Below are positions 1 to 36,015 of a stretch of DNA of 36,015 nucleotides, one piece after another (position 1 is the first letter of the stretch; the number at the start of each line of letters is the position of its first letter). A program made the translations under genes and the position numbers. The stretch spans positions 1 to 36,015 of the forward strand of contig JALONO010000015.1 in NCBI GenBank assembly GCA_025454895.1. The letters run 5' to 3'. Origin of the DNA: Bernardetiaceae bacterium. GTDB taxonomy: Bacteria; Bacteroidota; Bacteroidia; Cytophagales; Thermoflexibacteraceae. The notes beneath the pieces are model-generated. The model ran no database searches. It had not been told where the DNA came from and was given only the letters and a program-made list of their open reading frames with translations.

Positions 1-155
1 TTGGCGGCGCGCCACTCGCCCGCCGGGGGCAGCGGGTCGTAGGGGGCCGGGGCCTCGGGCGGGTCGGCGGGCTTCTGGCACAAAAAGCTGGCCAGCGGCA
101 GCAGGGCCAGCAGGCCCCAGGCGGCCCAGCGGGCGGGTGTTGGGTGGTTTTTCAT
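1..155 (-). CDS. Lipoprotein or secreted protein, N-terminal part only
   Basis: The gene runs off the left edge of the window, so only its first 51 codons are visible. The start is an ATG at 155-153. The visible peptide begins MKNHPTPARW, continues into a hydrophobic stretch (AAWGLLALLPLASFLC) and then a Pro/Ala-rich linker starting QKPADPPEAP. The Cys after a short hydrophobic core suggests a signal peptide, possibly a lipoprotein signal, but the residues before the Cys (SFL) are a poor lipobox. No domain is visible in this fragment, so no function is offered. Confidence 0.55.
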   Translation of the reverse strand, partial: MKNHPTPARWAAWGLLALLPLASFLCQKPADPPEAPAPYDPLPPAGEWRAA

Positions 156-362
156 GGCTGAGTTAGGTTACGCCCCAGTGCGGGGGGCAAAAGCAGTTGA
201 GCAAGAGGGTCGTCCCCTAGACCCGCCAAACCGCCAAATGGTTGCACTTTGGCCTCACATTGAGCAACGGAATGAGCGATCGCTTACCGCCCGGCCAGCC
301 GCTGGCGAGGCCGTTACGGCAAGGTGAAATCTTTAAAAAATCTTGATAATCAATAAATTGAA

Positions 363-1058
363 CTAGCCTTTTGGCGCCGGGGTAAAAAACGGCTTCAGGT
401 AATTTGGCTCAAAATAGGCCAGGTCCACCAAATGGGGCCGTTGCAGGGCCAGCGCGCCCACGGCCCGCGCGGTGGGTTGCGCCTGCGGGTAGGCGCGCAG
501 GCGCGGGTGCGGCACGGCGGCGGCCAGTTTGGTCGCCCCGCTGCCCATCGCCACTACTGGGCGGTGGGCCAGTTCGGTTTGCAGGGTGTCAGTGGTTACA
601 ATGTGGGGTTCCGGGGGCCGCACCCATTGCAAGTCGGCGGTGAGCCAGGCCCAGTACACCTCCTGGCGGCGGGCATCCAACAAAGGGCAAAACAGCGTGC
701 CGGGGGCAAAGGCCGGGTCTTGGGCCAGGGGGAGGGCCAAGGCCAACAGCGTGTCCACCGCCAGCAGCGGGATGTCCAGCGCGAAACAAAGGCCCTTGGC
801 CGTGGCCCCGCCAATGCGCAGCCCCGTGTACGAGCCAGGCCCGGCCGATACCGCGATGGCCTCCACTTGGTCTAGCCGCCGCTGGGCCTGCCGGAGGGTT
901 TGCTCAATGAGCAGGGTGAGCCGGGCCGCGTGCGATTTTTCCTGGGCCAACTCGGTGTAGGCCACCAACTCGCCGCCTTCGTGCAGGGCCACCGAGCACA
1001 GCGGCCCGGAGGTTTCCAAGCTCAGCACCCGGGCCAGGGGGGTAATATTTGAGGGCAT
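363..1058 (-). CDS. tsaB: tRNA threonylcarbamoyladenosine biosynthesis protein TsaB
   Basis: TsaB is the non-catalytic partner of TsaD in the cytoplasmic complex that makes N6-threonylcarbamoyladenosine at position 37 of ANN-decoding tRNAs. The family signature is clear: VLSLETSGPLCSVAL near the N-terminus (ASKHA fold, phosphate-1-like loop), then SAGPGSYTGLRIG and AKGLCFALDIPLLAVDTL. At 231 aa the length is normal. The open frame extends upstream to 1139, but those residues are not TsaB-like, so the ATG at 1058 is preferred. A GTG at 1028 is a real alternative because a perfect -7 box (TAATTTTG, minus strand, 1062-1069) would put the transcription start at about 1055. Divergent from the gene at 1120. 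Confidence 0.93.
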   Translation of the reverse strand: MPSNITPLARVLSLETSGPLCSVALHEGGELVAYTELAQEKSHAARLTLLIEQTLRQAQRRLDQVEAIAVSAGPGSYTGLRIGGATAKGLCFALDIPLLAVDTLLALALPLAQDPAFAPGTLFCPLLDARRQEVYWAWLTADLQWVRPPEPHIVTTDTLQTELAHRPVVAMGSGATKLAAAVPHPRLRAYPQAQPTARAVGALALQRPHLVDLAYFEPNYLKPFFTPAPKG

Positions 1059-1061
1059 GGG

Positions 1062-1069
1062 CAAAATTA
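1062..1069 (-). promoter_or_regulatory. Possible -7 box for tsaB
   Basis: CAAAATTA on the plus strand reads TAATTTTG on the minus strand, an exact TAnnTTTG Bacteroidota -7 element. It lies 3 bp before the ATG at 1058 and 33 bp before the GTG at 1028. No good TTTG -33 element is seen at the usual spacing. If used, it favours the GTG start of tsaB. Confidence 0.3.
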
Positions 1070-1119
1070 ACGGCCCCAAACCGAGTTTGGCACTTTTTTT
1101 TCGGCAAACCTGCTTAACC

Positions 1120-2088
1120 ATGGTCATCTCCCAAATCAAGTATTTAATAGCCGCCGGTCTGCTGGCTTTGGCCCTCGGGGGGGCCGTGTCCCCCGTCGCT
1201 CCGCCAGTGGCTGGGCGGCCGTTTACGGCCCAAACCCTGGCCCGGCATTACCGCCCCCGGCTCGACTCGCCCACCCCGGAGGGCAGCGGCGGCTCGGACA
1301 GCACCCGCAAAAAAGCCGAGCGGTGCGTGTGCCCGCCCGTGGAGCCTGACTATTCGGTGGAAAGCATCAAAGCCGAGTTCCAAACCCTCCGCTACGACAC
1401 CTTGGCCGTTGACCCCAACATTACCGGGGCGGACAAAGCCAAGGAACGGGCCGCCCGTGAAACCGAACGCCGCGAGCGCCGCCTGGCCAAACTGCGCGAC
1501 AAAACGTATTACCTGGAAATGCTGAAACGGCTGCGCCAACTCGATGGGTTGCGCCTGCAAGCCTGCTGTTTGGTCATTTACCTCCAACGCGAGGTGGGCA
1601 ACCCGGGCATGATGGACGGCAACGCCAGCAAGGCCCTGAAAGAACGGGCCGAGTTGCAGCGGGTGATCGGCCGGAACTGGGGCCTGCTCAACACCGACTT
1701 GCAAATCATTGAAGATGAGCGCGGTGCCCAAGCCCAAAAGAACGTGAAATACCTGGAAACCACCTTTCGCAGCATGGACGACAGCACGGCCCTGAAATAC
1801 CTGGACCAGCCCGACGTGCGCCAAATGGTGGAAACCCTGAAGGAAAACATCTTCTTCAGCCGCAATCCGCCTAACCTCAACTGCCAAGGCGGGGTGGGCA
1901 ACTGGCTCAAGCCGCTGCCCCGCGAAGCCATCGGCGACATCAACCCCCAAGACGGTTGCGTGGGGTATAACGTATCGCTAGGGCGGGGCTACAACCTCAT
2001 CGTGGCCCGCCTCACCGACAAGCGGGTTATCGCCATCGTTTGGGATAAAACCAAGGAAGGATATTTCGGGGCCGTCAAACTTATTTGA
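1120..2088 (+). CDS. Secreted protein of unknown function
   Basis: No family was recognised. The product is 322 aa from the ATG at 1120, which begins a clean signal peptide (MVISQIKYLIAAGLLALALG, then AVSPVAPPVA). The mature region has a Ser/Gly-rich linker, a CVCPPVEPDYSVE motif, a strongly charged helical middle (many Arg, Lys and Glu around residues 100-145) and a C-terminal half ending in a beta-rich segment with RGYNLIVARL and RVIAIVWDKTKEGYFGAVKLI. Pairs of Cys at the mature N-terminus and in RLQACCLVIY suggest disulphides in the periplasm. It is divergent from tsaB (61 bp between starts). The frame opens earlier, at 1057, but that would overlap tsaB and bury the signal peptide. Confidence 0.75.
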   Translation: MVISQIKYLIAAGLLALALGGAVSPVAPPVAGRPFTAQTLARHYRPRLDSPTPEGSGGSDSTRKKAERCVCPPVEPDYSVESIKAEFQTLRYDTLAVDPNITGADKAKERAARETERRERRLAKLRDKTYYLEMLKRLRQLDGLRLQACCLVIYLQREVGNPGMMDGNASKALKERAELQRVIGRNWGLLNTDLQIIEDERGAQAQKNVKYLETTFRSMDDSTALKYLDQPDVRQMVETLKENIFFSRNPPNLNCQGGVGNWLKPLPREAIGDINPQDGCVGYNVSLGRGYNLIVARLTDKRVIAIVWDKTKEGYFGAVKLI

Positions 2089-2169
2089 TGATTTCAATGG
2101 CTCATCTCCCGGTTTTCTTGGCTTTTTTTGATTATTTAACGATAATGTAACATTTTAACTGGTTTTTTA

Positions 2170-2200
2170 TTTGCTAGTTAATGTGTATTGCCTAATTTTG
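2170..2200 (+). promoter_or_regulatory. Full Bacteroidota-type promoter in intergenic DNA
   Basis: TTTG at 2170-2173 and TAATTTTG at 2193-2200 are separated by 19 bp. This matches the TTTG / TAnnTTTG arrangement used by the Bacteroidota primary sigma factor. Transcription would start near 2207. No credible gene follows before the hairpin at 2263-2294, so the promoter probably serves a small RNA. Confidence 0.5.
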
Positions 2201-2206
2201 TGGCCC

Positions 2207-2294
2207 AATGCTTCATAGAGCAAAAGGATTTTGGAGTTTTTTCATTTTCATATTTACTGGAGAAAAACCTGGAGCTTTGCGCCGGGTTTTTTTG
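2207..2294 (+). ncRNA. Predicted small RNA of about 88 nt
   Basis: The boundaries are inferred from the promoter at 2170-2200 and the intrinsic terminator ending at 2294. The stretch has an AT-rich 5' part (long U runs around 2237-2256) and a 3' hairpin. An ATG at 2208 opens a frame, but that frame runs through both terminators with no sign of selection, so coding is unlikely. It does not match any RNA family I can recognise by eye. Confidence 0.4.
2263..2294 (+). terminator. Rho-independent terminator
   Basis: The stem AAAACCTGG pairs with CCGGGTTTT (one G-T wobble) across a loop of about 9 nt, followed by a run of seven T. It lies about 175 bp after the stop of the secreted protein gene and directly at the end of the predicted small RNA. 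Confidence 0.6.
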
Positions 2295-2346
2295 TTTTGG
2301 GGCCAGCGGGTAAGCCGCCAAGCAATCCTCGCCCTGATAAAGCCAA

Positions 2347-2382
2347 AGCCCCCAGGGTGCTACCAATCCTGGGGGCTAATTT
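2347..2382 (+). terminator. Second, stronger hairpin terminator
   Basis: AGCCCCCAGG (2347-2356) and CCTGGGGGCT (2368-2377) form a perfect 10-bp stem with an 11-nt loop, followed by AATTTTT. Minus-strand reading also gives a T-containing tail, so it could work in both directions. It insulates the small-RNA region from the element at 2514. Confidence 0.6.
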
Positions 2383-2513
2383 TTCCGCTTCAAAACTTTC
2401 ACGGGCCAGCAGGGCCGTCAACCCAAAACCAAATGCGGATTGAGGGTTTTTGATAGTACAAGTAGCTGACAATCAAGGAGAAAATCCCTACATCCCGCAA
2501 TCATTTTAGTATT

Positions 2514-2796
2514 AGACCTCTTGCGGATTAGGTTTTTGGCCGGGTGAAAGTCCGGAATTTTCGTTCAAAAACCGCCTTTTTTTGGCCCCACCCTGTCCCT
2601 CCCCCAACGGGCAGGGGCGATCCCTTCTAATTTTAGTGGCTTGGAGGGATGGTTTTCGCCAAGTTTGGCACGTCCAAAAGCTCAAAACTAGCTTTGCGCC
2701 TTAGCGGCTTTGCGAGAAATATTTTTGAACGGATCACCTGCCCAACGGGGAGGGGACACAATTTCGACCTGAGTACGACTAATATGCAAGAGGTCT
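2514..2796 (+). mobile_element. MITE-like element, copy A (283 bp)
   Basis: The ends are AGACCTCTTGCGGATTAG at the left and, as the inverse complement, CTAATATGCAAGAGGTCT at the right. ATT is duplicated on both sides (2511-2513 and 2797-2799). It is the longest copy of the family and contains no plausible gene. The right end abuts the lipoprotein gene that stops at 2798: two of the three duplicated bases are also part of its TAA stop codon. It is in the same orientation as copies B, C and F. Its right-end sequence is closest to that of copy E. Confidence 0.8.
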
Positions 2797-2797
2797 A

Positions 2798-3247
2798 TTA
2801 CTCCACGGGCACTAGTTCGTAGGTGATCTCCGGCTCGGTTTTGTCCTGGGTGCGGGGCACGCGCCAGCGCAATTGAAGCTGGCTGGCCGTTATGGGAACC
2901 ACGATAGCCAAGGCCACCTCACTGGGCGTGCCCCGGTCCAGGGTGAGGCGGATGGGGTTGTTAGTGTCGTTCAAGAGCCAAGTGCCCGTGTTGCCGGGGG
3001 TGAGGTTAGGGCGCGGCGCGCCTCCGGGCGTAACGGTGTAGCTGCCACCATCGGTAGTAGCGCCAGCCGTGAACCGCAGCCGGAAGTTGGCGTAGTTGCC
3101 CTGGTTGTCCACCTGGCCGTTGATCAAGGCCCGGGCCACCCGCCATTCGCGGGCCAGTAGTTCGGCCGGGGTGGGGTCGTTGTTGCGGCGGCGGCACTGG
3201 GCCAATAGCATCACCAAGGCCAAACTTATCAAAAGGTTTTTTTTCAT
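2798..3247 (-). CDS. Small lipoprotein, possibly lipocalin-like
   Basis: This 149-aa product starts MKKNLLISLALVMLLAQC, a textbook lipoprotein signal with the lipobox LLAQC (Cys18). The mature part has a helix with REWRVARALI and then alternating beta segments (ANFRLRFTAG, SYTVTPGG, GTWLLNDTN, PIRLTLDRG, LQLRWRVPR), a pattern like the lipocalin-type lipoproteins common in Bacteroidota. The family assignment is inference from the pattern only. It is probably held on the outer membrane. The stop codon overlaps the target duplication of element A, whose insertion kept the reading frame intact. The next gene on the same strand (3561-7622) is 313 bp upstream and probably separately transcribed. 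Confidence 0.75.
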   Translation of the reverse strand: MKKNLLISLALVMLLAQCRRRNNDPTPAELLAREWRVARALINGQVDNQGNYANFRLRFTAGATTDGGSYTVTPGGAPRPNLTPGNTGTWLLNDTNNPIRLTLDRGTPSEVALAIVVPITASQLQLRWRVPRTQDKTEPEITYELVPVE

Positions 3248-3510
3248 CTTTTAAGCAATTGAGATAGAAGGAAGGTAAAAGAAAAGGGGACGGTGGCGGG
3301 CGTGGCCCAAGCCTCGGCCGGGCCAATACCGCCCCCGACCACTGGGTAATCGATGGTCTGATTGCTCAGTCTGATTGATACCAAAATCAAATCGGGATTA
3401 CGAATTTTTGACGTAACAAAAGATTGATCAACCAGGGGAACAATTATTTAGTCAGGCAATCATCCAGTTATTCTAAATTACTGATTTTTAATTTCTTACC
3501 AGAAGAAATA

Positions 3511-3555
3511 ACCCAAAGGAGCGGGCTAGGGGAAGGCTGGCCCGCCCCATTGGGT
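3511..3555 (-). terminator. Compound hairpin after the giant T9SS gene
   Basis: Two nested inverted repeats, ACCCAA/TTGGGT (outer) and GCGGGC/GCCCGC (3521-3526 and 3540-3545, inner), lie 5 bp after the stop of the minus-strand gene at 3561. The following minus-strand sequence is only moderately T-rich (TATTTCTTCT), so the terminator call is tentative. The remaining intergenic DNA, 3248-3510, shows nothing else convincing. Confidence 0.4.
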
Positions 3556-3560
3556 AGAGG

Positions 3561-6500
3561 TTACTGCCTCACCAGTCGATGGGTGAACTTTTGGCCGCCC
3601 ACCTCTATTTCAAGCAGGTACAGCCCGGTGGGCAAACCCGTTAGGTTGAGCACGGTGTTCTCCTCGGCGGGGCGCACGGTTTCGGTGGGCCGCAGCACCC
3701 GGCCTTGCAGGTCGGCAATGCGCACCGTGCGGCCCTGGGCTTGGCTGGCCCACCTAATGTTGAACTGGCCGCTGGCCGAAGGATTGGGGTACACCGCGAA
3801 CCACCGCCCGGCGGTGGGGTCTTCGCCCGCCACCACAATGTTCACCACTTTTTCCACCGTCCGTTGGCTTTGCGGGCACTCGAGGCTGGTGGCTGTTAGG
3901 CGCACCCGATACGCCCCCGCGCGCTGGTACGTGTGGCTGGGCCTAGCCCCGGTGCCCCGGTTGCCGTCGCCAAAATCCCAGTCGAAGCGGGCGCGGTGGG
4001 CGGTGGTCAGTTGGGTCTGGAAACGGACCTGGCTAGGGTCGTTGCGGTCGGGTTCGGAGGCAAAGTCGAGGTTGGTGGGGTCAAAAAAGGCTACCCACAC
4101 GGCATCTTCCACGGTATTGCCGCAACTGGTGGTAACCTGTACCGTGTAACGCCCGCTTTGCCGCACCGTGAGGCGGCGTTGGGTGCTGCCGTCTGGCCAG
4201 CGGTAGGCGGTGCCCCCAGCCCCGGCATCGAGCACAAAGGTTGGCTCGCAGGCGCGGAGGGTGTCGGGCCAGATACTGGTCAACTGCCTCGGGAACAGTA
4301 CGTACACCGAATCGCGCAGGGTGTTTTGGCACGAGTCGGTAATGGTAACCAGGTAGCGGCCGTTTTGGGTGGCCGTCAATCGGCGGGCGGTGCTGCCGTC
4401 TTGCCAGCGGTAGGTGGCCCCGGGGTTGCCTGCGTCCAACAGCAAGTCGTTGTTGCAAACGCTCACGGTGTCGCGGGCAAACGGATCGGCCAGCCGGTCC
4501 AAGCTCACCACTACGCTGTCGGTGGCGGTGCGGCCGCAGCTATCGGTTACCGTAACCCGGTACCGGCCCGACTGCCGGGCGGTGAACCGTTGCCCGGTGC
4601 TGCCGTCTTGCCAGCGGTAACGCATGCCGGGGTTGCCCGCGTCCAGTTCCAAGCTAGGGCGGCAGGTGCGTAGGGTGTCAAGCCCCAAGTCCACTCTGGC
4701 CACGGGCGGGAAACGGACTTCCACCGTATCGGCCACCTCGGTGTCGCAGTTGCGGGGTTTCACGCTTACCCAGTACACGCCGGGGCGGGTTACCCGCAGG
4801 CGTTGGCTAGTGCTGCCGTTGTTCCAGCGGTAGGTGGCCCCTTCGTTACCCGCGTTGAGTTCTACGGAAGGCTCGCACGCGATGAGGGGGCTAGTGCCTA
4901 GCTCCACCGTGGGCCGTGGCACCACGGTAACGGTTACGCGCGCCGAGTCTTCGGGGCAGGGGCCGTTGCCCAGCACCCGCACGGTGTAGGTGGTGGTGCG
5001 GAGGGGCCGCACCGTGGGCCGGGACGAAAACGGATTGGAAAGCCCCACCGAAGGCGACCAGACGTAAAACGCTCCCCCCGTGGCCCGGAGTTCGGCCTGG
5101 CCCCCTTCGCACACGGTAATTTGGCTGGCCGCCACCTGCGCCCGGATCCGGTCCGTGAAACTCACCCGCACCGAGTCGGAGACGGAGCAACCGCCGGGGC
5201 TGGTTACCCTCACCCAATACAGCCCGGCCTGATTGACCTGGATGGCTGACTCGCGGCTACCCGTGGACCACTCGTAAATATTATTGTCGCCGGGGATGAA
5301 GGCACTCAAAAACGCTTGGCCGCCCCGGCAAACGGTGAGGTCGTCTTGCGGGAACTGGGTGAGTACCGGTTGGGGGTTTACGGTTACCCGCACCGAGTCC
5401 ACCACTTCGCCGCAGGCCGAGTTGGTGCGGATGCGCACCCGATAAACCGTGGTGCGCTGGGGCCGGGCCACCGGGCTAGCCACGCGGGGGTCCGACAAGC
5501 CCGCCGCCGGGAACCATTCGTAACTGGTGCCGCCCGAGGCGGCCAGCGGGGCACTGCTGCCCAGGCAAATACGCACGTTGCGGTTGGCCACGCCAGCTTC
5601 CACCACGGCGGCAATCACAATCTCGTCGGTGGCTTCGCAGCCGTTGCGGCGCACTTTTACGCTATACCGGCCGGGGCGCAGCACTTCCAGCCGCCGGGTG
5701 TTGGCCCCGTTGCTCCATTCGTATTCGGCGTCGGCCACCCCGGCATCCAGGGTGAGCCGCTGGCCGGGGCACAGCACGGTGTCGCGGCCCAGGTTTACGC
5801 TGAGGCTGCCCGCACTCACCCGGATCAGGTTGGTGCGTTCCAGTCGGTTTTCGCCGTTGGGGCCGGTGGCCACCAGCACCACGGTGTAAGTGCCGTCGCG
5901 CTCGTAGCGCACGGCCGGGGTGCGTTCGGTAGAAGTAGCCGGGGTGCCACCCGGAAACTGCCAGGCAAACGAGGTGGCGTGGCGGCTCTGGTTGGTAAAC
6001 TGCACCTCGCCGGGGCCACACAGGGCCGTGCGGCTCGGCTCAAATAAGGCCACGGGCCGGGCCACCACCTGCCGGCAGTTGGCCTCGGGCACCCGTTGCA
6101 TGGGCGCAGGGCCGCAAATAGGGGCCGCCGTGAGGCTGTTTTGCACGATCCGATTGCCCGCCGCCCGGTTGTTGGCGTTGAGTTGCCGTTTTACCTGGCC
6201 CGGCCGCAGGCGGTAATACATCAGGTCGGCGGGGTCGTTGACGGCCTCGAGCTGGCTGGCCCGGCCCAACAGGCGCAGCACCTCCGACTCGAAGTCCATT
6301 TCGCCGGGGCCGGGGTTGCCCTCAAAAGCCCAGCGCAGGTTCTGGTCCAACACCATTGTGAAGCCTTGGAGCCAATAATGGCGTTGCCCGCCCGCCTGGC
6401 AGCTTTCATAAACGGAGAAAAAGTAACTGGGCGAGTTGTCGCCAAAAGGCGGGATTTCGCCGATGGTGATCGAGCTGACCCCGTTGAACCCGGTACCTCC

Positions 6501-7622
6501 AATCGGCCCTTCGGCGGCAGCCACTTGCAAATTGATGCCCGTGGCGCAACGCCAAGTAGCAAAAGCCCGGCTCAAAGCCGCCATTTGCCGGGTATTGGCA
6601 AAAAACTGCGGATCCACAAAAACGGTGTAGCCGCCCTCGCTATTCAGGTTGAGCAGCAAAGGGTTTTGGGGCGGGCGGCCCTGCCCGGTGGTATCGCCAA
6701 AAAAGCCGAATTTTTGGGTGGTGAGCGCGTAATTCACTTGCAGGTTCTCCAGGCTTTCAAATATTTCCCCTCGGTCGTTGCGCACGGCAATTAGCCCAGT
6801 GCCGGCAAAAGCGGGCACGTACACTTCTATCCGGGTATCGGACCAAGAGATCAACTCCGACAAGTCAGGCTGCCAAAACCCGAATTCCGAGATCAGTTCG
6901 CGCGTGGAGGCCCCGCCGTCGTCGTTACGGGTAAACAGCACGTTGCCGCGCTGGCCCCGCCGGGCACCAAAGCCCCGGCCGTTAATGGTGAGGCGGGTGC
7001 GGGTACCCGCTTCCACTACCCGGGGGAAAAACGACTCGATTTCCACATCTTCGGTGCGGGCGTGGGCGGGCCGGGGTTCAAAGGCGGCCAGGTGCTGGTC
7101 GCTGCCGGGCTGCACGTAGGTGAACGGCCCGCTGGCCTGCAACGCCGGGTACACCTGCTGCCGCAGGTTGCCCAGTCCGGTGCCGCTGGCGGTTACCGCG
7201 CGCCGCCGCACCGGGTCGTAATGGGCAAAGCCGTTGGGGATCAGCTCGTAACGTCCGGCCACCTGGCGCAGAAAATACAGCCCGGTTTCACCGGGGTTGG
7301 GCAAGTGGGCACTGGTAACCACCCAGTTTTGCTCGGAGGTGCCGCCCTCGGCCCAAAAGTGGGCTGCCGGGCCAAGCTGGGCCAACTGCCCTTTGGCCAC
7401 TTTGTACACCTCGAGCGAGAAACGGGTAAATACGGTTTTACGCTGGGGGTCCCACTGGCCCGCCTGTTGGGTGATTTTGCCTTCCACCACCAAATCGGCT
7501 TGGGGCAAGATGCGCGATAGCCAGTCGCCCGGCTGGGAAACGGGCTGGGATTGGGCCTGCCTGGCCAGCCAAGGGCAAAACAGGGCCACCCCGATGAGAC
7601 ATCGGAATAGTTGGGTTTTCAT
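3561..7622 (-). CDS. Giant T9SS-secreted protein with dead matrixin-like domain, PKD and Ig-like repeats
   Basis: The 1353-aa product has a signal peptide (MKTQLFRCLIGVALFCPWLA), an N-terminal domain, a TIG/IPT-like domain (about 193-295), and a matrixin-like domain (about 330-475). These are followed by a PKD-like domain (about 520-600), eight Ig-like repeats of about 70 residues (about 605-1185, each with a central YxWxxGS-type strand), a PKD domain with FDWDFGDG (about 1190-1260) and a type A sorting domain (VYPNPSASGQF to the C-terminal KFTHRLVRQ). It should be exported by the type IX system and anchored or released at the cell surface. In the matrixin-like domain the zinc motif is destroyed: residues 450-460 read RLLGRASQLEA where active relatives have HExxHxxxxxH, while the following DPADLMYY is kept. 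A role in adhesion or binding rather than proteolysis is inferred. Repeats 6 and 7 are nearly identical. Confidence 0.9.
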   Translation of the reverse strand: MKTQLFRCLIGVALFCPWLARQAQSQPVSQPGDWLSRILPQADLVVEGKITQQAGQWDPQRKTVFTRFSLEVYKVAKGQLAQLGPAAHFWAEGGTSEQNWVVTSAHLPNPGETGLYFLRQVAGRYELIPNGFAHYDPVRRRAVTASGTGLGNLRQQVYPALQASGPFTYVQPGSDQHLAAFEPRPAHARTEDVEIESFFPRVVEAGTRTRLTINGRGFGARRGQRGNVLFTRNDDGGASTRELISEFGFWQPDLSELISWSDTRIEVYVPAFAGTGLIAVRNDRGEIFESLENLQVNYALTTQKFGFFGDTTGQGRPPQNPLLLNLNSEGGYTVFVDPQFFANTRQMAALSRAFATWRCATGINLQVAAAEGPIGGTGFNGVSSITIGEIPPFGDNSPSYFFSVYESCQAGGQRHYWLQGFTMVLDQNLRWAFEGNPGPGEMDFESEVLRLLGRASQLEAVNDPADLMYYRLRPGQVKRQLNANNRAAGNRIVQNSLTAAPICGPAPMQRVPEANCRQVVARPVALFEPSRTALCGPGEVQFTNQSRHATSFAWQFPGGTPATSTERTPAVRYERDGTYTVVLVATGPNGENRLERTNLIRVSAGSLSVNLGRDTVLCPGQRLTLDAGVADAEYEWSNGANTRRLEVLRPGRYSVKVRRNGCEATDEIVIAAVVEAGVANRNVRICLGSSAPLAASGGTSYEWFPAAGLSDPRVASPVARPQRTTVYRVRIRTNSACGEVVDSVRVTVNPQPVLTQFPQDDLTVCRGGQAFLSAFIPGDNNIYEWSTGSRESAIQVNQAGLYWVRVTSPGGCSVSDSVRVSFTDRIRAQVAASQITVCEGGQAELRATGGAFYVWSPSVGLSNPFSSRPTVRPLRTTTYTVRVLGNGPCPEDSARVTVTVVPRPTVELGTSPLIACEPSVELNAGNEGATYRWNNGSTSQRLRVTRPGVYWVSVKPRNCDTEVADTVEVRFPPVARVDLGLDTLRTCRPSLELDAGNPGMRYRWQDGSTGQRFTARQSGRYRVTVTDSCGRTATDSVVVSLDRLADPFARDTVSVCNNDLLLDAGNPGATYRWQDGSTARRLTATQNGRYLVTITDSCQNTLRDSVYVLFPRQLTSIWPDTLRACEPTFVLDAGAGGTAYRWPDGSTQRRLTVRQSGRYTVQVTTSCGNTVEDAVWVAFFDPTNLDFASEPDRNDPSQVRFQTQLTTAHRARFDWDFGDGNRGTGARPSHTYQRAGAYRVRLTATSLECPQSQRTVEKVVNIVVAGEDPTAGRWFAVYPNPSASGQFNIRWASQAQGRTVRIADLQGRVLRPTETVRPAEENTVLNLTGLPTGLYLLEIEVGGQKFTHRLVRQ

Positions 7623-8116
7623 ACAACAATATTTGACGATTTAAGGATTGAAAACTGTTGCCTTGACGTAGCAGAACGGCCAAGGCGTTGCAACAAAACC
7701 GAAGTTTTTTAGGGAAGAATAATTTTTATCGGTTTTACTTGGTAATGCCGATAAACAGATGCTTTTTACGGGCGCGCGTCCGCAGACGGCCTAGGCGCAA
7801 ACTTGGTTGCAATGGTAAATAAAATTCTGGTTTAAATATCTGAAACCAATGAGTAAATTTAATTACGTGGATTAAAAATGATGAGTTTTAAAGATGAATT
7901 TATTTACACGGAGCATACGCTTTTTGCTACCCATCGTTTGGTAGTATGGATCATTCTGCCAAACGATTGGCTTAGGAAAATGACCAATATTGAGTTGCGG
8001 CATTGGTCATGCACCAGGTGCTTATCTTCTGAGCGGATATTCCAAAATAAAAATGCCCCGCCCGTGCGAGGCACGAGCGAGGCAAGAAAGTTGAAAACGT
8101 TAGCGTCTTAGACAAA
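7623..8116. other. AT-rich intergenic region without a supportable gene
   Basis: About 490 bp lie between the start of the T9SS protein gene and element B. The stretch is clearly more AT-rich than the genes beside it. A 77-codon open frame at 7878-8111 (plus strand) has no recognisable features and is not called. No exact TAnnTTTG box for the T9SS gene was found. The closest is CAAACTTG at about 7798, one base off on the minus strand. Confidence 0.5.
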
Positions 8117-8331
8117 AGACCTCTTGCACATTAGATTTTTGACTAGGCTTAATCCCCGATTTTCGTTCAAAATCCACCCTTTGGGCCCCCACCCTATCCA
8201 GCCGCACTTACTCGCTCAAAAACTCCCGTTTTTGCCGCCCGTCGGATGACCAAAAGCGGATGGGCTTTTGGGGCGAGTATGTGGGTTGGAACGCAACTTC
8301 AACCTGACTACGGCTAATCTGCAAGAGGTCT
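8117..8331 (+). mobile_element. MITE-like element, copy B (215 bp)
   Basis: The ends are AGACCTCTTGCACATTAG and CTAATCTGCAAGAGGTCT. The target duplication is AAA (8114-8116 and 8332-8334). The core holds two hairpins: CAAAAAC-TCCC-GTTTTTG (8218-8235) and CCAAAAGC paired with GCTTTTGG. The same first hairpin occurs, inverted, in copies D and E. It ends 5 bp after the stop of the fasciclin gene. No gene inside. Confidence 0.85.
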
Positions 8332-8336
8332 AAAGA

Positions 8337-9398
8337 TTAATGAGCGTTGCGGCTCCCGGGCAGCAACACCTGGTCAATCACATGCACTACTCCATTGTTA
8401 GCCAGCACGTTTACTGCCACAATGTTGGAAGGACGCTCGTTACCGCCGCCCGTTACCGTGGGGCCACCGCTCAGGCCGATGACCACATTGCCTCCCAGCG
8501 TATTAAACCGGCCGGGGCGCAGATCGGTAGAAAAGGTGGGCAGGCCCGCATCTACATGTAAGAACAGCACGCGGCGCAGGTCGTTGATCAGCCGTGGGTC
8601 GTGGATAGCGTTGATATTCCGCGCGTTATTGAACGGTGCAGGCAGTTTGGCAAAAGCGTCGTTAGTAGGGGCAAACACGGTGAACGAGCCGGAAGACAGC
8701 GTGTTGGCCAAGCCAGTTTTGAGGACGGCGGCCACCAGGGTAGCAAAGGCCGGGTTGCCCACAGCAATACCTACGATGCTCTTGTCGGGCGGGATGAGCA
8801 CGGCATCCAGCGCGTGGATGATGCCATTGGCCGCGTCCACATCAGGAATAACGACCCGGATGTTGCCATTGACAAAGATGCCGTTCCCAGTGTTAGAAAA
8901 GTACAGGCGGTTGTCGCTGTTCGCTACCCGACGCTTCTCCGTATTAGCCGGGATTTCCCGGCGCAGAAAGCGCGAGTTGCGCTCACCGTGTACCACGTGA
9001 TAGAGCAAAATGTCGCGCAGGGCGTCTTTAGTAGCCTGGTCATTGATGGTGGCGATGCTTTGCGGGGTGTTAAACGGAGCCGGCAGTTTGGCAAAAGCGT
9101 CGTTAGTGGGGGCAAAAACCGTAAAACTGGCCCGCCGGTTGGCCAGGGTGGGCACCAAGCCGGTTACCTTCACGGCCTCGACCAAGGCACTGAAATTGGG
9201 GTTGCCCACGGCGATGTCCACAATGGTGGGTTGGTTGGCGTTGCGGCTTCCATTGCTAAGGTTAACTTCTAGTTCGTTGATCTCTGCCTCTAAATCCTGA
9301 GGGGTAACTTCCTGGGGGGCTTGGCAACTGGTGAGCACAGCCATGCCAGTAGCGGCAATCAAGGCAAAACGGCGCAAGGCGGAAATTAATTTTTTCAT
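8337..9398 (-). CDS. Lipoprotein with two fasciclin (FAS1) domains
   Basis: This 353-aa protein has a lipoprotein signal ending in LTSC (Cys25) and a short acidic linker. Two FAS1 domains follow at about 58-200 and 207-350. Both carry the conserved FAS1 motifs: SFTVFAPTNDAFAKLPAPFN occurs in each with one preceding difference, and each ends with a hydrophobic closing segment (GIIHALDAVLIPP and GVVHVIDQVLLPG). FAS1 domains mediate cell-surface adhesion and protein-protein contacts; the lipid anchor places it on an outer or inner membrane surface. Near-identity of the two FAPTNDAF blocks suggests recent duplication or gene conversion. Element B sits directly after the stop codon. Confidence 0.92.
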   Translation of the reverse strand: MKKLISALRRFALIAATGMAVLTSCQAPQEVTPQDLEAEINELEVNLSNGSRNANQPTIVDIAVGNPNFSALVEAVKVTGLVPTLANRRASFTVFAPTNDAFAKLPAPFNTPQSIATINDQATKDALRDILLYHVVHGERNSRFLRREIPANTEKRRVANSDNRLYFSNTGNGIFVNGNIRVVIPDVDAANGIIHALDAVLIPPDKSIVGIAVGNPAFATLVAAVLKTGLANTLSSGSFTVFAPTNDAFAKLPAPFNNARNINAIHDPRLINDLRRVLFLHVDAGLPTFSTDLRPGRFNTLGGNVVIGLSGGPTVTGGGNERPSNIVAVNVLANNGVVHVIDQVLLPGSRNAH

Positions 9399-9744
9399 GG
9401 GTGTTGATAAATTGATTAAGATTGGGAAAGGTGTTGTGCGTTATAAAGGAGTTTGCCAAGTTTAGTTTCTACCAATGGTCTTGGCTGATTGGTAAATTGA
9501 GTGTTGCAACACGCATCCAATACCCTAAGCCAGGTAAGAAAGGCAGGCTGGTTCAACCTCAAAGAGCGAAAACTCGGTTTGAAATGCCGAAGTGAAGGAG
9601 TGAATGGCAACGGCCTCGCTTCTGCGGTCGCGCCGCCAAGCCACCAACTGGCTTAGTGGGCTTTTGCCAGGCTCGGCTTAGCGATATTGAGGTGAGTGGG
9701 CAATTCTGCCAAGCGGTGAGGCACTCTGCGTGGTTGACCGCCAG
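9399..9744. other. Intergenic region upstream of the fasciclin gene
   Basis: There is no credible gene. A 64-codon minus-strand frame at 9416-9610 lacks any family features. A perfect 12-bp palindrome, GTGTTGCAACAC (9501-9512), lies about 105 bp upstream of the fasciclin start and could be an operator. AAGCCA/TGGCTT at about 9638-9654 forms a small hairpin. No exact TAnnTTTG box for the fasciclin gene was found. Confidence 0.4.
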
Positions 9745-9888
9745 TTAGATATAAAAACTGGCCGCCCAGCCCAAAGTGGCGACGTTTGTCAAGAGGGTAA
9801 TGGCCAAGATCGCGGTCGCCAGCGGCCGCTGACCGCGCTGTTTCAGCCCCCGCCAAACGACAATGGCGGCCAGGTTGACAATGACCAA
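9745..9888 (-). CDS. Possible two-helix membrane peptide with non-ATG start, or gene remnant
   Basis: A minus-strand frame open from 9969 to a TAA at 9745-9747 encodes two well-formed hydrophobic segments separated by a basic loop: FLVIVNLAAIVVW, then RGLKQRGQRPL, then ATAILAITLLTNVATLGWA, ending ASFYI. This is a typical small inner-membrane hairpin. The frame has no ATG. The first usable start is TTG at 9888 (about 47 codons), with a rarer ATT at 9906. The frame begins just after the stop of the FKBP gene on the same strand, so it could be a downstream operon gene or the tail of a decayed one. Family unknown. Confidence 0.3.
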   Translation of the reverse strand: MVIVNLAAIVVWRGLKQRGQRPLATAILAITLLTNVATLGWAASFYI

Positions 9889-9941
9889 GAAAGAAGCGAG
9901 GCCAATGGGCGCGAAAGCTGAACGATTTAAATCTGGCCCAA

Positions 9942-10433
9942 CTACCGCCCCCGGGTTATGCTGAGCAGCTCAATATCGAAAATCAGGACCGCATTGGGCG
10001 GGACGGGGCCTCGTCCAAACGGCCCGTACCCGTAGGCCGAGGGCACGTAAATCACCCGCCGCTCGCCCAGTTTCATTTGCGGGATCATCACCTGCCAGCC
10101 CCCGATGAGGCCGTTGAGCAAGAAACGCGCCGGGGCCCGCCCGCGCGAGGTCTCGAACACCCGGTCGTCCAGAAAAGAGCCGGTGTAGTGGACCTGCACC
10201 GTATCGCGCCGGGTGGGCGAAGTGGTACTGCTGCTAGGCGCAGTGATGCGGAAATAAATGCCAGAAGAGTCCCGTTGGGCCTGTAAATTATTGGTAGCCA
10301 AATAATTGCGGATGGCTTCGTCATCCACTACTGCTTGGTCTACTGGCTCATTGGTGCCTAAACAGCCAGCCAAGGCCACTAAGCAGGTGATCATGGCAAG
10401 GCGCAACTGGGCGAGGGTAAAAAGTTTTTGCAT
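9942..10433 (-). CDS. FKBP-type peptidyl-prolyl isomerase lipoprotein
   Basis: This 163-aa product has a lipoprotein signal ending LAGC (Cys24). A linker with the conserved DDEAIRNYLATNNLQAQ precedes an FKBP domain from about residue 75. Family marks are VQVHYTGSFLDDRVFETS, GGWQVMIPQMKLGERR and YVPSAYGYGPFGRGPVPPNA, ending LIFDIELL. It should isomerise proline bonds and assist folding of envelope proteins in the periplasm. It is a paralogue of the lipoprotein at 21367-21906, with the same architecture. A -7 box at 10459-10466 gives a leader of about 18 nt. Confidence 0.92.
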   Translation of the reverse strand: MQKLFTLAQLRLAMITCLVALAGCLGTNEPVDQAVVDDEAIRNYLATNNLQAQRDSSGIYFRITAPSSSTTSPTRRDTVQVHYTGSFLDDRVFETSRGRAPARFLLNGLIGGWQVMIPQMKLGERRVIYVPSAYGYGPFGRGPVPPNAVLIFDIELLSITRGR

Positions 10434-10458
10434 AAACAGGCAAGGTGTTTTAGGTCTG

Positions 10459-10466
10459 CAAAAGTA
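10459..10466 (-). promoter_or_regulatory. Likely -7 box of the FKBP gene
   Basis: CAAAAGTA on the plus strand reads TACTTTTG on the minus strand, an exact TAnnTTTG. Predicted transcription start is about 10452, 18 nt before the ATG at 10433. The -33 region is not well conserved. Confidence 0.4.
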
Positions 10467-10480
10467 AAACCTTAATCAGG

Positions 10481-12007
10481 TTATTGGGCCAGTTCGGCCA
10501 GCGCATCCTTGGCCTTTTGGCGGATGCTCTGCTCGTACACGTAGCCTTCGTAGCTGAGGGCTTGCTTAAACCAGCGGCGGGCCAGGGTAGGGTTAGGCTG
10601 GTACTTTTGGTAAATGTAGCCGCTTTGCAGGGCCGAATTGGGGGTAAAATAAGTAGCCCGTTCCGGCGGGGCCAGGGTAATGGTTTGTTGGTAAAGGCTA
10701 AGGGCTAGGGGCCAAAGCCGTTTTTTATGGGCAATCCGGGCGGCCCGGTAGTAGTATTCTTGCCGGTGCTCGGGCATGGTGAGGGTGGCCGGGGGCAAGG
10801 TTTGCAAGGCCGCCCAGGCGGAGTCGTATTCGCCGCCGTCGGTGAGGAGGCGGGCCCGGAGCATGGCGGCGGGCGGGTGGTAGGGCAGTTGGGCAAAGCG
10901 CAGGGCAAACCGGTCGGCCTCGATGTTGGTTTGGCCCTCGCGGCGGCAACGGGCCAGGTACTCTTGGCCGCCTGCCTGGCCCGCTAGCCAGTGGCACAGG
11001 TATAGCTTGTAATTTACATCTTTACGGTAGTTAGCCCCCTGATAATGGATGAGAAATGCCTGGTAGTGCGGCCGCGCGCCTGCGTAGTCGCCCGTGAGCA
11101 GGTGGGCGTTGCCGCGCAGGTAGCCCAGCAAGGCAAAACCCTGGGCGGGCGGGGCCTGGGCCAACAGTTGCCGGGCAGCCAGGGCCTGTTCGGCTTTGAG
11201 CAGCACAATGGCCCCGGCAAAGGCCGTGCGCAGGTCGGCGGGGGCGTGCTTTTGGAAAAATCCGCGCCCTTCCTCGGCCGCTTCGGTGGGCTGGTGGCCA
11301 AAAAAGGTGAGGGCCAGCCAGTACATCAACTGGGCCTCGTGGGCGTACCAATCGTCGCTGGCGGCCACTTGGCGCAGGTCGCGGAGGCCGCCGGGCAGGT
11401 CGCCGGCCAGGCCCACCAGCCGCAAGGCCCATTGGTGCCGCTCCGGCACGCCGCCCAGGGCGGCCCGCAGCAGGCCCAGCGAGCGTCGGTTGGGCACAAA
11501 GTCGGGGTACTCGGCCTGGTTGTCGCGCAGCAGGGCGTAGGCTTTTTTTACGTCCCAGCCCCCGGCCAGCGGTTCGCCGAACAGGGCTTTGAGGAACCCC
11601 CAATGCAACCGCACTTCGGCCTGGGCAAACCGCAAGTAAGGCGAGCTAGCGGGCAGAGCGGCCAGTTGGTCCAGCCGTTCGCTTTCCCGGCCGCGCCATT
11701 GGGCAAACAGGGCCGCGTCTTCGGTGGTAGCCAGCCGCAAAAAATCGCCGTAATTCTCGATATAGATGCTAATGGCGTTAGGCCCCGGCCGCTGTTGGGC
11801 GTAGGCCCGCAGGCATTGCTGGCCTTGGGCAAACTGAAGTTGGGAAAAATGCCAGTATGCCTGCCGGTGAGCCGGGGCAAACTCGTAAGGATTAGGGACG
11901 CTTTGGCGCGGCTGGGGCGGAGCAAACCGGGTCGTTAAGAAGTCAAAAGGGCTTGAAAACGAGTTTTTTGCCAAAAAAATCAGAAGTAATACTTGAATAA
12001 GTCGCAT
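10481..12007 (-). CDS. Secreted TPR-like repeat protein
   Basis: The 508-aa product begins at the ATG at 12007, which opens a signal peptide (MRLIQVLLLIFLAKNSFSS). The longer frame to 12181 is rejected because it would overlap the divergent merR gene and bury the signal. The body is helical and repetitive in the manner of tetratricopeptide repeats. Examples are FSQLQFAQGQQCLRAYAQ, YYYRAARIAHKKRLWPLALSLYQQ and the C-terminal GYIYQKYQPNPTLARRWFKQ with ALSYEGYVYEQSIRQKAKDALAELA. Such proteins usually act as scaffolds in the periplasm or at the outer membrane; the specific role here is unknown. Divergent from merR with 88 bp between starts. Confidence 0.8.
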   Translation of the reverse strand: MRLIQVLLLIFLAKNSFSSPFDFLTTRFAPPQPRQSVPNPYEFAPAHRQAYWHFSQLQFAQGQQCLRAYAQQRPGPNAISIYIENYGDFLRLATTEDAALFAQWRGRESERLDQLAALPASSPYLRFAQAEVRLHWGFLKALFGEPLAGGWDVKKAYALLRDNQAEYPDFVPNRRSLGLLRAALGGVPERHQWALRLVGLAGDLPGGLRDLRQVAASDDWYAHEAQLMYWLALTFFGHQPTEAAEEGRGFFQKHAPADLRTAFAGAIVLLKAEQALAARQLLAQAPPAQGFALLGYLRGNAHLLTGDYAGARPHYQAFLIHYQGANYRKDVNYKLYLCHWLAGQAGGQEYLARCRREGQTNIEADRFALRFAQLPYHPPAAMLRARLLTDGGEYDSAWAALQTLPPATLTMPEHRQEYYYRAARIAHKKRLWPLALSLYQQTITLAPPERATYFTPNSALQSGYIYQKYQPNPTLARRWFKQALSYEGYVYEQSIRQKAKDALAELAQ

Positions 12008-12095
12008 TTTCTCTAATTTCAGCCCGGACAAACCTTTACCCCGTCCGCAAGAGGCCAAGCAGCAGCCTTGGCGGTGCAAAAATCGTTCCCCGGAA

Positions 12096-12434
12096 ATGAA
12101 AAGCCTTAGCCCCGACATCGAGAAAAAATATTTTTCCATTGGCGAAGTGGCCAAGGAATTTGACGTGGCCCCCTCGCTCATCCGTTTTTGGGAGACTCAT
12201 TTTGACACCATCCGGCCCCGCAAAACTAAAAATGGCACCCGGCAGTACACCAAGGCCGACATCGAAAAAATCCGCACCATTTATCACCTGGTAAAAACCA
12301 AGGGCTACACCCTGCAAGGGGCCAAAGAGGCCATGAGCAACCGCCCGGACCTGAAAGCCGAAGTGCTCAAGAGCATCACGACCTTGGAAGAAATCAAACA
12401 GTTTTTGGTGGAACTGCGCGAGCGGTTGGAGTAA
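12096..12434 (+). CDS. MerR family transcriptional regulator
   Basis: A short (112 aa) cytoplasmic DNA-binding protein. The winged-helix motif lies at residues 12-80: YFSIGEVAKEFDVAPSLIRF, WETHFDTIRP, NGTRQYTKADIEKIRTIYHL and KGYTLQGAKEAM. The C-terminal tail is a short helix (LEEIKQFLVELRERLE) with no ligand-binding domain, so it may dimerise only and the inducer, if any, cannot be predicted. This compact form is common in Bacteroidota. It is divergent from the TPR-like gene, whose shared 88-bp spacer is an obvious candidate target. It is convergent with the gene at 12440, with 5 bp between stops. Confidence 0.93.
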   Translation: MKSLSPDIEKKYFSIGEVAKEFDVAPSLIRFWETHFDTIRPRKTKNGTRQYTKADIEKIRTIYHLVKTKGYTLQGAKEAMSNRPDLKAEVLKSITTLEEIKQFLVELRERLE

Positions 12435-12439
12435 GTGGC

Positions 12440-13075
12440 CTAGTCCAAATAAAAATCGATCTTGATTTGCCGGAGCCGGTTTTGGACAAAACTGAACTGG
12501 TACTGGGCGGTGGCGGCGTCGTTGCTGATGGTGATCTGCTGGGGGCTGAGGTTGAGGTGGTAGGCCGTCATGGCCTCGGGGGCTTCTACCAGCAAGTGGC
12601 CCTCCCGGCGGCCAAAGGCCCGTAGCTCGTAAAACTTGGCCAAAAACTCGTCGCGGGTCATGCCCACGCGGATGCGGTTGCGCAATGGGATGTCGGCCCC
12701 GTTAATGTGGGCAGCAAACAAGGTTTCGCTACCCAGCGTTTTGTAAACCTCCAGTTTGGTGGTGCCTCCTTGTAGCGATACCAGGGTATCGGTCTGGGCC
12801 GGGTTGTGGGGGTTGCGCACAGCCTGCTTGCTCACCCGGCAGTTGCTGCCCAACAGCTGGGCCAGCATTTGCACACTTAATTCAAAGTCAAAGGGATTTT
12901 CGTCAAACTCCGAAAGGTGGAGCGGCTCGTCTTGCACCGCCCGGCCAGTAGGCTTGACGGGCAAGGAGGCTAGTGGGCCACTGGTGCCCTCAGGAGTGGG
13001 GGAGGTTGTTTGGCCCTGCCCTTTTTCAGCTAAAGCTAAGCCCCAAACCAAACATACAAATGCGAGGGGTTTCAT
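12440..13075 (-). CDS. Periplasmic or secreted protein of unknown function
   Basis: This 211-aa product starts with a signal peptide (MKPLAFVCLVWGLALAEKGQG) and a Pro/Thr-rich linker. The folded part begins near residue 55 and contains GTTKLEVYKTLGSETLFAAH, PLRNRIRVGMTRDEFLAKFY and ITISNDAATAQYQFSFVQNR, ending LRQIKIDFYLD. The pattern of a GMTRDEFLAKF helix before beta strands recalls small BamE-like or PepSY-like periplasmic folds, but no assignment is firm. A -7 box at 13156-13163 implies its own promoter with a leader of about 75 nt. Confidence 0.75.
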   Translation of the reverse strand: MKPLAFVCLVWGLALAEKGQGQTTSPTPEGTSGPLASLPVKPTGRAVQDEPLHLSEFDENPFDFELSVQMLAQLLGSNCRVSKQAVRNPHNPAQTDTLVSLQGGTTKLEVYKTLGSETLFAAHINGADIPLRNRIRVGMTRDEFLAKFYELRAFGRREGHLLVEAPEAMTAYHLNLSPQQITISNDAATAQYQFSFVQNRLRQIKIDFYLD

Positions 13076-13155
13076 GGTAATGCTCGGGTAAAGTTAGTAA
13101 ACCCACTTTTTATGCTAGTAACGAAAACAAGCGCATTTGCGATACAACCTTACAA

Positions 13156-13163
13156 CAAAATTA
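13156..13163 (-). promoter_or_regulatory. Likely -7 box upstream of the gene at 12440-13075
   Basis: CAAAATTA on the plus strand reads TAATTTTG on the minus strand. CAAA at 13176-13179 (TTTG on the minus strand) lies 12 bp further upstream, shorter than usual for a -33 element. The same GCGTAATTTTG string occurs upstream of obgE at 23425-23435. Confidence 0.4.
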
Positions 13164-13842
13164 CGCTTTTTTTAACAAATCCCTCATGATTACTTGCTGA
13201 TCTGCAAGTTTTTATTGCATGTAGCCAAGAAAAGCGTCCACTAGAACTGGGGTAAAACTTACAAGCTGGGCGGCAAGGTGCCCGTTAGCTGGCCCCAGGC
13301 TGGGCTGGCTTACCTGGGGTGGCCCCACGCCCCCTGGAAACGGTTGAGCGCAGCAGTTTGACTAACCGCTTGCCTCCAAGTTTATTTTAAGATAAAAATT
13401 GTTAACCCGGCTTTTATTTTTGGAAGCCTCGTTCTGGTCTGAAACCCCGATTTTGGCGGCATTTTCATTGATTTATATTGTTTAAGGATTTATTTTTTGA
13501 TGATTTACCAATAAAAGTACAATAAAAACATTAGGTAGAGAGTTGGGTCTCACGATTAATCAAATATTAACCTTTGCCGGGCGTTATGCGTAATGTGTAA
13601 CAAAGCAGCCGGGGCTTGCCCCCGGCCTTTAAAGAGGAAAGTAGGGCTTGGATACTATCTTTTAGTAACGACTAACCAGCCTTTAGCTGCTGTTTAGGCG
13701 GGGCCATATTTGGGTGCTGGTCGGCTCTTGCCTTCGCCAACTTGGTGCAATCGCAAGTCTAATCCGTCGGCTTTCCCACCACCGGGCCAATGCGCCCGCT
13801 AACCCGCCTTTGCCCGTAGCTAACGGCCTAACTTTGATAGGC
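13164..13842. other. Intergenic region with a GC-rich hairpin
   Basis: No gene or known riboswitch was recognised, and in particular no TPP-type element precedes the THI5-like gene. A strong hairpin lies at 13608-13626: GCCGGGG pairs with CCCCGGC across CTTGC, and the stem can be lengthened by AAAG/CTTT. It is not followed by a T run. The segment 13260-13370 is GC-rich and self-complementary (for example CCCCAGG with CCTGGGG), while 13380-13560 is AT-rich. Confidence 0.45.
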
Positions 13843-14751
13843 ATGACCCAGCTTCGGCTAGCACTTGACTGGATACCTAACACGTTGCACGCGGGCTTTT
13901 TGATTGCCCAGGCCAAGCATTGGTTCCAAGAGGCTGATTTACAAGTGCGATTTCTTTCTCCAGCCGATGATCAATACGCCAGCACGCCAGTGGAAAAATT
14001 ATTGCGCGGGCAGGTAGATTTGGCCATTGCCCCGTCGGAATACGTGATCGCCAACCACGCCCAAGGCAAAGGAGAACTGGTGGCAGTGGCTACTTTGCTG
14101 CAAGACGACGTGAGCGCCTGGGCCACCGTGCGGCGGGGCAAAATCATCACCCGGCCCGTTTATGCCGCCCTTGACCTGCCTTACGAAAAATGGGTGATTG
14201 AACAATTTAAGCACTACCAGCCGCGATTTAAGCCCATCAAGTCCGAGGCCCCGCCCAACAAACTCGACACCTGGGAAGCCCTCAAGGACGGCCAGGCCGA
14301 CTGGTGCTGGATTTATTTGCCCTGGGAGGGGATCGAAGCCGCCAGCCTGGGCCTCTCGTTGGAAACCATCCGGTTGGAGGCGGCGGGCATCCCCTACGGC
14401 TATTGCCCCTTGCTGATCTCGACCAAGCAGTTGCTAGAGCAACACGCCGATGCCCTGGCCGACTTTGTGCGCCTGAGCGCGGCGGGTTATTTCTACGCGG
14501 CCGACTACCCCAAGGAAGCTGCTGAGATGCTACAAACCCTGCTGCCCAACCCGCCGGAGTGGTTATACCGCTCATTGATTGAAGTGAACAAACACGCCCT
14601 CCAGGCCGATGGTGCCTGGGGCTTAATGGAACGCAAACGCTGGGACGATTTTATAAATTGGCTGCGCGGCCACGGGGCTTTTGCTAAGGTACTCAATCCT
14701 GACAAGCTGTTTACCAATAACTTACTGGTGGAAAATAGTTTTTGGAGCTAG
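13843..14751 (+). CDS. THI5/NMT1-like solute-binding-fold protein without signal peptide
   Basis: The product is 302 aa from the ATG at 13843. The longer frame from 13714 adds only non-conserved residues. It opens with MTQLRLALDWIPNTLHAG, the signature start of the NMT1/THI5 family, followed by FQEADLQVRFLSPADD, LLRGQVDLAIAPSEYVIAN and GIPYGYCPLLIS. Relatives bind or make the thiamine pyrimidine HMP, or other small ligands. There is no signal peptide or lipobox, and no permease or ATPase gene is adjacent. The iron-binding CCCFC motif of yeast Thi5 is absent. A cytoplasmic binding or enzymatic role is therefore possible; ligand unknown. No partner genes in view. Confidence 0.8.
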   Translation: MTQLRLALDWIPNTLHAGFLIAQAKHWFQEADLQVRFLSPADDQYASTPVEKLLRGQVDLAIAPSEYVIANHAQGKGELVAVATLLQDDVSAWATVRRGKIITRPVYAALDLPYEKWVIEQFKHYQPRFKPIKSEAPPNKLDTWEALKDGQADWCWIYLPWEGIEAASLGLSLETIRLEAAGIPYGYCPLLISTKQLLEQHADALADFVRLSAAGYFYAADYPKEAAEMLQTLLPNPPEWLYRSLIEVNKHALQADGAWGLMERKRWDDFINWLRGHGAFAKVLNPDKLFTNNLLVENSFWS

Positions 14752-14814
14752 TTTTTTTCGCCTTGCCCGCCTTGATCGTGGCAAAACAATCGTTTCAAAA
14801 TCCGCGCGATGGGT

Positions 14815-14822
14815 TAAATTTG
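14815..14822 (+). promoter_or_regulatory. Likely promoter of the DUF6913-dapA pair
   Basis: TAAATTTG is an exact TAnnTTTG -7 box. TTTC at 14793-14796, 18 bp upstream, is a near match to the -33 TTTG. Transcription would start near 14829, about 80 nt before the ATG at 14909. Confidence 0.45.
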
Positions 14823-14908
14823 TTGCCCTTGTCTGATAACCCCGGTTACTACTTCTTTACAAGTATTTTTTTGCCGGTCGTTTTGGCCATAGTTTATCTG
14901 CGCCTAGC

Positions 14909-15439
14909 ATGAATTTGATCAAACAGTTTTTCTTGCAACGCAAAGTGCGGGCTGTGCAACGTGAAGTAAAACGGCCCCGCAGTACCATGAGCTACGCCGA
15001 GGTGCGCCAAGTGGGGGTGTTTTTGATCGCCCACGAGGAGGAGCACCAGCGCCAACTTACCCAGTTTATCCGCGCCCTCCAGCGCGACAACAAGCAGGTT
15101 ACGGTGCTCACCTACTTCGGCAAGCAGCGCGATATTGCTTATCCGTTTGAGCATGAGTTTTTTACCGAAGCCGACATCGACTTGTGGGGCGAAGTCCATT
15201 CCGCCTCGGTGCTCCACTTTGTACAAAAGCCGTTCGATTACCTGTACTGCCTCAGCCTGGACGAGCCGCTGGTGCAAGACTGGTTGCTGGCCACCTCTAA
15301 CGCCAAGTGCCGGATCGGCCCGCACTGGCAGGGCAAAGAACACCTGTTTGAAATGATGGTGGCCCTGTCGCCCGGTCAAGGGTTGGGTGCCCTCATTGAA
15401 CAGGTCCAGCATTACACGAAAGCCCTGGTAGCACATTAA
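14909..15439 (+). CDS. DUF6913-like conserved Bacteroidota protein
   Basis: A 176-aa cytoplasmic protein without signal peptide or membrane segment. It begins with a basic N-terminal helix (MNLIKQFFLQRKVRAVQREV), followed by an alpha/beta core: VGVFLIAHEEEHQRQLTQFI, VTVLTYFGKQRDIAYPFEHE, FTEADIDLWGEV, FDYLYCLSLDEPLVQDWLLA and the C-terminal KEHLFEMMVALSPGQGLGAL. I associate this pattern with the DUF6913 family, which I recall lying next to dapA in Bacteroidota; the link here (55 bp between stop and start, same strand) supports co-transcription. The biochemical role is unknown. The antisense frame at 14894-15451 is a shadow. Confidence 0.75.
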   Translation: MNLIKQFFLQRKVRAVQREVKRPRSTMSYAEVRQVGVFLIAHEEEHQRQLTQFIRALQRDNKQVTVLTYFGKQRDIAYPFEHEFFTEADIDLWGEVHSASVLHFVQKPFDYLYCLSLDEPLVQDWLLATSNAKCRIGPHWQGKEHLFEMMVALSPGQGLGALIEQVQHYTKALVAH

Positions 15440-15494
15440 CTTAGCGGCCAATTAACTACTTGGGGCGGCTGCCCCGAACTTTTATCCCGTTTTT

Positions 15495-16376
15495 ATGACC
15501 TCCCTGCAAACTGCCCTGCAAGGCACCGGAGTGGCCCTGGTTACCCCTTTTGACCGCGATGGTCAGGTCGATTTTGAAGGATTGGCCAGCCTACTCCGAC
15601 ACACCCAACATGAGGTAGAATATTGGGTAGTCCACGGCACCACCGGCGAGTCGGTTACTACAACCGCCGCTGAAAAGGCCGCCATTTTTGATTATGTACG
15701 GCAACATAACTCCCAAGACCTGCCCCTGGTGTACGGTCTGGGCGGCAACAACACCCAAGCCGTGGTGGCCGAACTGCGGCAAACCGACCTGGCCGGGGCC
15801 GTAGCGGTGCTTTCGGTTTCGCCGTATTACAACAAACCCTCGCAAGAAGGGCTGTACCAGCACTATGTGGCCGTGGCCGAAGCCTCGCCGCTGCCAGTAC
15901 TGCTTTACAACGTGCCAGGTCGCACGGGGGCTAACCTAACGGCCGCCACTACGCTGCGGCTGGCCCAGCACCCTAACATCATCGGTATCAAAGAGTCGTG
16001 CCCGGACCTGGGCCAGGCCATGCGCATTGCCCGCCACAAACCCGACGACTTTTTGCTCATCAGTGGCGATGACCTGCTCGCCGTGCCCATGCTCACTTTT
16101 GGCGCGGCCGGGGTTATTTCAGTGCTGGCCAACGCTTTTCCCATCCAGTTTGGGGGCATGGTGCGGGCCGTGTTGCAAGGCCAGTTTGCCAAGGCCGCAC
16201 CCACGCTACTCAACTTCAACGAAATCAACGACTTGATGTACCAAGAAGGCAACCCGGTGGGCGTAAAAACCGCCCTGGAAATGCTGGGGGTATGCGCGGC
16301 CCACGTGCGCCCGCCCCACGCGCCCGCCTCCGAGGGCCTGCGCCGGGCCATTGCCGAGAAAATGGAGTTGTTTTAG
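15495..16376 (+). CDS. dapA: 4-hydroxy-tetrahydrodipicolinate synthase
   Basis: DapA condenses pyruvate with L-aspartate semialdehyde, the first step towards diaminopimelate and lysine. The 293-aa length is normal. All catalytic residues line up with the E. coli enzyme at an offset of five: Thr49 and Thr50 (HGTTGE), Tyr112 (SPYYNKP), Tyr138 (YNVPGRTG) and the Schiff-base Lys166 (NIIGIKES). The glycine-rich SGDDLLAVPML segment and GVISVLANAFP are also typical. It follows the DUF6913-like gene closely and is probably co-transcribed with it. It supplies peptidoglycan precursors in the cytoplasm. Confidence 0.97.
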   Translation: MTSLQTALQGTGVALVTPFDRDGQVDFEGLASLLRHTQHEVEYWVVHGTTGESVTTTAAEKAAIFDYVRQHNSQDLPLVYGLGGNNTQAVVAELRQTDLAGAVAVLSVSPYYNKPSQEGLYQHYVAVAEASPLPVLLYNVPGRTGANLTAATTLRLAQHPNIIGIKESCPDLGQAMRIARHKPDDFLLISGDDLLAVPMLTFGAAGVISVLANAFPIQFGGMVRAVLQGQFAKAAPTLLNFNEINDLMYQEGNPVGVKTALEMLGVCAAHVRPPHAPASEGLRRAIAEKMELF

Positions 16377-16390
16377 CCCGCGAATGACTA

Positions 16391-16403
16391 AATGATTGCA
16401 TGA
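16391..16403 (+). repeat. Short interspersed repeat AATGATTGCATGA
   Basis: A 13-bp sequence found again at 30080-30092, with its first 12 bases also at 30262-30273. Here it lies 14 bp after the dapA stop, next to a partly matching ATGACTAA. It may be part of a short 3'-flank repeat family. Confidence 0.4.
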
Positions 16404-16598
16404 TTTCTCTATTTGGTTATCAATTATTTACAAGGCGAGGAACCCGCAATCGTTATTTGCTTTGAGGTAGTTGTTGAGCATGAATGCCAAAACTAACCAC
16501 CTACGTTCGGTAACCCTGACCAAATTTTAAATCAATTTTTGGGCAAAGCGGCCGGGCGGGGTTGGGCAAAAATCCCCAACTTTGCCCAGTTTTTTTCT

Positions 16599-18242
16599 AT
16601 GCGCTATTTTATGCATTGGCTGGCCAGTGGCTGGCTGTTTTGGTGGTCCATCTCCGGGTTGTGCGCCCAGAACCAAGTAGGGAAGTTGCCCGCCGGGGCG
16701 GCCGCGCCTCCGCCCAAGCGTGAGTTCAGGGCGGTTTGGATCGCCAGCGTGGCCAACATTGACTGGCCCAGCCAAAAGGGGCTGAGCACTTTTCGCCAGC
16801 AGCGGGAGTTTACGCAGTTGCTCGACCACCACCAAGCCAGCGGCCTCAATGCGGTGATTGTGCAGGTGCGCCCCGCCACCGATGCGTTTTATTACAGTGC
16901 CAAAGAACCTTGGTCGGAGTGGCTCACGGGCACCCAGGGGGCCATGCCGGACCCCTACTACGACCCGCTCCAGTTTATGGTGGACGAGGCCCACCAGCGC
17001 GGGCTCGAGTTCCATGCCTGGCTGAACCCGTACCGGGCCATGTTCGATGCCGACTCGGGCCAGGTGGCCGCCGACCACCTCACCAACCTCAAGCCGGAGT
17101 GGTTTATCAAATACGGGAAAAATAAGGTGTTCAATCCCGGCCTGCCCGAGGTGCGCCAGTACATTACCGACGTGGTTACTGACGTAGTGCGCCGTTACGA
17201 CGTGGATGCCATCCACTTTGATGATTATTTTTATCCGTACCCGATCAAAGACCTGCCGTTCGACGACCAAGCTGCTTTTGCCCAGTATGGGGCGGGGTTT
17301 GCCACCCTGGCCGACTGGCGGCGCGACAACGTGAACCGCCTCATCGAGCAGTTGGCGGCGGGCATTAAACGGGCAAAACCGCACGTCAAGTTTGGCATTA
17401 GCCCGTTTGGCCTTTGGCGCAACCAGCGGGACGACCCCGCCGGCTCGGCTACCCAGGGTGGCCAAACCTGCTACGACCACCTCTTTGCCGACGTGCGGCT
17501 GTGGCTCCAGCGCGGCTGGATCGACTACGTGGCCCCGCAAGTGTATTTCAGCGCGGGGTTCGATAAAATCCCGTACCAGGCCCTGGTAGAGTGGTGGAGT
17601 CGCAACCATTTTGGCAAGCACTTGTACGTGGGCCAGGCCAGCTACAAAATCAACCCCAAGGGCGCCGACCCGCACTGGGCCAACCTGGGCCAACTGCCGG
17701 GGCAACTGCGCTACAACCGCCAGTTGCCTAATGTTTTGGGCAGTATCTATTTTAGTTCCAAGTCGTTAACCCGGAACTTGGGCGGTTTCCGCGATAGCTT
17801 GCGCCGCGATTTTTACCGCTACCCGGCCCTGGTGCCGCCCATGCCGTGGAAAGGGGGCCTGGCCCCGGCCGCCCCGCGCAATCTGGAAGTTTTTGCGGGC
17901 CGCAGTGGCGTACTCCTCAATTGGGAGTCGCCCGCTAAGTCCTCGGGCACGGGCCAGGCGGCTTACTATGCCGTGTACCGTTTTGCGGAGGGGGAGCCAG
18001 TGGACGTGAGCGATCCCACCCGGCTGGTGGGCGTGTGGCGCGGGCGCGGCACCACCTTTACCGATACCCAAGTGCCCGCCAGCGGGCGTTACACCTACGC
18101 GGTAACCGCCCTGGACCGGCTGCACCTCGAAAGCCCGCCCAGTGCCCCGGCCAGCCTCTACTACACCGTGCCCGGCTCTTGGACCGATTTTACCCAGGTG
18201 CTGGTGCGTATGTACCGCCGGGCCAAAAAACCTAAAACCTAA
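16599..18242 (+). CDS. GH10-like (GHL10/DUF187) glycoside hydrolase with FN3-like C-terminus
   Basis: The 547-aa product starts with a signal peptide (MRYFMHWLASGWLFWWSISG, cleaved near GLCAQ). The catalytic TIM barrel of the glycosyl-hydrolase-like 10 family covers about residues 45-400. Typical marks are REFRAVWIASVANIDWPSQK, SGLNAVIVQVRPATDAFY, GLEFHAWLNPYRAMF, YDVDAIHFDDYFYPYP, VKFGISPFGLWRN and WIDYVAPQVYFS. An FN3-like domain follows (about 425-525: NLEVFAGRSGVLLNWESP). It should act in the periplasm or at the cell surface on cell-wall or extracellular glycans; substrate unknown. The longer frame from 16539 would mask the signal peptide. It is separated from dapA by about 220 bp and probably has its own promoter. 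Confidence 0.92.
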   Translation: MRYFMHWLASGWLFWWSISGLCAQNQVGKLPAGAAAPPPKREFRAVWIASVANIDWPSQKGLSTFRQQREFTQLLDHHQASGLNAVIVQVRPATDAFYYSAKEPWSEWLTGTQGAMPDPYYDPLQFMVDEAHQRGLEFHAWLNPYRAMFDADSGQVAADHLTNLKPEWFIKYGKNKVFNPGLPEVRQYITDVVTDVVRRYDVDAIHFDDYFYPYPIKDLPFDDQAAFAQYGAGFATLADWRRDNVNRLIEQLAAGIKRAKPHVKFGISPFGLWRNQRDDPAGSATQGGQTCYDHLFADVRLWLQRGWIDYVAPQVYFSAGFDKIPYQALVEWWSRNHFGKHLYVGQASYKINPKGADPHWANLGQLPGQLRYNRQLPNVLGSIYFSSKSLTRNLGGFRDSLRRDFYRYPALVPPMPWKGGLAPAAPRNLEVFAGRSGVLLNWESPAKSSGTGQAAYYAVYRFAEGEPVDVSDPTRLVGVWRGRGTTFTDTQVPASGRYTYAVTALDRLHLESPPSAPASLYYTVPGSWTDFTQVLVRMYRRAKKPKT

Positions 18243-18427
18243 GCGGAGAAAAGGTTTTAATAGGTTGATTTTCAATTTTTTAGTTCAGAATGCAGACTCT
18301 GCAATTAGGAACGGAAATTAACCGTGACATGGTGCGTTTCCGGCTTTTTAAAATGGAGGATAACCAAACCGGGCGATCCCCATAGTTAGTTAAACCGCAG
18401 TCATTTTAATCCCAAAGTCGGCTACTT

Positions 18428-19471
18428 ATGTCTTCTTCCCCGGTTTATAAGCTCACCCAATACTCGCACGGGGCGGGCTGTGGTTGTAAAATCGCCCCCC
18501 AGGTGCTCGATGCCATTTTGCACACGGCTGCCCCGGCCCCGGTTTTCCCCCGGCTGCTCGTGGGCAACGATACCCGCGACGATGCCGCCGTGTACGAACT
18601 GCCCGAAGGCCCGTTGCTGATCAGCACCACCGATTTTTTTATGCCCATCGTGGACGATGCCTTTGACTTTGGCCGCATCGCCTCGGCCAACGCCCTCAGC
18701 GATGTGTACGCGATGGGCGGCACCCCATTGTTGGCCATTGCTATTTTGGGTTGGCCCCTGGCCAAACTGCCCGCCGAAGTAGCCCGCCAGGTGCTGGAAG
18801 GCAGCCGGGCCGTGTGCGCCGAAGCGGGCATTCCGCTGGCGGGCGGCCACAGCATCGACTGCCCGGAACCCGTGTTTGGCCTGGCCGTAACGGGCACGGT
18901 GGCCAAGGCCCACCTCAAGCGCAACAGCACCGCCCAACCCGGCGATCTGCTTTATCTCACCAAGCCGCTGGGCGTGGGTATTTTAACCACGGCGGAAAAA
19001 AAGGGCTTGCTGGCCCCCGCGCACGCGCACCTGGCCCGTGAGCAGATGACCCGGCTCAACCAACTGGGCACCGCCCTGGGCCGCTTGCCCCAGGTGCACG
19101 CCCTCACCGATGTAACGGGCTTTGGCCTGCTGGGCCACCTGACCGAAATGTGCCAAGGTAGTGGCCTGGCCGCCACGCTTTACGCCGGGCAGGTGCCACA
19201 GTTGCCCCATTTGGCGGATTACTTGGCCCAAAATGCCGTGCCCGGCGGCACCCACCGCAATTGGGACAGCTACGGGCACGGGGTACAACTGCCGGACCCG
19301 GCCCTACGCTACCTGCTGGCCGATCCGCAAACCAGCGGCGGGCTACTGATCGCCGCCGCCCCCGATACCGAGGGGCTGGCCGCCCTGCTGGCCCAGCACG
19401 GCGCACCTTTGCAACCCATTGGCCAGTTACACCGGCCCACCGGCGGCCCGTTGATCAACGTGTTGGCCTAG
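18428..19471 (+). CDS. selD: Selenide, water dikinase
   Basis: SelD makes selenophosphate from selenide and ATP, the selenium donor for selenocysteine and for 2-selenouridine in tRNA. The 347-aa protein begins with the family signature [14 protein letters not shown]. Cys18 and Lys21 correspond to catalytic Cys17 and Lys20 of E. coli, so this is the cysteine, not selenocysteine, form. [42 protein letters not shown] and [13 protein letters not shown] are metal- and ATP-binding segments. No selA, selB or mnmH lies beside it in this window. Element C begins 34 bp after the stop. Confidence 0.97.
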
Positions 19472-19505
19472 TGGGTGGCTTTTTTATTTTCCCTAGAGTA
19501 AGAAT

Positions 19506-19718
19506 AGACCTCTTGCAAATTAGATTTATGACTGGACGTAGGCCCGGATTTTCGTTAAAAATGCGCCCTTTTTTAGCCCCATCCCGGACAGCCGCACTTC
19601 CTCGCCCAAAGTTGAAGCACGTTTGTCGTCCCACGGATGACAACTACGGAAGTTTTGAGGCGAGTCTGTGGGCTGGGACGCAACTGCGACCCTAGTACGG
19701 TTAATTTGCAAGAGGTTT
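19506..19718 (+). mobile_element. MITE-like element, copy C (213 bp)
   Basis: The ends are AGACCTCTTGCAAATTAG and TTAATTTGCAAGAGGTTT (one change at the very end). The target duplication is AAT (19503-19505 and 19719-19721). The outer thirds match the other copies, including a TTTTCGTT motif. The core differs and contains GTTTGTCGTCC/GGATGACAAC. No gene inside. It lies between selD and the LysM gene; the remaining 19722-19949 shows only a 12-bp palindrome TATTTGCAAATA near 19895. Confidence 0.82.
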
Positions 19719-19949
19719 AATCAGCGCAAGGCACGAGCAGGCCACGCACCAAGGGCATTACTTTCCCCTAGTCACCCGCAGCCGAACTTCGCTATTTTCA
19801 CGTCAACCACCCCCTAACGGCCAGGCCAGGCCCCAGCCGCCGCAATCGCCTGAAAATGTTATAGTTTTACTTTAAATCAAAAAAGTTAACCCATTTATTT
19901 GCAAATAGTTAAGACTTTAGTTAACTTAGCCCGGTTTTACGGCATTTCC

Positions 19950-20765
19950 ATGAAAGCATCTGCTCTATTCCTGTTACTAATGGCCGGGTTGGGCACTTTG
20001 GCCCCCGTTGGCCTGGCTAGCCCGACCCAGGCAATCAATTCCACCTTGGCCCGCCCCGACGATGGGCAAAAGGCCAAAAAAACCTACCGGGTCAAATATG
20101 GCGAAACCCTGAGCGGCATCGCCGTCCGGTTTGGGATGAAAACGGCGGAGCTTCTCAAAATCAACAACTTAAAAAATGCCGATGCCATCCGTGAGGGGCA
20201 AGACCTGTGGGTGATCGACTACAAAAACGCGACGGCCACGCTCCTGCCCAGCCCGGTTGAGCCTGCCGTGGTCCGCCCGGCCCCGGTGGCCCTGCCCACC
20301 AACCTGCGCCATACCGTGGCCGAGGGCGAGACCCTGGCCAAAATCGCGGCCAAGTACGCCCTCAAAGTGGAACAATTGCAAGCCTGGAACCAACTGAAAG
20401 ACCACCTGATCCAAGTGGGGCAGGTGCTGGCCCTCAGCCCCGCCGCTGTGGGTAACAACCCGGCCGAACTAGCCTCCAAACGGCCCACCGGCCCGCTGGT
20501 ACGCGAGCGCGGCATGGGTGAGATGATCCCGGGGGCCAGCAACGGCCTGCAGGTAGCCCTGCACCGCACCGCCCCGGTGGGTAGCTTTATCCGGGTTTAC
20601 AACGAGAGCACCGGCGCGGTAGTGCTGGCCAAGGTCATCGGCAAAATCCCCAACCTCAGCACTGAGCGCAAAGTGATGGTCAAACTGTCCAAGGCGGCTT
20701 GCCAAGCGATTGGGGTCATCGACGCGCACTTCCCCGTGGAAGTGAGCTATGAAAAAGTGCGTTAA
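19950..20765 (+). CDS. LysM protein with RlpA-like double-psi barrel
   Basis: The product is 271 aa from the ATG at 19950, which starts a signal peptide (MKASALFLLLMAGLGTLAPVG). Two LysM domains bind peptidoglycan glycans: residues 46-90 (YRVKYGETLSGIAVRFGMKT) and 120-163 (HTVAEGETLAKIAAKYALKV). The C-terminal part (about 185-267, with SFIRVYNESTGAVVLAKVIG and VMVKLSKAACQAIGVID) resembles the RlpA-like double-psi beta-barrel. The catalytic acid of true lytic transglycosylase RlpA is not evident, so binding or structural function in the cell wall is more likely than cutting. The frame opens at 19899, but the internal ATG gives a better signal peptide. Convergent with rdgB, 14 bp apart. Confidence 0.9.
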   Translation: MKASALFLLLMAGLGTLAPVGLASPTQAINSTLARPDDGQKAKKTYRVKYGETLSGIAVRFGMKTAELLKINNLKNADAIREGQDLWVIDYKNATATLLPSPVEPAVVRPAPVALPTNLRHTVAEGETLAKIAAKYALKVEQLQAWNQLKDHLIQVGQVLALSPAAVGNNPAELASKRPTGPLVRERGMGEMIPGASNGLQVALHRTAPVGSFIRVYNESTGAVVLAKVIGKIPNLSTERKVMVKLSKAACQAIGVIDAHFPVEVSYEKVR

Positions 20766-20779
20766 AAAAGGCAGATTGC

Positions 20780-21370
20780 CTATTCTGAATTTTCCTGACG
20801 CAAAAACGCCACCAGTTGCCGCACGGCCCGGCCACGGTGGCTAAGTTGGTTTTTAGTGGCCATGTCCATTTGGGCGAGGCTAAAACCCTGGCCCTCATCG
20901 GGCAAAAAGATGGGGTCGTAGCCGAAACCGCCCTGGCCGCGCGGCTCGAGCAAAATTTGCCCCGGCACCAGCCCGGTAAACACCTGCGGCTGCCCGCCCC
21001 AATACAGCGTGATCACGGTTTTGAACTGGGCGCGGCGGTTGATTACCCCGGCCAATTCAGCCAGCAACCTGCCGATGTTTTTGTCCGCGCTGCGTTCCGG
21101 GCCGCCGTAGTAGGCCGTGTGCACGCCCGGAGCACCACCTAGCGCGTCCACCTCCAGGCCCGTATCGTCGGCAAAGCAGTCGATCCCGGTTTTTTGCCAC
21201 ACGTAATGGGCTTTGAACCACGAGTTGCCCTCGATGGTCGGCTCATTTTCGGGGATTTCCTCGGCCAAGCCCAGCTCGTCGAGGGTGAGCAGGCGCAGGG
21301 CAGGGCCAAGTTGGTGCTGGATCTCGGCCCGCTTATGGGCATTACGGCTGGCAAAGCACAGGTTCTTCAT
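20780..21370 (-). CDS. rdgB: Non-canonical purine NTP pyrophosphatase (RdgB/HAM1)
   Basis: This enzyme hydrolyses dITP, ITP and XTP to monophosphates and keeps deaminated purines out of DNA and RNA. The 196-aa length is normal. Signature segments are FASRNAHKRAEI (nucleotide contact), CFADDTGLEVDALGGAPGVH (metal site with two Asp), GQGGFGYDPIFLP and LSHRGRAV. The start at 21370 matches the family. The longer frame to 21547 lies inside the upstream gene in another frame. The ATG overlaps the TGA of the FKBP gene (ATGA, 21367-21370), which predicts translational coupling. Confidence 0.96.
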   Translation of the reverse strand: MKNLCFASRNAHKRAEIQHQLGPALRLLTLDELGLAEEIPENEPTIEGNSWFKAHYVWQKTGIDCFADDTGLEVDALGGAPGVHTAYYGGPERSADKNIGRLLAELAGVINRRAQFKTVITLYWGGQPQVFTGLVPGQILLEPRGQGGFGYDPIFLPDEGQGFSLAQMDMATKNQLSHRGRAVRQLVAFLRQENSE

Positions 21371-21906
21371 CGGCGGGGGATGATCTCGAGCAGTTCCAGA
21401 TCGTACACCAAAATGCTGTTGGGCGGCACGGTGTAGGTGCCGCGTTGTAGTTCGTCGGGGACGCCAGCCGCGCCATGACCGAGCGATGAGGGCACAAACG
21501 CCTGCCGTCGTTCGCCCAGTTGCATTTGGGGCACCATCACCTGCCAAGCCTGAGGCACCCGGGCACGCCCTGCCAGCGTTCCGCTAGGGAAAGTGCCCGC
21601 TAAGTTGGTGCGCAGCGGGCTGCCAAAGCGGCTGGTATCAAACTGTTTACCATAGAGCACCGCGCCCGTGTGGTGCAGGCGCACGGTATCGCCCAGGGTG
21701 GGGCGGCTGCCCGCGCCGGGGGTGAGGATGCGGTAGTAAATGCCCGTGTCGTTGTCGCGCACGGCTTGAATATTGTTGGCGGCCAGGTACTCGCGGATCA
21801 CTTGGTCCTCGCGGCGCAGTTGGTTGCTCTGGTCAATTTCGTTGCGGCTGCGGCAACCCAGGGCCAAAACCGATAACAAAACCCAATAAGCAAATTTGAT
21901 TTTCAT
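21367..21906 (-). CDS. FKBP-type peptidyl-prolyl isomerase lipoprotein (second paralogue)
   Basis: A 179-aa lipoprotein (signal ending LALGC, Cys18) with a short EDQVIREYLAANNIQAVRD linker and an FKBP domain from about residue 70: TVRLHHTGAVLYGKQFDTS, AWQVMVPQMQLGERR, AFVPSSLGHGAAGVP and SILVYDLELLEIIP. Compared with the paralogue at 9942-10433 it has a longer loop (FPSGTLAGRARVP) and HHTG in place of HYTG, so activity could differ. It is periplasmic or lipid-anchored. Its stop codon overlaps the rdgB start. The upstream spacer (21907-22126) contains a purine-rich imperfect repeat of GAGTG/GAGTAAG units and no clear -7 box. Confidence 0.92.
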   Translation of the reverse strand: MKIKFAYWVLLSVLALGCRSRNEIDQSNQLRREDQVIREYLAANNIQAVRDNDTGIYYRILTPGAGSRPTLGDTVRLHHTGAVLYGKQFDTSRFGSPLRTNLAGTFPSGTLAGRARVPQAWQVMVPQMQLGERRQAFVPSSLGHGAAGVPDELQRGTYTVPPNSILVYDLELLEIIPRR

Positions 21907-22126
21907 AGGTCAATTAGGTGAAGGAGAACGGGGAGTGGAGTGGAGTGAGTAAGGTAATGAGTAAGTGAGGTAAGTAATTAATAATCAATATTTTGATGAA
22001 AAAAAACATCAGGTAATGTCGGGATTTGATTCTTAGCTGCTAAAAGCGGCACTTTTCACAACCTCATTGGCACTACTAGGACCTCGTTTGCCAGATGCGG
22101 TTGGGCAGCCCAAGGTTGCTTGGTGG

Positions 22127-23173
22127 CTAGTGGTCGTGGGGGGTGGCGGGCCAGGCCGGGGGCGGGGTTTCCACCACCGAGGCTTCGCGCAAGGCCGCCC
22201 ATACCCATTCTTTGAGGGCGGGGATGTTTTTGCCCGTAAGCGACGAGATGAACAACGCGGGCACGCCCGGCGGCAGTTCGGCTTGTAGGGCTTGCTCCAG
22301 CTCGTCGTCGAGCAAATCGGCTTTGGTGATGGCCAGCAGCCGGTTCTTGTCTAGTAGCTCGGGGTTGTGCTGGCCCAGCTCGTTCAGTAAAATCTGGTAC
22401 TCGCGGCGCAGGTCCGGGCTATCGGCGGGGAGCATGAACAGCAGGATGGAGTTGCGCTCGATGTGCCGCAGGAAACGGGTGCCCAGGCCCCGGCCCTCGG
22501 CCGCCCCTTCGATGATGCCGGGGATGTCGGCCATGACGAACGAGCGGTCGCCGCTGAGGCCCACCACGCCCAGGTTGGGCACCAAGGTGGTAAACGGGTA
22601 GTCGGCAATTTCGGGGCGGGCGGCGGATACCACCGAGAGCAAGGTGGACTTGCCCGCATTGGGGAACCCGACCAGACCCACGTCGGCTAGGACTTTGAGC
22701 TCAATCACCACCCAGGCTTCTTGGCCCGGCTCGCCAGGTTGGGCGTAGCGCGGGGCCTGGTTGGTGGGCGTGGCAAAGTTGACGTTGCCCAGCCCGCCCC
22801 GGCCTCCGGGGAAGAGGATCAATTCCTCGCCGTCGTGCATGATTTCGGCCAGTTGCTCCTCGGTTTCGGCGTGTTTGACCACCGTGCCCAGCGGGACCTC
22901 GATCACCACGTCGGCCCCTTGCTTGCCGCTGCACCGGGCACCGGTGCCCGCTTGGCCGTTTTTGGCAAATACGTGTTTGGTGTATTTAAGATGGAGCAAC
23001 GTCCAAAGTTGGGCGTTGCCGCGCAGTACCACGTGGCCGCCGCGCCCGCCGTCGCCGCCATCGGGGCCGCCCAGGGGGGCAAACTTTTCCCGGCGGAAAT
23101 GCACCGAACCGGCCCCGCCCGCCCCCGAGCGGCAATTGATTTTGACGTAATCGATAAAATTGGGCGAGGCCAT
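22127..23173 (-). CDS. obgE: GTPase Obg/CgtA
   Basis: Obg is an essential GTPase in late 50S ribosome assembly and stress control. At 348 aa it has the glycine-rich Obg domain (about 1-159, for example GAGGAGSVHFRREKFAPLGG and GGDGGRGGHVVLRG) followed by the G domain: G1 GFPNAGKST (169-177), the switch I Thr in FTTLVPNLG, G3 DIPG (216-219), G4 TKAD (283-286) and G5 SSLTGK (310-315). The C-terminal extension is short (about 25 residues, Pro-rich), without the OCT domain, as in many Bacteroidota. A candidate -7 box lies far upstream at 23425-23432. Confidence 0.97.
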   Translation of the reverse strand: MASPNFIDYVKINCRSGAGGAGSVHFRREKFAPLGGPDGGDGGRGGHVVLRGNAQLWTLLHLKYTKHVFAKNGQAGTGARCSGKQGADVVIEVPLGTVVKHAETEEQLAEIMHDGEELILFPGGRGGLGNVNFATPTNQAPRYAQPGEPGQEAWVVIELKVLADVGLVGFPNAGKSTLLSVVSAARPEIADYPFTTLVPNLGVVGLSGDRSFVMADIPGIIEGAAEGRGLGTRFLRHIERNSILLFMLPADSPDLRREYQILLNELGQHNPELLDKNRLLAITKADLLDDELEQALQAELPPGVPALFISSLTGKNIPALKEWVWAALREASVVETPPPAWPATPHDH

Positions 23174-23424
23174 AAGAGGTGAATGGGTGAGTGTGAGAAT
23201 GGTGAACTGGGACTGCGCTAGCTTGGTTTTAAGGCAAAATTTCTATTTAACTGCAAGATGATCAGGTGTTTAAATCTTACCGTTGATACAGAGGACTAAA
23301 ACATAGCAGCACTAGTGAGCTAACCGATGAAAGGCAAATGGTGAACAATGGTTAGGTTGGACAAACGGTACTCCACCGGCTTGATTTAAATAGCGAACAC
23401 GCCCGACCTTAAACCAGGCGGGCG

Positions 23425-23432
23425 CAAAATTA
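23425..23432 (-). promoter_or_regulatory. Candidate -7 box upstream of obgE
   Basis: CAAAATTA reads TAATTTTG on the minus strand and is followed by the same GCG context as at 13156. The predicted start (about 23418) would give obgE an unusually long leader of about 245 nt. The stretch 23174-23424 otherwise shows no gene. Confidence 0.35.
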
Positions 23433-23454
23433 CGCATTAATTGGCAAGGTGGTG

Positions 23455-23640
23455 GTGGGCGTTTAGGGAAGGGCCGAGGGCGCACGGCCGGGTAGTGGCT
23501 GGCTTAGGGGGGCGGAGGGCGCGACGTAAGGAGCGTTCGGGAGGCTTGGCCGGACCCCGGAGCACCCCGGCCCCGCGCGAACGGGCGGGCGCACCCTCGC
23601 ACCCGGGTGCCCGCGCGCGGGGCAAACCCCAAAAGTGAAC
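23455..23640. other. Very GC-rich, strongly self-complementary block, possibly a structured RNA or repeat
   Basis: The composition is far more GC-rich than the flanks. Perfect inverted repeats include GCCCCGCGCG (23570-23579) with CGCGCGGGGC (23614-23623), the 12-bp palindrome GCACCCGGGTGC (23599-23610), CGGGC/GCCCG inside the first pair, and GGCCGG/CCGGCC around 23549-23570. Together they predict a branched fold. Short open frames on both strands (62-65 codons, rich in Arg, Gly and Pro) look like by-products of composition. I have a vague impression of very similar blocks in other Bacteroidota genomes but cannot verify it. Orientation is unknown. Confidence 0.4.
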
Positions 23641-23656
23641 CGGGAGGCGAAAAAGA

Positions 23657-23689
23657 AATCCCTAAGGGTTTTGGAAACCCTCAGGGATT
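23657..23689 (+). promoter_or_regulatory. Long hairpin in the leader of the glycosyltransferase-like gene
   Basis: AATCCCT-A-AGGGTTT pairs with AAACCCT-C-AGGGATT across a TGG loop: 14 base pairs with one A-C mismatch. It is not followed by a T run, so it is more likely a leader structure or a short palindromic repeat than a terminator. It starts 17 bp after the GC-rich block. Confidence 0.45.
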
Positions 23690-23804
23690 GGGCAACCTGG
23701 GCAAAAACCGCTGCCGGGATTTTGGCCGTCGGCAGGGTAGAATGGAAATCCTGGTTTTTTTGCCGTTTTTTGGCCCTGGATCGTCCGTTTTAAGTGGTTT
23801 GGCC

Positions 23805-24752
23805 ATGTTTCCCGCCGACTTTGGGGTGATTATCACCTGCGCCCGCAAGGATTTTTTGTTTGCCAAGGGTTGCTGCGCCAGTGTGCGGCAATATTTGCCC
23901 AACGTGCCCATTTGCCTGCTGGTGGACGGCGATTTTGACCTGGACCAACTGCCGCACCTTTATGACGCGCAGGTGCTGAACCGCCGCACCGTGCGCGACC
24001 CGTTTTTGCGCGACCAGAGTTTTGGCTACGGGATCACGAAAATGATCGCGTTTTGGGAAAGCCCGTTCGAGTATTTTTTGCTGCTGGATGCCGACACGGT
24101 GCTGTGGGGCGACCTGCGCCCGCTGGCCGATTTTAGCCGCTACGACTTGGTAATTGACCAGCCCACGTATGGCTACCAGCCCGCCGATATTGAAACCTGG
24201 TTTTTCAACCTGGCCAAACTGCGCCGCCATTACCCTGATTTTGAGCCACTTAAATACGACCAATTATATACCTGCACGGGGGTAACTTTCGCGCGGCGCG
24301 GGGCACTGGACCTGGGCGACTACCGGCGGGCGTTGCCCCAACTGCGCACCGAGCCGGGGCTGTTCCTATCGGGCGAGATGGGGCTGCTGAATTTTCTGTA
24401 CTTCGACGGGGCGGCGCGCGGCAAGTTTAGGCTGGGCCATGCCGATACGCAATACTTGGTGCCCGATTTTACCCGCGCCGAGGCGGCGGCCCGGTTCCCG
24501 CTGGTGGCCGGGCAGCCGGTGGTGGCCGGCCCGCCGAACGTGATCCACTACAACGGCGACACCAAGCCCACGCTGGACAACGCCGGGCATTACATTGAAC
24601 CGATGGTGTATTTTAGGCAACAGTTTTTGCAGGCCCGCCACGGGGAACTGGCCCCGGCCGCCGCGCAGGCAATTTTGCGGCAAGAGGATGCGTTTTTTCG
24701 CCAGCGGCCACCGTTGTGGCGGCGGGCCTTGCGGAAACTGGGGTTCAAATAA
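23805..24752 (+). CDS. Glycosyltransferase-like (GT-A fold) protein
   Basis: The product is 315 aa from the ATG at 23805. An ATG at 23742 would add 21 hydrophobic residues, and the frame to 23607 runs through the hairpin and is rejected. It opens FGVIITCARKDFLFAKGCCA and continues VPICLLVDGDF; the central YFLLLDADTVLWGDLRPL carries a DxD motif (DAD) typical of nucleotide-sugar-dependent GT-A enzymes. Later segments DQPTYGYQPADIETWFFNLA, CTGVTFARRGAL and NVIHYNGDTKPTLDN fit acceptor and metal contacts. Likely a cytoplasmic transferase in surface-polysaccharide synthesis; donor and acceptor unknown. No other polysaccharide gene is adjacent. Convergent with the cytochrome gene, 7 bp apart. Confidence 0.72.
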   Translation: MFPADFGVIITCARKDFLFAKGCCASVRQYLPNVPICLLVDGDFDLDQLPHLYDAQVLNRRTVRDPFLRDQSFGYGITKMIAFWESPFEYFLLLDADTVLWGDLRPLADFSRYDLVIDQPTYGYQPADIETWFFNLAKLRRHYPDFEPLKYDQLYTCTGVTFARRGALDLGDYRRALPQLRTEPGLFLSGEMGLLNFLYFDGAARGKFRLGHADTQYLVPDFTRAEAAARFPLVAGQPVVAGPPNVIHYNGDTKPTLDNAGHYIEPMVYFRQQFLQARHGELAPAAAQAILRQEDAFFRQRPPLWRRALRKLGFK

Positions 24753-24759
24753 CGCCCGG

Positions 24760-25416
24760 CTACGGCTGCGCACCGCGCAGGGTTTGCACGTAGGCGGCCA
24801 GGGCGGTCATGTCGTTCAAAGTGAGCACTTTTTTGTAGGAGGGCATCGAGTTTTTGCCCTTTTGGAGCAAGGCCACCACTTCGTCCGGGGTTTTGAGGCT
24901 GGTTTTGAGGCTTTTGGCCCCTGCCGCGCCTAAGGTGCCATCAGGGCCGTGGCAGGCCACGCAGTTGGCGGCGTAAAGGCCCTGGCCGTGGGTTACGGGG
25001 CTGTAGCCGGCCACGGTGGGGTCGGTGAGGATGCCCGCCGCCACGGGCTGGATGGCCGAGGCGCGCTTGTTGATTTCGCCCAGGCCGTAGGCGCCCACCA
25101 CCAACAGCAAGGCCAGGGTGCCCAGGGCTTTGTTGGCCCGTTTAAAGCCCACAATGGCCACTGGGATGGCCAACAGCACCACCCCAATTTTGGCGTACAG
25201 ATAAACGCTCCGCTCGCTGGCCGGCAACTCGGCGAACATCCAGCCCCCGGTGAGCAGGAACAAGAAACTGACCACCATTTCCGGCACTTTGATGCGCCGG
25301 GTAAAGCCCGCCAAGGCCGCAGGTTTGGCAAATAGCAGCAAGGCGGTTTTAATGAGGTAGATGAGCAAGAACAGGATAACGACCGCCCGGTGGGTGTGCA
25401 ACAAGCCCGTGAACAT
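24760..25416 (-). CDS. SirB2-like membrane domain fused to cytochrome c
   Basis: A 218-aa two-part protein. Residues 1-115 contain four hydrophobic segments (VVILFLLIYLIKTALLLFA, VVSFLFLLTGGWMFA, YAKIGVVLLAIPVAIVGF, LGTLALLLVVGAYGLG) in a pattern like SirB2, including LHTHRAV and SVYLYAKI. Residues 140-216 are a single-heme cytochrome c domain with CVACH (Cys152, Cys155, His156) and the axial Met191 in NSMPSY. It should be inserted in the inner membrane with the heme domain in the periplasm and carry electrons; partner oxidase or reductase is not in this window. Two possible -7 boxes lie upstream (25486-25543). Confidence 0.88.
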   Translation of the reverse strand: MFTGLLHTHRAVVILFLLIYLIKTALLLFAKPAALAGFTRRIKVPEMVVSFLFLLTGGWMFAELPASERSVYLYAKIGVVLLAIPVAIVGFKRANKALGTLALLLVVGAYGLGEINKRASAIQPVAAGILTDPTVAGYSPVTHGQGLYAANCVACHGPDGTLGAAGAKSLKTSLKTPDEVVALLQKGKNSMPSYKKVLTLNDMTALAAYVQTLRGAQP

Positions 25417-25485
25417 AAGAGAAGGGTGAGAGGTTTTAAAAAGTTATATAATTGGTTTTGAATATTTTACTGGTTAACTGTTGCC

Positions 25486-25543
25486 CAAAAATAGCCGCGT
25501 GATCCCGCGCAGGGCCAACGGGCCTAGCCGCCCGCCAAAAATA
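25486..25543 (-). promoter_or_regulatory. Two tandem candidate -7 boxes for the cytochrome fusion gene
   Basis: CAAAAATA occurs at 25486-25493 and again at 25536-25543, both followed by GCC on the plus strand. Each reads TATTTTTG on the minus strand. The nearer one gives a leader of about 60 nt. No clear -33 boxes. The second lies close to the divergent promoter at 25582. Confidence 0.35.
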
Positions 25544-25581
25544 GCCCAGCCCTGGTAATAAAGCAGGCCCAGCCCTGGCGT

Positions 25582-25589
25582 TATATTTG
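25582..25589 (+). promoter_or_regulatory. Likely -7 box of the beta-propeller-like gene
   Basis: TATATTTG matches TAnnTTTG exactly. The predicted start (about 25596) is about 34 nt before the ATG at 25630. The -33 region is weak. Confidence 0.45.
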
Positions 25590-25629
25590 CCCTAGGCAAT
25601 TTCACCAATCGGGCTTGCTGCTATTAACC

Positions 25630-26457
25630 ATGCAATGGGGATTTTGGTTTTGCTGGCTCTGGGCCGGGGCACTGGGTTGGCCTGCCGGGGCGGGCGCGCA
25701 AACCTGGCGCGAGGTGCGCACCGTGCCGCTGACCCAGCCCGTCCACCTCTCGGTGGACCGCTACGGCAATTACTACGTGGCCGACGCGGCCGGCAACTTG
25801 GACCGTTACGACAGCCTGGGTCAGTTTGCCCTGCACTATTCGCCGCCCAAGCTGGCCCAGATTACCCAGTTGGAGGCGCGGCCCACGGTGCGCATCTTTG
25901 CCTTTTACCGCGAGTTGCAAGAATACAAGCTGCTGAACCGGTTTTTGACCCCGCTGGAAACCTACCCCTTGGCCCAAGCCAGCAGCGAACTGGGCTTTGT
26001 GCGCCTGGCCGCCCCCTCGCTCGACAACCAGCTTTGGCTGTTTGACGACGTGCAGTTTGCCCTTTACAAGTACGATAAAAATCAAAACCAGACGAGTTTT
26101 AAAGCTCCGCTGGACCTGCTGCTGGGCCAAGCCGACTACGATTTTAACCAAATGGCCGAGTACCAGAATCAACTGTTTATCAACGACCGCAACAGCGGCA
26201 TTTTGGTGTTTGACAACCTGGGCAATTACCGCCGCCGGTTGGGCCAGCCCACCGAGCATTTCGATTTTTACGGCAACGAGGTGTATTACCTGCACCAAGG
26301 CCAGTTGTGGTTCGAGCACCTGTACACGGGGGCCAAACGCAGCCTGCCGCTGCCCCCCGCTTTGGCCGCCGAAGCCCTGGAAATGGCCTACGCCGCGCCC
26401 TGGGCCGCCGTGCTCACCCGCAACCGCTTGGTGGTGTTGCAGTTGGAGGAGCCTTAG
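25630..26457 (+). CDS. Secreted beta-propeller-like protein
   Basis: The product is 275 aa from the ATG at 25630. A TTG at 25615 is in frame but less likely. It has a signal peptide (MQWGFWFCWLWAGALGWPAG, cleaved near GAGAQ). The mature protein shows repeated short beta modules of the NHL/propeller kind: VHLSVDRYGNYYVADAAGNL, DRYDSLGQF, LDNQLWLFDDVQFALYKYDK, NQLFINDRNSGILVFDNLGN and YGNEVYYLHQGQLWF. It is probably a periplasmic or surface protein; ligand unknown. Divergent from the cytochrome fusion gene; element D begins 72 bp after its stop. Confidence 0.78.
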   Translation: MQWGFWFCWLWAGALGWPAGAGAQTWREVRTVPLTQPVHLSVDRYGNYYVADAAGNLDRYDSLGQFALHYSPPKLAQITQLEARPTVRIFAFYRELQEYKLLNRFLTPLETYPLAQASSELGFVRLAAPSLDNQLWLFDDVQFALYKYDKNQNQTSFKAPLDLLLGQADYDFNQMAEYQNQLFINDRNSGILVFDNLGNYRRRLGQPTEHFDFYGNEVYYLHQGQLWFEHLYTGAKRSLPLPPALAAEALEMAYAAPWAAVLTRNRLVVLQLEEP

Positions 26458-26529
26458 TGGTTTTATAAATGATTGCTAATCAGACTAAAAACCATCTGGC
26501 TAGGCAATTAGGAAGTCAGATTCATAAAT

Positions 26530-26704
26530 AGACCTCTTGCATATTAGCCGTAGTTAGGTCGAGATTGCGTCCCACCCCACATACTCGCCCCAAAAGCTCA
26601 TTCGCTTTTGGTCGTCCGCCGGACGGCAAAAACGGGAGTTTTTGAGCGATTTTGAACGAAAATTTGGGGTCTCGTCTAGTCAAAATCTAATGTGCAAGAA
26701 GTCT
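26530..26704 (-). mobile_element. MITE-like element, copy D (175 bp)
   Basis: The ends are AGACCTCTTGCATATTAG and CTAATGTGCAAGAAGTCT. The target duplication is AAT (26527-26529 and 26705-26707). Relative to copies A, B, C and F it is inverted. The core holds CAAAAAC-GGGA-GTTTTTG (26627-26644) and CCAAAAGC/GCTTTTGG hairpins, nearly identical to those of copy B. It interrupts a decayed gene on the minus strand (26680-26889) and supplies its present stop codon. Confidence 0.85.
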
Positions 26705-26889
26705 AATCTCTTTCGCATTAATTTTTTGCCGATGACAAGCCCGGAGTTTCGCTCAAAAACAGGCTTTGATAGCCACATCCTGGCCTCCTCCAGGGTGAAA
26801 AAAACGCGAATTTTCGGGCGATGCGGCGCGGCTGCAAACGCAATATCAAAACGAGTAAGGGTAATGGAAAAAGGTCTAGTGGAATTATA
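26680..26889 (-). pseudogene. C-terminal remnant of a small protein, possibly STAS/SpoIIAA-like
   Basis: A minus-strand frame contains a coherent stretch, RPFSITLTRFDIAFAAAPHR followed by PKIRVFFTLEEARMWLSKPV, like the C-terminus of small STAS/SEC14-type proteins (a strand, then the F-x-x-x-x-E-A-x-x-W-L helix). Its N-terminal part is missing: upstream sequence leads into the 92-bp cruciform at 26939. At the other end it runs into element D, whose terminal repeat provides the last codons and the TGA at 26680. Family assignment is a guess from a short segment. Confidence 0.3.
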
Positions 26890-26938
26890 GGCTGGGAAGC
26901 CCTTAATGTGTCGGTAATTCCTGTTTTTCCCCTTTCCT

Positions 26939-27030
26939 GACACACCCCTGGCCCCTCTCAAGAGGGGATATCTCCCTCGCCCCGCCGCCTGCGGCGGCTT
27001 TCCCCTCTTGAGAGGGGCCAGGGGTGTGTC
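26939..27030. repeat. 92-bp nested cruciform with perfect 30-bp arms
   Basis: The left arm 26939-26968 and right arm 27001-27030 are perfect inverse complements (GACACACCCCTGG... to ...CCAGGGGTGTGTC). Each arm also folds on itself (CCCCTC-TCAA-GAGGGG), and the 32-bp centre contains GCCGCC-TGC-GGCGGC. No gene is inside. It lies 36 bp beyond the stop of proC and could act as a strong bidirectional terminator, but it looks like a repeat element with an independent origin. Confidence 0.8.
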
Positions 27031-27066
27031 CCTTCACTTGCCTTCAAAGCACTGATATTCAACCCA

Positions 27067-27867
27067 CTACTTGCCCAACTCAACGGCGCGCCGTTGGGCG
27101 GCTTGCAAGCCCTGGCCGATGCCCTGGGCCAAATCGTGGGCCGCGAACTGGCGCAGGGCAGCTTCGGTGGTGCCGCCTTTGGAGGCCACCCGGGCGATCC
27201 AGTCCTTACAACTGAGGTTGTGCATACTTTGCAAGTGAATGGCCCCCATAAAGGTCTGCTCCACCAACACCTCGGCCTGGGCCTTGGTAAAGCCGAAGCC
27301 CAGGGCAGTCTCGATCATGGCATCCATAAAGTAGTACACATAGGCCGGGCCGCTGCCCGAAATGGCGGTTACCGCGTCCAGCTTGGCCTCGTCATCAAAA
27401 TAGAGCGATTTGCCCGTAGTGTTCAACAGGTTTTGGATGTTGAAGGTCTCCTCCTTGCTCACCGCGTCGGCGGAAGTGAAGCCCGTCATGCCCATGCTGA
27501 TCTGGGCGGGCAAGTTGGGCATGGCCCGCACAATTTTGGGGGTGGGCAAGGCGGCGGCCAAGGTGGTCATGGTTACCCCGGCCATAATGGACAACACCAC
27601 CTGGTGCGCCCCCAAGTACGGCGCGATTTTGGGGAAAAGGGCGGCGGCATCTTGCGGCTTAATGGCCAAAATCACCAAGTCCACCTCACTAATGTAGGGG
27701 CCAGGCTCAAAAAACACCTTCTCGAAGCCCAGCGAGCGGAACAGGGCCGCCTTTTCTTCGTAATGTTCCAAGATGTACAGGTCGCTTTTGGCCACGGCAT
27801 GGTTGGCGATGAAGGCATCGGCGTAGGTTTTGCCCATGTTGCCGCCCCCGATGATGAGGATTTTCAT
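27067..27867 (-). CDS. proC: Pyrroline-5-carboxylate reductase
   Basis: ProC reduces 1-pyrroline-5-carboxylate to L-proline with NAD(P)H, the last step of proline synthesis. The 266-aa length is typical. The N-terminal Rossmann loop is ILIIGGGNMGKTYADAFI (GGGNMG, residues 7-12). VDLVILAIKPQD and KIVRAMPNLPAQISMGMTGF are conserved, and the C-terminal dimerisation domain has AVTAISGSGPAYVYYFMDAM and VASKGGTTEAAL. It stands alone; the upstream gap holds element E, 92 bp before the start. Confidence 0.97.
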   Translation of the reverse strand: MKILIIGGGNMGKTYADAFIANHAVAKSDLYILEHYEEKAALFRSLGFEKVFFEPGPYISEVDLVILAIKPQDAAALFPKIAPYLGAHQVVLSIMAGVTMTTLAAALPTPKIVRAMPNLPAQISMGMTGFTSADAVSKEETFNIQNLLNTTGKSLYFDDEAKLDAVTAISGSGPAYVYYFMDAMIETALGFGFTKAQAEVLVEQTFMGAIHLQSMHNLSCKDWIARVASKGGTTEAALRQFAAHDLAQGIGQGLQAAQRRAVELGK

Positions 27868-27959
27868 AAGATGAAGGGTGGATGGTTGCGATATGCGGCT
27901 ATCCGCAATTGAATATTACTTCTATAAAAAATTGAACACTGCCGTCAGTTTTATATATT

Positions 27960-28139
27960 AGACCTCTTGCATATTAGTCGTACACAGGTCGAAGTTTTGT
28001 CCCCTCCCCAACGGACGGCAAAAACGGGAGTTTTTGAGCGAGTAAGTGCGGTTGGCCAGGGTGGGGCCCAAAAAAGGGCGGATCTCGAACGAAAATCCTG
28101 GGCTTTCATCCGGTCAAAAACCTAATCTGCAAGAGACCT
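27960..28139 (-). mobile_element. MITE-like element, copy E (180 bp)
   Basis: The ends are AGACCTCTTGCATATTAG and CTAATCTGCAAGAGACCT (two changes in the last bases). The target duplication is ATT (27957-27959 and 28140-28142). It is inverted like copy D. CAAAAAC-GGGA-GTTTTTG at 28019-28036 is the same core hairpin as in B and D, but its left end (GTACACAGGTCGAA...) is of the A type, so the copy appears mosaic. It lies upstream of proC and may carry or block its promoter. The AT-rich remainder 28143-28290 has no gene. Confidence 0.82.
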
Positions 28140-28290
28140 ATTTTAAAATATTAAAAATAAATTTAAATATATTTTACTTTAGAGAGATAACTGACCTACT
28201 CAAAAAGAAGGACGGATAAATCGAACTGGCTCCCAAAAATCGGCGGTTGATCCGGGTTTTCATCCTCCAAAAACCAAGCAGGCCGTTAGG

Positions 28291-29496
28291 TTAAACCTTG
28301 GTCAGGGCCATTTCGGCCACGCTCAGGCCAATGGACAGCGACGAGGTGGCCGCCGGCGAGGGCGCGTTGCCCACGTTGATCACAAACTGGTCTTCTAAAA
28401 TCAAGAAGTCGTCTACTAGGCCGCCGTTGCGCTCGCAGGCTTGGGCGCGCACGCCCGCCCCTCCGGGCCGCAGGTCGGTTTCCTGGATGTCCGGGATGAG
28501 CTTTTGCAAGGCCCGCGTAAAGGCGGCCTTCGAGAACGAACGGTAGTACTCGCCCAGGCCGGTGCGCCAGTATTTGGCCGCCACCTTTTGGAACCCCGGC
28601 CAGGTAACGGCCTCCCAAAACTCCCGGAACTGAAAATCGGAGCGGCGGTAGCCCTCCCGACGGAAGGCGAACACCGCGTTAGGCCCCGCCTCAACGCCCC
28701 CGTGGATCATCCGGGTGTAATGCACGCCCAAAAACGGGAAATTGGGGTCGGGCACGGGGTAAATCAAGTTCTTGACCAAGTGCTGCCGCTCCGGCTTAAT
28801 CTCGTAGTACTCGCCCCGGAACGGGATGATGCGGTAGGGCAACTGGGGCCGGTTCAAGGCCGCAATCTTGTCGGAATACAGGCCCGCACAGTTGACTACC
28901 AGCCGGGTGGTGAACGTTTGCTGGCTGGTAACCACCGTGGCCCCGTTGGGTTGGAGCTTGATGTCGGTTACGGCTTGGCCCAGGTGCAGGGTGCCGCCCG
29001 CCGCCGTCAGCAGTTCGGCCATTTTTTGGGCCATTCCTACGTAGTCCACAATGCCGGTTTGGGGCACCCAAATGGCTTCCAGCCCGTTTACATGGGGCTC
29101 GATCTCCTTCATTTCGGCCGGGCCGATTTTGCGCACGCCCGCCAGGCCGTTGGCCAGCCCGCGCTCGTACACGTTGTGCAACTGGGGCAGTTCGGCGGCA
29201 CTGGTGGCCACAATGATTTTGCCCGTTACCTCGTGGGCTACCCCGTGTTGGGCACAAAACTCGAGCAATAGTTGATAACCCCGCAAGCAGTTACGGGCTT
29301 TGAGGCTGCCGGGCTTGTAGTAAATGCCCGAGTGGATGACCCCGCTATTGTGCCCGGTTTGGTGCCGGGCCAGGGTGGTTTCTTTTTCCACCACGGCCAC
29401 CCGGAGGCCGGGCCGCAGGGCGAGTAGTTGGTGGGCCGTGGCCAGGCCCACGATGCCCCCGCCCACCACCAGTACGTCGTATTGCATGAGGCTCAT
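28291..29496 (-). CDS. lhgO: FAD-dependent L-2-hydroxyglutarate oxidase-like protein
   Basis: The 401-aa product (ATG at 29496; a second ATG at 29487 is equally possible) belongs to the DAO/GlpD-type FAD oxidoreductases and matches the L-2-hydroxyglutarate oxidase/dehydrogenase branch. Signatures are YDVLVVGGGIVGLATAHQLL (FAD site), VVEKETTLARHQTGHNSGVI, HSGIYYKPGSLKA, VNCAGLYSDKIAAL and the C-terminal GNAPSPAATSSLSIG. The reaction oxidises L-2-hydroxyglutarate to 2-oxoglutarate, a metabolite-repair step linked to the respiratory chain. The DinB-like gene ends 45 bp upstream on the same strand, so the two are probably one operon. Confidence 0.9.
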   Translation of the reverse strand: MSLMQYDVLVVGGGIVGLATAHQLLALRPGLRVAVVEKETTLARHQTGHNSGVIHSGIYYKPGSLKARNCLRGYQLLLEFCAQHGVAHEVTGKIIVATSAAELPQLHNVYERGLANGLAGVRKIGPAEMKEIEPHVNGLEAIWVPQTGIVDYVGMAQKMAELLTAAGGTLHLGQAVTDIKLQPNGATVVTSQQTFTTRLVVNCAGLYSDKIAALNRPQLPYRIIPFRGEYYEIKPERQHLVKNLIYPVPDPNFPFLGVHYTRMIHGGVEAGPNAVFAFRREGYRRSDFQFREFWEAVTWPGFQKVAAKYWRTGLGEYYRSFSKAAFTRALQKLIPDIQETDLRPGGAGVRAQACERNGGLVDDFLILEDQFVINVGNAPSPAATSSLSIGLSVAEMALTKV

Positions 29497-29540
29497 GTGA
29501 ACAAAAAAAGGGGTACCGATTGGGCTTTCCCGGCCCAAAA

Positions 29541-30056
29541 CTAGCCCACGGTGTTCAAATCGTGGCCGCCGTAATACTGCAAATCCACGTTTTTGTAAAG
29601 TTTGGTCAAATAGCTGATCTGCCCCACGTGGTACGAAAAATGTTCTACCACGTGGACCAAAATACTCAGCACGGTTTCGTCGAAGCCCTGCACGCGGCGC
29701 GACTGGGCTAGCATTTCCGGGGTGAGCTGGGCCAGCACCTGGTCTATTTCGGCCAGCAATTGGTCCAGTTGGGCCAGCAGTAGCGGGGTGGGTACGGGGC
29801 CGCGCTCGTCAAACTCGGCCTGCCGCTGGCGGTGGTCCGCCCGCCCGCCGATGCCGTGCAAAATCCATTGCCGGGCGTTGCCGCACAGGTGCAGCACCAA
29901 GTTGCCCGCGCTGTTGAGGCTGGGGTTGGGCCGCTGCCACACCTCGGCCTCGGTTAGTAGGCCCAAGCACCGGTGGATCCGCGGCCCCGACTCGGTAAAC
30001 AACCGCCGACGCGCCTCGGCCAGCAAAGTTTGGTGGATCAATTCGGCGGTGCTCAT
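29541..30056 (-). CDS. DinB-like (DUF1572-type) four-helix protein
   Basis: A 171-aa cytoplasmic protein with the DinB/YfiT four-helix pattern. Metal-binding His are at expected places: His56 in SAGNLVLHLCGNARQWI, and His139 and His143 in ILVHVVEHFSYHVGQISYLT. The family includes metal-dependent thiol transferases and proteins of unknown role; the substrate here cannot be told. Start at 30056 with MSTAELIHQTLLAEARRRLF. It is followed by the L-2-hydroxyglutarate oxidase gene at 45 bp. Element F and a short tandem repeat lie just upstream. Confidence 0.88.
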   Translation of the reverse strand: MSTAELIHQTLLAEARRRLFTESGPRIHRCLGLLTEAEVWQRPNPSLNSAGNLVLHLCGNARQWILHGIGGRADHRQRQAEFDERGPVPTPLLLAQLDQLLAEIDQVLAQLTPEMLAQSRRVQGFDETVLSILVHVVEHFSYHVGQISYLTKLYKNVDLQYYGGHDLNTVG

Positions 30057-30064
30057 CTTTTTAC

Positions 30065-30096
30065 ATGATTACATGACTTAATGATTGCATGACTTG
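30065..30096 (+). repeat. Two tandem copies of a 16-bp unit
   Basis: ATGATTACATGACTTA (30065-30080) and ATGATTGCATGACTTG (30081-30096) differ at two positions. Another copy of ATGATTGCATG follows element F at 30263-30273, and one lies after dapA at 16392-16402. The unit therefore borders element F on both sides. Confidence 0.55.
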
Positions 30097-30098
30097 GT

Positions 30099-30261
30099 AA
30101 ACTTCTTACATATTTAGGTTTTTAACTAGGCTTTATCCCGGTTTTTTTGTTCAAAATCCACCTTTCCCGACCCCACCCTGGCCCCGCCCAAGGGAGGGAA
30201 ACGCAATTGCGTCCTGAGTTTGGGAAATCAAAAAAGTATTAATCTAATCCGCAAGAAGTCT
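30099..30261 (+). mobile_element. MITE-like element, copy F (163 bp), decayed
   Basis: The right end CTAATCCGCAAGAAGTCT is intact, but the left end, AAACTTCTTACATATTTAG, carries several changes. The interior keeps TTTTTAACTAGGC and GTTCAAAATCCACC as in copy B. Three-base flanks do not match (GGT left, AAT right), unlike the other copies. Instead ATGATTGCATG occurs on both sides. It is the shortest and oldest-looking copy. Confidence 0.65.
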
Positions 30262-30383
30262 AATGATTGCATGGTCAAATGATTTTCAGGTGGGGGATTA
30301 ATTCGCAGATTCCCTACTCTACCGACGGCTTTGCGCCTCGGCAGCGGTTCGGCCCCAATCCATTTGCAGAAAGCCCGACCTCC

Positions 30384-30770
30384 TTACCCCGGTACCTCCG
30401 GGATTTCGGTTTTGAGGTTGCCCTGGCCCGCCGCGAAGGAGACGTTGAGGAAAATGACCCGCTCCCTGGTTGCCTGGGACGACAGGCCCGGAAAGTCCGC
30501 CATCCCCATTTGTTGGGCCAGTTCCCGGTATAGCAGGTCCACCTTCCGCTCCTCGATCTCGATTTTGACGGTAATCGACAAATCGGAAAACGACTGAAAA
30601 TCAACGAGATCACCATGCCGGGCAATCGTTTGCTGCATTTCGTTGATGGCCAGGTGCCGTTGCCGGGGGCTGTAGCCCGTCCAGAAAATGTTTTGCATCG
30701 CCCTCAAATAATGGCGCAATAAAGTGCGCTGCCCTTGATTTTCAAAGGTTTGTAAAATTCCTTGTTCCAA
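30384..30770 (-). CDS. Small conserved protein of unknown function
   Basis: A 128-aa cytoplasmic protein without signal peptide. Segments YLRAMQNIFWTGYSPRQRHL, AINEMQQTIARHGDLVDFQS, LSITVKIEIEERKVDLLYRE and RVIFLNVSFAAGQGNLKTEI give a helix-rich N-terminal half followed by an alpha/beta C-terminal half ending EIPEVPG. I recall similar short proteins in other Bacteroidota, with no known function. An internal ATG at the MQNIFW segment is possible but leaves a weaker N-terminus. A -7 box at 30847-30854 fits a leader of about 70 nt. Confidence 0.7.
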   Translation of the reverse strand: MEQGILQTFENQGQRTLLRHYLRAMQNIFWTGYSPRQRHLAINEMQQTIARHGDLVDFQSFSDLSITVKIEIEERKVDLLYRELAQQMGMADFPGLSSQATRERVIFLNVSFAAGQGNLKTEIPEVPG

Positions 30771-30846
30771 ACCTCTTTATCCGTTTTGGACGACGATTTT
30801 TGACGAGGCGATTGGTTTGTACCGCCGCCCATCGGGGCCGTTATGC

Positions 30847-30854
30847 CAAAACTA
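30847..30854 (-). promoter_or_regulatory. Likely -7 box of the gene at 30384-30770, next to a palindrome
   Basis: CAAAACTA reads TAGTTTTG on the minus strand. Directly upstream of it on that strand is the palindrome GCCTAAATTAGGC (30856-30868), placed where an activator or repressor could act. Confidence 0.4.
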
Positions 30855-30943
30855 AGCCTAAATTAGGCATTCACCTTCCCATAAACCATTGTTAATCAAA
30901 GAGAAATGCCCTTTAGCCCTGCCGTCATTCAGGGTTTTAAGCC

Positions 30944-32065
30944 TCAGTCCATCACCAAGCGCAGCAGGGCGGCTTCCATTACCAGGCCGGGGCCGAAGGC
31001 CATGCTCAAGATGGGTTTGCCCGCATGGGCCGGTTTGGCCAGTTGCAGGTACTGCTGCAACACAAACAGCACCGTGGCCGACGACATGTTGCCGTACTGG
31101 CGCAGCACCTGGTACGAGGCCCAGTTTTGGGCCGGGGTAATGTCCATGGCTTTCTCGAGGGCTTGCAAAATGCGCCGCCCCCCGGGGTGGATCGCGTAGA
31201 GTTCCACTGGCAAGGCGGCGGCGGGCAGTTGGGCCAGCAAGTGGCCAGTTAGCTCTTGGGCACGGCCGGCCAGCAGGTCGGGCACGTAGGCGGAAAGCCG
31301 CATTTCGAACCCCGAGTCGCGGATGTACCAGGCCATATCGGGCCGACCTTGGGTTTCCAGCCCACAAAAAAAGTGGTCCAAGCACAAGCTGGGGCCACGA
31401 TGCCCCCATTTGGGGTGGGCGGCTTGTAGCAAAACGGCCGCGGCCCCATCGGCAAAAATGGCGTTGGCCAACAGGTTGTCTTCACTTGAATTTTTTTGAA
31501 AATGGAGCGAACAAAGCTCTACCGCCACCACCAGCACGCGGGCGGTGGAGTCGGCCCGGCAGAGGGCATCGGCCAGTTTGAGGGCGTTGAACGCCGCGTA
31601 GCAGCCCATAAAGTTGATGGCGAACCGCTGCACGTGGGGGGCCAGGTTAAGTTGCTGCACCAGGTCCAGGTCTAGGCCGGGGGCGTACATGCCGGTACAG
31701 CTCACAGTAATAAGGTGGGTGATGCTGGCCAAAGTTTCGGGGGTGGCCCCGGTTTGGCGCACGGCGGCCAGGGCCAGGGGCGCGGCATGGGCTTCGTAGG
31801 CGCGCATGCGGGCACCTGTGCCAGGAAACGGCTCCAGCCCCAGCGTGTTCGGGAAAAACTCGAACGGCTCGCCGGGGGCCTTGGCGTAGTCGCCCAACAC
31901 CGAGTGGCGGGCCTCGATGGCGGTGGCCCGGTACAGAGCCTGGAGCCGCCGGGCCTCGGGGGGTGGCAGTTGCAAGGCCCGGGCCATAAATTCAGCAGCC
32001 TGAGGTTGGGTGAGCCGGTGGGCCGGGGTAGCGGTGCCAATGGCCGTTATGTGGGTAATCGACAT
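30944..32065 (-). CDS. Type III polyketide synthase (chalcone synthase-like)
   Basis: This 373-aa homodimeric enzyme class extends acyl-CoA starters with malonyl-CoA and cyclises the product, typically to pyrones, resorcinols or phloroglucinols. The triad is visible: Cys155 in NFMGCYAAFNALKLAD, His293 in YAIHPGGRRIL and Asn326 in YGNMSSATVLFVL. The C-terminal SMAFGPGLVMEAAL is the cyclisation-pocket loop. SCTGMYAPGLDLDL and IFADGAAAVLL are also typical. No tailoring methyltransferase, oxidase or acyl carrier protein is adjacent, so product and starter are unknown. An inverted repeat ACGTTG/CAACGT (32081-32099) lies about 15 bp upstream of the start and could be an operator. Confidence 0.94.
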   Translation of the reverse strand: MSITHITAIGTATPAHRLTQPQAAEFMARALQLPPPEARRLQALYRATAIEARHSVLGDYAKAPGEPFEFFPNTLGLEPFPGTGARMRAYEAHAAPLALAAVRQTGATPETLASITHLITVSCTGMYAPGLDLDLVQQLNLAPHVQRFAINFMGCYAAFNALKLADALCRADSTARVLVVAVELCSLHFQKNSSEDNLLANAIFADGAAAVLLQAAHPKWGHRGPSLCLDHFFCGLETQGRPDMAWYIRDSGFEMRLSAYVPDLLAGRAQELTGHLLAQLPAAALPVELYAIHPGGRRILQALEKAMDITPAQNWASYQVLRQYGNMSSATVLFVLQQYLQLAKPAHAGKPILSMAFGPGLVMEAALLRLVMD

Positions 32066-32275
32066 GAAAAAGGGCGTAGTACGTTGCTAGTTACAACGTT
32101 TTTGGCCAAAAAGTTTGGCGCGGTGGGGAGAATATCGGCTGGGGGCGGCGGCGCACGGGAGCGGTGCGAACCGAAACGTCGGCCCAACCCGCAGGATGCC
32201 GCGCCACCCTCACCAATGAAAACCTCCCCGTCCCAACCCTCAAAAATCAAAAAAATCAGCTTGGGTAAAATAGTT

Positions 32276-32283
32276 TAGTTTTG
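32276..32283 (+). promoter_or_regulatory. Likely -7 box of the EamA transporter gene
   Basis: TAGTTTTG matches TAnnTTTG; the ATG at 32315 is about 25 nt after the predicted start. No good -33 box is seen (TTGG at 32261 is too close). Confidence 0.4.
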
Positions 32284-32314
32284 TTGGCCTTTCAGGCATT
32301 TTTAGACGAAAGAT

Positions 32315-33208
32315 ATGCTAAAAGACTACCTCCAGCTTCATTTCGTGGTGTTTTTGTGGGGCTTTACGGCCATTTTGGGCTATTTGATACAGGTACCTAC
32401 CGTGGAGCTAGTGCTCTGGCGCACCCTGTTAGCCGCCGGGGGCCTGGCGTTCCTCATGAGTCGGCAGGGGCTTACCTTCCGCATTGGGCAGGGGGTGGTA
32501 GCCCGGCTGCTGGGCACGGGGGTTACCATGGCGGCCCACTGGGTGCTGTTTTTCGAGGGGGCACGGGTGGCCAGCGTATCAGTATGTTTGGCGGGCATGG
32601 CCACGGCCTCGCTGTGGACCGCCCTGCTGGAGCCGCTGGTGTTCCGCCGCCCCTTGCGCTGGTACGAGGTGGGGCTGGGCCTGGTGGTCATTTTAGGCTT
32701 GTACCTCATTTTCCGGTTCCAGTTCGACCAAGCCCTGGGGCTGTTCATGGGCGTGGCCTCGGCGTTTTTGGGGGCGTTGTTCACGGTGATCAACGCCCAG
32801 TTTACCCAACGCCATCATCATTACGCCATAACTTTTTACGAGATGGTAGGGGCCTTTGCCACCACGCTACTGTTTTTACCCGTGTATTTGGCCTACACCC
32901 AGGCGGGGCGGTGGCTGCCCGTCATGCCCAGCCTTACCGACTGGTTTTACCTAGCCCTGTTGGCCTGGGTGTGTACGGTGTACGCCTATTCGGCCTCGAT
33001 CGAGTTGCTGCGGCGGATCACGGCGTTTACCATGAACCTCACGGTTAACTTGGAGCCAGTGTACGGCATTGGGCTAGCCGCCCTGTTTTTTAACGAACAC
33101 GACAAGCTCACGAGCGGTTTTTATGCGGGCACCCTGGTTATTTTGGCGGCGGTGCTGGTTTACCCTTTCATTAAAAAATGGGATGCTAAACGACAACTTG
33201 CCGCCTAG
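32315..33208 (+). CDS. EamA/DMT family membrane transporter
   Basis: A 297-aa inner-membrane protein with about ten hydrophobic segments arranged as two EamA repeats, as in the drug/metabolite transporter superfamily. The first repeat begins LQLHFVVFLWGFTAILGYLI and includes LVLWRTLLAAGGLAFLM, the second begins about residue 145 with GLFMGVASAFLGALFTVINA and ends with AFTMNLTVNLEPVYGIGLAA. The last residues are basic and cytoplasmic. Substrates of this family (amino acids, nucleotides, drugs, riboflavin) cannot be told from sequence. Its end overlaps the start of mnmD by 26 bp, so the two are almost surely co-transcribed. Confidence 0.93.
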   Translation: MLKDYLQLHFVVFLWGFTAILGYLIQVPTVELVLWRTLLAAGGLAFLMSRQGLTFRIGQGVVARLLGTGVTMAAHWVLFFEGARVASVSVCLAGMATASLWTALLEPLVFRRPLRWYEVGLGLVVILGLYLIFRFQFDQALGLFMGVASAFLGALFTVINAQFTQRHHHYAITFYEMVGAFATTLLFLPVYLAYTQAGRWLPVMPSLTDWFYLALLAWVCTVYAYSASIELLRRITAFTMNLTVNLEPVYGIGLAALFFNEHDKLTSGFYAGTLVILAAVLVYPFIKKWDAKRQLAA

Positions 33209-33884
33209 AACGCTGGAACTGGTGCCCACCGCCGACGGCTCGGCCACGTTGCGCCTGGCCGAACTGAACGAGTGCTTCCACTCCAAGCATGGGGCCTTGG
33301 TAGAGTCGCGGCACATTTACATCGCGCACGGCCTGCGGGCGGCCACCCCCGCGCGGGCGTTGCGCGTGCTCGAGGTGGGGTTTGGCACGGGCCTTAATGT
33401 GCTGCTCACCGCCGAATTTGCCCAGCAACATCCTGATATTGAGTTAGCACTCACAACTTTGGAGCCTTTCCCCCTCGCTTGGCCGCTGGTGGAACGCCTC
33501 GGCTACGGCCGTTTTTTTAGCCCGGAACTGGCGACGGGGTTTGCGCAACTGCACCAAGCCCCGTGGGGCCAGCCCTGGGCCTGGCTACCCAATTTTACCG
33601 TTACCAAATTGGCCCAGCCACTATTGGCGTTCGCGGGCACCCACCAACCCTACCAAGTAGTGTATTACGATGCCTTTGGCCCCCGGGCCCAGCCCGACTT
33701 GTGGGAGGAGGCCCCGTTTGCCCATTTGCGCAACTGGCTGGCCCCGGGGGCGATCCTCACCACTTACTGCGCCAAAGGCGAAGTGCGGCGGCGATTGCAG
33801 GCCCTGGGCTACACCGTGGAACGCCTGCCCGGCCCCCCCGGCAAGCGCGACATGACACGCGCCCGCTGGCCCGGCCCGGTTTAG
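33183..33884 (+). CDS. mnmD: tRNA (mnm5s2U34)-methyltransferase, stand-alone MnmD
   Basis: This enzyme uses S-adenosylmethionine to methylate 5-aminomethyl-2-thiouridine at the tRNA wobble base. The 233-aa product contains only the methyltransferase half of MnmC; the FAD oxidoreductase half is absent. LRLAELNECFHSKHGALVES, then the SAM loop VLEVGFGTGLNVLL (GFGTG, 66-70), and YYDAFGPRAQPDLWEEAPF (DAFGP, 163-167) are diagnostic. The C-terminus GPPGKRDMTRARWP is also typical. Start at 33183 inside the EamA gene suits the family; the longer frame to 33123 would overlap further. Its TAG shares two bases with the TAA of the convergent gene at 33881. Confidence 0.93.
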   Translation: MLNDNLPPRTLELVPTADGSATLRLAELNECFHSKHGALVESRHIYIAHGLRAATPARALRVLEVGFGTGLNVLLTAEFAQQHPDIELALTTLEPFPLAWPLVERLGYGRFFSPELATGFAQLHQAPWGQPWAWLPNFTVTKLAQPLLAFAGTHQPYQVVYYDAFGPRAQPDLWEEAPFAHLRNWLAPGAILTTYCAKGEVRRRLQALGYTVERLPGPPGKRDMTRARWPGPV

Positions 33885-34834
33885 TCTTGGCTAACGGGCA
33901 ACACTTCGGAAAACTCGATGTCACTTACTTTTTTGCCGAAAATGGCGAAAAACTGCCCGTTCTCGGCCCGCTCCACCCGCAACCGGTACTCGCGGGTCAT
34001 GTCAAAATAGTCCCACATCACTACCTTGATGGGCTTGTTGTTGTAGGCTTGGTTGAACATGATGCCCTCGAACCGGATGTCGCGGTAAAGAGTGAAGTCC
34101 GCATATTGGATCACGTTGGGCGGGGCCCCGTTTTCGGTTACGTAACTATCAAAATTTTTGTCGATGGAATACAGATTGACGATGCTGCTCACGTAACAAT
34201 AAACCAATGCCGACTCCCGCCGGGCCGAAACGTAGATGATATCGGTCTCGCTGTTGAGCTTGAACTCCTGCTCCGACAAGCCGTCGGCCCAGTCGAACTG
34301 GATTTGGTTCACCACTTTCCAGGTTTTGAGGCCGTAGTCGACCAGGTAACCCACCTTGGCATCCTCGATGCTGAGCTTGCTGGGGTCGTAATTGCCGGAA
34401 CTTAGCTGGCGGGGCTTGGCCGTTAACGGCGGGGGTTGATTTACCGGCCTTTGGCGGAGCGAGGGTTGCGGCGGGCCAATCCCCATCTCCCGGTTGTACT
34501 TGGTCATCACCCGGCGCAGGCACTCATCGGCAATTTCGCGGTTGCGCTCCTGAGTCATGCCTGGGATGCGGAACAAATCGATAAACCACCAAATGCCCAT
34601 GCCACCGCCAGTAAACCAAAATAGTATCTGCAATAAAAGTTTATCTACATACAAATACTGAAACGTGGGGAATAAAAAGTGTAACACATAAGAGACCACC
34701 ACATTTTTCATGCGCTGGTTATACTCGCGCACAAACTGCTTTTGGTAGTCTTCCGGTAAGGTGGCCAATTGGCTGCTCACCGCAAAAGGTAACTCGCGCT
34801 CTATTTGGTAGGGTATGAGGGCATTGGTGGCCAT
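33881..34834 (-). CDS. TM2-domain protein with DUF4178-like C-terminus
   Basis: The product is 317 aa from the ATG at 34834. The upstream extension to 34933 has no family support. Residues about 40-110 form a TM2 domain: two close hydrophobic segments (VVVSYVLHFLFPTFQYLYV, LLLQILFWFTGGGMGIWWFI) followed by DLFRIPGMTQERNREIADEC. A Pro/Gln-rich linker (about 120-155) leads to a beta-rich domain (about 160-310: DAKVGYLVDYGLKTWKVV, FDWADGLSEQEFKL, IKVVMWDYFDMTREYRLRVE, FAIFGKKVSDIEFSEVLPV) that resembles DUF4178. It should be an inner-membrane protein with a cytoplasmic domain; role unknown. Convergent with mnmD, with overlapping stop codons. Confidence 0.82.
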   Translation of the reverse strand: MATNALIPYQIERELPFAVSSQLATLPEDYQKQFVREYNQRMKNVVVSYVLHFLFPTFQYLYVDKLLLQILFWFTGGGMGIWWFIDLFRIPGMTQERNREIADECLRRVMTKYNREMGIGPPQPSLRQRPVNQPPPLTAKPRQLSSGNYDPSKLSIEDAKVGYLVDYGLKTWKVVNQIQFDWADGLSEQEFKLNSETDIIYVSARRESALVYCYVSSIVNLYSIDKNFDSYVTENGAPPNVIQYADFTLYRDIRFEGIMFNQAYNNKPIKVVMWDYFDMTREYRLRVERAENGQFFAIFGKKVSDIEFSEVLPVSQD

Positions 34835-34971
34835 GCGGCGAAGTTTTTTTGCTATGTTTTGAACGAAAGGCTCCTGCGCGTACCCCAACCCACTACACCC
34901 CAAAACTGGAGCTAAGCGGCGGATCAATGGCAAAAGTGGGCCTCAAAAAAGCACTATTGAGCCAAACTGGA

Positions 34972-34979
34972 CAAATATA
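34972..34979 (-). promoter_or_regulatory. Possible -7 box of the TM2 gene
   Basis: CAAATATA reads TATATTTG on the minus strand, between fabH and the TM2 gene. The implied leader is about 130 nt. The -33 region is weak. Confidence 0.35.
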
Positions 34980-35003
34980 CGGTTTTATGAGCATAAGGTT
35001 CAC

Positions 35004-36008
35004 CTACCAGCGGATGAGCGCTGAGGCCCAGGTAAATCCGCTGCCAAACGAGGTAAGGCACACCAAATCGCCGGGCTTGACTTTGCCCGCCTCCCAAGCC
35101 TCGGTGAGGGCAATGGGGATCGAGGCGGCCGTGGTGTTGCCATAACGGTGGATGTTGCTCACTACTTTCTCCTCGGCCAGGCCCAGCTTTTGTTGCACCG
35201 CCGCCGAGATCCGGGCATTGGCCTGGTGGGGCACCAACAAATCAATGTCGGCCGGGGTGAGGCCGTTGGCTTCCAGGGCTTCCATGACCACCTCGGGCAT
35301 GCGGGTAACGGCGTGCTTAAACACGTGCTGGCCGTTCATGACCGGGTAAAAGCCGCCGCCGGGCTGCAATTCGCTCACCCGGTTGCGCTCCGGGTCGCTC
35401 GATTTGGGGTAAATCACCGCCAGTTCCTCGGCAAACTGGCCCTGCGAGTGCAGGTGGGTGCTCAAAATGCCCCGGCCCGGCTCGTCGGTGGCGGTGAGCA
35501 CGGCGGCCCCGGCCCCGTCGCCAAAGATGACGGCCACGTGCCGCCCGTGGTCCGAGTAGTCCAGGCCGGAGGAGTGGATCTCCGAGCCGACCAGCAGCAC
35601 GTTTTTGTACATGCCGGTGCGGATAAACTGGTCCGCCACCGAGAGACCGTAAATAAAGCCCGAGCATTGGGCGCGCAAATCAATGGCGGCAATGTTGCGG
35701 AACTCCATACTCCGTTGCAACAGCACCCCCGAGCCTGGGAAGTAATAGTCAGGGCTGAGGGTGGCGTACACAATCAGGTCGATGTCCTGCGGGCTTAACC
35801 CGGCCCGTTCCAAGGCGACGAGGGCGGCTTTTTGCCCCATGCCAAAGTTGGTGTCGCCTTTGTCCGGCTCGAAGTAGTGCCGCTGGCGCACGCCCGTGCG
35901 TTCCACGATCCACTCATCGGTCGTGTTGACAAACTGGGTCAGGTCTTGGTTGGTAACCACTTTTTCGGGCACGTAGAAGCCCAGCCCGGCAATTTTGGTG
36001 CGTGTCAT
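35004..36008 (-). CDS. fabH: 3-oxoacyl-ACP synthase III
   Basis: FabH joins an acyl-CoA primer to malonyl-ACP to start fatty acid synthesis. The 334-aa product has the whole KASIII pattern: NTTDEWIVERTGVRQRHYFE, the active-site Cys115 in DLRAQCSGFIYGLSVADQFI, FGDGAGAAVL, His261 in PHQANARI and Asn291 in RYGNTTAASIPIA. The close GSGFTWASALIRW at the end is also typical. It is cytoplasmic. Start at 36008 is only a few bases from the window edge, so upstream partners (plsX is frequent) cannot be seen. No acyl carrier protein gene is adjacent downstream. The nearby type III PKS uses the same thiolase fold but is a different enzyme. Confidence 0.96.
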   Translation of the reverse strand: MTRTKIAGLGFYVPEKVVTNQDLTQFVNTTDEWIVERTGVRQRHYFEPDKGDTNFGMGQKAALVALERAGLSPQDIDLIVYATLSPDYYFPGSGVLLQRSMEFRNIAAIDLRAQCSGFIYGLSVADQFIRTGMYKNVLLVGSEIHSSGLDYSDHGRHVAVIFGDGAGAAVLTATDEPGRGILSTHLHSQGQFAEELAVIYPKSSDPERNRVSELQPGGGFYPVMNGQHVFKHAVTRMPEVVMEALEANGLTPADIDLLVPHQANARISAAVQQKLGLAEEKVVSNIHRYGNTTAASIPIALTEAWEAGKVKPGDLVCLTSFGSGFTWASALIRW

Positions 36009-36015
36009 GAGGTTA

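Follow-up and report, generated by a model that had tools for sequence, protein, structure and literature searches.

The question raised by this locus is whether an exported protein encoded in the window (the whole stretch of 36,015 nucleotides analysed) contains a matrixin-like domain that has lost its active site, and whether such a domain is a product of decay or has been kept for another purpose. The open reading frame of 1353 aa occupies positions 3561..7622 of the minus strand, and all features of the gene given below are on that strand. The protein starts with a putative Sec-type signal peptide (approximately residues 1-26, 7545..7622), read by eye as a hydrophobic stretch up to AQSQ. 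It is followed by an N-terminal domain with no assigned family (approximately residues 27-190, 7053..7544), delimited in the alignment of orthologues and common to intact proteases too, and by an IPT/TIG domain (residues 195-284, 6771..7040), matched by Pfam PF01833 at a sub-threshold E of 0.0028 and also detected in orthologues and intact relatives. The candidate zincin domain covers residues 295-501 (6120..6740). It was recognised by homology to intact M10-like domains and by an AlphaFold2 model similar to karilysin and the MMPs; a Pfam scan of the entire protein placed no family over it. PKD and Ig-like repeats (3873..6050; Pfam PKD, PKD_4, Ig_7) connect it to a C-terminal sorting domain (residues 1277-1353, 3561..3794; PF18962, E 2.5e-13; TIGR04183, E 2.2e-15), the hallmark of T9SS type A cargo.

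Residues 443-470 (DFESEVLRLLGRASQLEAVNDPADLMYY, 6296-6213) give a gap-free alignment with the HExxHxxxxxH motif and Met-turn of intact relatives, exactly as the first-pass annotation had proposed. The former zinc-binding motif (residues 450-460, 6243..6275) reads RLLGRASQLEA, and thus the HExxHxxGxxH signature of active M10 peptidases is absent. The first histidine is replaced by R450 (CGC, 6275-6273), the catalytic glutamate by L451 (CTG, 6272-6270), the second histidine by R454 (CGG, 6263-6261) and the third by A460 (GCC, 6245-6243). The Met-turn DPADLMYY (residues 463-470, 6213..6236) is kept, and its Met468 is invariant across all dead relatives described below. The interval originally given for the lesion, 6240-6300, spans the motif but misses the Met-turn. 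Judging from the lost ligands, the domain should be able neither to hold a catalytic zinc ion nor to cleave peptides. Chance similarity of this segment was considered and ruled out. Its ungapped BLOSUM62 score against the corresponding segment of an intact paralogue from genome G005 (DFETTALHEIGHTVQLAHIIDPTDVMHY) is 64, compared with 13 for the next best placement of the latter in the window protein and 38 for the best of 3000 shuffles (mean 11.7); in an earlier run of 300 shuffles, one reached 49.

The domain was modelled with AlphaFold2 together with eight orthologues, at moderate confidence (mean pLDDT 57, pTM 0.61). The elements of the model follow the zincin order, with the Met-turn region poorly modelled (pLDDT below 50). 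In this moderate-confidence model, helix A, the mixed sheet, the active-site helix, the Met-turn and the C-terminal helix that define the metzincin fold can all be assigned. The first-pass annotation had named a comparison with matrixin structures as a check. Structural alignment by VIA-align ranks karilysin (2xs4) first (Z 12.3, rmsd 3.4 over 146 residues), with MMPs filling the list, and the top Foldseek matches are matrixins, the best being MMP-16 (E 2.1e-4). A longer model, comprising the N-terminal, TIG and zincin domains, yielded mostly Ig/IPT-like Foldseek matches and is therefore uninformative about the zincin domain.

Eleven proteins lacking the site, including that of the window, were collected from seven genera and two families of Cytophagales, Thermoflexibacter ruber among them. 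No match was found when genome contigs were searched with the window protein as a lone query; the alignment as a query retrieved seven orthologues, from T. ruber and Cytophagales metagenome genomes. Of the 12 other genomes belonging to the family of the window genome, six were found to carry an orthologue when whole genomes were searched, as were four genomes from a second family within the order. Their reading frames are open, with no internal stops. The catalytic glutamate and the second and third histidines are absent from all 11 proteins. The first-pass claim that all ligands had been lost is therefore correct for the window protein, and for these three positions clade-wide, but not for the first histidine, which is left in two members; overall, position 450 is occupied by seven different residues. 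Position 451 is L, A or S. Position 454 is R, K, I or L (R or K in nine of 11 members), and at position 460 the residue is Y, A or P (Y in seven of 11). All four residues H, E, H, H are present in each of 42 intact homologues from the same alignment. HExxH occurs in 26 of 26 further relatives sampled from the class, and all 68 relatives sampled outside the dead clade keep it. One protein of genome G040 (L028) has an intact HELGHAQQLGH motif, and the methionine of its Met-turn is apparently replaced (NTLTAALFYG); this is a candidate natural Met-turn variant.

Over the domain, identity among the dead orthologues is only 29-44%. When a profile of the 11 dead domains was compared with that of 15 intact domains, 202 columns aligned at E 3.4e-44. 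The Pfam matrixin family PF00413 is matched by all 15 intact homologues and weakly by three of the 11 dead proteins (best 0.0055), the window domain being unmatched. No relative of the dead domain emerged from sequence searches of PDB; the intact profile found MMPs. As a caution, Pfam annotation misses matrixins that lack HExxH.

In a tree built with the motif columns removed, the 11 dead proteins form one clade (support 100/99, present in 100% of bootstrap trees). Its sister (97/92) is the intact paralogue from G005, a genome of the same family that carries the dead and intact copies together. An intact copy of this subfamily was sought in all dead-clade genomes. It was detected only in G005 and in none of the other 10 of the 11 genomes, several of which are incomplete; the G005 paralogue is also the sole intact copy that the searches revealed in the two families. 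Short matches in other genomes come from different proteins, most of them 845-877 aa in length, and lie mainly over the active-site segment. The loss of the site was thus a single, ancient event in one group of Cytophagales and has stayed fixed since then. The ancestor would have been a T9SS-exported matrixin with the N-terminal domain, TIG, matrixin, PKD/Ig repeats and sorting tail. Its gene probably underwent duplication in the line of descent of Thermoflexibacter-like Cytophagales, after which one of the duplicates lost the catalytic glutamate and zinc ligands in a single episode. In the simplest history, this was followed by disappearance of the intact copy from most lineages, the last step being conjectural. 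The dead copy kept its predicted fold under strong purifying selection, with the surroundings of the old cleft remodelled.

In three congeneric pairs, the dead domain has dN/dS values of 0.117, 0.055 and 0.094, compared with 0.184, 0.123 and 0.183 for the part comprising the N-terminal and TIG domains and 0.249, 0.078 and 0.126 for the repeats; because some of the pairs have saturated dS (above 1.5), rankings within a protein deserve more trust than the values themselves. The dead domain is the slowest-evolving of the parts compared within the clade, and its values are within or below those of intact pairs (0.113-0.214). The core residues W357, R358, C359, C408, D443, E445, Q457 and M468 are common to dead and active domains; Cys359 (6546..6548) and Cys408 (6399..6401), conserved in both, possibly form a disulfide. 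Active enzymes show strong conservation or near-invariance at D380, F387, P394, L398, D422 and H469; these positions have changed in the dead clade, and by analogy with the MMP pattern some of them would be expected at the rim of the cleft. In addition, G411, V461, N462 and L472 do not vary within the dead clade, and N462, G411, L472 and F335 are clade-specific conserved residues that have appeared in it.

The domain is therefore a pseudopeptidase, that is, a peptidase homologue without catalytic residues that is conserved by selection. The original pseudo-protease reading is supported by the matrixin-like model, the loss in 11 of 11 orthologues and purifying selection, and the suggestion that the domain is kept for something gains support from the low dN/dS (0.06-0.12). 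Very probably, a dead enzyme has been kept for another job. We consider it likely that the domain is a fixed and selected pseudo-protease, probably a module binding protein or glycan outside the cell. By analogy, it would be displayed on the Ig/PKD stalk, and its role may resemble that of pseudopeptidase ADAMs, where a dead metzincin domain acts in adhesion and complex assembly. The remodelled residues, the T9SS tail and the PKD/Ig stalk fit a surface-exposed binding module, which by this analogy is the most likely role, with a putative ligand. A more specific reading can be offered tentatively. The protein may be a bacterial counterpart of the pseudopeptidase ADAMs: a receptor or adhesin brought to the surface by T9SS, whose dead matrixin domain binds a specific protein or glycan through a remodelled cleft with Leu451, Arg/Lys454 and, in most members, Tyr at 460.

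One alternative casts the dead domain as a structural spacer, or a scaffold for folding, placed between TIG and the Ig/PKD repeats, conserved for folding and passage through T9SS and binding nothing. Indeed, the conserved residues are those of the fold core, the residues surrounding the cleft of active enzymes have changed, and the rest of the architecture is retained from intact relatives. However, the dead domain is more constrained than the neighbouring domains, beyond the needs of a spacer, and the clade-specific residues listed above arose in it. This makes the spacer rather unlikely. Another possibility is that the dead paralogue regulates an active matrixin or acts as a decoy for inhibitors. 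Both paralogues are present in G005, pseudoenzymes have been suggested to act as decoys (PMC3650047), and, according to a 2024 review (PMC11266112), those of metallopeptidase families can regulate active relatives. However, with no intact subfamily copy detectable in 10 of 11 genomes, an active partner of its own is generally absent, and we regard such a regulator as improbable; other metalloproteases are present in these genomes. That the domain has enzymatic activity of a different type, with the conserved Arg/Lys and Tyr taking the place of the zinc ligands, is more doubtful still: nine R or K at position 454 and seven Y at 460 could be read in this way, but nothing catalytic is conserved, given the variability of positions 450 and 451, and dead zincins in general often have R or K in place of histidine (PMC3650047). 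Recent pseudogene decay, frameshift or a sequencing error in one draft genome, conceivable for an assembly of 389 contigs, can be dismissed because the orthologue search named as a check in the first-pass annotation found the same loss fixed across 11 genomes, including T. ruber DSM 9560 (L056), and dN/dS is low.

Apart from a lipoprotein gene shared with T. ruber, no conserved gene neighbours were found across the loci of the clade. This gene (2798..3247, minus strand) immediately follows the pseudo-protease gene and encodes a putative lipoprotein of 149 aa with no Pfam family. Its homologue, likewise placed (40% identity, E about 1e-28, to L056:11746-12159 within the gene L056:11709-12165), occurs in T. 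ruber only and is absent from other clade loci. Upstream of the pseudo-protease gene, positions 8337-9398 (minus strand) encode a protein of 353 aa with two Fasciclin stretches, likely an extracellular adhesion protein. In a Cytophagales metagenome genome, the pseudo-protease gene is directly followed by tandem ORFs of 833 and 821 aa (L058:10644-13143 and 13209-15672) with identical first 70 residues.

Pseudopeptidases as such are already known (ADAM2, ADAM11, ADAM18, ADAM22). Searches of literature accessible without subscription revealed no bacterial pseudo-matrixins and no conserved monophyletic M10 pseudopeptidase in T9SS bacteria. A term search of the 2024 review (PMC11266112) did not find "matrixin", and the passages of its table that were seen contain no M10 row.

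The window domain shares the fold, the Met-turn and the context of T9SS-type export in Bacteroidota with karilysin and other bacterial and animal matrixins (MEROPS M10A, Pfam PF00413). However, it lacks HExxHxxGxxH, the zinc ligands and the general base, and is not detected by PF00413. Karilysin itself comes from a Bacteroidota bacterium. Intact T9SS TIG-matrixin proteins of Bacteroidota (for example L027, and L029 in G005) are direct homologues with 25-37% identity over the domain, and they share its N-terminal domain, TIG, zincin domain and sorting tail; they differ in having HExxHxxQLxH, and the nearest is shorter (820 aa). Arg/Lys for histidine and Leu/Ala for glutamate are substitutions typical of dead zincins, and similarly non-random changes are seen in CLCA and other families with substituted HExxH, although these are other zincin families in which active and dead members are mixed (PMC3650047). 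The pseudopeptidase ADAMs listed in PMC11266112 include ADAM2 (QLLSLSMGITYD), ADAM18 (QLLGLNVGLTYD), ADAM11 and ADAM22; in ADAM2 and ADAM18 leucine replaces glutamate and the Met-turn is kept. The resemblance is close. The window protein is like them in having, within an extracellular multidomain protein, a dead metzincin domain with the E to L change, lost histidines and a retained Met-turn, whereas ADAMs belong to M12 rather than M10, are animal and membrane-anchored, and lost the site independently. The best-known dead metallopeptidases are those of animals (ADAMs, M14), and a dead matrixin fixed for a long time in one bacterial clade, together with its intact sister paralogue, constitutes a natural experiment on the metzincin fold without catalysis.
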